Origin: Daejeonella sp.
GTDB lineage: Bacteria > Bacteroidota > Bacteroidia > Sphingobacteriales > Sphingobacteriaceae
Reading direction: 5' to 3'
Assembly: GCF_030684675.1 (NCBI RefSeq)
Contig: NZ_JAUXXZ010000046.1
Location: 1-60,953, forward strand
DNA length: 60,953 nt
Positions 1-60,953 of this stretch are shown piece after piece; the stretch's first letter is position 1, and the number at the start of each line of letters is the position of its first letter. A program made the position numbers and the translations under genes. The notes beneath the pieces are model-generated. The model was not told the origin of the DNA. It saw only the letters and a program-made list of their open reading frames with translations, and searched no databases.

Positions 1-55
1 TAATTTGTCTATAGCTTATCAACATCAACAAATTAAAACAGACATAAACAAACAG

Positions 56-328
56 ATGAAAAAAGTAATTATAACATTCGCAATTGCAGCAGTATCCTTA
101 TTAAGTACCAAATCATTTGCACAGACTGCAAATTTGAACATCACCATTTCTGATGTCTTATCATTCAGTGTAACTCAGCCGGCATCATTGGATGTGAACT
201 TCGATACAGAAACAAATTCTACAAACAAATTCAATATTTCTTACTTGATTGGTGCAGGTGGTGCATAGGCAGGTAAAGCAACAGGTTTAAATGTGGTACC
301 GGTAGTTTATACAGTAACACAACAATAA
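56..328 (+). pseudogene. Small secreted protein gene broken by an in-frame TAG
   Basis: The ATG at 56 opens a reading frame with a clear signal peptide (MKK, hydrophobic core, cut near SFA-QTA) followed by a short beta-rich segment. The frame stops at a TAG at 266-268 but continues in the same frame, without any shift, to a TAA at 326-328; the extra 19 residues end in a strand-like VVYTVTQQ. That the residues after the stop look like the natural end of a beta-sandwich protein suggests a nonsense mutation or base error. The whole frame (about 90 codons) also seems short for secreted Bacteroidota proteins of this look, so an internal deletion is possible. Function unknown. The TTG-started extension upstream of 56 is not needed. 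The region ends in a good terminator. Confidence 0.5.
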
Positions 329-353
329 TTTTATGTTTGTTTTGGTTGAAATG

Positions 354-375
354 AGGCTCTTCGGAGCCTTTTTTT
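354..375 (+). terminator. Rho-independent terminator
   Basis: A GC-rich hairpin with arms AGGCTC and GAGCCT around a TTCG-type loop is followed by seven T residues. It lies about 25 bases after the TAA that would end the broken secreted-protein gene and about 105 bases before the next gene, so it separates the two. Confidence 0.85.
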
Positions 376-443
376 GTTTTCGGAATTATTGAAACCGGTT
401 CTTTCTTTTACAAGGATATAGCAGGATATTGACTTTATTAAAT

Positions 444-451
444 TAATTTTG
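444..451 (+). promoter_or_regulatory. Candidate Bacteroidota -7 box (TAATTTTG)
   Basis: TAATTTTG fits the TAnnTTTG consensus of Bacteroidota housekeeping promoters and lies 30 bases before the ATG of the MBL-fold gene, just after a terminator. No convincing -33 TTTG at ideal distance was seen, so this is a consensus match only. Confidence 0.4.
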
Positions 452-481
452 ACAGATACCCTTCTATTTAATATCTGATAT

Positions 482-1885
482 ATGCGTATAAGTTTTCATG
501 GTGCTGCAAGGAATGTAACCGGGAGTAAGCATTTAATTTCTCTTGATAATGGAATAAAAATTTTACTTGACTGTGGGATGTTTCAGGGCATGGGCGAAGA
601 AACTGATCAACTGAATGAGCATTTTGGATTCAACCCTGCAGAAATAAATTATCTTATCCTGAGCCATGCCCATATTGATCATTGCGGACTCATTCCCAGA
701 TTAATAGCCCAGGGATTTAAAGGTGAGGTGCTCTGTACTGCAGCAACCATGGATCTGGCTAGAATTTTACTAATGGATTCTGCAAGAATTCAGCAGCAGG
801 ATTCAGATTATAGCAATAAGCACAGGAAACGCAAAGGATTGCCTTTGCTTAAACCTTTGTACACAGAAGAAGATGCCATGCATGCATTGCGTCAGTTTAA
901 GATTATAAAATACAATGCAGAGCATCGGATAAACGAAGATATCAGCGTTCTTTTAACAGACGTGGGCCATATCATCGGCAGCGCAGCTGTTCACCTTTCA
1001 ATAAAGGAAAATGCTAAGACAACACGTTTAACCTTTAGTGGTGACGTTGGTCGTTACGGTGATCTGATCCTCAAGTCGCCCGAGACCTTCCCGCAATCAG
1101 ATTATATCCTTCTTGAATCAACTTATGGTGATAGTTTGCATGAGGATGCTGAACCGGCGGAAAATTTACTCAAAGAAATCATTTATCAGACCTGTATTTT
1201 GAGGGGTGGTAAGGTAATTATCCCTGCATTCAGTGTTGGCCGTACCCAGGAATTACTTTATTCTTTGAATCATCTTGAAGAAAGAGGAATTCTGCCTGAT
1301 GTAAAATATTATGTCGACAGCCCGCTATCCATCAAAGCTACAAATGTGGTTAAAAGCCATCCTGAGAATTTCAATAAGCACGTTCAGGATGTCATGCTTC
1401 ACGATGATGACCCTTTTGATTTTAAAAATCTAAGTTTTATTCAGGATACAAGTGCTTCTATAGCCTTAAATACTGATCCGGAGCCTTGTGTAATAATTTC
1501 TGCTTCAGGAATGGCTGAAGCAGGGAGGGTTAAGCATCATATAAAAAACAATATCACTGATGAAAAGAATACCATTCTTATGGTAGGTTATTGCGAACCA
1601 AACTCACTAGGGGGAAGGTTAGCGGCAGGAAATAGTACAGTGACTATTTTCGGCGAAGAGTTTCCGGTTAGGGCTGAAATAAGGTCAGTTCGTTCTATGA
1701 GTGCTCATGGTGATTATAATGATTTGTTACAGTTTATTGCCTGTCAGGATCCTTCAAAGGTTAAAAAGGTATTTTTGGTACATGGCGAATATGATGTTCA
1801 ACAAAACTTCGTGAAAAAGATCCTGGCCAAGGGATATAAAAATGTAGAGATCCCTGAAAGGCATCAGGAATTTATTCTGGATTAA
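482..1885 (+). CDS. MBL-fold / beta-CASP hydrolase, probable RNA exonuclease-like
   Basis: A 467-residue cytoplasmic protein of the metallo-beta-lactamase superfamily with a beta-CASP insert, the architecture of RNA-processing nucleases such as CPSF73-like enzymes and RNase J relatives. Visible metal ligands are SHAHIDH at residues 61-67 (H62, H64, D66, H67), GH at 162-163, and SGDVG with D188. LESTYGD at 211-217 fits beta-CASP motif A; C-terminal SAHGDY (H409) and HGEYD (H434) complete the set. No signal peptide. Known for the family: two-zinc hydrolysis of RNA phosphodiester bonds; the actual substrate here is not visible. It is a single gene with its own likely promoter, followed 44 bases later by an exported peptidase on the same strand. 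Confidence 0.85.
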   Translation: MRISFHGAARNVTGSKHLISLDNGIKILLDCGMFQGMGEETDQLNEHFGFNPAEINYLILSHAHIDHCGLIPRLIAQGFKGEVLCTAATMDLARILLMDSARIQQQDSDYSNKHRKRKGLPLLKPLYTEEDAMHALRQFKIIKYNAEHRINEDISVLLTDVGHIIGSAAVHLSIKENAKTTRLTFSGDVGRYGDLILKSPETFPQSDYILLESTYGDSLHEDAEPAENLLKEIIYQTCILRGGKVIIPAFSVGRTQELLYSLNHLEERGILPDVKYYVDSPLSIKATNVVKSHPENFNKHVQDVMLHDDDPFDFKNLSFIQDTSASIALNTDPEPCVIISASGMAEAGRVKHHIKNNITDEKNTILMVGYCEPNSLGGRLAAGNSTVTIFGEEFPVRAEIRSVRSMSAHGDYNDLLQFIACQDPSKVKKVFLVHGEYDVQQNFVKKILAKGYKNVEIPERHQEFILD

Positions 1886-1929
1886 AACAGGTAAAATTGC
1901 CTATTTTCAATTATTGTTAGATTAATACT

Positions 1930-3279
1930 ATGAAATACCTCTTACTAAGTTTATTTATTTTCTCTGCATTTTCTGGCCACTCGCAAACTGTAACAATCAG
2001 GCAGGATCAGCAGATTAAAAAAATGGTGGATGAAGTATCTGCACAGAATATAGAGATGATCGTCAGAAAACTCGTGACCTTTGAAACAAGACATAGTCTG
2101 AGTGATACATTAAGTACCACAACCGGAATTGGCGCCGCCCGCAACTGGATTAAATCAGAGTTAGAACGTTATTCGAAAGCCTCAGGAGGGCGATTAAAGG
2201 TCGAATTCGATACGTTTACGCAGCCTGCCGACGGCCGGAGAATTGCAAGCCCAACTATCATGAAGAATGTTTTGGGAATACTTCCAGGTACAGATCCAGC
2301 TGATGACCGGGTATTTATTGTTTCAGGTCATTATGATTCAAGGGCATCTGATGTAAACGATTCTAAGATATTTGCTCCGGGTGCAAATGATGATGCTTCA
2401 GGAACAGCTGCTGCTATTGAACTGGCCCGTGTGATGAGTCAATATAAATTTAACTGCACCCTAATATTTGTAGCCATGGTTGCAGAAGAACAAGGCCTTT
2501 ATGGAGCAGCGAATCTTGCGAAAAGAGCAAAAGCTGAAAAGTGGAACCTGGCGGGGATGATCACCAATGATATTGTGGGCAATACTTATGGGATGGAAAC
2601 GGGTATTAAGGATAATAATAGTGTTAGAATCTTTAGTGAGGGGGTATCAGGCGTAGAAAGTCCTGAGGAGGCTGCCCGCAGAGCCAGTACCGGATCTGAG
2701 AATGATGGACAGGCACGGCAATTTGCTCGCTATTTGAAAGAAATTGGTGAAAGATATGTGGATCAGTTGAATGTGAAGCTGATTTATCGCCGTGACAGAT
2801 ATCTTAGAGGTGGTGATCATACTCCATTTTCACAACAGGGTTTTGCGGGTATCAGAATTACTGAAATGAATGAAGATTTTGACCGCCAGCATCAGAATGT
2901 AAGGAAAGAAAACGGTGTGGATTATGGAGACCTCCCTGATTTTGTGGATTATAATTATACTCAGAAAGTAACAAGAATGAATCTTGCCTCCCTTGCAAAT
3001 CTTGCTCTAGCACCTCGTGAGCCTTTAAATGTGGGTGTTGTAACCAGCGGCCTGACTAATAAAACGGTACTTAAGTGGGAGAATCCTGTTGGAGAGAAAC
3101 CTGCCGGATATTATGTGGTGATGAGAGAGACTACAAGTCCGGTTTGGGAGAAGAAATTTTTCATTACAGGTAACACTGCCAGCCTGAACTACTCAAAAGA
3201 CAATTATTATTTCGGAGTTCAATCGGTAGACGCTGATGGACATGAAAGTCTGGTGGTGATTCCGAAGTCGGTTCGTTAA
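1930..3279 (+). CDS. Exported M28-family zinc aminopeptidase with C-terminal FN3-like domain
   Basis: A 449-residue secreted peptidase. The N-terminus (MKYLLLSLFIFSAFSGHSQ) is a signal peptide. The M28 zinc site is visible in order: HYD (H134, D136), GANDDASG (D154/D155), EEQG (E186/E187), ND (D214) and GGDHTPF (H297). Roughly residues 365-449 look like a fibronectin type III domain. Members of this family release N-terminal residues from peptides outside the cytoplasm using two zinc ions. I see no conserved C-terminal type IX sorting domain, so a periplasmic location is more likely than surface export. The gene ends directly against the convergent ABC permease gene, with no base between the two stop codons. 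Confidence 0.85.
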   Translation: MKYLLLSLFIFSAFSGHSQTVTIRQDQQIKKMVDEVSAQNIEMIVRKLVTFETRHSLSDTLSTTTGIGAARNWIKSELERYSKASGGRLKVEFDTFTQPADGRRIASPTIMKNVLGILPGTDPADDRVFIVSGHYDSRASDVNDSKIFAPGANDDASGTAAAIELARVMSQYKFNCTLIFVAMVAEEQGLYGAANLAKRAKAEKWNLAGMITNDIVGNTYGMETGIKDNNSVRIFSEGVSGVESPEEAARRASTGSENDGQARQFARYLKEIGERYVDQLNVKLIYRRDRYLRGGDHTPFSQQGFAGIRITEMNEDFDRQHQNVRKENGVDYGDLPDFVDYNYTQKVTRMNLASLANLALAPREPLNVGVVTSGLTNKTVLKWENPVGEKPAGYYVVMRETTSPVWEKKFFITGNTASLNYSKDNYYFGVQSVDADGHESLVVIPKSVR

Positions 3280-4080
3280 TTATCTGATACTACGTTTGTT
3301 GATTACAAAATAGCCAATGGCGAATGTTAGAACTGCCACAATTAGGCTCACATAAATCTCCTGGCTCATCAGGTCGAACTCCATTTGTTCATTCTTATTA
3401 TTCAGAACCTGCTTCATCATACTTTGCAATGCCAGCATCGGATGTGTATAAGGAATTGTGAATGCGTATTTCCAGCCCAGATTCGCAGTGATTATTCCGA
3501 AAATAGTGAGCACGAATCCGATGCCCATCGGCTTTAAGAAATCAGCCCAAAGCAGGCTAAATAAAAACTGAATGGATAAGATTCCCATTGAAGCAAGGAA
3601 AAGTTTAAGGTGTAACTTGAACAGGATACCTGAAATATCAAACTGATTGAACTTTAATTCAGGATTTAAAACATTCAATAAATACCCTGAAACAATAATA
3701 AAGCTGGCAAACAATGCTAAGCAAAGTGCATTCAAAAATACCACGTAAACATATTTGGCTGAATAAATGCTCCATTTGTGTATGGGAAGAGAGAACAGGC
3801 TTTTCCACATTTCAGCACGATGCTCTATATTATTTATAGAAAAGGTTTGGAAAATGATCAGGATTGGAAGAATGAGGCTGCCCATCACGCCTAAAAATGC
3901 TCCTGTGAATCTGAACCACTGCATTTTGGCAGAGAGAAACATTATTTTATCAGCATGGGTATAAAAACCGGCTGTAATCAGGATACATAAAATTAGCGGC
4001 AGTAATATAGCTGAAAGAAAAGCAAGGGTTTTTCTGGTCTTGTAGAATTCAGATTGAATTGAAAGTAAAAATCCCAGCAT
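3280..4080 (-). CDS. ABC-2 type transporter permease
   Basis: A 266-residue integral membrane protein with about six hydrophobic segments. The N-terminus (LSIQSEFYKTRKT, then a long hydrophobic helix) is typical of permeases of the lantibiotic-immunity/bacitracin-type ABC-2 exporters. It starts one base after the stop of the ATPase gene on the same strand (stop at 4082-4084, start at 4080), so the two are translationally coupled and almost certainly form one exporter. The transported substrate is unknown. The third gene of the operon encodes a small membrane peptide. The two-component pair transcribed divergently from 5368 is a plausible regulator. Confidence 0.8.
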   Translation of the reverse strand: MLGFLLSIQSEFYKTRKTLAFLSAILLPLILCILITAGFYTHADKIMFLSAKMQWFRFTGAFLGVMGSLILPILIIFQTFSINNIEHRAEMWKSLFSLPIHKWSIYSAKYVYVVFLNALCLALFASFIIVSGYLLNVLNPELKFNQFDISGILFKLHLKLFLASMGILSIQFLFSLLWADFLKPMGIGFVLTIFGIITANLGWKYAFTIPYTHPMLALQSMMKQVLNNKNEQMEFDLMSQEIYVSLIVAVLTFAIGYFVINKRSIR

Positions 4081-4081
4081 T

Positions 4082-4987
4082 TTATATTTGAGTAATGGAT
4101 AGGAATAAATTTTCCAGATTTTGTTTACTCACTGTTAAGCTGTAAACTTTGTGATCATATTTTACAAGCAAGCTATTAATCTCTGCACTATGTTTTTCTG
4201 ATAGGTAAGGTATGAGGATCGTATCTGATAAAATTTCTGCCTGATAACCATTTTTGCATAAAAGTTCCCTCGATCTGACCAGGTCATTGGTTTGGATCTC
4301 AAGATGTTTCTTACTGACATTATGAAGTTCTTCTATTGTTCCCTGAAAAAGTAATTTTCCACGATTTATAATTCCAATATGGGTAACCATTTTTTCGACC
4401 TCCGAAAGGAGATGACTTGAAATGAAAATGGTTTTCCCACGTTCTTCTACCAGTTTGCGGATAAGTTGCCTGATTTCAATTATTCCATTTGGGTCAAGTC
4501 CGTTGGTTGGTTCATCCAGAATCAGCAATTTTGGATCATGCAGAAGTGCAAGGGCGATTCCAAGTCGCTGTTTCATGCCCAGGGAATACTTGCCTGCCTT
4601 TTTATTTGCATGTTCCGTCAGATTTACCAGATCGAGCATTTCATTAACCCTTGTGGTATTTACATGCAGGAGCAAGGCTCTGTTCAGTAAATTTTCCTTT
4701 CCGGATAAATGAGAATATATTGCCGGCTGCTCAATTAATGAACCGATTCCTGAAAGTATTTCTATTCGATTTTTATTCAGGTCTTTGCCAAAAAGAAATA
4801 CCTTTCCTTTTTCGGTCTGGAGTAGATTAAGCAGCACCTTAATAGTTGTAGTCTTCCCTGCTCCGTTAGGCCCAAGAAATCCATAGATACTTCCCTCCCT
4901 GACATTAAGGGAGACCTGATCAAGAACCAGCTGATTACCAAATCGATAGGATAGATTCCTGGTTTCAATAATCAACCCTGGCTTCAT
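4082..4987 (-). CDS. ABC transporter ATP-binding protein
   Basis: A 301-residue ATPase that would power the permease encoded just downstream. Walker A is GPNGAGKT at residues 39-46, the signature is the degenerate SLGMKQR at 135-141, Walker B is LLILDEP at 154-160, followed by a D-loop (GLDP), and the switch histidine is H192. SLGMKQR in place of LSGGQ is characteristic of the CcmA/bacitracin-type exporter branch. Residues beyond about 225 form a C-terminal extension often seen in this branch. Its ATG lies three bases after the stop of the small membrane-protein gene, giving the operon order small protein, ATPase, permease. Confidence 0.88.
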   Translation of the reverse strand: MKPGLIIETRNLSYRFGNQLVLDQVSLNVREGSIYGFLGPNGAGKTTTIKVLLNLLQTEKGKVFLFGKDLNKNRIEILSGIGSLIEQPAIYSHLSGKENLLNRALLLHVNTTRVNEMLDLVNLTEHANKKAGKYSLGMKQRLGIALALLHDPKLLILDEPTNGLDPNGIIEIRQLIRKLVEERGKTIFISSHLLSEVEKMVTHIGIINRGKLLFQGTIEELHNVSKKHLEIQTNDLVRSRELLCKNGYQAEILSDTILIPYLSEKHSAEINSLLVKYDHKVYSLTVSKQNLENLFLSITQI

Positions 4988-4990
4988 TTA

Positions 4991-5167
4991 TTATTTGAGG
5001 ACAGTGCTGACAAGGTTCTTGAGTGAAGGTACCTGAAGTTTTAATCCTGCACGCTGTTTTTCAACAGGGATTTCATTATTAAGATTTGAAACCAGTAATC
5101 CGATAAGCAGGAATAATGGAACAAGTAACATTATGAATGGAGATACGCAATTGGTTAATTTTTTCAT
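4991..5167 (-). CDS. Small single-pass membrane protein of the ABC exporter operon
   Basis: The likely product is 58 residues starting at the ATG at 5167, which has an AAGGAAAA ribosome-binding stretch a few bases upstream; the longer frame to 5239 would need a weaker start. Residues 10-30 form one transmembrane helix, followed by a short charged, probably periplasmic tail. No family recognised. It is the first gene of a tight three-gene unit (3-base gap to the ATPase), so it may be an accessory or immunity-like subunit of the exporter or a peptide acted on by it. This is inference from position only. Confidence 0.55.
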   Translation of the reverse strand: MKKLTNCVSPFIMLLVPLFLLIGLLVSNLNNEIPVEKQRAGLKLQVPSLKNLVSTVLK

Positions 5168-5367
5168 ATTTTCCTTTTTTGATAGAACAAATAAATACTT
5201 AAAAAAACTCTTGCTGAAATCTATTAGACCAAGGGGCAATTTTTACAGACCAACGGTACTTTTTATGCATCCTATAATTGATAGCTTGTATTTGCTTGTT
5301 GGCAGATTGATTTGGCCTGTTGGTCGAAACTGAATACTTTAAACCGGCGGAAAAGCTATTTTCGATT

Positions 5368-6378
5368 ATGAATAAATCTATGCGGGTTCTTACTCATATT
5401 ATTGTTTGGATCGCATTACTGTTGCTCTTTATGTTTATGGGCAGTAATGGTAAGATTGTGCACAAGACAGTAGTTGTATTTGTCTACTTCGGATTAATTA
5501 ATATCACGATTTTTTACATTAATTACCTGTTCATTCTTCCCACATTCCTGAACCGTAAGAAGTATTTGTGGTGTGCAATTGTCATACTTTTTCTGGTACT
5601 CATTTCGTCTTTTGTGAAATGTGGTTTAGCCTATTATTTCTATGATATAATAATTAAGCGGGATTCCGGAAAGCATATCATGGCTTTCTGGGACTATTTT
5701 ATGAGTGCCGCATTTGTAAGTTGTCTTTTTATCTTCCTCAGCGCTGTTTTAAAATTCGTTACCGATTGGTTTTCAAATGAAAAAATTAAAAGCAACCTTG
5801 AGAACGAAAAACTGATTTCGGAGCTGGCTTTTTTAAAATCTCAGATCAATCCCCACTTTTTGTTTAATTCATTAAATAATATCTATTCACTGGCATATCA
5901 GAAATCAGAGAAAACCCCTGAGGCTATTTTAAAACTCTCTGAGATCATGAGGTATATGCTTTATGAAAGCAATGAAGATAAAGTGGCTCTTGCAGATGAG
6001 ATACGCTACCTTGAAAATTATATTGAACTTCAGAAATTAAGATTTAAAGATAATAGTTATATCAAATTTGAAATAACTGGGGAGGTAGAAGCTCAAAAGA
6101 TCACACCACTGGTACTTATTTCCTTTGTTGAAAATGCTTTTAAACATGGAGTAGCTACTGATAAGGAAGTGCCAATAAGTATACTTTTGAACATAGAACC
6201 CGGTAAGATATTCTTCAGAACAATTAACAAAAAGAGCAATCAGAACAAGGATGAAACCGGGGGAATAGGTTTGCAAAATGTTCGCAGGAGGCTGGACTTA
6301 TTATACAAAGACAATTATGAACTGCATATTCAGGATAAGAATGATATTTATAATTGCGAATTATATCTAAATTTATAG
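5368..6378 (+). CDS. LytS-type sensor histidine kinase
   Basis: A 336-residue membrane kinase (from the ATG at 5368; the frame extends to a TTG at 5320). Four hydrophobic helices fill residues 1-135. The His_kinase domain follows: QINPHFLFN contains the phosphoacceptor H163, FVENAFKHG is the N box (N256), and GGIGLQN at 298-304 is an ATP-lid glycine motif. This four-helix plus His_kinase layout is the common LytS/YehU-like kinase of Bacteroidota. Its stop codon is one base before the ATG of the LytTR regulator gene, so they form one two-component system. It is divergent from the ABC exporter operon, a common arrangement for exporter control. The signal is unknown. Confidence 0.88.
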   Translation: MNKSMRVLTHIIVWIALLLLFMFMGSNGKIVHKTVVVFVYFGLINITIFYINYLFILPTFLNRKKYLWCAIVILFLVLISSFVKCGLAYYFYDIIIKRDSGKHIMAFWDYFMSAAFVSCLFIFLSAVLKFVTDWFSNEKIKSNLENEKLISELAFLKSQINPHFLFNSLNNIYSLAYQKSEKTPEAILKLSEIMRYMLYESNEDKVALADEIRYLENYIELQKLRFKDNSYIKFEITGEVEAQKITPLVLISFVENAFKHGVATDKEVPISILLNIEPGKIFFRTINKKSNQNKDETGGIGLQNVRRRLDLLYKDNYELHIQDKNDIYNCELYLNL

Positions 6379-6379
6379 A

Positions 6380-7102
6380 ATGATACGTTGTCTGGTAGTT
6401 GATGATGAGCCTCTGGCTTTGGATATTCTTGAGGATTATATCAAAAAAGTTCCATTTTTGACTTTGGTAAAAACCACAACCAGCGCTATTGAAGGCTTAT
6501 CTTTGGTTCAGAGCGGTGCCATTGACCTTGTTTTTTTAGATGTTCAGATGCCCGAATTGACAGGAATTCAGTTCTTAAAAATAATAAATGGCAAATGCGA
6601 TGTTATACTCACTACGGCCTATTCGCAGTATGCTTTAGATGGATATGAGCTGGATGTAGTGGATTACCTTCTTAAACCAATTGCCTTCGATCGTTTCTAT
6701 AAGGCAGCTCAAAAGGTTCTTCAGAATAAAGGCAATAATCATTCACCTGTTCCCGAATCACCTGCTGTTCAACAAAACAATCATGACTTTATTTTTGTAA
6801 AAACCGAACATAAGATCCAGAAAATATACCTTGATGATATACTTTACATTGAAGGCCTGAAAGATTATATATCTATTTTTACAGCAACAGAAAGGATAAT
6901 AACCCTGCAGAATATGAAGAAAATGGAGGAGTCATTGCCCCCTAAGTCCTTTATCAGGGTTCATAAGTCCTATATCATATCACTGGGTAAGATTGAAAGT
7001 ATAGAGCGAAGCAGAATTCAGATCGGAGATAAGACTATTCCAATTGGTGATACCTACAGAGATTATTTTTTTAGGCAAATTGAAGACAAGAATATAGGAT
7101 AG
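6380..7102 (+). CDS. LytTR-family response regulator
   Basis: A 240-residue DNA-binding response regulator. The receiver domain occupies residues 1-120 with acidic DDE at 8-10, phosphoacceptor D54 in VFLDVQMPE, conserved threonines in LTTAYS, and K98 in LLKPI. A LytTR DNA-binding domain follows from about 135 to 240, with the typical FIRVHKSYI and PIGDTYR motifs. It would receive phosphate from the kinase encoded one base upstream. The target is not provable here; the divergent ABC exporter operon is the nearest candidate. Its 3' end faces the acyltransferase gene with 17 bases between them and no terminator hairpin. Confidence 0.92.
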   Translation: MIRCLVVDDEPLALDILEDYIKKVPFLTLVKTTTSAIEGLSLVQSGAIDLVFLDVQMPELTGIQFLKIINGKCDVILTTAYSQYALDGYELDVVDYLLKPIAFDRFYKAAQKVLQNKGNNHSPVPESPAVQQNNHDFIFVKTEHKIQKIYLDDILYIEGLKDYISIFTATERIITLQNMKKMEESLPPKSFIRVHKSYIISLGKIESIERSRIQIGDKTIPIGDTYRDYFFRQIEDKNIG

Positions 7103-7119
7103 ATTTACTTCGTTTACTT

Positions 7120-7848
7120 TCAGAGAGCCTTTTTTATAGACTCTTCTGTATAGTTCATAATTTCTTCCATCGATTTGCCATCAGGGTCAAGGGGTTCCAG
7201 AACCTCCCAACTCATTCTTTCGCCAAAGCTTAATGGAAATGCACCGAATTGCACCAGTTTCCAGGAGTTTCTGATTACAATAGGTACTATAAGTGCATTA
7301 GGAGCCTTTTTTAAAATTGTAGCAACACCGCCTATAGCAAATGGCTTTAATTTACCATCCTTTGAGCGGGTTCCTTCGGGGAAAATAACAGTCGACCAAT
7401 TGTTGGCTTTCATTCTTTCGGCCAGTTTTAGAATTTCTACAACCGCCTGTTTACTGTCTTTTCTGTCAATATTAGCACCACCTCCATATTTCAGATTGAA
7501 TGAAATGCTTGGGATTCCCTTTGTTAATTCAATTTTCGATATAAACTTAGCATGTTGCTTCCTGAGGAACCAGATGAGGGGAGGAATATCATACAAACTT
7601 TGATGATTGGCTATAAAAATTATCGGCCGTTTATCGGGTAATTGGTAAGGATTTTTGAAACTTATCGAACTTCCCATGAGGTAATAGGTGCTCAGCAGGA
7701 AGAAGTTCATAAGATCGACTGATTTTTTGTGTGTTTCCTGACCGCCAAACTTAAAACATACCCATTGAATCGGATGAAACAGGCAGAGGAAAAACCCAAA
7801 AAATAAATAGTGGATCGGTGAAAAGATATAGCCTAAAAATTTATTCAT
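7120..7848 (-). CDS. plsC: 1-acyl-sn-glycerol-3-phosphate acyltransferase
   Basis: A 242-residue membrane-associated acyltransferase of the PlsC family, which transfers a second acyl chain to lysophosphatidic acid in phospholipid synthesis. The catalytic NHX4D motif is NHQSLYD (H82, D87) and the substrate-binding motif is FPEGTRS at 156-162. One or two hydrophobic helices lie near the N-terminus (about 8-35). Length is normal. The Nudix hydrolase gene lies 32 bases upstream on the same strand and could be co-transcribed. Assignment to PlsC rather than another lysophospholipid acyltransferase is by family only. Confidence 0.85.
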   Translation of the reverse strand: MNKFLGYIFSPIHYLFFGFFLCLFHPIQWVCFKFGGQETHKKSVDLMNFFLLSTYYLMGSSISFKNPYQLPDKRPIIFIANHQSLYDIPPLIWFLRKQHAKFISKIELTKGIPSISFNLKYGGGANIDRKDSKQAVVEILKLAERMKANNWSTVIFPEGTRSKDGKLKPFAIGGVATILKKAPNALIVPIVIRNSWKLVQFGAFPLSFGERMSWEVLEPLDPDGKSMEEIMNYTEESIKKAL

Positions 7849-7880
7849 ATAGTTTTATTATGCGGATGGGAAACCATCAA

Positions 7881-8444
7881 TTAAGCCAGTTTATTCGTTA
7901 AGTACAAAATTTTCACTTTTAAAATTGCTGCAACACTTAGTGAATCTGTTATTTCGCCATTTAAAACCATTTGATATGCGGTTTCAAAAGGTAATTTACG
8001 AACAATCAAATCTTCGCTTTCTTCCGGACTTGATTCGCCAAATCTAAGTTGTCTTGCGAGATAAATAATACCCAGTTCATCACTCACAGAATTAGACAGA
8101 TGAATTTTTTGAATCTCTATCCATTCTTCTGCTTTAATTCCTGTTTCTTCCAATAATTCCCTTTGGGCACTTAAAACCGGATCATTATTAAGTAAACCGC
8201 CACCTTCCGGGATTTCCCAACTATATTGCTTCAGGGGAAAGCGATACTGTCCAACAAGCCAGGTATTATTTTCCTCATCCAGCGGGATAATCCCAATAGC
8301 CAGGTTTTTAAAATGGACTTCACCGTAAATTCCATTCCCGCCACCCGGATTAATTACCTGATGTTCAGTCAGACTAATCCATGGATTCTCATAAATCTTT
8401 TCACTCGAAAGGGTTTTCCAGGGGTTTAGGTTCGGATGCTTCAT
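7881..8444 (-). CDS. Nudix hydrolase, ADP-ribose pyrophosphatase-like
   Basis: A 187-residue Nudix protein; the ATG at 8444 is preferred over a TTG at 8462. The Nudix box sits at about residues 81-104 (IPEGGG, then RELLEETGI at 95-103). The REUXEEXGU core is intact, while the first box glutamate position reads Asn, as in some ADP-ribose-type members. The flanking layout (WLVGQYRFP and SWEIPEGG) is the ADP-sugar pyrophosphatase pattern: cleavage of ADP-ribose or related nucleoside diphosphate sugars. It is separated from metK upstream by a strong terminator, so it probably has its own promoter and may be read on into plsC. Confidence 0.85.
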   Translation of the reverse strand: MKHPNLNPWKTLSSEKIYENPWISLTEHQVINPGGGNGIYGEVHFKNLAIGIIPLDEENNTWLVGQYRFPLKQYSWEIPEGGGLLNNDPVLSAQRELLEETGIKAEEWIEIQKIHLSNSVSDELGIIYLARQLRFGESSPEESEDLIVRKLPFETAYQMVLNGEITDSLSVAAILKVKILYLTNKLA

Positions 8445-8460
8445 CAGTACAATATTAAAC

Positions 8461-8498
8461 AAAAAAGCCTTCTTTCTGTAAAGAGAGAAGGCTTTAAA
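8461..8498 (-). terminator. Rho-independent terminator of metK
   Basis: A long hairpin (10 perfect pairs, AAAGCCTTCT with AGAAGGCTTT, extended by further inner pairs to a small GUAA-like loop) is followed on the minus strand by a run of six T. It lies 17 bases after the metK stop codon and just before the Nudix gene start, so it isolates metK from the downstream genes. Confidence 0.9.
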
Positions 8499-8514
8499 GT
8501 GTTATAATTAGGTA

Positions 8515-9771
8515 TTAAGCCAGATTGAAGGCTTTTTTAACCTGATCAATATAATCTAGTTTTTCCCAGGTAAACAGCTCAACTTCTACAGTTTTACTAT
8601 CTCCGTTATTTCCTAAGAACGTTTTAGTTACCACCTCATTTTGGCGGCCCATATGACCATAAGCTGCGGTTTCAGAATATATTGGATTACGAAGCTTTAA
8701 GCGGGTTTCGATTCCGTATGGAGTCATGTCAAAAATAGAAGATATTTTTTGTGCAATCTCACCATCATTAAGTCCAACTTTGGCAGTTCCGTACGTATCA
8801 ACAAAAATTCCCATTGGATCTTTAACACCAATTGCATAAGATACCTGTACCAGAATTTCACTACAAACTCCTGCGGCAACCAGGTTTTTAGCAATATGAC
8901 GGGTTGCATAGGCTGCTGAACGATCCACTTTTGAAGGATCTTTTCCTGAGAATGCACCACCCCCATGTGCACCCTTACCACCATAGGTATCTACAATGAT
9001 CTTACGACCTGTTAATCCGGTGTCTCCATGAGGTCCGCCTATCACGAATTTTCCTGTAGGATTGATGTGGTATTTGATCGCATCAGTGAAAAGCACCTGA
9101 AGCTCTGGTTTAAGTTGTGCTTTTATTCTTGGAATTAAGATAGAGATGATATCCTCCTGAATCTTTTTCTGCATGTTTACTTCTGTGTCGAAGTCATCAT
9201 GCTGAGTAGATACCACGATCGCATCGATACGAATTGGTCTGTGGTCATCACTATATTCTATAGTTACCTGTGATTTCGCATCCGGGCGAAGATATTTAAT
9301 TGCAGAATTCTCTCTGCGCAGTACAGCAAGTTCTGTTAATATCTTGTGCGCAAGATCTAATGCCAATGGCATATAGTTATCGGTTTCGCCTGTAGCATAA
9401 CCAAACATCATTCCCTGGTCACCTGCACCCTGGTCTTGTTTTTTAACTCTGTCTACTCCTTGATTGATATCAGCGGATTGCTCATGAATTGCAGAGATAA
9501 CACCACATGAATCAGCCTCGAACATATATTCAGATTTGGTGTAGCCAATTTTACGAACCACTTCACGGGCAATTCTTTGCACATCAAGGTAAGTTTGTGA
9601 CTTAACCTCTCCGGCTAATACAACAAGACCTGTTGTAACCAGGGTTTCGCAGGCAACCTTTGAATCAGGATCCCAGGCTAAGAAGTTATCGATTAATGCA
9701 TCTGATATCTGATCAGCCACTTTATCCGGGTGACCTTCTGATACTGATTCGGAGGTAAATAAATAAGGCAT
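8515..9771 (-). CDS. metK: S-adenosylmethionine synthetase (methionine adenosyltransferase)
   Basis: A 418-residue cytoplasmic enzyme making S-adenosylmethionine from methionine and ATP. The N-terminal [12 protein letters not shown] with catalytic H15, the [13 protein letters not shown] signature, and the [19 protein letters not shown] loop with phosphate-binding residues are all present; length matches the bacterial/Bacteroidota form. The start at 9771 is supported by the family N-terminus. It is monocistronic: a strong terminator follows, and upstream lies a leader of about 145 bases with a SAM-II-like riboswitch, which would allow feedback by its own product. No purine-rich ribosome-binding site is visible before the ATG. 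Confidence 0.97.
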
Positions 9772-9836
9772 AGAGTTTTAATTAATATTTAAAAATAAGA
9801 GATTTCGTAAAATGCAGAAAGCAGATGGAGTGTTTT

Positions 9837-9907
9837 GATCGATGTAAAAACCGGCAGAATGTTTTAGCACTTTTTTTTACGTGGTTGCAATCAACGCAAA
9901 TCGATCC
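9837..9907 (-). promoter_or_regulatory. Possible expression platform: strand competing with the SAM-II-like aptamer
   Basis: A contiguous 14-base segment downstream of the aptamer (minus strand, 9850 to 9837, TTTTTACATCGATC) is complementary to two aptamer pieces: GTAAAAA at 9880-9874 and GATCGAT at 9906-9900. Forming both helices leaves only a small TTGC/GCAA hairpin between them, but it would break P1 and the L3 strand of the pseudoknot. It is therefore a plausible ligand-free fold. No terminator and no ribosome-binding site is obvious, so how the switch would act is unknown. ATCGAT is self-complementary and the other segment is A/T-rich, so chance pairing is possible. Confidence 0.4.
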
Positions 9908-9910
9908 ACT
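9861..9910 (-). ncRNA. SAM-II-like riboswitch aptamer in the metK leader
   Basis: Reading the minus strand, GTGG (9909-9906) pairs with CCAC (9884-9881) as P1. The L1 loop contains GATTTG and then ATTGCA, next comes an A-rich GTAAAA stretch, and the 3' part is GTGCTAAAA. TTGC of L1 (9889-9887 region) can pair with GC-U-AA (9868-9864) with the U bulged, as in the SAM-II pseudoknot. This order of conserved blocks (GATTTG, TTGCA, GCTAAA) matches what I know of the SAM-II class from alphaproteobacterial metA leaders. A TAnnTTTG box 12 bases upstream would start the RNA right at the aptamer. It lies before the gene that makes the ligand. Identified by eye; no covariance search was run. Confidence 0.78.
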
Positions 9911-9921
9911 TTTTTGCAAGG

Positions 9922-9929
9922 CAAAAGTA
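9922..9929 (-). promoter_or_regulatory. Candidate metK promoter -7 box (TACTTTTG)
   Basis: TACTTTTG on the minus strand fits TAnnTTTG. It would start transcription about at 9914-9917, a few bases before the SAM-II-like aptamer begins at 9910, which supports both assignments. A T-rich stretch upstream could serve as the -33 element. Confidence 0.6.
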
Positions 9930-9961
9930 GGATAAATATTATGTTCTAAAAAATTTAAGAG

Positions 9962-9969
9962 TATTTTTG
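9962..9969 (+). promoter_or_regulatory. Candidate promoter -7 box (TATTTTTG) for the lipid kinase gene
   Basis: TATTTTTG fits TAnnTTTG and lies 20 bases before the TTG start at 9990. It is divergent from the metK promoter, with only about 32 bases between the two -7 boxes. Because transcription would begin near 9975, an upstream start codon is unlikely, which supports the TTG start. Confidence 0.5.
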
Positions 9970-9989
9970 GAGTTAAAATCTAAATTTAG

Positions 9990-10862
9990 TTGAAAAGAAA
10001 AATTTTATTCGTTATCAATCCGATTTCAGGTGGGAAAGCCAAATATAATTTTCCGAAAAAGATTGATAAATATCTGGATAAGAGCAAATTTGACTATGAA
10101 TGTGTCTTTACAGATTATCATGGTCATGGATCTCTTCTGGCAGTTGAAGCGATCAGAAATGGTGTAGATATTCTGGTTGCAGTGGGAGGTGATGGCACCA
10201 TAAATGAGGTAGCAACAGAAGTTGAGGGAACTGATAAGTTAATGGGAATCATACCATTTGGATCAGGGAACGGACTGGCCAGATCTTTGGGGATTCCAAT
10301 AGCGGAGGTTCAGGCTATCAAAAGAATAAATAATCTTCATGTTAGTACAATCGATTCAGGCACTTTTAATGGCAGGAAGTTCTTTAATATGGCTGGTATC
10401 GGATTTGATGCACAGATCAGTTCACGTTTTGCTGAAAATGTTAAACGCGGTCTCAGTAGCTACATTAAAATAGCATTCTCAGAAGTTTCTAATTATCGTT
10501 CTCAGCATTATCGTTTGACCATAGATGGAAAAGAATATGAGCATCAGGCATTTATGATTAGCGTTGCTAACTCGTCGCAGTATGGGAACAACGCGCATAT
10601 TTCTCCTTTCGCCTCCCTGAATGATGGCATGCTGGATATTTGTATCCTAAAACCATTCCCGCTTTATAAGTTTCCTGCATTGGTGCTTAGAATGTTCAGA
10701 AAGAATACTCATAAATCAAATTATTTGGAGATAATTCAGGGCAGTAATATCACTATTAAGAGAGAGAGTGATGCGGCTGTTCATCTGGATGGAGATCCCT
10801 TTAATATGGGGACAATACTGAGTATAGGAGTTAACCCACATTCTTTAAATATTCTTAATTAA
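9990..10862 (+). CDS. Diacylglycerol kinase-family lipid kinase (YegS/BmrU type)
   Basis: A 290-residue cytoplasmic lipid kinase. VINPISGG near residues 9-15, GGDGT at 66-70 (the nucleotide-binding motif of the family) and FGSGNG at 90-95 define the DAGK catalytic domain. The C-terminal beta domain ends with AVHLDGDP. The family phosphorylates diacylglycerol, phosphatidylglycerol or sphingoid lipids; the substrate cannot be told here, though Sphingobacteriales make sphingolipids. The start is a TTG at 9990: the family begins just here (KRKILFVINP), there is no in-frame ATG nearby, and a promoter box lies 20 bases upstream. The SUI1 gene follows after 2 bases. Confidence 0.85.
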   Translation: MKRKILFVINPISGGKAKYNFPKKIDKYLDKSKFDYECVFTDYHGHGSLLAVEAIRNGVDILVAVGGDGTINEVATEVEGTDKLMGIIPFGSGNGLARSLGIPIAEVQAIKRINNLHVSTIDSGTFNGRKFFNMAGIGFDAQISSRFAENVKRGLSSYIKIAFSEVSNYRSQHYRLTIDGKEYEHQAFMISVANSSQYGNNAHISPFASLNDGMLDICILKPFPLYKFPALVLRMFRKNTHKSNYLEIIQGSNITIKRESDAAVHLDGDPFNMGTILSIGVNPHSLNILN

Positions 10863-10864
10863 TT

Positions 10865-11209
10865 ATGTCTAAAAAGAATAAAGGTCTTCAGGGGGTTGTA
10901 TATTCTACAGATCCTGACTTTGGTTATATTTCTGATGATCTTGAAATCCAGGAAACTCCCGAACCCCGACTGCAGGATTTGAGGGTACAACTCGACAGGA
11001 AACAACGCGGGGGGAAAGCGGTTACACTGGTTACTGGTTTTGCAGGAAAACAGGAAGATCTCGAGCAGCTTGCTAAAAGGCTTAAACAGAAATGCGGTGT
11101 TGGTGGGTCAGCGAAAGATGGTGAAATTATTATTCAGGGAGATTTTCGTGAAAAGGTTTTGGCTTTACTTCTTGCCGAGGGGTATAAAGCTAAAAAATCC
11201 GGAGGCTGA
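10865..11209 (+). CDS. SUI1/eIF1-family translation factor (YciH-like)
   Basis: A 114-residue protein whose second half is the SUI1/eIF1 fold: QLDRKQRGGKAVTLVTGF, then CGVGGSAKDGEIIIQGD and a C-terminal helix. In bacteria such proteins (YciH) are thought to influence start-codon selection fidelity at the 30S subunit. The N-terminal 40 residues are acidic and poorly conserved. It starts 2 bases after the lipid kinase gene and is probably translated from the same mRNA. A short AGGCT/AGCCT hairpin overlaps its stop codon, but its T tract is weak. It could bear on the frequent non-ATG starts around here, but that is speculation. Confidence 0.88.
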   Translation: MSKKNKGLQGVVYSTDPDFGYISDDLEIQETPEPRLQDLRVQLDRKQRGGKAVTLVTGFAGKQEDLEQLAKRLKQKCGVGGSAKDGEIIIQGDFREKVLALLLAEGYKAKKSGG

Positions 11210-11315
11210 TTGGAGCCTTTATCGTATTGAAATTAAGGGCTTTATGCCTTAGTGTTAAAATTACAATTAGCTGATTTTGAGACAGTTTTATTGTAATGAT
11301 GAAAATTTTACTCCG

Positions 11316-11323
11316 TACCTTTG
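11316..11323 (+). promoter_or_regulatory. Candidate pckA promoter -7 box (TACCTTTG)
   Basis: TACCTTTG matches TAnnTTTG and lies 22 bases before the pckA ATG at 11346; TTTTATTG about 22 bases upstream could serve as the -33 element. It places the transcript start after the longer TTG/ATG-like extension of the frame and so supports the ATG at 11346. Confidence 0.55.
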
Positions 11324-11345
11324 TAAAAATCTTGTTATAAAAGGA

Positions 11346-12956
11346 ATGGATACCAATAAAATTTCGGCCGAAAGGTTAGATCTTGCATACCTGAAGCTTA
11401 AGCAGGAAAAATCAATTTATCATCAATTATCTCCGGCTGCTTTAATTGAACAGGCCATTCTGAACGGAGAGGGTAAACTTGCTGAAAGCGGAGCTTTTGC
11501 TGCAGATACAGGTGAGTTTACCGGCAGGTCTCCTAAAGACCGTTTCATTATTTACGACAATATTACTTCGGATACAGTGTGGTGGGGAGATATTAATATT
11601 CCGATGAGTCCCGATAATTTCGATGCCCTGTATGCCAGGGTGCGGAACTATCTGTCTGATAAAGATATTTATGTTCGTGATTGTTATGCTTGTGCAGCCG
11701 AACAGTACAGAGTGGATATCAGGATAGTTTCGGAAACTGCCTATCAAAATCTTTTTGCAAATAATTTATTCCTTCGGCCAGAGCTGGTAAATCCTGATTC
11801 TCAGCCTGAATGGACAATTATTACTGCACCCGGATTTCTGGCTGAACCTACAAGGGACGGAACCAGACAGCATAATTTCTCTATCATAAATTTTTCAAGC
11901 AAGATCATTCTGATCGGTGGAACCGGTTATACAGGAGAGATAAAGAAAGGAATATTCTCTGTTTTAAATTTCATCTTACCTCAGCAGCACCGGGTTCTTT
12001 CCATGCATTGCTCTGCTAATAAAGGTAAGAAAGGAGATACCGCTTTGTTTTTTGGCCTGTCGGGTACTGGCAAAACAACCCTTTCTGCAGATCCTGACCG
12101 GGCACTTATTGGTGATGATGAACATGGCTGGGATGAGGAGACAGTATTTAACTTTGAAGGTGGTTGCTATGCCAAATGTGTAGATTTAAGCCAGGTGAAG
12201 GAACCCCAGATTTTCAAAGCTGTAAAGTTTGGGGCATTACTGGAGAATATTAATTTTTTTGAGAATACAAGGATCGTTGATTTCAGCAATACACATAAAA
12301 CAGAAAACACAAGGGTAGCTTATCCCATTGATTATATTGATAATGCCCTTATCCCTTCGATAGCACCCGGACCCAGGAATATCTTTTTTCTGACAGCTGA
12401 TGCATTTGGAGTGCTGCCTCCGATATCCCGATTGAGCAGATCACAGGCTATGTACCATTTTATTTCAGGTTATACAGCCAAAGTTGCCGGTACAGAAGCT
12501 GATGTTGCCGAACCCCAGTTAACATTTTCGGCTTGCTTTGGAAAGGCCTTTCTACCCCTTCATCCGGCTAAGTATGCAGCGCTTCTTGGAAAGAAAATAG
12601 TTGAAGGAGATATAAATGTATGGCTGGTTAATACCGGATGGACAGGAGGAGCATATGGAATAGGTACAAGAATGAAGCTTTCATATACCAGAGCAATGAT
12701 CAGTGCTGCCCTAAATAACGATTTGAATTTAGTTCAATATGAACAACATCCGGTTTTTGATTTGGCTATGCCATTGTCCTGCCCCGGTGTGCCTTCAGAA
12801 ATTTTAAACCCACGTACTACCTGGAATGATAAAGAAGCCTATGATCAGAAAGCTTTAATTCTGGCACAGGCATTTGTATCAAATTTTAAACAATATGAAG
12901 AATACACTGATAATGAGATAATTAGTGCTAATCCTAAAGTATTTTTAAATGTTTAG
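11346..12956 (+). CDS. pckA: Phosphoenolpyruvate carboxykinase (ATP)
   Basis: A 536-residue gluconeogenic enzyme converting oxaloacetate and ATP to phosphoenolpyruvate, CO2 and ADP. The P-loop GLSGTGKTT lies at about residues 237-245, followed by GDDEHGWDE, the metal-binding region; TGRSPKDR at about 59-66 is the substrate-binding arginine motif. The GTGKTTLS type of P-loop and the length identify the ATP-dependent class rather than the GTP class. The ATG at 11346 has AAAGGA directly before it and a promoter box 22 bases upstream; the frame continues to 11277, but this part would lie upstream of the transcript start. Monocistronic, followed by a 336-base intergenic region. Confidence 0.96.
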   Translation: MDTNKISAERLDLAYLKLKQEKSIYHQLSPAALIEQAILNGEGKLAESGAFAADTGEFTGRSPKDRFIIYDNITSDTVWWGDINIPMSPDNFDALYARVRNYLSDKDIYVRDCYACAAEQYRVDIRIVSETAYQNLFANNLFLRPELVNPDSQPEWTIITAPGFLAEPTRDGTRQHNFSIINFSSKIILIGGTGYTGEIKKGIFSVLNFILPQQHRVLSMHCSANKGKKGDTALFFGLSGTGKTTLSADPDRALIGDDEHGWDEETVFNFEGGCYAKCVDLSQVKEPQIFKAVKFGALLENINFFENTRIVDFSNTHKTENTRVAYPIDYIDNALIPSIAPGPRNIFFLTADAFGVLPPISRLSRSQAMYHFISGYTAKVAGTEADVAEPQLTFSACFGKAFLPLHPAKYAALLGKKIVEGDINVWLVNTGWTGGAYGIGTRMKLSYTRAMISAALNNDLNLVQYEQHPVFDLAMPLSCPGVPSEILNPRTTWNDKEAYDQKALILAQAFVSNFKQYEEYTDNEIISANPKVFLNV

Positions 12957-13013
12957 CCTTTAAAATCCTTCAGCAAATTTGCAATTGCAATAAAAAATAG
13001 TTTTCATTGTAAA

Positions 13014-13046
13014 ATGATTATCAGGTTTTGATGATAATCATCTTTT
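13014..13046 (+). terminator. Hairpin with T tract after pckA
   Basis: Perfect 10-base arms ATGATTATCA and TGATAATCAT surround an 8-base loop and are followed by C and four T. The stem is AT-rich, so it is a weak terminator at best. The remaining part of the 12957-13292 interval holds only AT-rich leader DNA and the promoter box of the ExbB operon; no gene is seen there. Confidence 0.5.
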
Positions 13047-13147
13047 AGAACGGCACGTTTCTTGCCACATTCTAGGGATGGCTTTGACAGGATTGAATAA
13101 ATAGGATTAATAAATTCACAAAAAATTTTTTATTAACTCGAAAATTA

Positions 13148-13155
13148 TATTTTTG
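13148..13155 (+). promoter_or_regulatory. Candidate promoter -7 box (TATTTTTG) of the exbB-tonB operon
   Basis: TATTTTTG fits TAnnTTTG in a very AT-rich stretch with T runs at about -33. It would give a leader of roughly 130 bases before exbB, rich in A and free of obvious stable hairpins. Confidence 0.45.
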
Positions 13156-13292
13156 TTATCCCGAACTAATTGGGAGACAAACAAATTATATTTTTAAAAA
13201 TCATAGAAAATTAACATTAACATAATAACACCAAACAAAAAATCAATTAACTTATATTATCTAATCAACAACTAAAACTAAATTTTAAAAAA

Positions 13293-14120
13293 ATGGCGAA
13301 CGCACCAAAACCAACAACAGCTAAGAAAGAGAGCTCTGGTTCAAGCATTTTTGCAAGTCTATCTATTGTGATGTGTATTCTTGTCGGAGTACTGTTATGG
13401 AAATTTGTAATGGGAGATCCTGCTAATTTTGAAGGTGGAGATCCTGAGAACGGTCACCCACTATCAGGTAACTACTTCGGAATGGTTTACAAAGGAGGAT
13501 ATGTTGTACCAGTACTGATGGGTTTATTCCTTATGGTGATCGTATTTTCATTCGAGCGTTTCTTTGTTATCGGAAAAGCTACTGGTAAAGGAAATGTTGA
13601 CCAGTTTGTTAAAAAGATTCAGGGATTCATCGGTGCCGGAAATATTGATTCAGCTATTTCAGAATGTGATAAACAAGCAGGTTCTGTTGCGAATGTTATC
13701 AAATCGGGATTGAAGAAATACAAAGAAATGGAAGTTGAACCTAAGATGGATACTGAGCAGAAATGTCTTGCAATCCAAAAAGATATTGAAGAAGCAACTG
13801 CTTTAGAGATGCCCATGCTGGAGCAAAACCTGACTGTTATAGCAACTCTTGTATCAATAGGAACTTTGATGGGACTGTTAGGTACGGTAACAGGTATGAT
13901 TAAGGCCTTCGCGGCATTATCAACTGCAGGTTCTCCGGATCAGGCAGCTCTTGCAAATGGTATTTCTGAGGCCTTGATCAATACTGCAACTGGTATTGCT
14001 ACTTCTGCTTTGGCAATTGTTATGTATAACCTATTTACTTCTAAAATTGATAAATTGACATATGCTATCGATGAGGCAGGTTTCTCTATCGTTCAAACAT
14101 ATGCAAGTACTCATAAATAA
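13293..14120 (+). CDS. exbB: MotA/TolQ/ExbB proton channel family protein
   Basis: A 275-residue inner-membrane proton channel subunit that drives TonB. Hydrophobic segments are at about residues 19-40, 70-93, 180-205 and 228-248; the last two carry the conserved TLMGLLGTVTGMIKAF and GIATSALAIVMYN stretches of the family. The additional N-terminal helix plus the DPANFEGGDPENGHP loop is the usual longer Bacteroidota form. It is the first gene of an operon with two ExbD proteins, TonB, a small membrane protein, a PstS-like lipoprotein and a TPR protein, all on the same strand with short gaps. It energises uptake receptors such as the one at 42.2-44.4 kb. Confidence 0.93.
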   Translation: MANAPKPTTAKKESSGSSIFASLSIVMCILVGVLLWKFVMGDPANFEGGDPENGHPLSGNYFGMVYKGGYVVPVLMGLFLMVIVFSFERFFVIGKATGKGNVDQFVKKIQGFIGAGNIDSAISECDKQAGSVANVIKSGLKKYKEMEVEPKMDTEQKCLAIQKDIEEATALEMPMLEQNLTVIATLVSIGTLMGLLGTVTGMIKAFAALSTAGSPDQAALANGISEALINTATGIATSALAIVMYNLFTSKIDKLTYAIDEAGFSIVQTYASTHK

Positions 14121-14208
14121 TAGTTTTTGAAAATTTATTCCGGGCTTTATGGAAAATCCGGAATATTTTCATCTCTATAGTAAATAGTTAATAATTAAAA
14201 AATAAGCA

Positions 14209-14835
14209 ATGCCTAGAATTAAAGTTGCCAGAAAGAGTACAGCTATCGACATGACAGCAATGTGTGATGTGGCGTTTTTGTTGCTTACCTTCTTTATCCT
14301 AACAGCAACAGCCCGTCAGCCAGAGCCTCTTCCTGTTGATACCCCGGCATCAACAGTAAAGTTCAAACTGCCTGATTTGGATATAGCAACACTGACTATC
14401 GGTCAGAAAGGTAAAGTGTTTTTTGGAGTACCAGGTCAACCTATCCGCAAGCGGACTCTTGAATTGATGGGCGAAAAGTATCAGATCCAGTTTACAGATG
14501 AGGAAAAGACTCGTTTTTCAGTAATGGAAAGTTTTGGGGTTCCAATTGGTAATCTGAAGCAGATCATCATGATGAAAGGCGACGATCGGAATAAAGCCGG
14601 ATTGCAGCCTGGAATTCCTACTGATTCAGTAGGTGTGCGTCCATCTGAATTACATGACTGGTTATTATCAGCCCGTTATGCAACCAAAGAGCTTAACAAT
14701 GTTGATATGCGTGTCAGTATTAAAGGTGATTCAAAAGAAGAATACCCTGCAATTAAGAAAATATTGGGAATCCTTCAGGATCAGAATATTAACAAATTTA
14801 GTCTGATCACCTCTTTGAGGGCAGACGAAAAGTAA
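14209..14835 (+). CDS. exbD: ExbD/TolR biopolymer transport protein (first copy)
   Basis: A 208-residue single-pass protein. After a short basic N-terminus, DMTAMCDVAFLLLTFFIL contains the membrane helix with the proton-relay aspartate D20. The remainder is periplasmic and longer than in E. coli ExbD (about 140 residues), which is common in Bacteroidota. It partners with ExbB to use the proton gradient. It lies 88 bases after exbB and 24 bases before a second ExbD. The two paralogs differ clearly in sequence (this one has a large insert around residues 75-125), so they probably form a mixed stator or have different roles. Confidence 0.92.
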   Translation: MPRIKVARKSTAIDMTAMCDVAFLLLTFFILTATARQPEPLPVDTPASTVKFKLPDLDIATLTIGQKGKVFFGVPGQPIRKRTLELMGEKYQIQFTDEEKTRFSVMESFGVPIGNLKQIIMMKGDDRNKAGLQPGIPTDSVGVRPSELHDWLLSARYATKELNNVDMRVSIKGDSKEEYPAIKKILGILQDQNINKFSLITSLRADEK

Positions 14836-14859
14836 TTCGTAAAATTAATATAAAACGCG

Positions 14860-15411
14860 ATGGCAGAATTAGATACCTCCGGCGGGGGTAAGCATAAAGG
14901 CGGTAAAGTTAGAAGTAAGAAGCAATCAACACGTGTGGATTTAACCGCAATGGTGGATTTGGCTTTCCTTTTAATCACTTTCTTTATGCTTACCACTACA
15001 CTGGCTAAACCTCAGGCAATGGATTTAGCCATGCCTGATAAGGAAAAACAAGATCAGCAGGAATTAACTATCGCTGATAACAGAACAATGACCATACTTC
15101 TTGGTGCAGACAATCGTCTGGAATGGTATATGGGACTTGTTGATAAACCTCTGACTCCTCCCCAGGTTGATAACTATGGAAGAAATGGAATCAGAAAGGC
15201 TCTGGTTGAGAATGCTAAAAAAGTTATAGCAGCAACTGGTGATCCAAGTAAAGGATTGATCGTGTTAATTAAACCCAGCGATCAGTCAAATTATAGAAAT
15301 TTTGTAGACATCCTTGATGAGATGAAAGTTTCAAATATCGATAGGTATGCGATCGTTGAGATCTCTGATCCTGATATTGCTTTGTTAAAACGTGATGGTA
15401 TCTACAAATAG
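14860..15411 (+). CDS. exbD: ExbD/TolR biopolymer transport protein (second copy)
   Basis: A 183-residue ExbD paralog. A Gly/Lys-rich N-terminus precedes STRVDLTAMVDLAFLLITFF, with the conserved membrane aspartate D33; the periplasmic part follows. It shares the transmembrane motif with the upstream ExbD but little of the periplasmic domain. It sits between the first exbD and tonB (gap of 38 bases to tonB), so all four proteins likely form one energy-transducing complex in the inner membrane. The tandem exbD arrangement is usual for this phylum. Confidence 0.92.
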   Translation: MAELDTSGGGKHKGGKVRSKKQSTRVDLTAMVDLAFLLITFFMLTTTLAKPQAMDLAMPDKEKQDQQELTIADNRTMTILLGADNRLEWYMGLVDKPLTPPQVDNYGRNGIRKALVENAKKVIAATGDPSKGLIVLIKPSDQSNYRNFVDILDEMKVSNIDRYAIVEISDPDIALLKRDGIYK

Positions 15412-15449
15412 TTATTTTAAACAAATATTAACCCTTTAAAGAATTAAAT

Positions 15450-16274
15450 ATGTTAGGGTCTAAAATAGATTTATTCAACCCGCAATGGCTGGATGTTGTA
15501 TTTGCCGGGAGAAATAAAAGCTATGGAGCTTATGAGTTAAGGAAAGGTAATTCTAAGACTACAAGCCGAGCAGTGATTATTGGCTCTTTGCTATTTATAA
15601 CTTTGGTTTCATTACCATTGATTATAAGGTATATCTCCGGAATATTGCCAGAAGAAGAGAAGGTCAAGATTACTGAGGTAGTTTTGGCACCTCCACCTCC
15701 AATTAACAAGGAAGAATTGCCTCCACCTCCACCGGAGCCACCTAAACCTAAAATTGATCAGATTAAATTTCCTCCTCCTGTAGTTGTTCCTGCAGAGCAG
15801 GTAAGGGATGAGGAGCCCCCAACAGTTGAAGAACTGAAAGTTGCTGATCCTGGTCAGAAAACAATTGAAGGTGATCCGAATGCAGATATCGTAATTGATG
15901 AGCCTGTAGGTGAAGCACCTAAAGAAGTTGCTGTCATCGAGGATAACAGTATCAGGGATTTCGCAAGTGTTGAAGTACTTCCTGAATTTCAGGGCGGTAT
16001 GGCCGGATGGGGAAAATATCTTCAGAAAAATCTGAAATATCCTCCAATGGCTCGTGAAAACAACATAACTGGCCGTGTAATTATGAGCTTTGTAGTTGAG
16101 AAAAATGGTCAGTTAACAGATATCAAAGTATTAAGAGGTATCGGTGGCGGATGTGATGAGGAAGCTATAAGGGTATTGAAAAATGCACCGGCCTGGAAGC
16201 CAGGTATACAAAATGGTCGTCCGGTGCGTGTTGCTTACACTATGCCTATCTTCTTCCAGTTGGCAGGACAATAA
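15450..16274 (+). CDS. tonB: TonB-family energy transducer
   Basis: A 274-residue protein that connects the ExbB/ExbD motor to outer-membrane receptors. The N-terminus has the Bacteroidota TonB motif (NPQWLDVVFAGRNKSYGAYELR), then a membrane helix at about 41-60, proline-rich stretches at 81-100 and nearby (PPPPPEPPKPK), and a C-terminal TonB domain at about 170-274 with YPPMARENNITGRVIMSFVV and the conserved end AYTMPIFFQL. It is the fourth gene of the exbB operon and its stop is 6 bases before the ATG of the next small gene. Confidence 0.95.
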   Translation: MLGSKIDLFNPQWLDVVFAGRNKSYGAYELRKGNSKTTSRAVIIGSLLFITLVSLPLIIRYISGILPEEEKVKITEVVLAPPPPINKEELPPPPPEPPKPKIDQIKFPPPVVVPAEQVRDEEPPTVEELKVADPGQKTIEGDPNADIVIDEPVGEAPKEVAVIEDNSIRDFASVEVLPEFQGGMAGWGKYLQKNLKYPPMARENNITGRVIMSFVVEKNGQLTDIKVLRGIGGGCDEEAIRVLKNAPAWKPGIQNGRPVRVAYTMPIFFQLAGQ

Positions 16275-16280
16275 TTGTCT

Positions 16281-16502
16281 ATGTCTTTCTCTAAAGAAGA
16301 AAAGAAGATACAGAAATCGCCCGCAAAGCGATTTCTGTTTATTTTAGGGCTTGGGATGTTTGCGCTATACTTTGCATTAGGTGTCGCGATTATATTCTGG
16401 AAAGATTTTCCAATTAATCTCGATTTCGGTTACAGAGTAGCTTTTGCATTGCTCCTGATCATTTATTCTTTTATCAGGTTTGTGCGTTTATTACGCTCTT
16501 AA
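16281..16502 (+). CDS. Small two-helix membrane protein of the TonB operon
   Basis: A 73-residue protein from the ATG at 16281 (a TTG at 16275 is a weaker alternative). A basic N-terminus (SKEEKKIQKSPAKR) is followed by two hydrophobic helices at about 17-38 and 48-66, ending in FIRFVRLLRS. No known family recognised. It is embedded in the operon: 6 bases after tonB, and its stop overlaps the first possible start of the PstS-like gene (ATG at 16502). The fixed position between tonB and a PstS-like lipoprotein suggests a role in the same complex, but nothing in the sequence proves this. Confidence 0.75.
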   Translation: MSFSKEEKKIQKSPAKRFLFILGLGMFALYFALGVAIIFWKDFPINLDFGYRVAFALLLIIYSFIRFVRLLRS

Positions 16503-16510
16503 TGATTAAT

Positions 16511-17413
16511 ATGAAAAGAATCAGGTATATTTTTTCGGCAGGTTTTCTGTTCGTTCTTTTTTCATGTCAGAATAATACCGCTTCCGTTCAGCAATCATAT
16601 ACAAGTGGTTATGAGCAAATTTTGGTTGATGAATCGTTTGCACCAATCATTGAGGATCAGGAATATTTGTTTGAAAGCACCTATGCAGATGCTAAGCTGG
16701 ATCTGGTAATGAAATCTGAAAATGAATTATTAAATTTGTTTTTAAGTGATAGTATTCAGGTGGCAGTTTTATCCCGGCTTTTGACTCCTGAAGAGACGAA
16801 GCACTTTGAGGGACGAAATATAAAGATTCGTATTAATCGCTTTGCGATAGACGGTATAGCACTTATTACAAAGAATCCTTCAAAAGATTCTACTGTTCTT
16901 GTTCAGGATATCATTAAAGTTTTGAAAGGTACTGGTTCAGCCATTCAAAGTTTAGTGTTTGACAATGCAAACTCGAGTACAGTAAGATACTTTAAGGAAC
17001 TTGCAGGCGTTAAAGAACTTCCTGCAAATGGTGTTTATGCACTTAAGTCCAATGCTGAAGTAATCAGGTACGTTCATGAGAACCCTGGCGCAATTGGAGT
17101 TGTAGGTGTCAACTGGATGGTACAGCCTCCAACCGATCTCGAGGAGATTGTGGAGGGTTTGAAAATATTGGGAGTAAAAAATTTAGAAGGTCAAGCAGGA
17201 TCTGATGCCTTCTATAAACCTACTCAAAATGACATTGCATTGGGATTATATCCATTGACAAGGTCATTGTACATAATTAACTGTGAAGGTGGTGCAGGTT
17301 TAGGCACAGGTTTTGCATCATTCATTGCAGGTGAACGTGGACAAAGGGTTGTACTTAAATCCGGACTTTTGCCGGATAGCATTCCTTCACGGGAGATAAA
17401 TATTGTAAACTAA
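16511..17413 (+). CDS. PstS-like substrate-binding lipoprotein
   Basis: About 300 residues, an exported lipoprotein: from the ATG at 16511 the signal (MKRIRYIFSAGFLFVLFSC) places a lipobox cysteine at residue 19; an ATG at 16502 would add three residues. The body resembles the phosphate-binding PstS family of periplasmic binding proteins (ESTYADAKLDLVMK, VFDNANSSTVRYFKEL, IGVVGVNWM, then SLYIINCEGG). No Pst permease or ATPase genes are near, so a classic phosphate ABC role is doubtful. Conserved placement with TonB/ExbD genes suggests that in this phylum the protein supports the energy-transduction complex or senses a ligand for it. Confidence 0.8.
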   Translation: MKRIRYIFSAGFLFVLFSCQNNTASVQQSYTSGYEQILVDESFAPIIEDQEYLFESTYADAKLDLVMKSENELLNLFLSDSIQVAVLSRLLTPEETKHFEGRNIKIRINRFAIDGIALITKNPSKDSTVLVQDIIKVLKGTGSAIQSLVFDNANSSTVRYFKELAGVKELPANGVYALKSNAEVIRYVHENPGAIGVVGVNWMVQPPTDLEEIVEGLKILGVKNLEGQAGSDAFYKPTQNDIALGLYPLTRSLYIINCEGGAGLGTGFASFIAGERGQRVVLKSGLLPDSIPSREINIVN

Positions 17414-17427
17414 ATTAAAATTGTAAC

Positions 17428-19110
17428 ATGATGAACAAGGCAGTAAAAATAACCTTGGGGTTGATATTAGTTGGTTCAGCAGTTTTTGCTCAGAGTTTAG
17501 CTGATGCCCGTAAGGCAATTGATGCGGAACAGTACCAGAAAGGAAAGGCTATTTTAAATACCTTAACCAGTACTCAGCCTACAAACGCCGAGAACTTTTT
17601 CTTTTTAGGTAATCTGTATTTAACAACCAGTCCTATATATGTCCGACCAGATTATATAGATTCGGCTAAAACTGCATTCGGCAAAGGGATTGCCGCAGAT
17701 GATGAGTACCCTTTAAATCATGTCGGTATGGGTGCTGTAGAACTTGCAAAGAAGGGAAATCCTAAAACATTTTTTGATAAAGCAGTGGATCTTACAAAAA
17801 GGAAGGACCATACAACAGATCTCTATATTGGTCGTGCTTATGTGCATGCTCCGGTACCAATGATCGCAGAGGGCTTGGTTCATCTTGAGAAATCGAAATT
17901 GCTTAATGATAAGGATGCTCAGTTATATCTTGTATTGGGAGATGCTTATCGCGAGCAACAAAAGAACGGTGAGGCATTTAGTGCATACAGAAGTGCATTT
18001 GAACTTGATAAAACCTTCTTGAGGTCTAAAGTTGAATTAGGCAAGATCAATAAATTGTCTAAAGCATACCCTGAAGCAATTGAAGAATTTAATAGTGTGA
18101 TTGCTCTGGATGCAACTTACGGACCAGCTTATCGTGAATTGGCTGAGACCTATTTTGGCTGGGCCTGGACATCTCAAAAGGAGTATGCTGGTCGTATTCA
18201 GCAGGCATTGCAATATTATGAGAAATATATGGATCTGACGGATCGTTCCCTGGATTCCCGTTTACGTCATGCAGACTTTTTATTCCTGGCGAAAGACTTT
18301 AAAGCACTTGAGGCTGAAGCCATTGAAATGGCAAAGCTTGATAAAGTAAATCCCAGAGTTTTAAGATACCTGGCTTATTCTGCTTTTGAGAATGGAAATT
18401 TTGCATCAAGCGAGCAGGCACTTAAAGATTTCATTTCTAAGGTTGAACCGAGTCGTTTAATCTCACAGGATTATCTTTACCTTGGAAGAGCCCAGATGAA
18501 AGATACTACCATGCTTTCAGAAGGTATGGTTAATATAACCAAGGCTGTCGAGATGGATTCTACTAATGCCGCGGTAATGAGTGAAGTGGGACTGGAATTA
18601 TTCAAGGCAAAAAAATATGAAGATGCAGCGAAAGCATATGAGATATCTATTTTAAATCCGGAAAGAGCTCTTCTCGATTATTACTATTTAGGTTCATCAT
18701 ATTACTTTCATTATGGAGCATTGAAAAATGCTAATTTGACTCCTGAAAAAGATCTTTTAGTGAAAGCAGACAGCGCATTTAGCTATCTGGTTCAGCGTTC
18801 TCCAACCACACAGATTGGCTGGCAGTACAGAGGCCGTATCAATCGATTGCTGGATGATGAGAACGATAGTCAGGGTCTGGCGGTGCCATTTTATGCCAAA
18901 TACATAGATCTGGTTACTGTTGAAAAGCCAGAACTTGCTTCAAAGAGCGCTCCTGGTCTTATTGAGGCATACAATTACCTTGGTTCTGTTGCAGCCAGAA
19001 AGGATGGGGACAATGTAAAAGCCAAAGAATACTTTGATAAGGTTCTTGCTTTAGACCCGGCGAATGTCACAGCAACACAGGCTGTGAAAGCAATTGATGG
19101 AAGTAAGTAA
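17428..19110 (+). CDS. Exported tetratricopeptide-repeat protein
   Basis: A 560-residue protein with a signal peptide (hydrophobic core then SAVFAQS) and many TPR units through most of its length, for example AYREQQKNGEAFSAYRSAFE, SKAYPEAIEEFNSVIALDA, and a last repeat AKEYFDKVLALDPANVTA. TPR solenoids mediate protein binding; here probably in the periplasm. It is the last gene of the exbB-tonB operon, 14 bases after the PstS-like gene and followed by a strong terminator. No enzymatic domain seen. A scaffold role for the TonB machinery is inference from position. Confidence 0.85.
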   Translation: MMNKAVKITLGLILVGSAVFAQSLADARKAIDAEQYQKGKAILNTLTSTQPTNAENFFFLGNLYLTTSPIYVRPDYIDSAKTAFGKGIAADDEYPLNHVGMGAVELAKKGNPKTFFDKAVDLTKRKDHTTDLYIGRAYVHAPVPMIAEGLVHLEKSKLLNDKDAQLYLVLGDAYREQQKNGEAFSAYRSAFELDKTFLRSKVELGKINKLSKAYPEAIEEFNSVIALDATYGPAYRELAETYFGWAWTSQKEYAGRIQQALQYYEKYMDLTDRSLDSRLRHADFLFLAKDFKALEAEAIEMAKLDKVNPRVLRYLAYSAFENGNFASSEQALKDFISKVEPSRLISQDYLYLGRAQMKDTTMLSEGMVNITKAVEMDSTNAAVMSEVGLELFKAKKYEDAAKAYEISILNPERALLDYYYLGSSYYFHYGALKNANLTPEKDLLVKADSAFSYLVQRSPTTQIGWQYRGRINRLLDDENDSQGLAVPFYAKYIDLVTVEKPELASKSAPGLIEAYNYLGSVAARKDGDNVKAKEYFDKVLALDPANVTATQAVKAIDGSK

Positions 19111-19131
19111 AAAATTCATTAATATTTAGAG

Positions 19132-19170
19132 AGAAGTCCCTGAACATTGTTTAGGGACTTCTTTTTTTTT
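19132..19170 (+). terminator. Terminator of the exbB-tonB operon
   Basis: Perfect 10-base arms AGAAGTCCCT and AGGGACTTCT enclose an 11-base loop, followed by nine T residues. It lies 22 bases after the TPR gene stop. The last T of the tract is also the first base of the TATATTTG box of the nuo promoter. Confidence 0.92.
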
Positions 19171-19177
19171 ATATTTG
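19170..19177 (+). promoter_or_regulatory. Candidate nuo operon promoter -7 box (TATATTTG)
   Basis: TATATTTG is an exact TAnnTTTG match, 17 bases before the nuoA ATG. It overlaps the T tract of the preceding terminator, and a TTG within the terminator loop (19147-19149) is at about the -33 distance, so terminator and promoter share DNA. Confidence 0.6.
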
Positions 19178-19194
19178 CCCAGCAAAAAACAACA

Positions 19195-19566
19195 ATGGAA
19201 GCACAAAGTACTGCCTTAAACTACCTCCCTATTATATTTCAAATGCTTGTTGCCCTTGGCTTTGTAGGCCTGACAATGACTATTACGCATTTGGCTGGTC
19301 CTAAGCGTAAAACGAAAGATAAATTGGTTGCTTTTGAGTCTGGGATAGAGTCAATTGGAAATGCACGCCAACCTTTTTCCATTAAGTATTTTTTAGTTGC
19401 TATTCTTTTTGTTCTTTTTGATATAGAGGTTATTTTCATGTACCCTTGGGCTGTTAACTTCCGCGATTTTGGAGTTAATGGTTTGCTTGAAATGTTTGTA
19501 TTTATGGGCACGCTTTTGCTTGGCTTTATTTATATAGTCAAGAAGAAAGCCCTGGATTGGGAATAG
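19195..19566 (+). CDS. nuoA: NADH-quinone oxidoreductase subunit A
   Basis: A 123-residue membrane subunit of complex I with three hydrophobic helices. The loop KDKLVAFESGIESIGNARQPFSIKYFLVAILFVLFDIEVIF is diagnostic for NuoA (shown here only by its parts: FESGIES, FDIEVIF). The ATG at 19195 is 17 bases after the promoter box; a TTG-started extension to 19147 would run through the terminator and is rejected. First gene of the 14-gene nuo operon; nuoB follows after 108 bases. Confidence 0.95.
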   Translation: MEAQSTALNYLPIIFQMLVALGFVGLTMTITHLAGPKRKTKDKLVAFESGIESIGNARQPFSIKYFLVAILFVLFDIEVIFMYPWAVNFRDFGVNGLLEMFVFMGTLLLGFIYIVKKKALDWE

Positions 19567-19674
19567 CGTTTAGACTGTTTCTAAATAATGGTTTAAACAA
19601 TTGAAAACATTAAATTTCTTAAATTTGGGCTCATTTTAGACTTGTCTGAATTGGGCTTTTTCTTTTGAAGAATT

Positions 19675-20217
19675 ATGACTGAAGTAAATTTAGTAGAAGC
19701 GCCTCCGGGTCTTGAGGGATCAGGTTTTTTTGCTACCTCCATGGATAAGGTAGTTGGATTGGCCAGATCTCATTCATTATGGCCATTACCTTTTGCAACT
19801 TCCTGCTGTGGGATTGAATTTATGGCAACCATGGGCTCGCACTACGATTTCGCCCGTTTTGGATCAGAGAGGCCTAGTTTTTCGCCACGTCAGGCAGATC
19901 TTTTAATGGTTATGGGTACTATTGCCAAGAAAATGGGACCTGTATTGAAGCAGGTTTACCTTCAGATGGCAGAGCCACGCTGGGTTATTGCAGTAGGTGC
20001 ATGCGCCAGCAGCGGGGGAATATTTGATACTTATTCTGTGATGCAGGGGATTGATGAGATCATTCCGGTTGACGTTTACGTTCCGGGTTGCCCACCAAGA
20101 CCAGAAGCCATAATCGACGGGTTTAATAAAATACAGGAACTGGTTAAAAATGAGTCACTTCGCAGGAGAGACTCACCAGAATATAAAGAATTATTAGAAA
20201 GATACGGAATCCAGTAA
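19675..20217 (+). CDS. nuoB: NADH-quinone oxidoreductase subunit B
   Basis: A 180-residue peripheral subunit of complex I that carries the last iron-sulfur cluster (N2) before quinone. The tandem cysteines are in TSCCGIEF (C44, C45), with C110 in VGACASSGG and C139 in VPGCPPRPE. No membrane segment. Its stop codon overlaps the nuoC start by one base, implying coupled translation. Confidence 0.97.
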
Positions 20218-20720
20218 TGGGCAAACTCAATAATCAGCAAGTTATACAAAGTTTAACATCAGCGTTTGGAGACAGGATTTCTGTTCCTTCAGAGCCTTAT
20301 GATTTTTTAACTTTTGAAACTTCTGCTGAAAATATCAGCGAAGTACTTCGTTTTCTTAAGGAAGATAAGGAGCTCAAATTTAATTATTTGACTGACATAA
20401 CCGGTATACATTATCCAGAACAAAAGCTCTCAATTGGTGTAATTTATCATTTGCATAGCCTGTCAAATAATGTAAGGGTCAGGATTAAGGTCTTTATTGG
20501 TGGAGATGCGCCACACATCCCAACTGCTACTAAGCTTTGGGAAGGTGCTAACTGGATGGAACGTGAAACTTACGACTTTTTCGGAGTTATTTTCGATGGA
20601 CATCCGAACCTGGTAAGAATTTTAAATGTTGATGATATGACGGTTTTCCCGATGCGTAGAGAACATCCACTGGAAGACCCGAATCGTGTTGATAAAAAGG
20701 ATTATTTCTTCGGAAGATGA
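20217..20720 (+). CDS. nuoC: NADH-quinone oxidoreductase subunit C
   Basis: A 167-residue complex I subunit of the 30-kDa family, which packs against NuoD in the quinone module. The family signature WxERETYDFFGV appears as WMERETYDFFGVIFDGHP, followed by RILNVDDM and the PMRREHPLE C-terminal motif. It is a separate gene, not fused to nuoD as in E. coli. Its end overlaps the nuoD start by 4 bases. Confidence 0.95.
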   Translation: MGKLNNQQVIQSLTSAFGDRISVPSEPYDFLTFETSAENISEVLRFLKEDKELKFNYLTDITGIHYPEQKLSIGVIYHLHSLSNNVRVRIKVFIGGDAPHIPTATKLWEGANWMERETYDFFGVIFDGHPNLVRILNVDDMTVFPMRREHPLEDPNRVDKKDYFFGR

Positions 20721-21928
20721 CGAATCACCCCATATTCACAGATAACGATCCTCAGAAGGAAACGTTTATATTAAACCTTGGTCCTACCCATCCGGCGACA
20801 CATGGTGTTTTTCAGAATGTTCTGGTAATGGATGGCGAGCGGATAATAAGTGGCGTTTCAACTATTGGTTACATACACCGGGCATTTGAAAAAATTGCTG
20901 AGCACCGTCCCTTTTATCAGATCACCCCGCTTACTGACCGTTTAAATTATTGTTCCTCCCCAATCAATAACATGGGGTGGCATATGACGGTTGAGAAATT
21001 ACTCGGTATTGAAACCCCAAAGCGGGTTGATTACCTGAGAGTGATTGTCATGGAGCTTGCCCGTATTTCAGATCATTTAATATGTAATGGAATTTTAGGG
21101 GTGGATACCGGCGCATTTTCAGGCTTCCTTTACCTGATGGAAGAGAGAGAACATATCTACGAAATATACGAAGAGATTTGTGGTGCCCGACTGACAACTA
21201 ACATTGGCCGTATCGGTGGATTTGAACGTGATTTTAATGATATCGCTTTTGCTAAAATCAAAAAATTCCTTGTCAAATTCCCACCTATTCTGAAAGAATT
21301 TGAAATCTTATTTAACCGGAACAGAATTTTTATTGAGCGTACCTCAGGTGTTGGTGCTGTTGATCCGGAAACTGCGCTGAACTATAGCTGGAGCGGTCCG
21401 ATTTTACGGGCAACCGGTGTAGATTATGATGTGAGGGTAAATGAACCTTATTCTTCTTATCAGGATTTTGATTTTGAAATCCCGGTTGGTACAAGTGGTG
21501 ATGTTTACGATCGTTACATTGTACGTAATGAGGAAATGTGGCAGAGCTTAAGAATTATTGAGCAGGCGCTGCAAAAGATTGAAAAGGAACCAAAAGGTGT
21601 TTTTCATGCGGATGTACCTGAATTTTACCTGCCTCCAAAAGAAGAGGTTTATAATAGTATGGAAGCTTTGATCTACCATTTCAAAATTGTGATGGGTGAG
21701 ATTGATACTCCAAAAACTGAGGTATATCATGCAGTTGAGGGTGGTAATGGTGAACTGGGTTTCTATCTTGTTAATGACGGCGGACGTTCTCCTTACCGTC
21801 TGCACTTCAGAAGACCAAGTTTTATTAACTACCAGATGTATGCTCCAATGAGTGCCGGAATGTTATTATCCGATGCCATTATCAATATGAGTAGCTTGAA
21901 CGTAATCGCAGGAGAATTAGATGCTTAG
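20717..21928 (+). CDS. nuoD: NADH-quinone oxidoreductase subunit D
   Basis: A 403-residue 49-kDa-type subunit that forms the quinone pocket with NuoB. Family motifs include LNLGPTHPATHGV with the conserved HP/H residues, YIHRAFEKIAEHRPFYQ, and TDRLNYCSSPINN. The C-terminus ends in the usual SLNVIAGELDA, the standard NuoD tail (D/R-rich form). Overlaps nuoC by 4 bases and nuoE by 8 bases. Confidence 0.96.
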   Translation: MTNHPIFTDNDPQKETFILNLGPTHPATHGVFQNVLVMDGERIISGVSTIGYIHRAFEKIAEHRPFYQITPLTDRLNYCSSPINNMGWHMTVEKLLGIETPKRVDYLRVIVMELARISDHLICNGILGVDTGAFSGFLYLMEEREHIYEIYEEICGARLTTNIGRIGGFERDFNDIAFAKIKKFLVKFPPILKEFEILFNRNRIFIERTSGVGAVDPETALNYSWSGPILRATGVDYDVRVNEPYSSYQDFDFEIPVGTSGDVYDRYIVRNEEMWQSLRIIEQALQKIEKEPKGVFHADVPEFYLPPKEEVYNSMEALIYHFKIVMGEIDTPKTEVYHAVEGGNGELGFYLVNDGGRSPYRLHFRRPSFINYQMYAPMSAGMLLSDAIINMSSLNVIAGELDA

Positions 21929-22436
21929 TGTAACTGAACATAAGGAAATTGAATTTTCATCAGAACTGATTAAAAAGTTTGATGGGATTGTAACCCGTTA
22001 TCCTCAAGGAAAACAAAAGTCGGCATTGTTGCCTATGCTTCATTTGGTACAGGCAGAATACGGCTGGGTTAGTCCGGAGCTAATGGATAAAGTAGCAGCA
22101 TATCTTCAGATAAAACCAATTGAGGTTTACGAAGTTGCCACTTTTTATACAATGTTTTTTCTTCGTCCACAGGGAAAATATGTTCTGGAGGTATGCCGTA
22201 CCGGACCATGTTGTCTGGTCGGTGCCGAAAAGATTATGACTTATATTGAAAAAACTCTGGGAGTTAAAGAAGGTGAAGTAACGGAAGATGGAAAGTTCAG
22301 CTGGAGAGGGGTAGAGTGTTTGGCGGCCTGTGGTATGGCTCCGGTTTTACAGATTGGCCCTGAATACACTTTTTATGAGCATTTGACAGTTGAGAGTGTA
22401 GATAAATTGATTGAAACATTAAAGAATAAGATATGA
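21921..22436 (+). CDS. nuoE: NADH-quinone oxidoreductase subunit E
   Basis: A 171-residue thioredoxin-like subunit of the NADH-oxidising module holding the 2Fe-2S cluster N1a. Cluster ligands are visible as C92 and C97 (VCRTGPCCL) and C133 and C137 (CLAACGMAP). The N-terminal half is the helical part of the family (LPMLHLVQAEYGW). It overlaps the end of nuoD; after it comes a 93-base repeat-containing spacer before nuoF. Confidence 0.95.
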   Translation: MLSVTEHKEIEFSSELIKKFDGIVTRYPQGKQKSALLPMLHLVQAEYGWVSPELMDKVAAYLQIKPIEVYEVATFYTMFFLRPQGKYVLEVCRTGPCCLVGAEKIMTYIEKTLGVKEGEVTEDGKFSWRGVECLAACGMAPVLQIGPEYTFYEHLTVESVDKLIETLKNKI

Positions 22437-22529
22437 GAAATGAGGTGTGAGAAATGAGATATGAGACTGAGTATTTTCTTACAGCCAGGTCTCCTATTTC
22501 CTATCTCCTATCTCTCATCTTGATTTAAC
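22437..22529. repeat. Low-complexity imperfect inverted repeat in the nuoE-nuoF spacer
   Basis: The left arm is made of purine-rich words like GAGAAATGAG and GAGATATGAGAC; the right arm is pyrimidine-rich (GTCTCC, TATCTCC, CTCTCAT) and roughly complementary to it, around a central TATTTTCTTACAGCC segment. The left arm begins at the nuoE stop. Transcribed, it would form a long imperfect hairpin inside the nuo mRNA. No gene seen. It resembles dispersed intergenic repeats of this phylum; copy number elsewhere cannot be judged here. Confidence 0.65.
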
Positions 22530-23900
22530 ATGGCGCGCAAGTTATTATTAGAGAATATTAATGTACCAGGAATTCATACTTTCGATGTTTATCGTCAGAA
22601 TGGAGGATACCGTTCGGTAGAAAAGGCCTTAAAGACCATGACTCCTGATGCTGTGGTTGAAGAAGTGAAAACTTCCGGACTACGCGGACGTGGCGGTGCC
22701 GGCTTCCCTACAGGTATGAAGTGGAGTTTTTTGGCCAAACCTGAAGGTCGTGAGCGCTATCTGGTTTGTAATGCTGATGAATCTGAACCGGGAACATTTA
22801 AAGACCGTTACCTGATGACCCACATTCCTCATCTTCTAATCGAAGGAATGATTGTTGCCAGTTTTGCTTTAGGTGCAAAAACATCCTATATCTATGTGCG
22901 TGGCGAAATGATGCCCCAGATCAGAATTCTGGAGCGTGCAATTGCTGAAGCAAAGAGTGCTGGTTTTCTTGGAAAAAATATTTTAGGCTCAGGTTATGAT
23001 CTTGAATTATATGTTCAGCCGGGTGGCGGAGCATATATTTGTGGTGAAGAAACGGCATTGATAGAATCATTGGAAGGCAAACGTGGTAATCCTCGAATCA
23101 AACCTCCTTTTCCTGCAATCTCAGGTGTTTGGGCTTGTCCTACAGTAGTCAATAACGTAGAGACAATAGCCGCAGTAGTGCCTATTATTAATGATGGTGG
23201 TGAGGAATACGCAAAAATTGGTAATGGCAGAAGTACCGGGACAAAATTGATTTCTGCTTCAGGGAATCTGAAAAAGCCGGGTGTCTATGAAATAGAATTA
23301 GGTGTGCCTGTCGAAGAGTTTATTTATTCTGATGAATATTGCGGCGGTATTGCAAATGGAAAGAGATTAAAAGCTGTTGTAGCAGGAGGTTCTTCGGTGC
23401 CGATTCTGCCGGCTAATCTTATTCTCAATACTGTTAACGGTCAGCCCCGTTTAATGAGTTACGAATCTCTTTCTGATGGGGGCTTTCAAAGCGGAACAAT
23501 GTTAGGTTCCGGTGGTTTTATTGCGTTTGATGAAGACCAGTGTATCGTTAGAAATACCTGGAATTTCTCACGTTTCTATCATCATGAAAGCTGCGGACAG
23601 TGCTCACCATGCCGTGAAGGAACCGGCTGGATGGAGAAGGTTCTTCATCGTCTGGAATATGGTCATGGAAAAATGAGTGATATCGATCTTTTGGTAGACG
23701 TTTCCAAGAAAATCGAAGGAAATACAATTTGTCCATTAGGAGATGCAGCTGCCTGGCCTGTTGCCAGTGCAATTCGCCATTTCCGTGATGAATTTGAATG
23801 GCATGTTGCCAATCCAAAGGAAGCGATGGAGCGCAATTATGGTCTTGCGAAATATGCAGACCCCTTGCCGAAATTAGAAGAAGTGGCAAGTCAAAATTAA
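22530..23900 (+). CDS. nuoF: NADH-quinone oxidoreductase subunit F
   Basis: A 456-residue subunit that binds NADH and FMN. LRGRGGAGFPTGMKW at about 51-65 is the glycine-rich nucleotide site, GGGAYICGEETALIESLEG follows, and the N3 4Fe-4S ligands are in SCGQCSPCREGTGW (about C355, C358, C361) with a fourth cysteine in NTICPLGD near residue 401. Length normal. Separated from nuoE by repeat DNA and from nuoG by a 61-base spacer. Confidence 0.97.
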   Translation: MARKLLLENINVPGIHTFDVYRQNGGYRSVEKALKTMTPDAVVEEVKTSGLRGRGGAGFPTGMKWSFLAKPEGRERYLVCNADESEPGTFKDRYLMTHIPHLLIEGMIVASFALGAKTSYIYVRGEMMPQIRILERAIAEAKSAGFLGKNILGSGYDLELYVQPGGGAYICGEETALIESLEGKRGNPRIKPPFPAISGVWACPTVVNNVETIAAVVPIINDGGEEYAKIGNGRSTGTKLISASGNLKKPGVYEIELGVPVEEFIYSDEYCGGIANGKRLKAVVAGGSSVPILPANLILNTVNGQPRLMSYESLSDGGFQSGTMLGSGGFIAFDEDQCIVRNTWNFSRFYHHESCGQCSPCREGTGWMEKVLHRLEYGHGKMSDIDLLVDVSKKIEGNTICPLGDAAAWPVASAIRHFRDEFEWHVANPKEAMERNYGLAKYADPLPKLEEVASQN

Positions 23901-23961
23901 AAAGTCAAAAATTTGGACGGAAATCCCTTTGATATTAAGCACAGGTTTTGAATTTTAAACA

Positions 23962-24963
23962 ATGAGTGATAAAGTTAAAGTTACAATAGATGGGATCACG
24001 GTTGAAGTAGAACCGGGTACAAGTATTCTCAATGCTGCACGTCAGATTGGGGGAGATATTGTACCTCCTGCTATGTGCTATTATTCTAAACTTGAAGGTA
24101 GTGGCGGAAAATGCCGGACCTGTCTGGTTAAAGTAAGCAAGGGTTCTGAAAAGGATCCTCGCCCGATGCCAAAACTGGTTGCATCATGCCGTATCGGTGT
24201 AATGGATGGAATGGAGGTCCAGAACATCACTTCACCTGAAGTTATTGAAGCAAGAAAGGGAGTAGTTGAGATCTTATTGATCAATCACCCGCTTGATTGC
24301 CCGATTTGTGATCAGGCCGGAGAATGTCATTTACAGGATCTGTCTTATGCGCACGGTGTAGGCAATTCAAGATATGAATTTGAGCGCCGTACTTTTGATA
24401 AAATCGATATTGGCGATAAGATTCAGTTACACATGACCCGTTGTATTTTATGCTACAGATGTGTTTACGTTGCAAATCAGATCACTGATAACCGCTTACA
24501 TGGTATTTTGGGACGGGGCGATGCATCAGAAATCTCAACTTACATTGAAAAAGCCATCGATAATGATTTTTCTGGTAACATAATTGATGTTTGTCCGGTA
24601 GGAGCTTTAACTGATAAAACATTCCGATTCAAGAACCGGGTTTGGTTTACAAAACCTGTGGATGCCCATCGCGATTGCCCTACCTGTAAAGGAAATGTAA
24701 CTCTTTGGTATAAAGGAGATGAGGTTTTAAGAGTTACAGGCCGTAAAGATCAATTTGGTGAGGTTGAGGATTTTATATGTAATACCTGCCGTTTCGAGAC
24801 TAAAAATACCAGCAGCTGGATTATAGAAGGACCGCGTCATATTGCACAAACCTCAGTAATATCCGCTAATCATTATGAATTTGTTCCATTACCTGTAATT
24901 AAAGAGAATCAGGTTTTAATTGAAGCAAATAAAGTTGAATTTGAAAGAGCAACCAAGATCTGA
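23962..24963 (+). CDS. nuoG: NADH-quinone oxidoreductase subunit G, short form without the molybdopterin-like domain
   Basis: A 333-residue NuoG, far shorter than the roughly 700-900 residues of E. coli or Thermus. It has the 2Fe-2S ferredoxin domain (C39, C51, C54, C76), the N5 motif HPLDCPICDQAGEC (H109, C113, C116, C122) and the N4 site (C161, C164, C167, C211). Two further CxxC pairs (C239/C242 and C273/C276) lie where the extra N7 cluster sits in some species, but with a different spacing. The C-terminal molybdopterin-oxidoreductase-like domain is absent. The reading frame is clean and overlaps the nuoH start by one base, so this is a natural short form, not a broken gene. Confidence 0.93.
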   Translation: MSDKVKVTIDGITVEVEPGTSILNAARQIGGDIVPPAMCYYSKLEGSGGKCRTCLVKVSKGSEKDPRPMPKLVASCRIGVMDGMEVQNITSPEVIEARKGVVEILLINHPLDCPICDQAGECHLQDLSYAHGVGNSRYEFERRTFDKIDIGDKIQLHMTRCILCYRCVYVANQITDNRLHGILGRGDASEISTYIEKAIDNDFSGNIIDVCPVGALTDKTFRFKNRVWFTKPVDAHRDCPTCKGNVTLWYKGDEVLRVTGRKDQFGEVEDFICNTCRFETKNTSSWIIEGPRHIAQTSVISANHYEFVPLPVIKENQVLIEANKVEFERATKI

Positions 24964-26000
24964 TGGAACTAGCATTTATAATTGAGAAATTCGCGTTAAT
25001 TCTGGTCATATTTCTGATCAGCCTAACTGTTGCTGCCTACTCTACACTTGCAGAAAGAAAGATCGCAGGCTTCCTTCAGGATAGGGTTGGCCCGAACAGA
25101 GCCGGACCCGGAGGAATGTTCCAGCCCCTTGCTGATGGACTCAAGATGTTTTTTAAGGAAGAAATCATTCCTACAGATTCAAATAAAGCACTTTTTATTC
25201 TGGGACCATCCCTTGCATTATTTACATCATTTTTGGGTAGTGCAGTAATTCCATGGGGCCAGGATATTGAGATAGCAGGACGCCAGGTTAGTTTGCAAAT
25301 TACCGACATTAATGTTGGAATGCTTTATATTTTCGGAGTGGTTTCACTAGGTGTTTATGGAATTATGATTGGCGGATGGGCTTCCAATAATAAATTCTCG
25401 CTTATGGGTGCCGTAAGAGCTGCCTCCCAAAGTATTAGCTATGAAATTCCAATGGGTCTATCCATTATTGCTTTGTTGATGGCTACCAATACCTTGAGTA
25501 TGAAGGAAATAGCCGAGCAGCAACATGGTATTAACTGGAATTTTTTTTACCAGCCTCTTGGATTCATTATCTTTCTTATTTGTTCTTTTGCAGAAACCAA
25601 TCGTACTCCTTTCGATTTACCTGAATGTGAGACTGAACTTGTCGGTGGTTACCATACCGAATATTCAGGCTTTAAAATGGGTGCATACATGTTCGCAGAA
25701 TATCTGAACATGTTTTTGGCTTCGGCGGTAATGTCAACACTATATTTTGGTGCTTATAATTATCCGGGAATGGATTGGGTTAATGAATTAACCGGACCTG
25801 TAATCGGACCATTGATTGGAATGGCCGTTTTGATGCTGAAGATATTTGCCTTCATCTTTTTATTTATGTGGGTGAGGTGGACCGTACCACGTTTCAGATA
25901 TGACCAGTTGATGAACCTTGGCTGGAAAATATTAATTCCTTTGGCAATTGCCAACATAGTAATTACCGGTATTGTAATTACAATTATTGACAAACTATAA
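24963..26000 (+). CDS. nuoH: NADH-quinone oxidoreductase subunit H
   Basis: A 345-residue membrane subunit with about eight helices that links the quinone site to the proton channels. Family motifs are AERKIAGFLQDRVGPNRAGP near residues 30-50, RAASQSISYEIPMG, and the acidic loop ETNRTPFDLPECETELVGGYHTEYSG (seen as parts). Start overlaps the nuoG stop; a 60-base spacer to nuoI contains an AGGAGG ribosome-binding site. Confidence 0.96.
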   Translation: MELAFIIEKFALILVIFLISLTVAAYSTLAERKIAGFLQDRVGPNRAGPGGMFQPLADGLKMFFKEEIIPTDSNKALFILGPSLALFTSFLGSAVIPWGQDIEIAGRQVSLQITDINVGMLYIFGVVSLGVYGIMIGGWASNNKFSLMGAVRAASQSISYEIPMGLSIIALLMATNTLSMKEIAEQQHGINWNFFYQPLGFIIFLICSFAETNRTPFDLPECETELVGGYHTEYSGFKMGAYMFAEYLNMFLASAVMSTLYFGAYNYPGMDWVNELTGPVIGPLIGMAVLMLKIFAFIFLFMWVRWTVPRFRYDQLMNLGWKILIPLAIANIVITGIVITIIDKL

Positions 26001-26060
26001 TTGGTTGGTAAGCGACTGATTTATTATAAATAAATACCCTTTTAGGAGGATTTAGGCTCT

Positions 26061-26561
26061 ATGGAACCATTAAGTAACAGAAAAAAAGTTTTAGAACAGA
26101 AACCAATGAATTTCTGGGAGCGATTATACCTTCCGGCAATTTTTCAGGGGATGGGAATAACTTTCAGGCACATGTTCAAAAAGAAGGAGACTATTTTTTA
26201 TCCTGAGGTTGAACGCGAATTTTCTGAAAACTGGAGAGGTATGCACTCACTGAAGAGGGATGAAGAAGGTCGTGAGCGTTGTACGGCCTGTGGACTTTGT
26301 GCACTTTCATGTCCGGCAGAAGCAATCACAATGATTGCGGCCGAGCGTCAGAAGGGTGAAGAAGCTTTATATCGTGAAGAGAAATATGCGGCTGTTTACG
26401 AGATCAATATGCTGCGTTGCATTTTCTGTGGGTTGTGTGAAGAAGCTTGCCCGAAAGAAGCGATCTATCTGGATGGTCCTATCGTTCCTGCAGATTACCT
26501 CAGAAAGGATTTCATCTATGGTAAGGATAAGCTGGTTGAAGAGCCTATGAAGGTTCAATAG
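26061..26561 (+). CDS. nuoI: NADH-quinone oxidoreductase subunit I
   Basis: A 166-residue ferredoxin-like subunit with two 4Fe-4S clusters (N6a and N6b) that carry electrons to NuoB. Ligands: C74, C77, C80, C84 in CTACGLCALSCP and C120, C123, C126, C130 in CIFCGLCEEACP. An unusually canonical AGGAGG Shine-Dalgarno (26044-26049) precedes the ATG by 11 bases. After this gene a 100-base spacer holds a probable new promoter before nuoJ. Confidence 0.96.
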   Translation: MEPLSNRKKVLEQKPMNFWERLYLPAIFQGMGITFRHMFKKKETIFYPEVEREFSENWRGMHSLKRDEEGRERCTACGLCALSCPAEAITMIAAERQKGEEALYREEKYAAVYEINMLRCIFCGLCEEACPKEAIYLDGPIVPADYLRKDFIYGKDKLVEEPMKVQ

Positions 26562-26618
26562 GACTAATATTTTTAAATTTGAGGCAGCCGGAGCCTGTAA
26601 TTATTTCGGCAGAAATTA

Positions 26619-26626
26619 TACCTTTG
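26619..26626 (+). promoter_or_regulatory. Candidate internal nuo promoter -7 box (TACCTTTG)
   Basis: TACCTTTG matches TAnnTTTG and lies 35 bases before the nuoJ ATG, in the 100-base nuoI-nuoJ spacer. It could drive the membrane-arm genes nuoJKLMN separately from the upstream operon. Confidence 0.45.
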
Positions 26627-26661
26627 CCCAAATTCGGAGCAAAGATTAAAATACCGTATTA

Positions 26662-27165
26662 ATGAGTATATCTCTTTTTTATTTTGTTGCTTTCTTAACC
26701 ATATTCTTCGCCCTTTTGGTGATATTTTCGAAGAATCCGGTGCATAGCGTGCTTTATCTCATTGTCACATTTTTTACGTTTACCCTGCACTATATCATGC
26801 TGAATGCACAGTTCCTTGCTATTGTGAACTTCATCGTATATATGGGTGCGATAATGGTACTCTTCCTTTTTGTCCTCATGCTGCTTAACCTGAATGAGGG
26901 CTCAGTCGGTTCGAAATCCAATCTTCTTAAAATGGTAGGCGTCATTGCAGGTATGTGTCTTGTCATAACATTGGTTGGATCGGTCAAGGCATTAAATGCT
27001 TCCGATCCCCTGGTTCTGCAAACTCAGGACCTTGGTCTTGTGAAAAACCTCGGAAAGGTCTTATTCAGCAAATTCCTGTTACCGTTTGAGATATCATCTA
27101 TTCTCTTACTTTCTGCGATGGTTGGAGCCGTTCTATTAGCTAAAAAAGATATAAAACAGGGATAG
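26662..27165 (+). CDS. nuoJ: NADH-quinone oxidoreductase subunit J
   Basis: A 167-residue membrane subunit with five hydrophobic helices. Typical NuoJ stretches are KNPVHSVLYLI near residue 25 and AIVNFIVYMGAIMVLFLFVLMLLN, the helix that has a pi-bulge in known structures. The C-terminus ends SAMVGAVLLAKKD. It stands 3 bases before nuoK and may be the first gene of a separately initiated transcript. Confidence 0.95.
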   Translation: MSISLFYFVAFLTIFFALLVIFSKNPVHSVLYLIVTFFTFTLHYIMLNAQFLAIVNFIVYMGAIMVLFLFVLMLLNLNEGSVGSKSNLLKMVGVIAGMCLVITLVGSVKALNASDPLVLQTQDLGLVKNLGKVLFSKFLLPFEISSILLLSAMVGAVLLAKKDIKQG

Positions 27166-27168
27166 ATC

Positions 27169-27498
27169 ATGGAAAATGTAACTCAGGCAATTCAAGGTGT
27201 ACCTTTAAATCATTATATCCTGTTAAGCACAATCATTTTTGCGATTGGTGTAATTGGAGTACTTATCCGCAGAAATGCTATCGTAATTTTTATGTCAATT
27301 GAATTGATGCTTAATGCTGTGAATCTTTTACTCACTGCATTCTCAGTTCATCATAATGATCCCTCAGGGCAGGTATTTGTATTTTTTATAATGGCATTGG
27401 CAGCAGCTGAAGTGGCAATCGGTCTGGCCATCATTGTAATGGTTTACCGAAACACCAACTCAACTGATGTTAATATTTTGAATAAACTTAAGTGGTAA
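27169..27498 (+). CDS. nuoK: NADH-quinone oxidoreductase subunit K
   Basis: A 109-residue three-helix subunit. VLIRRNAIVIFMSIELMLNAVNL contains the conserved membrane glutamate of the proton path (E in SIELML), and MALAAAEVAIGLAIIV contains the second one. Length is standard. It follows nuoJ by 3 bases; a 76-base spacer with a perfect hairpin repeat separates it from nuoL. Confidence 0.96.
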   Translation: MENVTQAIQGVPLNHYILLSTIIFAIGVIGVLIRRNAIVIFMSIELMLNAVNLLLTAFSVHHNDPSGQVFVFFIMALAAAEVAIGLAIIVMVYRNTNSTDVNILNKLKW

Positions 27499-27574
27499 TC
27501 CTCTGCTGAGACTCAGTCTGCCTGACGGCAGACAGGGATGACAGGGTGTATAGTATGATAATTAGCATATAATA
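27499..27574. repeat. Palindromic repeat in the nuoK-nuoL spacer
   Basis: GTCTGCC (27516-27522) and GGCAGAC (27527-27533) form a perfect 7-base stem with a TGAC loop; next to it lies CAGGGATGACAGGG, whose complement reads CCCTGTCATCCCTG. On the minus strand this shows the GTCATCCC end seen in repeats at 55669 and 60083-60784, so it may be a member of the same dispersed family lying inside the nuo operon. No T tract follows, so it is not a terminator. Confidence 0.6.
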
Positions 27575-29482
27575 ATGATAAATTTAGTCTGGTTAGTTCC
27601 TTTATTTCCACTTTTAGGTTTCCTCATCAACGGATTAGGCCGTAATACCCTGCCCAAAGCTGTTGTTGGTTTTGTGGGTTGCCTTACAGTACTTGCCTCT
27701 TTTGCGGTTAGTTTGGGGATATTCTTTGAACTGAATTCAGCAGAAACAAAATCTTTCATTATTCCAATTTTCGATTGGATTAGTGCAGGAAATGTGAAGA
27801 TTCCTTTTTCTTTCCTTGTTGATCCTCTCAGTGCATTAATGTTGCTGATCGTTACCGGGATTGGCTTTCTGATCCATGTATATTCAACCGGATATATGCA
27901 CCATGATGCAGGCTTTGCTAAATTCTTTTCCTACCTGAATCTGTTCATATTTTTCATGCTACTATTGGTGCTTGGTTCCAATTATGTGGTCATGTTTATC
28001 GGATGGGAAGGCGTGGGTTTATGCTCTTATCTGCTTATCGGATTCTGGTTCACTAACTCATCGTATGCCAGTGCGGCAAAAAAAGCTTTTGTGATGAACC
28101 GTATCGGTGATTTAGGCTTTTTGATTGCTGTTTTCCTGATCTTTGCCACTTTCAACAGTGTAGAATTCTCCAGTGTTTTTCCTCAGGCTGCAAATATGGC
28201 TTCAGGTGATTCAGTATTGATTTTAATTACGGCTTTATTATTTATAGGAGCTATAGGAAAGTCGGCACAAATTCCATTGTTTACCTGGTTGCCTGATGCA
28301 ATGGCCGGGCCTACTCCTGTATCAGCCCTGATTCATGCTGCGACAATGGTTACTGCAGGTATTTACATGATTGCCCGCTCTAATATTTTATTTACACTGG
28401 CACCCGAAACTCTCGGAGTGGTAGCCATTATCGGACTTGCAACGCTCTTCCTTGCTGCAGCCATTGCTGTAACTCAGACTGATATTAAAAAAGTATTAGC
28501 TTATTCAACTGTATCTCAGTTGGGATATATGTTTCTTGGATTAGGAGTTGGAGCCTATACCGGGGCATTCTTTCATGTAATCACCCATGCGTTTTTTAAA
28601 GCATTACTTTTCCTTGGTGCAGGATCAGTCATTCATGCCATGAGTAATGAGCAGGATATGCGAAATATGGGCGGACTGAAAAAGAAATTGCCGGTTACTT
28701 ATCTTACCATGATGATCGGGACAATTGCAATTGCCGGACTTCCTCCTTTTTCAGGATTCTTCTCGAAGGATGAGATACTTGCACACGTTTATGAAAGCAA
28801 CAAAATTTTCTGGCTGATCGCTGTTATTGGTGCCATGTTCACCGCATTTTACATGTTCCGGATGATGTATCTTACTTTTAACGGAAAATTCCGTGGAACC
28901 TCTGATCAGGAACATCATTTACATGAATCACCAGCATCCATGACAGTTCCTTTGATCGTATTGGCAATCCTTTCTGCTCTGGGCGGATTGATCGGAATTC
29001 CTGCAGTATTTGGCGGCAGCCATTGGCTGGCTGGTTTCCTTGCTCCGGTTTTTGAAGCTTCTGCTTCCAAATCGGGCCACCTGACTTTAGACCATACAAC
29101 AGAATACATTCTTATGGCTGTTTCTGTTGGGGCTGCAATAATTGCAATGCTGTATGCTTATAACCGTTATGTAAAACAAGCTCATATTCCTGCAGATGAA
29201 ATTACAGGACGCAGCGGACTAGCTCGTCTTTCCTACAATAAGTTTTTTGTAGATGAGATCTATGATGCACTTATTACCCGTCCGCTAAATGCATTGTCCG
29301 GATTCTTTTTCAGAACTGTGGATAAAGCAGGTATTGACGGATTGGTGAATGGCTTTGGAAAGGGAGCGGTAGAAGCAAGTAAAACTTTCAGATTACTTCA
29401 ATCCGGTATGGTTGGCTTTTACATCTTTATGATGGTTGCCGGAATCCTGGCCTTACTGGTTTATAGTATGTATAAAATTTAA
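27575..29482 (+). CDS. nuoL: NADH-quinone oxidoreductase subunit L
   Basis: A 635-residue antiporter-like proton-pumping subunit with more than twelve membrane helices. YVVMFIGWEGVGLCSYLLIGFW carries the conserved helix-5 glutamate, TWLPDAMAGPTPVSALIHAATMVTAGIYM is the broken helix-7 region, and AYSTVSQLGYM follows. The C-terminal amphipathic long helix region of NuoL is present (SRLARLSYNKFFVDEIYD-type segment and last helix). Start at the ATG at 27575. Confidence 0.97.
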   Translation: MINLVWLVPLFPLLGFLINGLGRNTLPKAVVGFVGCLTVLASFAVSLGIFFELNSAETKSFIIPIFDWISAGNVKIPFSFLVDPLSALMLLIVTGIGFLIHVYSTGYMHHDAGFAKFFSYLNLFIFFMLLLVLGSNYVVMFIGWEGVGLCSYLLIGFWFTNSSYASAAKKAFVMNRIGDLGFLIAVFLIFATFNSVEFSSVFPQAANMASGDSVLILITALLFIGAIGKSAQIPLFTWLPDAMAGPTPVSALIHAATMVTAGIYMIARSNILFTLAPETLGVVAIIGLATLFLAAAIAVTQTDIKKVLAYSTVSQLGYMFLGLGVGAYTGAFFHVITHAFFKALLFLGAGSVIHAMSNEQDMRNMGGLKKKLPVTYLTMMIGTIAIAGLPPFSGFFSKDEILAHVYESNKIFWLIAVIGAMFTAFYMFRMMYLTFNGKFRGTSDQEHHLHESPASMTVPLIVLAILSALGGLIGIPAVFGGSHWLAGFLAPVFEASASKSGHLTLDHTTEYILMAVSVGAAIIAMLYAYNRYVKQAHIPADEITGRSGLARLSYNKFFVDEIYDALITRPLNALSGFFFRTVDKAGIDGLVNGFGKGAVEASKTFRLLQSGMVGFYIFMMVAGILALLVYSMYKI

Positions 29483-29505
29483 TATTAAGGAGTAGAACAA
29501 TTTAA

Positions 29506-30969
29506 ATGGAAATCTTACTGTTACAAATTTTTATTCCGCTTATTGCTGCACTGGTCATCCTCCTTTCAGGCAAAACAATAGTTAAGGGGCTTGCGGGTGT
29601 TTTGTCTTTAGTATCCCTTGCTATCACTATTTATTTATATCTGAATTTTATTCCGGATGCCAGCACCCAGTTTCTTGTTGATCTGGCCTGGATTCCACAG
29701 TTTGGGATTCATTTTAAGGCTGGAGTCGATGGTATAAGTATGGTGCTTTTATTACTTACCAACCTCCTTATTCCAATCATTATTTTATCAAGCTATAAAC
29801 ATGATATTAAGAATGTTACTGCTTTTTATGCATTGATATTTTTCATGCAGACTGGTTTATTGCTTGTTTTTACAGCTTTGGATGGCTTTCTTTTTTATAT
29901 CGGATGGGAAGCAGCATTGATACCAGTTTACTTCATTTGTGCATTATGGGGTGGCGAGAATCGTATAAAGGTCAATTTGAAATTCTTCATTTATACTATC
30001 GCCGGTAGTTTATTAATGTTATTGGCGATTATCTACCTGCATTTACAAACTCCGGGCAATAGTTATGATATAGCAGAGTTTTATAAACTTGAACTTGATT
30101 CTGTAACTCAGGCATGGATATTCTGGGCATTCTTTATTGCTTTTGCAATCAAAATGCCTGTATTTCCATTTCATACCTGGCAGCCGGATACCTATACTGA
30201 AGCTCCGACTGCAGGAACCATGCTGCTTTCAGGTATCATGCTTAAGATGGGTATTTATGGAGTTATTCGCTGGTTAATTCCTGTTGCGCCACTTGGTTTT
30301 GATGCATGGGGAGAAACAGCGTTGATCTTATCGGTAATTGGCGTTGTTTATGCATCAATTATTGCATTTACTCAGAATGATATTAAGCGCCTGATTGCTT
30401 ACTCATCAATTGCACACGTCGGACTTATCTCAGCCGGTATTTTTGCCTGGAACCTGCAAGGGCTGCAAGGAGCAATGATACAAATGCTAAATCACGGCAT
30501 CAATGTGGTTGGGATGTTCTTCATTGCAGATATTCTTATCCGCAGGATGAATACCCGTGAAATGACTCAGATGGGAGGAATCGCAAAACCGGCACCAATT
30601 CTTGCCATTACTTTCCTTATCGTTTTACTGGGTACTGTTGCCTTACCCCTTACTAATGGCTTTGTTGGAGAGTTCTTGCTGTTAATGGGAGTCTACAATC
30701 ATAATATCTGGCTGTCAGCTATTTCCGGTTTGACTATTATTTTCGGAGCAGTTTATATGCTAAGAATGTATCAGAAGGTGATGCTTGGGCCAGTAAATTC
30801 AAGTACAGCAATTTTTAAAGATCTTGATGGAACAGAAAAATCAGTTTTGCTGCTTATTTCAGCACTTGTGATCTTAATCGGGGTTTACCCTCAGCCAATC
30901 CTGCATATTTCAGAAGCTGCAGTTATTAACCTGTTAGATCAGGTCAATCAAAAAATATTAGTTAAATAA
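29506..30969 (+). CDS. nuoM: NADH-quinone oxidoreductase subunit M
   Basis: A 487-residue antiporter-like subunit. FFLFYIGWEAALIPVYF contains the conserved glutamate, FPFHTWQPDTYTEAPTAGTMLLSGIMLKMG is the central proton-channel segment with conserved lysine, and AYSSIAHVG follows. About 14 helices by hydrophobicity. It is 23 bases after nuoL and 4 bases before nuoN. Confidence 0.97.
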   Translation: MEILLLQIFIPLIAALVILLSGKTIVKGLAGVLSLVSLAITIYLYLNFIPDASTQFLVDLAWIPQFGIHFKAGVDGISMVLLLLTNLLIPIIILSSYKHDIKNVTAFYALIFFMQTGLLLVFTALDGFLFYIGWEAALIPVYFICALWGGENRIKVNLKFFIYTIAGSLLMLLAIIYLHLQTPGNSYDIAEFYKLELDSVTQAWIFWAFFIAFAIKMPVFPFHTWQPDTYTEAPTAGTMLLSGIMLKMGIYGVIRWLIPVAPLGFDAWGETALILSVIGVVYASIIAFTQNDIKRLIAYSSIAHVGLISAGIFAWNLQGLQGAMIQMLNHGINVVGMFFIADILIRRMNTREMTQMGGIAKPAPILAITFLIVLLGTVALPLTNGFVGEFLLLMGVYNHNIWLSAISGLTIIFGAVYMLRMYQKVMLGPVNSSTAIFKDLDGTEKSVLLLISALVILIGVYPQPILHISEAAVINLLDQVNQKILVK

Positions 30970-30973
30970 AAGC

Positions 30974-32353
30974 ATGAACGCATTAATAACCCTATCTATT
31001 TTAGCCATTCTGGTTCTTTACTTAGGCTTGTATAAGGCAAAAAATGCTTTGCTGCCTGTTACTTTGCTTGGCCTGGCTGTCGGACTAGTTTTAGCTTTAC
31101 TTGAGTGGAACTCGGGTGCTGCACCAATTTACAGTGGAATGATGCAGTTTGACAATTTTGCTGTAGCCTTTACTTCGATAGGTATTGTGTCAACTATGCT
31201 GATTTTGCTGATATCCAAAGACTATTTTGAACATATCAGCGATAATGTTGCAGAATACTATGCAATCATACTTTTCGCACTGATTGGGATACTGGTTATG
31301 GTGTCTTTCAACAATCTCTCGATGCTGTTCATTGGTATTGAGATCATGTCGGTGAGTCTTTATATTCTTGCAGGTATCCGTAAAAATGATTTTAAATCCA
31401 ATGAGGCTGCTTTAAAGTATTTTCTGACAGGTGCTTTTTCTACAGGATTTTTATTGATGGGAATTGCATTTCTGTATGGATCAACCGCCAGCTTTGATCT
31501 GGGTGTTATTAAAGAGTATGTCATTTCAAACCCCACTCAGATCTCACCGCTATTCTATACAGGCCTGACATTAATGATCATTGGACTTAGTTTTAAAGTC
31601 GGTGCCGCTCCTTTCCATTTCTGGACTCCGGATGTTTATGAAGGTTCTCCTACAATCATTACTGCTTTCATGAGTACTGTAGTTAAGACTGCCGGATTTG
31701 CTGCTTTCTTACGCTTATTCATGATTTGCTTTGCACCGCTTCATGATTTCTGGATGCCTGTTTTGCTGGTCATCTCTGTTTTAACCCTGTTCATTGGGAA
31801 TGTAACCGCTTTATACCAGCATAGCTTTAAAAGAATGCTTGCTTTTTCGAGTATCTCGCATGCAGGTTATATGTTGTTTGCAATTATTGCTTTGGGTCCG
31901 GGTTCTGGCAATTCCGTTTTTCTTTATGCCAGTGCCTATTCAATAGCATCCATTATCGCATTTGCTGTGCTTATACTCGTTAAGCGCCAAACCGGATCTG
32001 ATAATTTTGATAGTTTTACAGGACTTGCTAAAAGAAATCCTTTTATTGCTTTCACGCTCACTGTGGCAATGCTTTCTTTGGCAGGAATACCATTAACTGC
32101 CGGTTTCATCGGGAAATTTATGATGTTCTCAACGGCTTTGTCAGAATATCATATCTGGCTTGTAATTATTGCAGTTATTAATGCTGTAATCGGAATCTAT
32201 TACTATTTAAGAGTAGTGGTAGCGATGTACTTTAAATCTGCAGAACGTTCAGAGATTCAGTCATCCCCTTACTTTAATTTTGTTCTTGGATTTTCTGCCT
32301 TGCTAACGATTATTGTTGGGGTCTATCCAGGCTTCATATCCAACCTTTTCTAA
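30974..32353 (+). CDS. nuoN: NADH-quinone oxidoreductase subunit N
   Basis: A 459-residue antiporter-like subunit, last of the 14 complex I genes. SMLFIGIEIMSVSLYIL has the conserved glutamate, KVGAAPFHFWTPDVYEGSPTIITAFMSTVVKTAG is the diagnostic NuoN segment (seen as parts), and AFSSISHAGYM follows. No hairpin terminator follows; the DedA gene starts 45 bases later, with a near-consensus box TAGCTTTA at 32377-32384. Confidence 0.96.
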   Translation: MNALITLSILAILVLYLGLYKAKNALLPVTLLGLAVGLVLALLEWNSGAAPIYSGMMQFDNFAVAFTSIGIVSTMLILLISKDYFEHISDNVAEYYAIILFALIGILVMVSFNNLSMLFIGIEIMSVSLYILAGIRKNDFKSNEAALKYFLTGAFSTGFLLMGIAFLYGSTASFDLGVIKEYVISNPTQISPLFYTGLTLMIIGLSFKVGAAPFHFWTPDVYEGSPTIITAFMSTVVKTAGFAAFLRLFMICFAPLHDFWMPVLLVISVLTLFIGNVTALYQHSFKRMLAFSSISHAGYMLFAIIALGPGSGNSVFLYASAYSIASIIAFAVLILVKRQTGSDNFDSFTGLAKRNPFIAFTLTVAMLSLAGIPLTAGFIGKFMMFSTALSEYHIWLVIIAVINAVIGIYYYLRVVVAMYFKSAERSEIQSSPYFNFVLGFSALLTIIVGVYPGFISNLF

Positions 32354-32398
32354 GCCAAATTATTACATAAATATTGTAGCTTTACGCATATTGATTTT

Positions 32399-33058
32399 AT
32401 GCACGAGTTCTGGGACTATTTTCAACATCTTATTGATCCTGTGAAATTGCTTCGAGAAGGGGGTTTTTACTTGCTTCTCTTTGTAATATTTGCCGAAACG
32501 GGCTTGTTTTTCGGCTTTTTCCTACCTGGAGACTATCTTTTATTCCTTGCCGGAATGTTTGTTGCTACCAATAAACTTGATGTATCAATTTATATACTGA
32601 TAGCCGGTTTAATTGCAGCTGCAGTTGGGGGTAATTTTGTTGGGTATTGGTTTGGTAAGAGGACCGGGCCAGTCCTATATCAGAGAGAGGACTCCTTTTT
32701 TTTTAAGAAGAGATACCTCAAAGCTGCTGAAGTTTACTACAGAAAGCAAGGTGCTTTCGCTCTGATTATGGGGAGGTTCATACCAATTGTCCGGACTTTT
32801 GCACCAATAATTGCAGGGATTGTTAGGCTTGATTTTAATAAATTTGCATTTTATAATATATCGGGCGCTTTTCTTTGGATTACATCCTTAACTTTGCTTG
32901 GATTTTATCTTGGCAGGAGTTTTGAACAAGAGATAAATGACTATCTGTTATATATAATTATTGGTTTTATACTGATAACAGCTATACCGTTAATTGTAAC
33001 CTATTTAAAAAGGAAAATTGAAGGAGACAGGAGCGATGAAGAAGAGCAAAATCCTTAA
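32399..33058 (+). CDS. DedA-family membrane protein
   Basis: A 219-residue membrane protein of the DedA (VTT/SNARE-associated) family, implicated in lipid carrier scrambling and membrane homeostasis. [20 protein letters not shown] near residues 38-57 is the family's re-entrant motif, and [18 protein letters not shown] at about 123-140 is the second one with the conserved arginines and proline. Four to five hydrophobic segments; a charged C-terminal tail ([13 protein letters not shown]). The pyrophosphatase gene follows after 5 bases, so the two are probably co-transcribed. Confidence 0.92.
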
Positions 33059-33063
33059 ATAAA

Positions 33064-33606
33064 ATGAATAAAGACCATCCCTGGCACAACGTTTCACCCG
33101 GTGAAGATATCCCTTCACATGTTAATGCAATTATTGAAATTCCAAAAGGATCAAAAGCAAAATATGAGATTGATAAAGAGTCAGGCCTGATTAAATTAGA
33201 TCGCGTACTTTTTTCATCCGTTATGTACCCGGCTAATTACGGCTTTATTCCTCAGACATATTGTGATGATAAGGATCCTTTGGATATATTAGTCTTATGT
33301 TCTGTTGACGTTTACCCCATGTCTATTGTTGAAGCGAAAGTTGTTGGGGTAATGCATATGGTAGATAATGGTGAGCAGGATGATAAAATTATAGCTGTTG
33401 CCAGGAATGATATGTCTGTTAATTATATTGAGGATCTGAAAGAATTGCCTCCACATACTATGACGGAGATTGTGCGGTTTTTTCAGGATTATAAAGCCCT
33501 GGAACGCAAAAATGTTAGTATTGAACATTTACTTGGCAAAAATTATGCATATAAAGTCATCAAGGAAAGTCTTCAATTATATAAGACCACATTTTTAAAT
33601 AAATAA
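33064..33606 (+). CDS. ppa: Inorganic pyrophosphatase (family I, soluble)
   Basis: A 180-residue cytoplasmic enzyme hydrolysing diphosphate to two phosphates and so pulling biosynthetic reactions forward. [12 protein letters not shown] near residues 24-35 and the metal-binding motif [11 protein letters not shown] (D69, D71, D74) are typical of family [13 protein letters not shown] precedes it. Length matches the family. It lies between the DedA and CorC/HlyC genes on the same strand with 5-base gaps on each side. Confidence 0.95.
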
Positions 33607-33611
33607 TTAAC

Positions 33612-34931
33612 ATGGGCATCGCGCTGTTTTTTACATTTTTCCTTGTTTTTCTTAACGGCTTTTTTGTTGCTGCTGAATTTGCATTGGTAAAAGTGCGTGC
33701 TTCACAGATTGAAATTAAAGCCAAAACCGGTAGCCGGGTAGCAAAGATTGCCAAGCACATGACTCAGCATCTGGATGGTTATCTTGCTGCAACCCAGTTA
33801 GGTATTACACTTGCCTCATTGGGATTGGGTTGGGTTGGAGAAGAAGTGATGACTAAAATTGTCAGCAATTTCTTCAATTTGATAAATATAGATATGTCCT
33901 CCTCGATTGCCACAAATATTGGTCATGTTCTCGCATTTGCGATAATTACAGTATTGCACATCGTATTTGGTGAGTTGGCTCCGAAATCTCTTGCTATTCA
34001 GCGTCCTATCGGTACAACCATGGGAATTGCTTTACCACTTCATTTCTTCTATTTGCTGTTCAGACCTTTTATCTGGCTGCTTAACGGCTTTGCAAATTTC
34101 ATTCTTAAGATAATGGGAATCAGTACAATAGGAGGTCAAGAGGCGCACCATAGTTCTGAAGAACTCCAGTATCTGCTTGATAAAGGTAAAGAAAGTGGCG
34201 CACTTGAAACTAATGAACATGAACTAATAAAGAATGTATTCGATTTCAACGATCGTGTCGTTAAGAATATCATGGTACCCAGGACCAAGATATCCGGAAT
34301 CGAACTGAATACTCCTCATAAAGAAGTGTTGGATATAATTATTAGGGAAGGATATTCCAGAATACCTGTTTATGACGAAACGATTGATAAGATTGTAGGA
34401 ATTGTTCATGCTAAAGATATTCTGCCTCTTTTAGCAGAAAATAAGGAGTGTGTATTGAGAGATATCATCCGTAAACCTTATTTCATTCCCGAAACTAAAA
34501 AGATTAATGATCTATTAAGTGAATTGCAATTGAAGCGTATCCAGATCGCTATTGTTCTGGATGAATTTGGTGGTACAGCAGGTATGGTGACCGCCGAAGA
34601 TATTGTTGAGGAACTTGTTGGCGATATTCAGGATGAATACGATGAGGAAAAGCCAATTGTCGAAAAAGTATCGGCGAACGAATTTATCATCGATGCGACA
34701 GCCTCAATTTATGATGTAAATGAATACCTTCCGCACGATCTTCCTGAAGATGGCGATTATGATACCGTGGCTGGTCTTGTGAGTGAGATTTTTGGAAAGA
34801 TCCCGGATGTTGGGGAAGCCAGTGATTTTAATGGATATGTTATTACTATCTTAAAGAAGGCTGATCAGAATGTTGAATCTGTTAAACTTGAATTAGTAAT
34901 TGACAGTGAGGATGCAGTGGATATTCATTAA
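33612..34931 (+). CDS. CorC/HlyC-family membrane protein with CNNM and CBS domains
   Basis: A 439-residue protein often annotated as hemolysin-like but more likely a CNNM-type magnesium/cobalt transporter. A CNNM (DUF21) membrane domain covers about residues 1-190 (FFVAAEFALVKVRAS, TLASLGLGWVGE, FGELAPKSLAIQ). Two CBS domains at about 205-330 contain NIMVPRTKISGI and VLDEFGGTAGMVT, and a CorC/HlyC ion-binding domain completes the C-terminus. It follows ppa by 5 bases. Link to pyrophosphatase, a magnesium enzyme, may not be accidental, but this is inference. Confidence 0.9.
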   Translation: MGIALFFTFFLVFLNGFFVAAEFALVKVRASQIEIKAKTGSRVAKIAKHMTQHLDGYLAATQLGITLASLGLGWVGEEVMTKIVSNFFNLINIDMSSSIATNIGHVLAFAIITVLHIVFGELAPKSLAIQRPIGTTMGIALPLHFFYLLFRPFIWLLNGFANFILKIMGISTIGGQEAHHSSEELQYLLDKGKESGALETNEHELIKNVFDFNDRVVKNIMVPRTKISGIELNTPHKEVLDIIIREGYSRIPVYDETIDKIVGIVHAKDILPLLAENKECVLRDIIRKPYFIPETKKINDLLSELQLKRIQIAIVLDEFGGTAGMVTAEDIVEELVGDIQDEYDEEKPIVEKVSANEFIIDATASIYDVNEYLPHDLPEDGDYDTVAGLVSEIFGKIPDVGEASDFNGYVITILKKADQNVESVKLELVIDSEDAVDIH

Positions 34932-34946
34932 TCCGGAGGGCTGTCC

Positions 34947-35648
34947 ATGCATATTTTCTATACACCTGATATAAATTCTGATACTTATATCCTGAGTGAA
35001 GAGGAGAGCAAACATTGTATTAAAGTTTTAAGATTTCAGAAGGGAAGCCTGCTTAATCTGGTTGATGGCAAAGGTGGCTTATATGATGCAATTGTAGAGG
35101 AAGCACATCCCAAAAGAACAAGGATTAATATTCTTCGTGTCCATGAAAATTATGGCAGGAGGAATCATTACCTGCACATTGCTATTGCCCCAACCAAAAA
35201 CATTGAGCGTCTGGAGTTGTTTCTTGAGAAGGCTACTGAAATCGGCATCGACGAGATTACTCCAATCATTTGTGACCGTTCAGAGCGTAAGGAGGTCAAA
35301 ACAGAGCGCCTGAACAAAGTAATCACCACTGCGGTTAAGCAATCAATTAAAGCATTTTATCCAAAGTTAAATGAAGCCGAACGCTTTTCTGATTTCATTA
35401 TGAAAAGTAAGCAGAGCAATAAATTTATTGCTCACTGCATCGAAAGTAAAAAATCGGCTATCAAGGATCAATTCAAGCTCAATTCTGATTATCTTGTAAT
35501 GATAGGCCCTGAGGGAGATTTTACTTCTGCTGAAATTGATTCAGCTATGAAGCAAAATTTTGTGCCGATAAGTCTGGGTGAATCCAGATTAAGGACTGAA
35601 ACCGCCGCTTTGGAAGCCTGTTTCGAGATAAATTTTTTAAACAGATGA
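34947..35648 (+). CDS. rsmE: 16S rRNA (uracil-1498-N3)-methyltransferase
   Basis: A 233-residue SPOUT-family enzyme that methylates N3 of U1498 in 16S rRNA. The N-terminal PUA-like part includes EESKHCIKVLRFQKG; the central KATEIGIDEITPIICDRSER motif and the C-terminal knot MIGPEGDFTSAEID with LGESRLRTETAAL are diagnostic. An upstream CCGGAGGG gives a fair ribosome-binding site. Its end overlaps the DUF4159 gene by 4 bases, an operon arrangement common in this phylum. Confidence 0.94.
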   Translation: MHIFYTPDINSDTYILSEEESKHCIKVLRFQKGSLLNLVDGKGGLYDAIVEEAHPKRTRINILRVHENYGRRNHYLHIAIAPTKNIERLELFLEKATEIGIDEITPIICDRSERKEVKTERLNKVITTAVKQSIKAFYPKLNEAERFSDFIMKSKQSNKFIAHCIESKKSAIKDQFKLNSDYLVMIGPEGDFTSAEIDSAMKQNFVPISLGESRLRTETAALEACFEINFLNR

Positions 35649-36316
35649 AGTATTTCAAAAGCACATATTTATTGATTGTACTTTTTCTTTTTACAGGAAT
35701 GTTTTTCTCATTTCAGGCTCCGACCTATAAGATTGCGAAAATGAAATACAATGGGGGAGGGGATTGGTATGCGAACCGTACAGCCCTTCCCAACCTGATT
35801 AACTTTTGTAATAAAAACATCGGAACCAATTTTGATACGGAAGAGGCCATTGTTGAGGCTGGAAGCATAGATCTGTTTAATTACCCCTTCGTTTATCTGA
35901 CGGGTCACGGTAATATTGTGTTCTCTGATCTGGAAGCCTTGAATATTCGCAAGTATTTGACTGGTGGTGGATTTTTGCATATTGATGATAATTATGGCTT
36001 AGATCAATTCATCCGTCCACAGATGAAGAAAGTCTTCCCAGAGCTTGATTTTGTAGAATTACCATCTAATCACTTGCTCTATAATCAAAAGTTTAAATTT
36101 CCTGCCGGACTTCCAAAGATTCATGAACATGATGGTAAGCGCCCCCAAGGCCTTGCACTAGTTTATAAAGGAAGGATAGTTTGTTATTATACTTTCGAAT
36201 GCGATCTTGGTAATGGATGGGAGGATGCTGGAACATATGCCGGCGATTCAGAAGATTCCCGCCAAAAAGCACTAAAAATGGGCTCAAATCTGGTTCAGTA
36301 CGCCTTAACTCAATAA
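35645..36316 (+). CDS. DUF4159-domain exported protein
   Basis: A 223-residue protein with an N-terminal signal/anchor helix (YLLIVLFLFTGMFFSFQA) and a DUF4159 domain: MKYNGGGDWYANRTALPNL, FPFVYLTGHGNIVFSD, GGGFLHIDDNYG, FPELDFVELPSNHLLYN. The fold is thought to be glutamine-amidotransferase-like, but the catalytic nucleophile is not evident and the function is unknown. It overlaps rsmE and is followed 3 bases later by a biotin-carrier gene; this rsmE-DUF4159-biotin order suggests one transcript. Confidence 0.87.
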   Translation: MKYFKSTYLLIVLFLFTGMFFSFQAPTYKIAKMKYNGGGDWYANRTALPNLINFCNKNIGTNFDTEEAIVEAGSIDLFNYPFVYLTGHGNIVFSDLEALNIRKYLTGGGFLHIDDNYGLDQFIRPQMKKVFPELDFVELPSNHLLYNQKFKFPAGLPKIHEHDGKRPQGLALVYKGRIVCYYTFECDLGNGWEDAGTYAGDSEDSRQKALKMGSNLVQYALTQ

Positions 36317-36319
36317 TAT

Positions 36320-36820
36320 ATGCTTAAGATAAAGGTAAATGACAAGTTCAGTTTTGAAGTCAGTTCTGAAAAAGATGTTAGGATAATCAATAATCAGGCA
36401 ATCGATGCAGACATAGTCAGAATCAATGATCGGACCTTTCATGTAATTCATAAGGGCAAATCCTATAATGCAGAACTGATTAACTTAAACAAGGATGAAA
36501 AATCCTGTGCGGTTAAGGTTGGCACCAATATTTATTCGATGCAGATGACTGATCAGTTTGATGAACTGCTGCATCAATTGGGAATGGATAATTTAAAAGC
36601 CACCAAGGTTTCAGAAGTCAAAGCTCCTATGCCTGGTTTGGTGATCAGGATTTTGGCTGCCGAAGGGGAAGAAGTAGAAAAGGGAGGTAACTTGTTTGTT
36701 CTTGAAGCAATGAAGATGGAAAATATTATAAAGGCTCCTGCCGATGTAAAAATAAAATCAATCAAAGTTAAGTCTGGCGATAAGGTCGAAAAGAACCAGG
36801 TTGTGATGATCTTTGCGTGA
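36320..36820 (+). CDS. Biotin carboxyl carrier-type protein
   Basis: A 166-residue protein with a C-terminal biotinyl/lipoyl domain (about 95-166): APMPGLVIRILAAEGEEVEKG, then the biotin attachment motif EAMKME with K132. The first 95 residues form a beta-rich N-terminal part as in acyl-CoA carboxylase carrier subunits. No biotin carboxylase or carboxyltransferase gene lies in this window, so its partners are encoded elsewhere. After its stop there are 121 bases of AT-rich DNA with no clear element before the oxidoreductase gene. Confidence 0.88.
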   Translation: MLKIKVNDKFSFEVSSEKDVRIINNQAIDADIVRINDRTFHVIHKGKSYNAELINLNKDEKSCAVKVGTNIYSMQMTDQFDELLHQLGMDNLKATKVSEVKAPMPGLVIRILAAEGEEVEKGGNLFVLEAMKMENIIKAPADVKIKSIKVKSGDKVEKNQVVMIFA

Positions 36821-36941
36821 GACCGAATGGCCAATTAAAATTTCTTGAGGGAAACATAGTATTCCTTGAATATTATTTCTTCCCGCAAATAAATATTGTT
36901 TATTTTCAAGCATATTTAAGCTAAATAATAAGAATTTCCTG

Positions 36942-38681
36942 ATGTCAATAGAAATTAAAACCAAAGGTGAACTTTACGATGTTTGTATCGTGGGTTCCGG
37001 TGCAGGTGGCGGAATGGCTGTAAAAGTATTAACTGAAGCCGGACTGAAGGTGGCATTACTCGAAGCGGGTCCAGATTATGACCCTGCAAATCCTGAACAG
37101 AAAACCCAGCTTAAATGGCCTTATGAATCACCCCGAAGAGGTGCAGGTACAAACCGTGCCTTTGGTGATTTTGATGCTGCTTATGGTGGGTGGGAAATAG
37201 AAGGAGAGCCCTACACAAAAAAGAATGGAACTGAATTCGATTGGTTCAGATCGCGTATGCTTGGTGGAAGAACCAATCACTGGGGAAGGATTTCCCTTCG
37301 TTTTGGCCCCAAAGATTTTAAACGTCGTGATTTTGATGGTTTAGGTGATAACTGGCCTATTGGTTACGATGATGTAAAGCCTTATTACGACCGGGTTGAT
37401 AAAATGATTGGGGTTTTTGGTACTAAAGAAGGAATTTATAATGAGCCGGATGGTTATTTTCTTCCTCCTCCTAAGCCAAGACTTCATGAGCTGATGATTA
37501 AGAAAGCTGCAAATAAGATTGGAATACCGGTCATCCCTTCCAGACTTTCTATTTTAACGAGACCGGTAAATAATGATCGGGGTTCTTGTTTCTTCTGTAA
37601 CCAGTGTAACCGGGGTTGTTCTGTACATGCCGATTTTTCTTCATCAACCTGCCTCGTTAAACCCGCAAGGAAAACAGGGAATGCTGATGTTTATGTTAAT
37701 GCGATGGCAAGGGAAGTTCTTACCGACCGTGAAGGTAAAGCCACAGGGGTATCCTATGTTGATAAAACAGATATGCAGGAATATCAGGTTAATGCAAAAG
37801 TTGTTGTTCTTGCAGCAAGTGCCTGCGAATCTGCCAGATTATTACTAAATTCTAAATCAAGTGCACATCCAAACGGTCTGGCCAATTCCAGTGGAATGGT
37901 AGGTAAGTATCTGCATGATTCTACCGGTGCATCACGTGGGGCATTTATCCCTCAGCTGATGGACAGAAAGCGCTATAATGAGGACGGTGTTGGGGGTCTC
38001 CACCTTTATATTCCATGGTGGCTCGATAATAAAAAACTTGATTTTGCCCGTGGCTATCATATCGAATTCTGGGGTGGCCTGGGTATGCCTTCCTACGGTT
38101 TCGGTTTTGGAATCGAAAGAATGAATGGTGCGCATCCTGGTGCGGATGGCAAAATGAAGGCTGCAGGAGGCTATGGTGCCTCTTTGAAAGATGATTACCG
38201 CAGATACTATGGTTCCACTGTAGGTTTTGCCGGTCGTGGAGAGAGCATTCCCAGAATAGAGAACTACTGTGAAATTGATCCTGATGTAGTTGATAAATAT
38301 GGAATTCCTGTTTTGAAGTTTAATTATAACTGGACTGATCAGGAGATAAAGCAGGCCAGACATATGCAGGATACTTTTGAAGAGATTATTGATTCTATGG
38401 GAGGTATTGCCAGCGGAGTTAAACCCGGAGAGGATAAAAAGTATGGACTGGAAGCTCCCGGAAGGATTATTCACGAAGTTGGAACAACCCGGATGGGTGA
38501 TGACAAGAATAGGTCGGTATTAAATAAATACAATCAGGCACATGATGTCAAAAATCTGTTTGTAGTGGATGGTGGTGCATTTGTTTCTCAGGCGGATAAG
38601 AATCCAACCTGGACTATTCTTGCACTTTCTTTACGCGCATCAGAGTATATCGTTGATCAGTTAAAAAAACAAAATATTTAA
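36942..38681 (+). CDS. GMC-family FAD oxidoreductase (gluconate/sugar dehydrogenase-like)
   Basis: A 579-residue flavoprotein. The N-terminal Rossmann motif is GSGAGGG at residues 18-24; the GMC C-terminal domain has HEVGTTRMGDDK (active-site region) and a final NPTWTILALSLRASEYI. A cysteine cluster (SCFFCNQCNRGC near residues 215-225) is typical of the gluconate/2-keto-sugar dehydrogenase branch. Its partner, the subunit-3-like protein, is encoded 4 bases later. Such enzymes oxidise sugars or polyols in the periplasm and pass electrons to a cytochrome c. I see no signal peptide on this subunit, so export may depend on the Tat signal of the partner. Confidence 0.88.
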   Translation: MSIEIKTKGELYDVCIVGSGAGGGMAVKVLTEAGLKVALLEAGPDYDPANPEQKTQLKWPYESPRRGAGTNRAFGDFDAAYGGWEIEGEPYTKKNGTEFDWFRSRMLGGRTNHWGRISLRFGPKDFKRRDFDGLGDNWPIGYDDVKPYYDRVDKMIGVFGTKEGIYNEPDGYFLPPPKPRLHELMIKKAANKIGIPVIPSRLSILTRPVNNDRGSCFFCNQCNRGCSVHADFSSSTCLVKPARKTGNADVYVNAMAREVLTDREGKATGVSYVDKTDMQEYQVNAKVVVLAASACESARLLLNSKSSAHPNGLANSSGMVGKYLHDSTGASRGAFIPQLMDRKRYNEDGVGGLHLYIPWWLDNKKLDFARGYHIEFWGGLGMPSYGFGFGIERMNGAHPGADGKMKAAGGYGASLKDDYRRYYGSTVGFAGRGESIPRIENYCEIDPDVVDKYGIPVLKFNYNWTDQEIKQARHMQDTFEEIIDSMGGIASGVKPGEDKKYGLEAPGRIIHEVGTTRMGDDKNRSVLNKYNQAHDVKNLFVVDGGAFVSQADKNPTWTILALSLRASEYIVDQLKKQNI

Positions 38682-38685
38682 TCAG

Positions 38686-39369
38686 ATGAACAGAAGAGAT
38701 TCACTCAAAGCACTGGCTGTTGGAACAGTAAGTGTTGGAACCTTGCTAACATCATGCGATAAAAAGGATGGAGCACAATCCGCCGGAGAAGATAAGGCCG
38801 GAGTATATGGCCGGACAACCGAAGAAAAACTGATTGATGAGAAACTGATGGCTGAAAAGTTCTTCAGTGCAGCTGAAATGAGCTCAATTACAGTATTATG
38901 CGATATTATCATCCCCCGTGACGAAAAGTCGGGGAGTGCAAGTGATGCTAAAGTTCCCGAATTCATTGAGTTTATTGTAAAAGACCAGCCCCGGTATAAA
39001 ACCCCGATGAGAGGTGGTTTGAAATGGCTGGATTTGAAATCGCTTAAACTTTTCAAAAAATCATTTACTGAGGCTTCTAAAGCGCAGCAGATTGAACTCG
39101 TCGAACTGATTGCATTTCCTGAGAAAGCAGCACCTGAGAATGCTGCTGGGGTTAGTTTTTTCAGTACAATGCGCAACCTGACAGCTACCGGATTTTTCAC
39201 AAGTAAAGAAGGTATTGAAGATATGCAATACAAAGGAAATCAACCTAATGCATGGGATGGTGTTCCGGATGATGTACTGAAACAGTATGGGCTTGAATAT
39301 GATGAAAAGACTCTTGCAGAATGTCTGAAAGCAGAGGATCGGGGGAAAATTATGACCTGGGATAGTTGA
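38686..39369 (+). CDS. Gluconate 2-dehydrogenase subunit 3-family protein
   Basis: A 227-residue exported protein. MNRRDSLKALAVGTVSVGTLLTSC combines a twin-arginine type motif (RRDSLKA) with a possible lipobox cysteine (seen in parts). The body fits the small subunit of gluconate/GMC dehydrogenases (SITVLCDIIIPRDEKSGSASDAKVPEFIEF and later GFFTSKEGIEDMQYKGN), which guides the flavoprotein subunit through the Tat pathway. It is in an operon with the GMC gene. The third, c-type cytochrome subunit is not encoded next to it. Confidence 0.85.
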   Translation: MNRRDSLKALAVGTVSVGTLLTSCDKKDGAQSAGEDKAGVYGRTTEEKLIDEKLMAEKFFSAAEMSSITVLCDIIIPRDEKSGSASDAKVPEFIEFIVKDQPRYKTPMRGGLKWLDLKSLKLFKKSFTEASKAQQIELVELIAFPEKAAPENAAGVSFFSTMRNLTATGFFTSKEGIEDMQYKGNQPNAWDGVPDDVLKQYGLEYDEKTLAECLKAEDRGKIMTWDS

Positions 39370-39439
39370 GTTGTAAGTTGTAGGTTATAAGTTGTAGGTT
39401 ATAAGTTGTAAGTAATAAGTTATAGGTTATGAGTTGTGG
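39370..39439. repeat. Short direct repeats (AAGTTGTAGGTTAT-like words)
   Basis: Immediately after the stop of the oxidoreductase small subunit are about five degenerate 14-base words (AGTTGTAGGTTATA and close variants) in head-to-tail order. They look like the low-complexity intergenic repeats that also appear at 22437 and 55594. The remaining 39440-39640 stretch is AT-rich with no gene, and no exact TAnnTTTG box was found there. Confidence 0.65.
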
Positions 39440-39640
39440 TAAATTCCTGTAAGAGATAAATAACTTATTGCATTTGGTTCATAATTTACTTCGGCCAATC
39501 AAGGATCGATTCTGCATTACTATGAACATGTTTTAATGGTCATATTCACTTAATGTATTGTTCACATTAACTGAGTTCTTTTATGGAATGAAGTATTAAC
39601 AGTTTCTTGTTTTTACAAAATAGAAAAATACATTTTTGCT

Positions 39641-42106
39641 ATGATTTTTATAAAAAAAAGTCCCCGGGTATTCCTACCTGATCTATTGATTATTTGTTTG
39701 TTGTTTTTATCCCATGTAGCGATAGGCCAGACAGTTCCTAATAGTAAAAATTCTTCAAAAATACTCCTGCCAAATGGCTGGTCATTAAGTCCGGCCGGAC
39801 GTTCACTTCAATTAGGTGATCTGCCACTGAACATTCAGATATCCCCATCTCAAAAACTGATGGCTATAACCAATAATGGACAGAGCAAACACAGTATTCA
39901 GCTGATTGATCCGCAAGGCGAAAAAATACTCCATGAGCAGCCGATCGGAAAGGCCTGGTACGGACTTAAGTTCAGTGCTGATGAAAAAAAGTTATATGCA
40001 TCGGGTGCAAATGATAATATTATACTGATATATCCAATAGTTAATAAAAAATTAGCCGTTGCAGATACAATTGTACTTGGAAAGCCCTGGCCAGCCGAAA
40101 AAATTGGGCCAACAGGTTTGGAGGTTGATGATGCCGGCAAACGATTGTACACAGTAACCAAGGAGAATAATTCGCTTTACGTTTTTGATCTCTCAACAAA
40201 GAAACTTTTACACAGAGTTAATCTTGGCGCAGAGGCTTACGATTGTCTTTTATCACCGGATAAAAGCAAATTATACATCTCGCTTTGGGGATCAGATAAA
40301 CTTGCTGTTTATGATACCAAAACAAATCGTGTAATCACTGAAATATTTACTGAGAATCACCCCAACGAAATTATTCAAAACAGGAGCGGTAAATACCTTT
40401 TCGTAGCTAATGCTAATGATAATTCAGTTTCTGTTATTGATACCCAGGCCGGAAAAGTAATTGAAGTAATTTCTACCGCTCTTTATCCAACCAGACTAAC
40501 AGGCTCAACAACCAATGGTCTTGCACTTTCTGAAGATGAAAAGACACTTTATGTAGCAAATGCCGATAATAACTGTCTTGCTGTATTTAATGTTTCCACA
40601 CCTGGAAAAAGCAGATCAAAAGGGTTTATTCCTACAGGTTGGTATCCAACGAATGTTCGGGTGGCCGGGAAAAAAATATTTGTATCAAATGGAAAGGGGT
40701 TCAGCTCAATGGCAAACCCATACGGTCCGCAACCAGTTAAAAAGACCGATAATAGCGGAGTACATGTCGGTATCACTGAGCAAAGGGAGGTACAATATAT
40801 TGGAGGACTATTTAAAGGAACACTTTCGATTATCGATCAGCCGGATGATTCAAAACTCGAATCATTTTCAAAGCAGGTGTATGCCAATACTCCTTATAGC
40901 AAGCAGACTGAAACTCTTTCTAAGGGCCTTAAAGATAATCCCGTACCCAATATTCAGGGGGGTAAATCACCTATTAAATATGTCTTTTATGTGATTAAGG
41001 AGAATCGTACGTATGATCAGGTTTTTGGAGATATAAAGGAAGGTAACGGTGACCCTACGCTTTGTATTTTCCCCGAGAAAGTAACACCTAATCATCATGC
41101 ATTGGCGAGGGAGTTCGTTCTGCTTGATAATTTTTATGTAGATGCAGAGGTAAGTGCTGATGGACATAACTGGAGCATGGCTGCTTATGCAACCGACTAT
41201 ACCGAGAAAACATGGCCAACCAGCTACGGCAGCAGGGGTGGTACTTATGATTATGAGGGCAGCCGCAAAATTGCTTATCCGCGGGATGGGTACATCTGGG
41301 ATTATTGCAAGCGTGCAGGTGTGAGTTACCGTAGTTATGGGCAATTTGTTACCAAGGATGGTGCAACAACAGAATCGCTTATTGGTAAAATCGCAACAAA
41401 ATTTCCGTCTTATAATCTGGATATTATGGATATTGACAGAATAACTGCATTTAAATCTGATTTCGATTCATTGCTCGCAATTAACGAGGTGGCACAATTC
41501 AATACTATCCGGATAGGGAATGATCATACCAGTGGACAACGAATTGGGAAACTAACTCCTACAGCTCAGGTGGCAGATAATGATCTTGCATTAGGTCAGC
41601 TTGTGGAGCATATTTCAAACAGCAGTATCTGGAAGGAATCAGCAATTTTTGTTTTGGAAGACGATGCTCAAAACGGTCCTGATCACGTGGATGCACACCG
41701 CTCGCCTGCATTTGTAATTAGTCCCTATACCAAACGGAATTCAGTAAATAGCAATATGTATTCTACTTCCGGAATGCTCAGAACCATGGAGCTGATCCTT
41801 GGTTTACCTCCAATGAGTCAGTATGATGCGGCAGCTGTTCCAATGTCTGAGTGTTTTACTTCAACACCTGATTTTAGACCCTATAAGATAAAACCTTCTA
41901 ATGTTGACTTAAAGCAGCGTAATATCGCATGGAATAAGAGTGCGGAGCGCTCGCAGGAGTGGAATTTCGCAAGAGAAGATGCTGCTCCTGATCTGGATCT
42001 GAATGAAGTAGTTTGGAAATCAGTTAAGGGTGAAGATTCTGTAATGCCTGCTCCCCGCAGAAGTGCATTTCTAAGGCTTGAGCAAAAAGACAAAGCCGAT
42101 GACTAA
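39641..42106 (+). CDS. Bifunctional YncE-like beta-propeller / alkaline phosphatase-superfamily protein
   Basis: An 821-residue exported protein. A signal peptide (about 1-29, ending HVAIGQT) precedes a seven-bladed YncE-like propeller at about 50-410 with repeating LYVANADNN-type strands, then a phosphoesterase/alkaline-phosphatase-superfamily domain at about 440-770 (FYVIKENRTYDQVFGDI, DAEVSADGHNWSMAAY, EDDAQNGPDHVDAHRSP). Such domains hydrolyse phosphate monoesters or phospholipids; the substrate is unknown. It is followed by a TonB-dependent receptor 45 bases later, which suggests release of a compound in the periplasm or at the surface and its uptake. Confidence 0.88.
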   Translation: MIFIKKSPRVFLPDLLIICLLFLSHVAIGQTVPNSKNSSKILLPNGWSLSPAGRSLQLGDLPLNIQISPSQKLMAITNNGQSKHSIQLIDPQGEKILHEQPIGKAWYGLKFSADEKKLYASGANDNIILIYPIVNKKLAVADTIVLGKPWPAEKIGPTGLEVDDAGKRLYTVTKENNSLYVFDLSTKKLLHRVNLGAEAYDCLLSPDKSKLYISLWGSDKLAVYDTKTNRVITEIFTENHPNEIIQNRSGKYLFVANANDNSVSVIDTQAGKVIEVISTALYPTRLTGSTTNGLALSEDEKTLYVANADNNCLAVFNVSTPGKSRSKGFIPTGWYPTNVRVAGKKIFVSNGKGFSSMANPYGPQPVKKTDNSGVHVGITEQREVQYIGGLFKGTLSIIDQPDDSKLESFSKQVYANTPYSKQTETLSKGLKDNPVPNIQGGKSPIKYVFYVIKENRTYDQVFGDIKEGNGDPTLCIFPEKVTPNHHALAREFVLLDNFYVDAEVSADGHNWSMAAYATDYTEKTWPTSYGSRGGTYDYEGSRKIAYPRDGYIWDYCKRAGVSYRSYGQFVTKDGATTESLIGKIATKFPSYNLDIMDIDRITAFKSDFDSLLAINEVAQFNTIRIGNDHTSGQRIGKLTPTAQVADNDLALGQLVEHISNSSIWKESAIFVLEDDAQNGPDHVDAHRSPAFVISPYTKRNSVNSNMYSTSGMLRTMELILGLPPMSQYDAAAVPMSECFTSTPDFRPYKIKPSNVDLKQRNIAWNKSAERSQEWNFAREDAAPDLDLNEVVWKSVKGEDSVMPAPRRSAFLRLEQKDKADD

Positions 42107-42151
42107 TTATCGTTAAATCACAAATTATTCTATTTATTTTATTCTATAATA

Positions 42152-44392
42152 ATGTCAAAAGTTTTAATATTTCTTTCCTTGGTATTTCTTTCCGGAAGTC
42201 TTTCTGGCCAGAGTATAAAGGGGAAAATATATTCGCAGAATACAAAAGATGCATTGATTGGGGTGAGCATCAGGCTTGAAGGAGCAAGCTCAATGGGTGG
42301 AGCAACAGATGAGAAAGGTATATTTAATTTTCAGAACATCCAGCCAGGCAAGTACACCATCAAAGCAAGCTATGTTGGTTATGAGCCCTATCAAACTACT
42401 TTGATTCTGGATAATGAAGGTATCAACCTTGATATATTCCTTATTTCTCAATCAGGGTCTCTTCCGGAAGTACAGATTTTATCTGCCTCACGCCGCAATA
42501 CTTCTTCAGTTCATCTGCCTTTTGCCTCCAGTGTATTAAATCTGCCTGCTCAATCTGAAAATATTCCACGTACCGTTCCTGAATCATTAAATATTATCCC
42601 CGGTGTGTTTGTTCAGAAGACGAACCATGGCGGTGGTTCTCCTTTTATAAGGGGTTTAACGGGTAACCAAACATTGATCCTTATTGATGGAATCAGATTA
42701 AATAATTCCACCTTCAGATATGGACCAAATCAGTATTTGAATACGATTGATCCTTTTTCGGTCAATAAGATTGAAGTTCTGAGAGGAAGTGGTTCGGTTC
42801 AGTATGGATCTGATGCCATAGGTGGGGTTATACAGATTTTTACAAAAGATCCGGGATATACACCCGAAAATTCCTTCAAGGGAAGCGTTTCAGGGAGATT
42901 TGGGAGCAGTAAAATGGAGCAATCCGGCAGTACAGAATTGTCTTATTCCACAAGTAAGATGGTTCTTTCAGGAATTTTGGGAATAAAGAATTATGGAGAT
43001 CTGATTGGCGGAGACACAACCGGAAGACAGTCTCCATCCGGATATTCCCAATCGGATGCCAGCTTGAAATTTAAGCTTAAGGTTTCTAACAATTCCGAAC
43101 TTATTCTAGCCAATCAGTTTGTGCAGCAAAAGGATGTCAATGTTTATCATAAAGTGCAGCTCGAGAATTTCAATGTTAATAAAATGGGTTTGCAGGGCAG
43201 GAATCTCAGCTATCTAAAATACAGTATTGACCAGAAATCTTCAATTTTCAGAAGGATAGATGTAACAGGTTCCTTAAATGCAACCGTGGAAGAACGAAAC
43301 AGTCAAAAAAATTCCAGTCAGTCGCTTGGTTTAGAAAAAGATAGGATCAAAACCTCTAATCTGGGAATTGAGATATTTTCTGACCTAAGTAAAAAGTGGA
43401 CGGTTAACAGTGGTCTGGAATATTACAGAGACAAGGTTAACAGTATCAGGAATACAACAAATCTTCAAAGCGGAGTAGTGAGCACCCAAAGAGGTTTATA
43501 TCCTGATAATTCACTCTATTCGAATACTTCAGTGTATTCTCTACATCATCTTGCGCTTGGCAATTTTAATCTTGAGGGTGGATTAAGGTACAATTGGTTA
43601 CAGGCAACGATTGCAGATAAAGACCTCGGTCGGATGGAAATCAATCCTGGCGCATTTGTATGGAATTCAGGACTTAATTATTCTATTGGAAAGCACCATA
43701 TTTACAGCTCCTTTAATACCGGATACCGTGCTCCTAATATCGATGATATGGGAACACTTGGTATTGTAGATTTCAGATATGAACTTCCTTCATATACTCT
43801 CAAGCCTGAAAAGAGCTATAATTCAGAAATCGGTTATAAATATTTTTCTGAGCATGTTAGTTTTGGTACAGCTTTATATCGAAATAAACTTAGTGATCTG
43901 ATCAACAGGGTACAAACAGGTCAGGTAATTGATGGATATAAGGTTTACATGAAGGAAAATACAGAAGAAGCAGTAATTAAAGGGGTAGAAGGTTTTGCTG
44001 AATTTCAGGTTTCACAAAATCTGTTCTTTGATTTATTTGCTTCATTTAATCATGGACGAAACATCTCTAAAGCAGAGCCACTTAGAAGAGTCCCTCCCTT
44101 TAATGGAAACATTTCAATGAAATATAAAATGAATAAATTTTATATGAAAGCTGAGATGGGCTGGGCTGATAAACAAGATCGTCTGGCTCAGGGCGATAAA
44201 GATGATAACAGGATTCCTACAGGCGGTACACCCGGTTGGAAGGTGCTAAATGTCTATTCCGGATATTCTTTGGAGAATGTACATTTACGTTTAAGTGCTC
44301 AAAACCTTTTCAATGCTGATTATCGGACACATGGCAGTGGAATAAATTCTGTTGGAAGAAGTCTTTGGATGAGTCTTTCATTTGTTTTCTGA
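42152..44392 (+). CDS. TonB-dependent outer-membrane receptor
   Basis: A 746-residue receptor. After a signal peptide (FLSLVFLSGSLSGQ) comes a carboxypeptidase regulatory-like domain (about 22-95: IKGKIYSQNTKDALIGVSI), then the plug domain (about 110-235: VPESLNIIPGVFVQK, LILIDGIRLNN, RGSGSVQYGSDAIGGVIQI), then the beta barrel to the terminal SLSFVF. It resembles cobalamin/siderophore-type rather than SusC-type receptors: it lacks the long SusC N-terminus and there is no susD gene next to it. It is energised by the ExbB/ExbD/TonB system. The upstream phosphatase-propeller gene probably belongs to the same unit. Confidence 0.92.
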   Translation: MSKVLIFLSLVFLSGSLSGQSIKGKIYSQNTKDALIGVSIRLEGASSMGGATDEKGIFNFQNIQPGKYTIKASYVGYEPYQTTLILDNEGINLDIFLISQSGSLPEVQILSASRRNTSSVHLPFASSVLNLPAQSENIPRTVPESLNIIPGVFVQKTNHGGGSPFIRGLTGNQTLILIDGIRLNNSTFRYGPNQYLNTIDPFSVNKIEVLRGSGSVQYGSDAIGGVIQIFTKDPGYTPENSFKGSVSGRFGSSKMEQSGSTELSYSTSKMVLSGILGIKNYGDLIGGDTTGRQSPSGYSQSDASLKFKLKVSNNSELILANQFVQQKDVNVYHKVQLENFNVNKMGLQGRNLSYLKYSIDQKSSIFRRIDVTGSLNATVEERNSQKNSSQSLGLEKDRIKTSNLGIEIFSDLSKKWTVNSGLEYYRDKVNSIRNTTNLQSGVVSTQRGLYPDNSLYSNTSVYSLHHLALGNFNLEGGLRYNWLQATIADKDLGRMEINPGAFVWNSGLNYSIGKHHIYSSFNTGYRAPNIDDMGTLGIVDFRYELPSYTLKPEKSYNSEIGYKYFSEHVSFGTALYRNKLSDLINRVQTGQVIDGYKVYMKENTEEAVIKGVEGFAEFQVSQNLFFDLFASFNHGRNISKAEPLRRVPPFNGNISMKYKMNKFYMKAEMGWADKQDRLAQGDKDDNRIPTGGTPGWKVLNVYSGYSLENVHLRLSAQNLFNADYRTHGSGINSVGRSLWMSLSFVF

Positions 44393-44400
44393 AAAACTAT

Positions 44401-44460
44401 TGAATCGGGCTTAAGCCCAAAAGCATAAAATTTATAAGAATTTCTGCTAAAGCCGATTCA
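44401..44460. repeat. Palindromic element with GGGCTTAAGCCC core
   Basis: The element begins TGAATCGGGCTTAAGCCC and ends CTAAAGCCGATTCA; the outer arms TGAATCGG/CCGATTCA are perfect 8-base complements, and inside the left arm GGGCTTAAGCCC is itself a palindrome. Further GGCTAAAGCCCC words follow up to about 44500. The same type of word (GGGCTGAAGCCC) recurs at 56905 and 57070. The 44461-44588 part holds no gene. Confidence 0.65.
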
Positions 44461-44579
44461 TCTACCATTTTGGACAAATGGCTAAAGCCCCTTGCAATTG
44501 ATTGAAATCCGATAATTATAGTTTGGGTATGGAGTAGTTCTATAGTCGGTATGGCTATTTTGCGTAATCACACATTTCC

Positions 44580-44623
44580 TGTAAAAATAGAAAGCCCCCA
44601 ATGCTAACCATTCAGGGCTTTCT
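44580..44623 (-). terminator. Terminator of gldJ (possibly bidirectional)
   Basis: Perfect 9-base arms AGAAAGCCC and GGGCTTTCT enclose a 17-base loop. On the minus strand the stem is followed by T-rich ATTTTT, 26 bases after the gldJ stop codon; on the plus strand a weaker GCTTTTATCTTTT follows, so it may also stop transcripts from the receptor gene. Confidence 0.75.
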
Positions 44624-44655
44624 GCTTTTATCTTTTGGCTTTCTGCTTTTATCTT
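44616..44655. repeat. 19-base tandem duplication at the gldJ 3' end
   Basis: GGCTTTCTGCTTTTATCTT occurs twice, at 44616-44634 and 44637-44655, separated by two T. The first copy shares one arm of the terminator and the second overlaps the gldJ stop codon, so the last codons of gldJ appear to derive from a local duplication. Confidence 0.8.
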
Positions 44656-46253
44656 GATTTACTCTGAGCCTTTGATTTAGGCTGGCTAAACTGTGGTTTA
44701 CCCTTAGTCATAATTTCAGGTGCACCAACCAGAGTCATAGCTGAGCGGAAGCCCATTTCTGCACTGGCTTCATCCTGTTGCATAAATCTTCTGGTAGCTG
44801 GATTGAGCCAGTAAGCTCTGTCATTCCATGATCCACCTTTATAAACCCTTGAACGATCATTTACCAGTGTAATAATTCCGTAAAGATCGGTTACTACAGT
44901 ATCCAGATGACCACGGAAATCAGGATTGTATGGTTTACCTGCAATAGCGGATGAATCTACAGCTGCGGCGTTATTTTGTAATTCAGACCATTTTTGTTTT
45001 TTGCCTGTTTTAGCAGGATCTTTTATAGGACGTCCATACTTATCTTTAGCATAAATGCCCTTGTCTCTATCGGACAAGCGTTTATTAACAAACTCATTTC
45101 CCCTGAATGGGTTGAAATCATTGAAATCTTCAAAACTTAATTTCCTGTAAACATCGGCTGTCCACTCATTCACATTTCCTGCCATGTTATATAAACCGAA
45201 ATCATTCGGTACATAACTTCTAACAGGTGCAGTAATGTCTGCTTTATCATTCAGGTAGCCACCTGTACCCATATTATCACCTTCTCCACGCTTAAAGTTA
45301 GCCAGAATCATACCTTGAGTACGTTTTTTAGGCGATCTTACACCAAGGCCATTCCATGGATAAATCCTGCCGTCTGCAATATTTTCGTATTCAGTGTTAC
45401 CCGCCAGGGCCAAAGCTGCGTATTCCCATTCTGCCTCAGTTGGTAAACGATATGGTTGTTTTAATACCCCATCTTCCAGACGTACTGGTCTGACTACCCC
45501 TTTTGCATTGGGAGTTGTACCGGTAGCTACTGCACTTGGGTTTAAATCCTTTTTCATCTTTTTTCCATCAATTCCTTCGCCACGATACTGCCCGTTCAGG
45601 TAGATATCTGTATTGAAAGGATCCGCGGATGTTGAAACAGTAGCTGCCGTTCCTGCTTTACCTGCACCGGCTGCCAATGTTTTATAGTCCATCAAATAAC
45701 CCTTACTTCTTAAGATTTCTTCGTTTACACGGTCAGTACGCCACTCACAATAGGCATTTGCCTGTTCCCAGGTTACTCCAACAACCGGGTAATCCTGAAA
45801 GGCCGGGTGACGGAGGTAATTATTAACATAAGGTTCGTTATAGGAAAGAGGTTGTCTCCAAACAAGTGTATCTGGAAGTGCATTGTAATAATATTCTGCA
45901 TCATTGGCATAATTGCGTCTGATCCAGTAAAGATACTCGAGCCAGTCAACGTTCGATACCTCAGTTTCATCCATGTAAAATGACGCAACGGTTACCCTTC
46001 GTCTAACATTATCAAACTCATATCCTAAATCCTGATTCAAACTTCCGCCCATTACAAAAGTTCCGCCTTCAATTGCAATCAATCCCGGGCCCGGGCCAGC
46101 CTTTACTTTGCTGTTAACCTCAAAGCCACCATTATTCTTATTATTATAAGCCATGCCTGTTTTAGAAGACTGGCCTGTCTTACTTTTACTGCAGGATGAT
46201 AAGATTCCAAGAAGCATTATGGCTGCTAAAGAATAAATTGAAATTCGTTTCAT
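44649..46253 (-). CDS. gldJ: Gliding motility lipoprotein GldJ (FGE-sulfatase-like)
   Basis: A 534-residue lipoprotein (ATG at 46253; a longer start at 46277 is less likely). The signal MKRISIYSLAAIMLLGILSSC gives a lipobox cysteine near residue 21. The body is an SUMF1/FGE-like domain: FVMGGSLNQDLGYEFDNVRRR, MDETEVSNVDWLEYLYWI, NEPYVNNYLRHPAFQDYPVVGV, YRLPTEAEWEYAAL, and GGSWNDRAYWLNPATRRFMQ (seen in parts). In Flavobacterium, GldJ is needed for gliding and for stability of the type IX secretion motor ring components; whether this organism glides is unknown. It is divergent from porV. The final tail is rich in KSKAQSK. Confidence 0.9.
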   Translation of the reverse strand: MKRISIYSLAAIMLLGILSSCSKSKTGQSSKTGMAYNNKNNGGFEVNSKVKAGPGPGLIAIEGGTFVMGGSLNQDLGYEFDNVRRRVTVASFYMDETEVSNVDWLEYLYWIRRNYANDAEYYYNALPDTLVWRQPLSYNEPYVNNYLRHPAFQDYPVVGVTWEQANAYCEWRTDRVNEEILRSKGYLMDYKTLAAGAGKAGTAATVSTSADPFNTDIYLNGQYRGEGIDGKKMKKDLNPSAVATGTTPNAKGVVRPVRLEDGVLKQPYRLPTEAEWEYAALALAGNTEYENIADGRIYPWNGLGVRSPKKRTQGMILANFKRGEGDNMGTGGYLNDKADITAPVRSYVPNDFGLYNMAGNVNEWTADVYRKLSFEDFNDFNPFRGNEFVNKRLSDRDKGIYAKDKYGRPIKDPAKTGKKQKWSELQNNAAAVDSSAIAGKPYNPDFRGHLDTVVTDLYGIITLVNDRSRVYKGGSWNDRAYWLNPATRRFMQQDEASAEMGFRSAMTLVGAPEIMTKGKPQFSQPKSKAQSKSR

Positions 46254-46678
46254 TACTATTCGATGTAATTGGAGCATTAATTTTTTAAAAGTACAAAATT
46301 GGGCTTATATCCCCAATGGATTTTTTTTGTCTTATATTAAGTCAATATCTAACTAATGGTCAAACGAAAAAAGTTTGAATAAGGTTACAAATCAATATAC
46401 GTTAAATCATTTTCCAAACGTTATATATTGTATATTATTTCAATGCAATTTTTAGAGTAATAGTGAGTTATTTAGTTGTAGCAATTTAAAATCTTGAAAA
46501 TCAATTAATTACAATATTAGTTTTTAAATTGAAGAGCTCTTTTGCTTGTTATTAATCATTTGATTTTTTGCTTTATAATTTCATTTAATATATCGGGTTA
46601 CTTGGGAAATAATTCTTTTAAATACCTATATTTAAAACACTGTAAAGTGTAGATTTGATTGATTTTTTTTCAAAATTA
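46254..46678. other. AT-rich divergent intergenic region between gldJ and porV
   Basis: About 425 bases without a gene, very AT-rich. It must contain both promoters, but no exact TAnnTTTG box was found on either strand, so other sigma factors or degenerate boxes may be used. One small inverted repeat is visible: TCAAAC (46360-46365) and GTTTGA (46373-46378) around an A-rich loop. In Flavobacterium, porU is a neighbour of gldJ and porV; nothing of it remains here. Confidence 0.6.
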
Positions 46679-47833
46679 ATGGTTAACAAACTCTCGTTTT
46701 GTAATTATTTCGTCGTTTTAATTGTCTGTGTGCCTGCTTTGGCTGTGTCTCAGCCAACCCAGACAGATGGAAAGCGAACCAATACCATTCAGACAGCAGC
46801 TCCGTTTTTACTGATCACACCCGATGCACGGTCAGGTGCAATGGGTGACGTGGGGGTAGCAATTTCACCTGATGCAAATTCCATGCACTGGAACCCGGCT
46901 AAGCTGGCATTTCTTGATAAACCTACAGGCCTTTCAGCTTCATACACACCATGGCTTCGAAATCTGGTTCCGGATGTTGATTTGGGCTACCTGACGATCT
47001 ACCACCGTTTAGATGATAGAAATACAATAGGTGGAGCATTAAGGTATTTTTCCTATGGTTCCATCCAGCTAACAGATAATAGTCAGAATGATATTGGAGT
47101 ATACAGCCCGAATGAATTCTCTGTTGAGGGTTCTTTTTCAAGAAAATTTGGAGAGGGATTTGCCCTGGGAACTGCATTAAGATATATCCGCTCAAGTTTA
47201 AGTAACGGACAATTCAACGGACAGGATATACAGCCTGCTACCGCTCTTGCAGCAGATGCTTCTGCATATTATAAAACAGGTACTGTTATGTTGGGCAAGG
47301 ATGCAGAGCTTGCATTGGGTTTGAACCTGTCTAATATCGGATCAAAGATGAGTTACTCCGAAGGAGGCTCAAAGTCCTTTCTCCCTGCCAATATGAAACT
47401 TGGTGCAGCTTCTACTTTTATTCTTGATGAATTGAATACTTTCACCGTTGCTCTTGACATGAACAAATTACTTGTTCCAACAAATCCTATCCGGGATATA
47501 AATGGAAATATTATTGATGGGAAAGACCCCGACCGTTCAGTGCCTGCTGCAATTTTTGGTTCCTTCAGTGATGCACCGGGTGGTTTTTCTGAAGAATTAA
47601 GTGAGATCAGCTTTTCTCTGGGTACAGAATACTGGTACAATAAACAATTTGCCCTTCGCTCCGGGTATTTCTATGAAGCCCCCACAAAGGGTGACAGGAG
47701 ATACCTTACACTCGGTGCAGGCTTAAAATACAATGTATTTAATCTTGATTTCGCTTATTTGCTGGCAAATCAACAAACCAGTCCATTAGCACAGACACTG
47801 CGCTTTTCATTGGTATTTAATTTCGAAAAGTAG
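46679..47833 (+). CDS. porV: Type IX secretion system outer-membrane protein PorV
   Basis: A 384-residue outer-membrane beta-barrel protein of the PorV/LptO family (ATG at 46679; a TTG at 46655 is also in frame). After a signal peptide (VLIVCVPALAVSQ) come the family hallmarks ITPDARSGAMGDVGVAISPDANSMHWNPAKLAF and YTPWLRNLVPDVDLGYLTIYHR (seen in parts), then barrel strands to SLVFNFEK. In the type IX system PorV acts as a shuttle that takes cargo from the SprA translocon to the attachment complex with PorU. It lies opposite gldJ, and ispF follows after 4 bases. Confidence 0.93.
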   Translation: MVNKLSFCNYFVVLIVCVPALAVSQPTQTDGKRTNTIQTAAPFLLITPDARSGAMGDVGVAISPDANSMHWNPAKLAFLDKPTGLSASYTPWLRNLVPDVDLGYLTIYHRLDDRNTIGGALRYFSYGSIQLTDNSQNDIGVYSPNEFSVEGSFSRKFGEGFALGTALRYIRSSLSNGQFNGQDIQPATALAADASAYYKTGTVMLGKDAELALGLNLSNIGSKMSYSEGGSKSFLPANMKLGAASTFILDELNTFTVALDMNKLLVPTNPIRDINGNIIDGKDPDRSVPAAIFGSFSDAPGGFSEELSEISFSLGTEYWYNKQFALRSGYFYEAPTKGDRRYLTLGAGLKYNVFNLDFAYLLANQQTSPLAQTLRFSLVFNFEK

Positions 47834-47837
47834 TTTA

Positions 47838-48317
47838 ATGAAGATCAGGGTAGGATTTGGGTTCGATGTACACCAATTAGTTGAAAATCATCCATTTATT
47901 TTAGGAGGAGTTAAATTAGAACATCATTCAGGGGCTTTCGGGCATTCTGATGCGGATGTTTTGGTTCACGCTATTTGTGATGCACTGCTGGGTGCAGCAA
48001 ATCTTCGTGATATTGGCTATCATTTTTCCAATACAGATGATCGCTGGAAAGGTATCAGCAGTCTCATCCTTTTAAAGGAATGTGTCAAATTACTTAACCA
48101 GAAAGGCTGGAATGTCGGAAATATCGATGCCATGTTATGTCTGGAAGCCCCTAAAATTAATCCACATATTCCCGAAATGAAAGTCAAAATATCTGAGGCT
48201 GCCGGGATTAGCGAAGATGATATATCCATCAAAGCAACTACGAATGAAACGATGGGTTTCATTGGCAGGAAGGAAGGACTGGTGGCTTATGCAGTATGTT
48301 TGATTGAGAAAAATTGA
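47838..48317 (+). CDS. ispF: 2-C-methyl-D-erythritol 2,4-cyclodiphosphate synthase
   Basis: A 159-residue enzyme of the non-mevalonate isoprenoid pathway that forms the cyclic diphosphate MEcPP. RVGFGFDVHQL carries the zinc ligands D and H at about residues 9-11, HSDADVLVHAICDALLGAA is the second signature, and TNETMGFIGRKEG is the C-terminal CDP-binding loop. Length typical. The 4-base gap after porV suggests co-transcription despite unrelated functions. Its 3' end faces the small minus-strand gene 8 bases away. Confidence 0.96.
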   Translation: MKIRVGFGFDVHQLVENHPFILGGVKLEHHSGAFGHSDADVLVHAICDALLGAANLRDIGYHFSNTDDRWKGISSLILLKECVKLLNQKGWNVGNIDAMLCLEAPKINPHIPEMKVKISEAAGISEDDISIKATTNETMGFIGRKEGLVAYAVCLIEKN

Positions 48318-48325
48318 GGAAGTCC

Positions 48326-48493
48326 CTAATGTTTACCTGAATCAGGAATCTTAACCTCACTGAAGTCAGCAGCACATTTGCCACAATTGCTTGCGCATCC
48401 CTTTTTGCTGTTCATACTTTTATAGACCATACGGCCCATATAAACAGTGGCCAGGATGAATAGCAGAATAACCAAAATCAGTTGATAGTCCAT
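48326..48493 (-). CDS. FeoB-associated Cys-rich small membrane protein
   Basis: A 55-residue gene. The product has one N-terminal membrane helix (about residues 4-20, LILVILLFILATVYMG), then a short basic part and the cysteine cluster GCASNCGKCAADF (C33, C37, C40) typical of the FeoB-associated Cys-rich membrane proteins, which are usually found next to the ferrous iron transporter genes. Here no feoA or feoB is nearby. A TAnnTTTG box ends 4 bases before the ATG, so the mRNA is probably leaderless. Confidence 0.8.
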   Translation of the reverse strand: MDYQLILVILLFILATVYMGRMVYKSMNSKKGCASNCGKCAADFSEVKIPDSGKH

Positions 48494-48497
48494 AAAT

Positions 48498-48505
48498 CAA
48501 AGTTA
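48498..48505 (-). promoter_or_regulatory. Candidate promoter -7 box (TAACTTTG) directly before the small Cys-rich gene
   Basis: On the minus strand TAACTTTG matches TAnnTTTG; only four bases (ATTT) separate it from the ATG at 48493. If used, transcription would start at or very near the A of the ATG. Confidence 0.45.
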
Positions 48506-48615
48506 CAGAATATCTGACAATGCCCGGTCAGGCGAAGGTAAATTATACCGTGTTGCAAAATAATTTTATCCTCAATTTATTTGGAGATTGATGGTTAAAT
48601 CTGCTTATTAAATCC

Positions 48616-48623
48616 TACCTTTG
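48616..48623 (+). promoter_or_regulatory. Candidate typA promoter -7 box (TACCTTTG)
   Basis: TACCTTTG is an exact TAnnTTTG match, 25 bases before the typA ATG. The 48494-48648 interval otherwise shows no gene. Confidence 0.55.
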
Positions 48624-48648
48624 CAAAAAATTTAAGAGTAATTTTTTA

Positions 48649-50460
48649 ATGCAAAAAATAAGGAATATAGCGATCATCGCTCACGTTGACCACGGTAAAA
48701 CTACATTGGTTGATAAAATTTTACACCAAACTAATTTGTTCCGTGATAATCAGGACACCGGGGATCTGATACTGGATAGCAATGATCTTGAACGTGAACG
48801 TGGTATTACCATTGTTTCAAAGAATGTTTCTGTAAACTATAAGGGTGTCAAAATTAATATTATTGATACTCCGGGACACGCCGACTTTGGTGGTGAAGTT
48901 GAACGGGTATTGAAAATGGCTGATGGGGTTATCCTCCTGGTCGATGCCTTTGAAGGCGCAATGCCTCAAACCCGTTTCGTGACTCAGAAGGCTCTTTCTT
49001 TGGGATTAAAGCCGGTTGTTATTGTTAATAAGGTAGATAAAGAAAACTGTCGCCCGGAAGAAGTTTATGAGTCAATCTTCGAATTGTTCTTCAATCTTGA
49101 AGCTACAGAAGATCAGCTTGATTTTCCTGTTTTATACGGTTCTTCAAAGCAGGGATGGATGAGTGAAGACTGGAAAGTACAGACTGAAGACATTACGCCA
49201 TTACTGGATACTATTTTAGAGCACATTCCACCTGCACCAAGTTTTGATGGAACTCTTCAGATGCAAATCACCTCGTTAGATTATTCATCATTCGTAGGTC
49301 GTATCGCAATTGGGCGTGTGGCAAGAGGAGTGATTAAGGAAAATCAGCCTGTTTCTTTGGTAAAACGTGACGGAAAGATACAGAAATCAAGAATTAAAGA
49401 GCTTTATACGTTTGAAGGATTAGGAAAAATCAGGGTACAGGAAGTTTCATCGGGGGATATTTGTGCAGTAGTAGGAATCGAAGGTTTTGATATTGGTGAT
49501 ACAATTGCCGATTTCGAGAATCCGGAACAACTTGAAGTAATTAAGATCGACGAACCAACAATGAATATGTTGTTTACCATCAACAATTCACCAATGTTTG
49601 GTAAGGAAGGAAAATTTGTAACCTCGCAGCGTTTACGTGAGCGTCTTTACAAAGAGATGGAAAAAAATCTGGCCCTGAAAGTTGTCGAAACTGATTCACC
49701 TGATTCTTATCTGGTTTATGGCCGGGGAATTCTACACTTGTCGGTATTGATCGAAACAATGCGTCGTGAAGGATATGAGCTGCAGGTTGGACAACCTCAG
49801 GTTATCATCAAAGAAATTGACGGAATGAAGTGTGAGCCGATTGAAACACTTATCGTGGATGTACCTGCAGAGGTTTCCGGAAAAGTTATTGAATTAGTAA
49901 CACAACGTAAGGGTGAATTATTGATTATGGAGCCGAAGGGAGATCTTCAGCATCTTGAGTTTGAAATTCCGGCACGTGGTATCATCGGACTTCGTAATAA
50001 CGTGTTAACGGCTACTGCAGGTGAGGCTATTATGGCGCACCGTTTTAAAGCTTATGAGCCATGGAAAGGTAATATCCCTGGACGTTTGAATGGAGTTTTG
50101 GTATCTATGGAAAAAGGTTCAACTACTGCATATTCGATTGATAAATTGCAGGATCGCGGCCGTTTCTTCATTGAGCCGGGTGTTGAAGTTTATGAAGGAC
50201 AGATTATGGGCGAGCATATCCGTGATAATGATCTGGTTGTAAATGTGGTTAAGGGTAAGGCTCTGACCAACATGCGTGCATCAGGTACAGATGATAATGC
50301 ACGTATTGCTACCGCGGTTAAGTTTTCACTGGAAGAAGCTATGGAATATATCCAGGCCGATGAGTACATTGAGATCACTCCGAAAAGTATGCGTTTACGT
50401 AAGATTTATCTAACTGAGAATGAGCGTAAGATCAATGCAAAGAAGTTTGTGAATCAATAA
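48649..50460 (+). CDS. typA: Ribosome-associated GTPase TypA/BipA
   Basis: A 603-residue translational GTPase. G1 is AHVDHGKTT at about residues 10-18, the switch I region has RERGITI, G3 is DTPGHADF, and G4 is NKVDKE. The EF-G-like domains and the BipA-specific C-terminal domain ([22 protein letters not shown], then [11 protein letters not shown]) follow, so it is TypA and not EF-G or LepA. It acts in 50S subunit assembly and stress adaptation. Single gene with its own promoter box and a very strong terminator. Confidence 0.96.
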
Positions 50461-50488
50461 TCAAACGAAATATTTTAAAATAACACAC

Positions 50489-50520
50489 GAAAAGCCCCGG
50501 ATTTAATCCGGGGCTTTTCT
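50489..50520 (+). terminator. Strong terminator of typA
   Basis: A 14-base perfect stem (GAAAAGCCCCGGAT with ATCCGGGGCTTTTC) closes on a three-base TTA loop; T-rich sequence on the 3' arm gives the release tract, and the symmetry would allow action in both directions. It lies about 28 bases after the typA stop and ends only three bases before the next promoter box. Confidence 0.93.
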
Positions 50521-50522
50521 AT

Positions 50523-50530
50523 TATATTTG
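50523..50530 (+). promoter_or_regulatory. Candidate promoter -7 box (TATATTTG) of the polysaccharide cluster
   Basis: TATATTTG is an exact TAnnTTTG match and ends 5 bases before the flippase ATG at 50536, so the mRNA would be leaderless or nearly so. Its -33 region would lie inside the 3' arm of the preceding terminator. Confidence 0.5.
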
Positions 50531-50535
50531 TGTTG

Positions 50536-51861
50536 ATGAAGTTTCCAGTCGTACCCGGGTTTGACCAGCAAGCTTTTAGTAAATACCTGAAAAACACTGG
50601 CTGGTTGTTCCTTGCCAGGGTGGGGAGTTTGGGTATTAAGATTCTTGCGGGTATTGCCGTTGCCAATTATCTTGGTAAGACCGCAAATGGGATGCTGAAT
50701 TATCCCCTTGTATTTGTCACCTTTTTTCTGGCCGCTGCAGCACTTGGTCTTGATGGATTTGTAACTCGTGAACTCCTTTCAGAACCTGATAAAAAGAATA
50801 AGCTACTTGGGACTGCCTTCCGTATGCGACTTCTGGCCGGAATCGCTATTATTCCGCTTGCCTGGCTGACTTATACCCTCTTTAAAGGAAATAGCAGCGA
50901 TATACCTGTTAGTTATATTCTGATCGCTTCCTGTATCGGTATCACTCAATCATTATCTATAATCGATAGCTATTTTCAATCGCGGGTTCAGGGGAAATAT
51001 GTCATGATGGTTCAGGTGACAGGAAATCTCTTGTCGGCAGGAATTAAGCTAATTCTGATTTTTATTTCTGCTCCATTAGCCTGGTTTATCTGGACTTTGC
51101 TCATTGATGCCGCAATTATGGGAATAGGTTATCTGATAGCTTACAGAGCGAAGGGGAATTATACATCAGAGTGGGAATATGAAGGCAGCCTCGCCAAATA
51201 CCTATTAAAGCATTCCTGGCCGCTTGCATTTTCTGCCATTCTGGTTACTGTTTATATGAAAATAGGACAGCTCATGGTAGAAAGTTTTCTGGGTGTAGGA
51301 GCGCTTGGAATCTACTCTACAGTAGTTAACTGGAGTGAAAGCTGGTATTTTATCCCTGTAGCAATCGTCACTTCAGTATTTCCTGCCATTATGAATGCCC
51401 GCAGGGATGATCCACCGCGCTATCAGAAAAGACTAACCGATATGTATGATCTGATGGTTTTGATCAGCCTGAGTATTGCGATATTTATGAGCTTTGCATC
51501 GACCTATATTTACCAGTACTTTTATGCTGCAGAGTTTGCCGAGGGCGCAAAAATATTATCCATTCATATCTGGGCAGGTGTTTTTGTTTTTCTGGGCAGT
51601 GCAAGTGGTCAGTATCTGGTAGCTGAGGGATATACCCGGTATTCTTTGTATCGTACTGGTGCAGGTGCCGTGGTTAATGTTATTCTGGGATTTTTCTGGA
51701 TACCCTTATACGGACTGCAGGGTGCTGCCTTTGCTACACTTATCGCATACTTCTCTGCTACTTTTTTTATCCTTGTCTTTCCTGAAACCAGAAAACAAGG
51801 AATAAATATGCTTAAATCCTTATTTTTAATCTCACTCATTCAAAAAATCGCAAAACGTTGA
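50536..51861 (+). CDS. Polysaccharide flippase (Wzx-like, MATE/MOP superfamily)
   Basis: A 441-residue membrane protein with about 12 hydrophobic helices, of the oligosaccharide flippase family that moves lipid-linked repeat units across the inner membrane. The N-terminus (ARVGSLGIKILAGIAVANYLGKTANGMLNYPLVFVTFF, in parts) and the central EGSLAKYLLKHSWPLAFSAIL are typical. The ATG at 50536 is chosen because the two upstream in-frame starts (GTG, TTG) overlap the promoter box. First gene of the surface-glycan cluster; its stop overlaps the start of the methyltransferase gene. Confidence 0.87.
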   Translation: MKFPVVPGFDQQAFSKYLKNTGWLFLARVGSLGIKILAGIAVANYLGKTANGMLNYPLVFVTFFLAAAALGLDGFVTRELLSEPDKKNKLLGTAFRMRLLAGIAIIPLAWLTYTLFKGNSSDIPVSYILIASCIGITQSLSIIDSYFQSRVQGKYVMMVQVTGNLLSAGIKLILIFISAPLAWFIWTLLIDAAIMGIGYLIAYRAKGNYTSEWEYEGSLAKYLLKHSWPLAFSAILVTVYMKIGQLMVESFLGVGALGIYSTVVNWSESWYFIPVAIVTSVFPAIMNARRDDPPRYQKRLTDMYDLMVLISLSIAIFMSFASTYIYQYFYAAEFAEGAKILSIHIWAGVFVFLGSASGQYLVAEGYTRYSLYRTGAGAVVNVILGFFWIPLYGLQGAAFATLIAYFSATFFILVFPETRKQGINMLKSLFLISLIQKIAKR

Positions 51862-52502
51862 AAAAAACGGAATCCTATACCAGTTTGATCAATCCGGCAA
51901 GAATAAAGACCTTATTGTCTTTCGGATTAAAAGGTTATTTATCAGAAATAGGCTGGTTTAAATCATTCGAAACCAAATCGCCAATCGGCCGGAATTCAGA
52001 GCCTATTCCATGGGTCACCTATTCATTTATTGATTTTATAGCTGATCGTATTCAAAAGGATCATACAGTTTTTGAATTTGGTTCGGGTAATTCAACCTTT
52101 TACTATGCACAGCGGGCTCAAAAGGTTGTTTCTGTAGAACATGATAAGGCATGGTTTGATAAAATATCAGCATCGAAACCGCTAAACTCTGAAATGATAT
52201 TCTGTGACCTGCAGAAAGATGGGGATTACAGCAAAATGCCTGAAAGTATGGGTCTGAAGTTCGATATCATCATAGTTGATGGCCGCGACAGGGTGAACTG
52301 CTGTTACCATTCCCTGACTGCACTTAGCGAGAAGGGAGTGATAGTTCTCGACGATTCAGAACGGGAAAATTATGCTGCCGCGATCAGCTTTTTTAAGAAA
52401 GAGGAATTCAGGGAATTATCGTTCAGTGGCATCTCTCCCGGCCTTTTTTATCGTAAGTCTACTTCAGTGTTTTACAAAGACAATAATTGCCTGGGTATTT
52501 AA
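51858..52502 (+). CDS. SAM-dependent methyltransferase-like protein
   Basis: A 214-residue cytoplasmic protein with a class I methyltransferase core: VFEFGSGNSTFYYAQRA is motif I (about 70-86), followed by VVSVEHDKAWFD, and IIIVDGRDRVNC and VIVLDDSERENY in the later strands. The best start is a TTG at 51858 overlapping the flippase stop (TTGA); no earlier or nearby ATG fits. Position in the cluster suggests it modifies a sugar or lipid-linked intermediate. The exact substrate is unknown, and it could also be a nuclease-independent sugar-modifying enzyme. Confidence 0.75.
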   Translation: MKKTESYTSLINPARIKTLLSFGLKGYLSEIGWFKSFETKSPIGRNSEPIPWVTYSFIDFIADRIQKDHTVFEFGSGNSTFYYAQRAQKVVSVEHDKAWFDKISASKPLNSEMIFCDLQKDGDYSKMPESMGLKFDIIIVDGRDRVNCCYHSLTALSEKGVIVLDDSERENYAAAISFFKKEEFRELSFSGISPGLFYRKSTSVFYKDNNCLGI

Positions 52503-52503
52503 G

Positions 52504-53280
52504 ATGAGTAATGAGATTTTAAGCGCTGATGTTAAAAGCGCCTATGATGATTTTTATCTGGGCCGTGATGAACAATGGAGGATGCTGGGCGCAAAGTATA
52601 AGGCAAAAAACATCATGGATGTTTGCAAGGGGCATGAATTTAAAAAGGTTCTGGAAGTAGGGGCCGGTGATGGAAGTATCTTGCAGCACCTTGATGGAAT
52701 GAATTCCTTTCCTGAAATGCATGCTTTGGAAATCTCACAAAGCGGTGTAGATCAGCTCAATTCCAGAAAACTGAAAAATTTAAAATCGGTTAATATTTTC
52801 GATGGATATCATATCCCTTTTGCCGATAATGAATTTGATCTTGTTATTCTGGCCCATGTTCTTGAACATGTAGAGTTTGAACGGATGTTATTGCGCGAGA
52901 TCAAACGGGTATCAAAACATGTAATCATTGAAGTCCCCTGTGATTACCGCTATGGCGTTGATAAAAGGATGAAGCATTTTTTGAATTATGGGCATATTAA
53001 TATGTATACCCCTACCTCAGTCCGGTTCCTGGTTCAGTCTGAAGGCTTTGAAGTGCTAGCGGATAAGGTTTCGATGATTGAGCCGGAAGTTACCAAGTTC
53101 AACACATTTATTAATCAGGGGAAAACTAAAAACCTGTTAAGCTCTCTTCGCATTGATGCTGAATATTTTGTTAAGAAATTGATAATTTCATTAAGCGGCT
53201 CAAGAAGGAATGAATCATTTGCCAATGCTTATACCCTATTTTTAAGAAAGAATGGTGATCTGGATATCTTCAGTCATTAA
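52504..53280 (+). CDS. Class I SAM-dependent methyltransferase
   Basis: A 258-residue protein (ATG at 52504, one base after the preceding stop; a much longer frame to 52372 overlaps the previous gene and is rejected). KVLEVGAGDGSILQHLD is the SAM-binding motif I at about 43-59; LVILAHVLEHVEF is motif IV; VIIEVPCDYRYG follows. The pattern is Methyltransf_11-like, often found in glycan clusters for O-methylation of sugars. Likely in one operon with the flippase. Substrate unknown. Confidence 0.82.
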   Translation: MSNEILSADVKSAYDDFYLGRDEQWRMLGAKYKAKNIMDVCKGHEFKKVLEVGAGDGSILQHLDGMNSFPEMHALEISQSGVDQLNSRKLKNLKSVNIFDGYHIPFADNEFDLVILAHVLEHVEFERMLLREIKRVSKHVIIEVPCDYRYGVDKRMKHFLNYGHINMYTPTSVRFLVQSEGFEVLADKVSMIEPEVTKFNTFINQGKTKNLLSSLRIDAEYFVKKLIISLSGSRRNESFANAYTLFLRKNGDLDIFSH

Positions 53281-53298
53281 TTCTACAGAACACATTTT

Positions 53299-55593
53299 AT
53301 GAAGACTATCTTATTTTCAATTCCTTTTTTGCTGATCCTTTTCCTGCAACTATTTAGCGATAGTACTCAGCGGAAATCATCAAATTGGAATTATTATGCT
53401 GATTCATTGTCTATCAGAAAGGCCTTTTCTGAATCGCCGGTACTTTCTGCCCGGGAGTCTATACGAAAAATGCAGATTGAGAGAGGCTTCAATATTCATA
53501 TAGTCGCAACTGAACCACTCTTAAATACACCTGTTGCCCTTAGCTTTGATCATAAAGGCAGGATTTGGGTTGTGGAAATGGAAAACTATATGCCCGATTC
53601 CATAGGTACTGGAGAAGATATGCCGGTTGGTAAGATCGTCATTCTGACTGATCGGAATGGCGATGGAAAAATGGATGAAAGGAAGATCTTTCTCGATTCC
53701 CTGGTACTTCCACGTGCTATTTGCTTCATTGAAAATGGAATTCTTGTTGCTGAATCCCCAAACCTTTGGTACTACGAAATTAAAAAGGATAAGCCGGTTA
53801 ATAAGACGCTTGTTGACGCCGCTTATGCCGAAGGTGGAAATGTTGAACATCAACCTAATGGCTTGTTCAGGGCTTTAGATAACTGGATCTATAATGCAAA
53901 ATCAAGCAAAAGATATAGAAAACAGGGTAGTAAATGGCTGATTGAACGAACCCATTTCCGGGGGCAATGGGGGATTTCACAGGATGATCAGGGTCGTTTG
54001 TTTTATAATAACAACTCCGAGAATCTTCAGGGGGATTATTTCAGTCCGGGTTTTGGAGCCACAAATTCAAATCAGTCAAGGCTTGCCGGCTTTTCAGAAA
54101 GCATTATCAAAAACAATAAAGTTTATCCAATCAGGCCTAATACCGGTGTGAACCGGGCTTACATGAAGGGGATTATTGACGAGAATTTGAAGCTGGTTAA
54201 TTTTACTGCTGCTTGCGGACCGGTAATTTTTAATAGCACCCTGTTCGGTTCCGATTATTATGGAAATGCATTTGTTGCCGAGCCATCTGCCAATCTTATC
54301 AAACGAAATATACTGAGTAACGATGGCAATCTTGTCGCGGGTAAACAGGCATATATTGGTCGTGAATTTCTGGCGAGTACAGATGAAAGGTTTCGACCAG
54401 TAAGTTTATACACTGGTCCGGATGGAGCTTTATATATTGTAGATATGTATCGTGGGATCATACAACATAAAACTTATTTAACTCCTTATCTCAAAAGTGA
54501 GATCAAAGCCAGAAACTTGACACAACCCCTTAATTATGGCCGTATTTACAAAGTACTACCCAGGGGAAAAAAGGCCAGAGGTGTCAAAATTCCACAGGAT
54601 CCCTCCAAACTAATCGCCTTATTATCTGATTCAAACGGATGGGTTCGTAATAAAGCTCAACAAATTTTGGTCGACAGTAAGGATAAGGGTCTGGGTTTTG
54701 CTTTAAGGCAGGTATTGAGATCCGGTTCACAAAGTCTGGGCAGGGTTCATGTCCTTTGGACCATGGAGGGCCTGGGAGTTCTGGAAAAGGAAGATGTATT
54801 ACCCCTTTTGAAAAGTACTGATTGGGCAATGCGTATGCAGGCATTAACTGTATTACCCTCAGTTTTGAACAGGGAGAATCACAAAGAGTTTCTTCTGGTC
54901 TTAATCGCAATACTAAATGAAAATGATACTCTTGCGGCTCCATATCTGGCTTTTGTAAGTCCTTACATTAATGACTTTGATCCGGCAGAAGCCAATAAAC
55001 TTTTGCTGGGACTCTCCAAAAAGTATGCAAGCAATGTTTTTATTTCCGACGCTGTAATCAGTAATCTGCAAAATAAGGAAGCTGCTTTTTATAAGGAGTT
55101 TACCGGGATAAATCAGGATACGAGTCTGGTACTAAGTAAACGTCTGAAGAAGATTGTCGATGATATGGCAAAAAAGAAAGTCAATGCCCCCGATCCTGCA
55201 AAAGAATTCCCCAGAGGACTTGCATTGTACCGGAGTATTTGTCAGGCATGCCATGGAGCTGATGGGAATGGGGTTAATGGACTGGCTCCTCCATTAAATA
55301 ACTCAGATTGGGTTACGGGGGATAAGAAAAGGCTGGCAGCAGTCGTTCTTTATGGACTTAACGGACCGATAACTGTCAGCAAAAAGTTATTCAAGGTTCC
55401 GGAAGTCAGCGGCGAGATGCCCGGGATTGCTTCTAATGCTAATTTTTCGGATGAGGATGTTGCGCAGGTTTTAAGTTATATCCGTGGCTCCTGGGCTAAT
55501 TCAGCTGATAAAGTTTCAAAAGAAGAGGTTGCAGCTATACGGTTGAAATATAAAGGAAGGCAGACGGGGTTTACGGAGAAGGAATTTAAATAA
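53299..55593 (+). CDS. Exported PVC-type dehydrogenase with C-terminal cytochrome c domain
   Basis: A 764-residue exported protein. A signal peptide (ILFSIPFLLILFLQLFSDST region) is followed by a beta-propeller domain of the membrane-bound dehydrogenase type (about 50-410: NIHIVATEPLLNTPVALSFD, KIVILTDRNGDGKMDE, TGPDGALYIVDMYRG), a HEAT-like helical region (about 430-590) and a class I cytochrome c domain with heme motif CQACH (C648, C651, H652). Known relatives are abundant in Planctomycetes/Verrucomicrobia and Bacteroidota and oxidise sugars or related compounds. Its location inside a glycan cluster is odd; it begins 18 bases after the methyltransferase gene. Confidence 0.85.
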   Translation: MKTILFSIPFLLILFLQLFSDSTQRKSSNWNYYADSLSIRKAFSESPVLSARESIRKMQIERGFNIHIVATEPLLNTPVALSFDHKGRIWVVEMENYMPDSIGTGEDMPVGKIVILTDRNGDGKMDERKIFLDSLVLPRAICFIENGILVAESPNLWYYEIKKDKPVNKTLVDAAYAEGGNVEHQPNGLFRALDNWIYNAKSSKRYRKQGSKWLIERTHFRGQWGISQDDQGRLFYNNNSENLQGDYFSPGFGATNSNQSRLAGFSESIIKNNKVYPIRPNTGVNRAYMKGIIDENLKLVNFTAACGPVIFNSTLFGSDYYGNAFVAEPSANLIKRNILSNDGNLVAGKQAYIGREFLASTDERFRPVSLYTGPDGALYIVDMYRGIIQHKTYLTPYLKSEIKARNLTQPLNYGRIYKVLPRGKKARGVKIPQDPSKLIALLSDSNGWVRNKAQQILVDSKDKGLGFALRQVLRSGSQSLGRVHVLWTMEGLGVLEKEDVLPLLKSTDWAMRMQALTVLPSVLNRENHKEFLLVLIAILNENDTLAAPYLAFVSPYINDFDPAEANKLLLGLSKKYASNVFISDAVISNLQNKEAAFYKEFTGINQDTSLVLSKRLKKIVDDMAKKKVNAPDPAKEFPRGLALYRSICQACHGADGNGVNGLAPPLNNSDWVTGDKKRLAAVVLYGLNGPITVSKKLFKVPEVSGEMPGIASNANFSDEDVAQVLSYIRGSWANSADKVSKEEVAAIRLKYKGRQTGFTEKEFK

Positions 55594-55935
55594 TGGAGAG
55601 TTGAGAATTGATAGTTGACAATTAAGAGTGGAGAATTTTATTAAGGTTTATTTTATGTGAAGTAGAATGTCATCCCGACGCAGGAGGGAACTTCGTTGAA
55701 TCAGGTAAATATTTGAATTAAGGAAAATAGGATAATAGACAAAGAAGCAGGATTATTGTCCACCTTTAGAGGGGGGTGCGAAAGGCCTGAGCGATTGGAG
55801 GGGGAGGAATAGTATTAAAACCTCCCCCTGCCCCTTCCAAAGGGGAACAAGCCAGAAGCCCAGGGATTGTTCTAAAAGTTGAAAATTTATATAATTTACT
55901 CTAATAGTTCCGTACTAAATACTAAATACTATCTA
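55594..55935. repeat. Repeat-filled intergenic region
   Basis: No gene in about 340 bases. Three kinds of repeat are visible: low-complexity GAGAATTGATAGTTGACAAT-like words at 55594-55636; a GTCATCCCGACGCAGGAGGG half-element at 55669-55688 resembling the ends of the repeats at 60083-60784; and a GC-rich palindrome at about 55760-55850, where GGGGGAGG (55799-55806) and CCTCCCCC (55822-55829) are perfect complements around an AT-rich loop. Such strings mark recombination-prone spacers. The last 60 bases are AT-rich leader. Confidence 0.65.
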
Positions 55936-56841
55936 ATGCAAAATTTTGCTCCCATAGCTTTATTCGTTTATAACCGTCCGGAGCATACCAGGCGGACAAT
56001 AAAGTTTTTGCAACAAAACTTGTTGGCGGATGAATCGCGGCTTTTTATTTTTTCTGATGCTGCCAAAGATCCGTCACAACAAGTGTTTGTAGATGAAGTG
56101 AGGGATATTATCAGGCTGGTTGATGGCTTTAAGTCTGTTGAGCTGATTGAAAGAAAAACCAATTTGGGTCTTGCTGAGTCTATTATAGATGGGGTGAGCC
56201 TGCTGGTTTCTGAATACGGTAAAGTGATAGTGTTTGAGGATGATTTGATCAGTTCGGCATATACCCTGCAATATTTTAATGATGCCCTGGTTCGGTATCA
56301 GAATGAAGAAAAGGTCATGCATATCGGTGCTTATATGTATCCGCTGAAAGCTGAAAATTTACCCGAAACCTTTTTTTATAGGGCCGCGACAAGCTGGGGA
56401 TGGGCAACCTGGGATAGGGCCTGGAAGGATTTTGAACCCGATATCAATAAGATAATCGCCCGGTTCGACCGGAAGAAGAGACTTGAATTCTCCATTGAGG
56501 GTACTATGAATTTTTGGAAACAGATTATTGAATTTAAGCGGGGCAGGAACAATTCATGGGCGATACGCTGGTATGCTTCTATATTTCTCAAAGGTGGTTT
56601 GACATTGAATCCTTCAAAATCCCTGGTTAATAATATTGGACATGATGGCTCAGGAATTCATTCGGGCTTGAATGATATTTATCATGTGATTATCAACCCA
56701 ATTCCGGTAACAACTTTTCCAGAAAAAATTGAGGAGAATAAGGAAACTTATCTCGCAATCAAGAATTTTTTGAAAACCCGCAAGGGAAGCTTATGGCAAA
56801 GGATATTGCGGTTTACGAAGCAGAAAATAAAAGGTATCTGA
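55936..56841 (+). CDS. Glycosyltransferase of the GNT-I/GT2-like fold
   Basis: A 301-residue glycosyltransferase (ATG at 55936; an ATG at 55879 would add 19 residues of poor conservation). APIALFVYNRPEHTRRTIKFL is the N-terminal nucleotide-binding strand-loop, KVIVFEDDLISS holds the metal-binding EDD at about 101-103, and ATSWGWATWDRAWKDF is a typical acceptor-side signature of this family. It transfers a sugar from a nucleotide donor, likely to the repeat unit moved by the flippase. Flanked by repeat-rich spacers on both sides, so it may be a module inserted into or exchanged in the cluster. Confidence 0.82.
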   Translation: MQNFAPIALFVYNRPEHTRRTIKFLQQNLLADESRLFIFSDAAKDPSQQVFVDEVRDIIRLVDGFKSVELIERKTNLGLAESIIDGVSLLVSEYGKVIVFEDDLISSAYTLQYFNDALVRYQNEEKVMHIGAYMYPLKAENLPETFFYRAATSWGWATWDRAWKDFEPDINKIIARFDRKKRLEFSIEGTMNFWKQIIEFKRGRNNSWAIRWYASIFLKGGLTLNPSKSLVNNIGHDGSGIHSGLNDIYHVIINPIPVTTFPEKIEENKETYLAIKNFLKTRKGSLWQRILRFTKQKIKGI

Positions 56842-57200
56842 TTATTTTTCGGCATTATGGCGCTGAAGCACCAGTAATTGTTCCCTTCTGTTCGCTTAGG
56901 TTTGGGGCTGAAGCCCGATTTGAAAACCGCACCTTCACCCGGAGCTAAGGCACCGGGCTATTGAGCGATATGGCTATTCCAAGGCTGAGTATTTTTTATT
57001 CAATCATTACATCATTACGATTGCTCAATAGGCTCCAGCTTTAGCTGGGGTTAATGAGATTGTTCGTTTTCGGGCTTCAGCCCAACATTTAGCAATAGGT
57101 GAGGAACTGGCAACAGAGGGAGGCAGTTTTACAATGAGGGGTGCCATTTTTTATTTAGAAAAAACAACCAATTGAAAAGTGTAAATTAAAATTCTCCCAT
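56842..57200. repeat. Large imperfect palindrome built of GGGCTGAAGCCC elements
   Basis: No gene in 359 bases. Outer arms GGGCTGAAGCCCGA (56905-56918) and TCGGGCTTCAGCCC (57070-57083) are perfect complements about 150 bases apart; inner arms CTATTGAGC (56958-56966) and GCTCAATAG (57023-57031) are too. Each outer arm contains its own GGGCTxxAGCCC palindrome, related to the element at 44401. Between the two inner arms lies ATCATTACATCATTAC. The structure could extrude as a cruciform and separates a plus-strand and a minus-strand gene. Confidence 0.75.
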
Positions 57201-57947
57201 TTATTTTTTTGCCTCCAGAACGATATAAGGAGATAAGAATTTTGATTCAAAAGGTATCAGGGTAGTAGCTACCTTCCCAATGAACCAGATACTTTTAATA
57301 AACGCTTTAGTAATTCCTGATTTTTGATCTTTGTTTTCGAGCCAAACACTGTATCTGCCAAAGTATGAGGATTTTATGGATTTCATGCCAAGCTCTTCCA
57401 GTATCGCTGCAAGATATTCGGTATCCATACATTCGATATAGTGTTTATCGTAATTATCTCTGTCGAAAGTCTTTTGAACCCAGCCATTCACACTTCTGAA
57501 ATTGGGCAATGTAATAAACATAGTACCTCCCGGCTTTAAAAATTGAAGATGCCGCTCAATGATATCTTTTGTATCCTTAAAATGCTCAATTAAACCACAG
57601 GAAAGCACCAGATCGTATTTCTGTTCCGGATGGTACTGAAAAACATCATTCTCAATCACCGGGATCTCATTTTCATCCAGACCATTTTTGTTCAGGACCT
57701 TTTTTAAAATATCGGGATGAATAAAATAATCGAAAAGAGTGGTTCTGACTCCCAGGTATTTATGCAGGAATATGGAATAGTATCCCGGAAATCCGCCTAA
57801 TTCAATTGCAGTCTGAACTTTATTTGTTTTAACTATTTTTTCCAGTTGCTGATGAAAAAGGTAATTCTTATCGATCTGTATTGCCAGATCGGGTTTAGAT
57901 TCCCAATAGTTAGTCCAGAATTGCCTGTTGGTTAATTGATTTCCCAT
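57201..57947 (-). CDS. Class I SAM-dependent methyltransferase
   Basis: A 248-residue cytoplasmic methyltransferase on the opposite strand to its neighbours. AIELGGFPGYYSIFLHKYLG is motif I (about 43-62), TTLFDYFI gives the ribose-binding acidic residue, and LVLSCGLIEHFKDTKDI plus FLKPGGTMFITLPNF are motifs IV and V. The fold is clear, the substrate not; the setting suggests glycan or lipid methylation. The gene is divergent from the GT4 gene, sharing a 110-base region. Confidence 0.82.
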   Translation of the reverse strand: MGNQLTNRQFWTNYWESKPDLAIQIDKNYLFHQQLEKIVKTNKVQTAIELGGFPGYYSIFLHKYLGVRTTLFDYFIHPDILKKVLNKNGLDENEIPVIENDVFQYHPEQKYDLVLSCGLIEHFKDTKDIIERHLQFLKPGGTMFITLPNFRSVNGWVQKTFDRDNYDKHYIECMDTEYLAAILEELGMKSIKSSYFGRYSVWLENKDQKSGITKAFIKSIWFIGKVATTLIPFESKFLSPYIVLEAKK

Positions 57948-58044
57948 TCATCAGCAAAGAAAACAAAATTTTAGATATGCTGGTGAAAATAGCAGGGAAA
58001 GCAATTTGTTTTTCTGAAAATCTTTCTGTTAGCGATATGAATTG

Positions 58045-58052
58045 TATTTTTG
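58045..58052 (+). promoter_or_regulatory. Candidate promoter -7 box (TATTTTTG) for the GT4 gene
   Basis: TATTTTTG matches TAnnTTTG and ends 5 bases before the GTG at 58058, the same spacing as at 50523-50536, so a leaderless transcript starting at the GTG is possible. It lies after the ATG at 58037, which argues against that start. Confidence 0.4.
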
Positions 58053-58057
58053 GTATA

Positions 58058-59329
58058 GTGAGAATTATCCATCTGAATTCATATGCCGGCAATGGCGGGG
58101 CTGGACGGGCTTGTTTGCGCCTGAATAAAGCCTTGAAAGTCGAAGGGCTTGACTCTGTGCTTGCAGTAAACTTTCTGTTCAGGGATAATCTGGAGGTTGT
58201 CAATCTATCTAAAGGTTTTTTCAATAAATGGCTTACTGCATTTGGAATCATTATCGAGCAATATTATTCTAAGTTTTTTACCAAACCACTGCCGATACCT
58301 TTTTCATTTCCACTTTGGGGCAGGCATGTTTCAAAGCTTGGGCTACTTCGATCTGCTGATATTATACACCTGCACTGGATCAATCATGCTTTTTTACGGC
58401 CTGCAGACCTTGCTAAATTATCTGCATTGAATAAACCTATCGTATGGACTTTCCATGACAGCAATGCTTTTACCGGCGGATGCCACGTGCGGTATGAATG
58501 TGATCATTTTTTGAAAGAATGTGGTAATTGCCCGGTGCTGAAAAATTCTGGTAAGAATGATCATTCCCATAAGATCTGGCTTCAAAAGAAAAATGCATAT
58601 TCTGGTCTGGATTTTACCGTCATTGCACCCGGAAGATGGATGGCTGATTCGGTTCGGATGAGCAGTTTGCTCAGATCAAGGAATGTTTTAAATATTCCAA
58701 ATACCCTGGACACGGATGTTTTTAAGCCATCTGATAAAGCTTCGGCCAGACAAGCACTTGGTTTAGCACCTGAAAAATTCATTATGATGAGCGGTTTTAT
58801 GCCATCTCGTATGGATATGCATAAAGGGACAAGCTATTTAGTAGACGCAATAGAATTGTTTGCCGCGAATTATGATCTTGGTCCTGATCAGATGGAATTA
58901 ATCATTTTTGGCAACAGGGATGCAAAGAACGTTCCTGATTTTTCAATCAAAACTACTTTTCTTGGGACTATCTCTGATGATGAAAAGCTGGCTTTGTGTT
59001 ACAGCGCAGCTGATGTTTTTCTAGCTCCCTCACTCGAGGATAATCTCCCCAACACCGTAATGGAGAGCCTGGCATGCGGCACTCCCGTAGTTGCTTTCAG
59101 AACCGGTGGAATCCCGGATATGGTTCAGCATCAGCAAAATGGTTACCTTGCCGAATACCGTTCTTCTGCAGATCTTGCCCGCGGGATTGCATGGGTTTAT
59201 TCAGCCAACCGTCAGGTCTTAAGTGCAAACTCCCGCAGAACAATTGAAGATCATTTTTCGGAGCATATCATTGCACGCCGGCATATCGAATTATACGAAT
59301 CATTGCTAAAGAATCATGTTTCAACCTAA
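58058..59329 (+). CDS. Glycosyltransferase family 4 (GT-B)
   Basis: About 423 residues from the GTG at 58058. The family N-terminus RIIHLNSYAGNGGAGRACLRLNKAL begins right there (seen in parts), whereas an ATG at 58037 or a start at 57977 would add residues not typical of the family. FMMSGFMPSRMDMHKGTSYLVDA-type linker, then the GT-B donor site SLEDNLPNTVMESLACGTPVVAF with the conserved E-x7-E glutamates and GGIPDMV. It transfers a sugar with retention of configuration in glycan assembly. Its end overlaps the next glycosyltransferase start by 14 bases. Confidence 0.87.
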   Translation: MRIIHLNSYAGNGGAGRACLRLNKALKVEGLDSVLAVNFLFRDNLEVVNLSKGFFNKWLTAFGIIIEQYYSKFFTKPLPIPFSFPLWGRHVSKLGLLRSADIIHLHWINHAFLRPADLAKLSALNKPIVWTFHDSNAFTGGCHVRYECDHFLKECGNCPVLKNSGKNDHSHKIWLQKKNAYSGLDFTVIAPGRWMADSVRMSSLLRSRNVLNIPNTLDTDVFKPSDKASARQALGLAPEKFIMMSGFMPSRMDMHKGTSYLVDAIELFAANYDLGPDQMELIIFGNRDAKNVPDFSIKTTFLGTISDDEKLALCYSAADVFLAPSLEDNLPNTVMESLACGTPVVAFRTGGIPDMVQHQQNGYLAEYRSSADLARGIAWVYSANRQVLSANSRRTIEDHFSEHIIARRHIELYESLLKNHVST

Positions 59330-60068
59330 ATTAACTGTCATTACAATTGTTTATAACAATGTCCGGGATATTGAACGTACGGTTCTTTCGGTGTTGAACC
59401 AAACCTATCCTAATATTGAATACCTGGTAATTGATGGTGCCTCGACTGATGGAACTCTGGAACTCCTGGAAAAATATGAAGGAAGGCTGGCTAAGCTGAT
59501 TTCTGAAAAGGATAAGGGCATTTATGATGCTATGAATAAAGGACTAGCACTGGCATCTGGTGATTATATTTTGTTTATGAATTCTGGTGATGAATTATAT
59601 GCCTCAGATACTGTTGAAAATGTATTTGCCTCTGCTCCCGACGCGGATATCTATTATGGTGAGACTGAGATGTACGATGAAGAATGGAGAAGTCTGGGAC
59701 AAAGAAGGCATAAAGCTCCTGAAAATTTTAGCTGGAAAGATTTTAAATATGGAATGAGCATCAGTCACCAGGCTATTTACATTCGCAGATCCCTGACTGA
59801 GCCTTATGATCCCCAATACAAATTGAGTGCAGATATTGATTGGATTATTAAGGCAGCTAAAAAGGCAGTAAAGATTGTTAATACAAGAATGTATGTTGCA
59901 AAGTATCTGGTCGGTGGAATGTCAAAGAAGAAGCATCGGCAGAGTCTGATCGAGCGTTTCCATATTTTTTCGAAGCATTACGGACTTATTCCCAATGTGT
60001 TTAATCATGCTGTTATTGCAGGCAATTTAGCTTATTACTACCTGAAGCACAGAAGGACGAATGATTAG
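59316..60068 (+). CDS. Glycosyltransferase family 2
   Basis: A 250-residue GT-A enzyme. LTVITIVYNNVRDIERTVLSVL is the N-terminal nucleotide-binding part, EYLVIDGASTDGTLELL the conserved D region (D40), SEKDKGIYDAMNKGLALASGDYILFMNSGDE ends with the metal-binding SGDE at 90-93 (an acidic variant of DxD), and ISHQAIYIRR is the acceptor part. This WcaA/colanic-acid-like subgroup adds sugars to exopolysaccharide repeat units. The ATG lies inside the end of the GT4 gene, so they are coupled. A repeat island follows directly. Confidence 0.9.
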   Translation: MFQPKLTVITIVYNNVRDIERTVLSVLNQTYPNIEYLVIDGASTDGTLELLEKYEGRLAKLISEKDKGIYDAMNKGLALASGDYILFMNSGDELYASDTVENVFASAPDADIYYGETEMYDEEWRSLGQRRHKAPENFSWKDFKYGMSISHQAIYIRRSLTEPYDPQYKLSADIDWIIKAAKKAVKIVNTRMYVAKYLVGGMSKKKHRQSLIERFHIFSKHYGLIPNVFNHAVIAGNLAYYYLKHRRTND

Positions 60069-60082
60069 GGGAATTTTAGGTT

Positions 60083-60149
60083 CCGTCATTTCGAACACGG
60101 CAGTAGTTTTTTCTTCCTAAAGTTGTAATTCGCGGTGTGGAGAAATCTG
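60083..60149 (+). repeat. Palindrome-ended repeat, copy A
   Basis: A 67-base unit that starts CCGTCATTTCGA and ends GAGAAATCTG, with ACAC near the left end and GTGT near the right end able to pair. Copy B, 92 bases downstream, has the same length and about 90 percent identity. Confidence 0.85.
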
Positions 60150-60174
60150 TTGATTGGGGGCAGTGCTTTTGGAT

Positions 60175-60241
60175 CCGTCATTTCGAACACATCGGTAGTA
60201 TTTTCTTCCTAAGATTGTAATTCGCGGTGTGGAGAAATCTG
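60175..60241 (+). repeat. Palindrome-ended repeat, copy B (tandem with A)
   Basis: Same ends and same 67-base length as copy A. The similarity continues into the spacer (TTGATTGGG, then GTGCTTTTG), so a 92-base unit was duplicated in tandem. Confidence 0.85.
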
Positions 60242-60269
60242 TTGATTGGGAGCTGTGCTTTTGACCATG

Positions 60270-60334
60270 AGATTTCTCTTCGCGTTTACTATATTTCTAA
60301 GGACAATAATTGTAATCGCTCATCGAAATGACGG
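60270..60334 (-). repeat. Palindrome-ended repeat, copy C (inverted)
   Basis: Reading the minus strand it begins CCGTCATTTCGA and ends GAGAAATCTC, like copies A and B but inverted and with a different inner part. Together copies B and C make a larger inverted repeat just upstream of the GIY-YIG gene. The 60335-60423 remainder is AT-rich with no gene. Confidence 0.75.
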
Positions 60335-60423
60335 TTATTAGCTGAATATTACCGATTACTCATTCGTTGTTTACATAATCTAATTTTTTCTAATGATATC
60401 CTATAACTTTCTTAACCTTCGCA

Positions 60424-60723
60424 ATGAAAAAAGGTGGGGCAGTTTACATAATGACCAACAAAAATAAGACTACCTTGTATATAGGTGTAACCTCTGATCT
60501 TTATAACAGGATATTGCAACATAAGGAACACCATTTCCCCAAAAGCTTCACTGCAAAGTATAATTTAACTGATTGCATTTATTATGAGAGTTTCTTCTCA
60601 ATTGAAGAAGCAATAATGCGCGAAAAAATTTTGAAGAAATGGCGAAGAGAAAAGAAAGAACAACTAATCAATTCGCTTAATCCTGAATGGAAAGATTTAT
60701 GGGAGGAAATTAAAGAATGGTGA
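60424..60723 (+). CDS. Solitary GIY-YIG nuclease-family protein
   Basis: A 99-residue protein that is a single GIY-YIG domain: AVYIM (residues 6-10) and LYIGVTSDLYNRILQHK (18-34), with the variant YIM/YIG pair and conserved R29; AIMREKILKKWRREKKEQLI follows with a glutamate (E67) in the catalytic place, then LNPEWKDLW. No DNA-binding domain or UvrC-like extension. Relatives are common as lone small genes in Bacteroidota; biochemical role largely unknown, possibly a structure-specific nuclease. It is flanked by four copies of a palindrome-ended repeat. The start ATG follows an AT-rich region with a near-consensus box TAACTTTC. Confidence 0.87.
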   Translation: MKKGGAVYIMTNKNKTTLYIGVTSDLYNRILQHKEHHFPKSFTAKYNLTDCIYYESFFSIEEAIMREKILKKWRREKKEQLINSLNPEWKDLWEEIKEW

Positions 60724-60728
60724 TAGTA

Positions 60729-60784
60729 CCGTCATTCCGAATGAGGCCCGCCTGACCGGACGGGCAGGCACAAAGAGGAATCTG
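60729..60784 (+). repeat. Palindrome-ended repeat, copy D
   Basis: It starts CCGTCATTCCGA and ends GAGGAATCTG, that is, the same ends as copies A-C with T-to-C/A-to-G changes that keep the two ends alike. Its middle is different: a GC-rich hairpin GCCCG/CGGGC. It begins 5 bases after the GIY-YIG stop. Confidence 0.7.
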
Positions 60785-60881
60785 TTTCAAGTAGCAGGAT
60801 TCATTTATTTTTATACTAGTGTTAAGTTAAATATATTATGACGTAATAAAAATATATTGTATATTCGTAAAACAATCAGTT

Positions 60882-60953
60882 ATGATACGATATACAATTA
60901 AACTCAGTAAAGGAGAAGTTGAGGAATTGATGGAGATCGTAAATAAAGGTTCC
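60882..60953 (+). CDS. IS630-type transposase, 5' end only (cut by window edge)
   Basis: Only 24 codons are present: MIRYTIKLSKGEVEELMEI, then VNKGS, open to the end of the window. The pattern (xYxIKLxxxEVEELMxIVxKGS) fits the start of IS630-family transposases, whose first helix-turn-helix begins this way. Upstream (60815-60881) is AT-rich with a TATATT-rich promoter-like stretch, where the insertion-sequence end would be expected, but the terminal inverted repeat cannot be defined without the other end. Confidence is limited by the short length. Confidence 0.55.
   Translation, partial: MIRYTIKLSKGEVEELMEIVNKGS

Follow-up and report, generated by a model that had tools for sequence, protein, structure and literature searches.

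The question raised by this locus is how a SAM-II-like aptamer could control metK from some distance, in a leader that offers no obvious ribosome-binding site. The window, by which we mean the whole stretch of 60,953 nucleotides of Daejeonella sp. DNA that was analysed, carries on its minus strand the aptamer and, as the next gene after it, metK (8515..9771), which encodes an S-adenosylmethionine synthetase of 418 aa. An initial annotation made from the letters alone had proposed that a strand downstream of the aptamer competes with it for pairing, and this core idea proves right. We consider it likely that the leader acts as a SAM-II riboswitch, repressing metK at high SAM via a strand-exchange expression platform.

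Results

The metK leader carries an ordinary SAM-II aptamer

A covariance-model search (cmscan) matched RF01726 (SAM-II, long loop) at 9915-9854 on the minus strand, scoring 58.2 bits (cut-off 44; E value 1.3e-8). The alignment covers the full model (positions 1-60 of 60), and RF01726 was the sole Rfam family above the gathering score across the window. All of the sequence blocks from which the initial annotation had recognized the SAM-II class are exact, namely the P1 stem, with its 5' strand GTGG (9906..9909) and 3' strand CCAC (9881..9884), the GATTTG block (9902-9897), the TTGCA block (9890-9886) of GATTGCA, and GCTAAA (9863..9868), the 3' strand of pseudoknot P2; both P1 strands and GCTAAA are also assigned by the RF01726 alignment. 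The folding tools used here model no pseudoknots, and P2 is read in this leader from its sequence blocks, as a putative pseudoknot. The window aptamer is thus a real and ordinary member of SAM-II, and we infer that it binds SAM. On the same strand, TACTTTTG (9922..9929) resembles a -7 promoter element as in Bacteroidota, which we read by a TAnnTTTG-type consensus, and most leaders of the genus have a TAnnTTTG-like element at the equivalent place. The metK ATG at 9771 is 91 bases downstream of GCTAAA, in agreement with the earlier estimate of about 90, and inspection of the leader revealed no Shine-Dalgarno-like sequence before it.

Identical SAM-II blocks are present in 17 of the 19 leaders from the genus, while L118 and L119 have the blocks with an insert. 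This insert is hairpin-like, lies between GATTTGCGTTG and GATTGC, and corresponds to the long-loop form; the relatives alongside are without it. RF01726 was found in the window's own genome (1/1), in 19/20 genomes of the genus, in 238 of the 251 genomes sampled from the GTDB family, 188 of them above the cut-off, and in 63/395 genomes sampled over the phylum (57 above cut-off), where the family and phylum surveys used stricter filters that lose weak matches. Each matched genome listed has one match, and the aptamer is followed by metK in 106 of the 108 loci fetched via RF01726, so that an aptamer on metK is typical for the GTDB family of the window. The assumption that SAM-II is mainly alphaproteobacterial, on which the initial annotation had relied, is dated, as reports of the class date from 2005 for the Bacteroides group (PMC1273637) and from 2007 for Bacteroidetes (PMC2258182), and an entry "SAM-II long loops, Bacteroidetes, marine" was listed in 2010 (PMC2864571).

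We also collected 80 named Bacteroidota metK loci (L032-L111; protein 71-83% identical), of which 39 were parsed as SAM-II and 40 were not, the remaining one being without its start. At least three of the 40 unparsed leaders (L060, L065 and L085) are SAM-II by eye and were missed by the text pattern, which also missed L174 and L177, both of them Rfam matches. Since about half of the named loci have no SAM-II by this pattern (40/80, with at least three misses), the switch has been gained or lost within the phylum.

A downstream strand complementary to the aptamer is conserved in the genus

The 14 contiguous downstream bases that had been described as complementary to two aptamer segments are exactly so: TTTTTACATCGATC, at 9850-9837 on the minus strand, can pair without a mismatch with GTAAAAA (9880-9874) and GATCGAT (9906-9900). 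The window alone is a weak case for a competing strand. A contiguous 14-base strand that splits into two exact helices of at least six pairs was reached in 18/4000 shuffles of the downstream leader, in a test framed after the feature was seen, and within the window the aptamer-downstream duplex energy was matched or beaten in 31/100 shuffles and the folding energy in 217/1000. Further downstream, TTTTACG (9812-9806, minus strand) is likewise exactly complementary to CGTAAAA (9881-9875) and may rival the first arm.

Relatives provide the stronger evidence, and in them the two arms of the strand fared differently. The putative first arm, UUUUUAC (9844..9850, minus strand), would pair with GUAAAAA (9874..9880), the A-rich linker of the aptamer, and this helix is exact in 17/19 genus leaders. 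In L112 it keeps six pairs, and L006 has AUAAA with UUUAU, a compensatory change that retains the first-arm pairing. The second helix of the initial annotation, between AUCGAUC (9843-9837) and GATCGAT, is not enriched in the genus, with a mean score of 12.05 over the 19 leaders versus 11.87 in shuffles, and it is complete only in the window (L001) and its nearest sister, L113. When the same downstream stretch is instead paired with UUGAUUG (9888..9894), the 5' strand of the P2 region, the genus mean rises to 14.84 versus 11.34 in shuffles, and L006, L023 and L031 individually reach 5% or better. The arm responsible would be CGAUCAA (9835..9841, minus strand), which overlaps AUCGAUC and pairs with UUGAUUG through one G-U, as judged from the genus pairing score and the folds. 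In predicted ensembles, 15/19 genus leaders have the UUGAUUG region paired with downstream bases by at least three pairs. Column-wise pair counts on alignment A1 were left out, since the leaders differ in spacing and L006 is out of register.

These comparisons bear on whether the working alternative state is the exact three-way junction in which GATCGAT is the second partner. The window itself favors the junction, since its seven pairs are exact, it is the predicted minimum-energy fold at all five lengths, and the GATCGAT helix scores better there than the UUGAUUG helix (p 0.06 vs 0.13); the same fold is also predicted for L028 and L030. On the other hand, a slightly different 100-base piece of the window folds into a long rod with UUGAUUG paired, and L115 breaks the GATCGAT helix and completes the UUGAUUG pairing. 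By these predictions the two partners would be nearly equal in the window, while the genus as a whole suggests that GATCGAT is probably wrong and that UUGAUUG is more consistently complementary. We therefore regard the junction as an unlikely candidate for the working state and, of the two targets of the competing strand, UUGAUUG as the better conserved.

Proposed invading arms match the aptamer in many Bacteroidota leaders

The wider comparison started from 188 loci, of which 145 were parsed and 123 were kept after removal of similar downstream regions. With the A-tract excluded, helices of at least eight pairs between the aptamer core and the downstream region occurred in 28/123 leaders versus 3.3-3.5 expected. 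Controls at the same threshold gave 0 for the reverse-complemented core (1.2 expected), 2 for the reversed core (2.2) and 6 for promoter sequence (7.2), and at seven or more pairs the promoter control was slightly high (30 vs 22.8). When one leader per genus was kept, such eight-pair helices were found in 5/21 leaders within family f1 (0.5 expected) and in 11/30 outside it (0.9 expected), a thinning that reduces but does not fully remove the effect of shared ancestry on the permutations and sequence counts. We call family f1 Sphingobacteriaceae-like by inference from the named relatives L036, L042 and L063. Exclusion of the A-tract was chosen after the result that included it had been seen: with the A-tract, the longest helix had a mean of 7.10 versus 6.55 in shuffles and only 12/123 leaders reached 5%, which is hardly above shuffles because A/U runs pair by chance. 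The complementarity is also not universal, as 44/123 leaders are without a core helix of even six pairs, and Bacteroidales-type leaders (L099 and L110, and by aptamer form L166, L169, L182 and L186) had no helix excess.

Leaders match their own aptamer better than those of others. Comparing own with swapped partners gave z values of -4.3 (70 leaders), -6.1 (53 leaders) and -7.4 (all 123), with 0/5000 permutations each; in this test L036, L042 and L063 were placed in the "other" group. GCAATC, which is complementary to the invariant GATTGC, is present in 27/123 leaders versus 2.3 expected by six-mer count and is the most enriched six-mer apart from those of the aptamer's own GCAG tail. Other arms follow the variant that the aptamer carries: CTTTAG is found in 15/46 leaders with CTAAAG and 0/77 without, TCAAATC in 7/44 leaders with GATTTGA and 0/79 without, and TTTTAC in 26/57 leaders with GTAAAA and 6/66 without. 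The pairing of TTTTAG with CTAAAA is weak (6/68 vs 3/55), GTTAAA aptamers have TTTAAC in only 2/14 leaders, and for GCTTGC aptamers we found the partner GCAAGC in 0/13. Two of the helices covary: the base after GCTAAA with the base before TTTAG (21/24 vs 13.0 permuted, 0/5000), and the base two positions ahead of the A-run with that two positions past the U-run (37/60 vs 28.5 permuted, 12/5000). Downstream TCCAC (12/81 vs 4.6) and TCCTC (8/40 vs 3.4) are enriched as possible competitors of P1, and their allele matching to P1 was not significant (Fisher 0.058 and 0.29, respectively).

By eye, L060 and L065 have GTCAAATC with GATTTGAC, and L085 has TTTTAGC with GCTAAAA. A Flavobacteriia-like group with GATTTGAC (L061, L073, L080, L083 and L187, and also L060 and L065) carries GTCAAATC downstream, an arm directed at the other block conserved in the aptamer.

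Together, comparison of the leaders gives a strand-exchange platform good support in the window's family and other Bacteroidota, with the exception of the few Bacteroidales-type leaders in the set.

Ligand binding and strand invasion are proposed to exclude each other

In folding predictions for the 123 leaders, the downstream strand was unpaired at 0.386 when the aptamer strand was available and at 0.637 when it was not. This drop of 0.251, versus 0.099 in shuffles, was the larger of the two in 112/123 leaders, and when only the downstream part was shuffled, 61/123 leaders folded more stably than 95/100 shuffles. Given the computed aptamer, the complementarity, and its conservation and covariation, we propose the following order of events. 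The aptamer would be transcribed first. With SAM bound, the pseudoknot would hold GAUUGC, the A-rich linker and GCUAAA, leaving 40-60 downstream bases single-stranded. Without SAM, the downstream strand would invade, UUUUUAC pairing with GUAAAAA and CGAUCAA with UUGAUUG (or, as a variant in the window, AUCGAUC with GAUCGAU), and this invasion would destroy the pseudoknot and hide the downstream strand. Since both arms take strands needed by the pseudoknot, what is known of SAM-II structure implies that the ligand-bound and alternative states should be mutually exclusive. For metK, the expected effect of SAM is repression, and the OFF signal should then be the strand that SAM exposes.

How the exposed strand may be read out

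One reading is a translational switch, in which SAM binding would let the freed strand, or the aptamer itself, cover the region around the metK start. SAM-II on metX and SAM-V are described as acting in this way, and the SAM-II of Sinorhizobium meliloti metA affects translation 74 nucleotides away (PMC9373788). We found no ribosome site inside or adjoining the window's aptamer, given the distance to the ATG and the missing Shine-Dalgarno sequence, and the ATG is 47-203 bases from the aptamer in the 145 parsed leaders. Predicted openness of the start region was 0.568 versus 0.562 with or without the aptamer strand and was lower in 61/123 leaders, in a model that does not include factors like ribosomal protein S1. 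We therefore rejected start-site masking by the freed strand, and consider a translational switch improbable overall.

Alternatively, there may be no strand exchange, the downstream motifs being kept for some other reason, such as a protein site, with the pairing as a by-product. Consistent with this, the flanks of GCAATC do not covary with those of GATTGC (8 vs 6.2 permuted), which also led us to reject an extension of that pairing into the flanks, and TCTGCW, another motif downstream, is enriched although the aptamer has no complement to it (18/123 leaders vs 4.6 expected). However, the arm used differs by lineage and each time is the complement of the aptamer segment carried, two helices covary, and GCAATC occurs in just 1/40 metK leaders unparsed as SAM-II and 1/106 other upstream regions of the window's genome. 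A by-product of this kind is thus quite unlikely, and strand exchange remains our preferred explanation. In the window, TCTGCA/T is found in a T-rich context at 9826-9815 (minus strand), and the motif is present in 17/69 family leaders.

Many SAM-II leaders of alphaproteobacteria use intrinsic termination, in which SAM binding permits a terminator hairpin to form. This is a common SAM-II platform elsewhere (PMC1273637, PMC2258182), and a U-rich tract (T 0.49) lies 10-20 bases beyond the aptamer. Intrinsic termination is nevertheless very unlikely here, as we found 0 terminator-like sites in 9700-10000 and terminators in 3/123 leaders versus 5.0 in shuffles, counts that unusual terminators would escape.

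The strand that SAM would expose is C-rich and G-poor: in the window, the leader segment at 9806..9855 (minus strand) has C 0.28 and G 0.14, which makes it a candidate Rho loading region. Downstream C minus G was 0.141 in the 123 leaders, with short segments padded with A (0.142 unpadded), versus 0.013 in 106 regions that precede other genes of this genome, and the window's own value is at the 90th percentile of this background. Aptamer-less metK leaders gave 0.044 (36 leaders, after L060, L065, L085 and L093 were removed by hand, the last three before the leaders were seen) or 0.046 with all 40 unparsed leaders, and the position-matched skew was smaller (0.106 in 36 leaders). The avoidance of G may only keep the downstream strand unfolded. 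The window's genome encodes Rho, and Rho has been described as essential in B. thetaiotaomicron (PMC13269538).

Since neither an intrinsic terminator nor start masking was found, the strand is C-rich and G-poor, and Rho is encoded, Rho-dependent termination is the best remaining guess. Rho would load on the exposed C-rich, G-poor strand and transcription would end before metK, a proposal by composition and elimination that we hold with somewhat less than even confidence. The control mechanism would thus differ from the classical ones, as the initial annotation had also suggested. More tentative still, and on balance doubtful, is the general model in which Sphingobacteriaceae-like and Flavobacteriia-like SAM-II leaders have a platform of their own, whose lineage-specific invading arms would be complements of GAUUGC, GAUUUGAC, GUAAAAA or GCUAAAG and whose SAM-exposed strand loads Rho and stops metK.

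Discussion

SAM-II is a textbook aptamer, and the conserved competing strand described here is a concrete, mutable element that would make riboswitch read-out in a major phylum directly testable. In the literature searched, which did not extend to supplements and most subscription papers, we found no account of this platform in Bacteroidota SAM-II, nor of how a Bacteroidota SAM-II is read out on a gene without a Shine-Dalgarno sequence and terminator.

The closest known relative is the long-loop SAM-II family RF01726 (PMC2864571), which the window matches in sequence and secondary structure over the whole model, and on metK. The model ends near GCUAAA, whereas the downstream competing strand lies outside it. 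With alphaproteobacterial SAM-II (RF00521; PMC1273637), the leader shares P1, the pseudoknot blocks, a methionine/SAM gene and a putative promoter just before P1. The SAM-II of S. meliloti metA/metZ is similar in that its aptamer acts although the start codon used lies some way off, but it has a Shine-Dalgarno sequence in the riboswitch as well as terminators (PMC9373788), neither of which was seen in the metK leader. Our favored model resembles Rho-dependent riboswitches (Hollands 2012; Bastet 2017), where a ligand controls the exposure of an unstructured C-rich leader, although those belong to another aptamer class and another phylum. Altogether, the aptamer of the metK leader is a known one, and its expression platform looks new.
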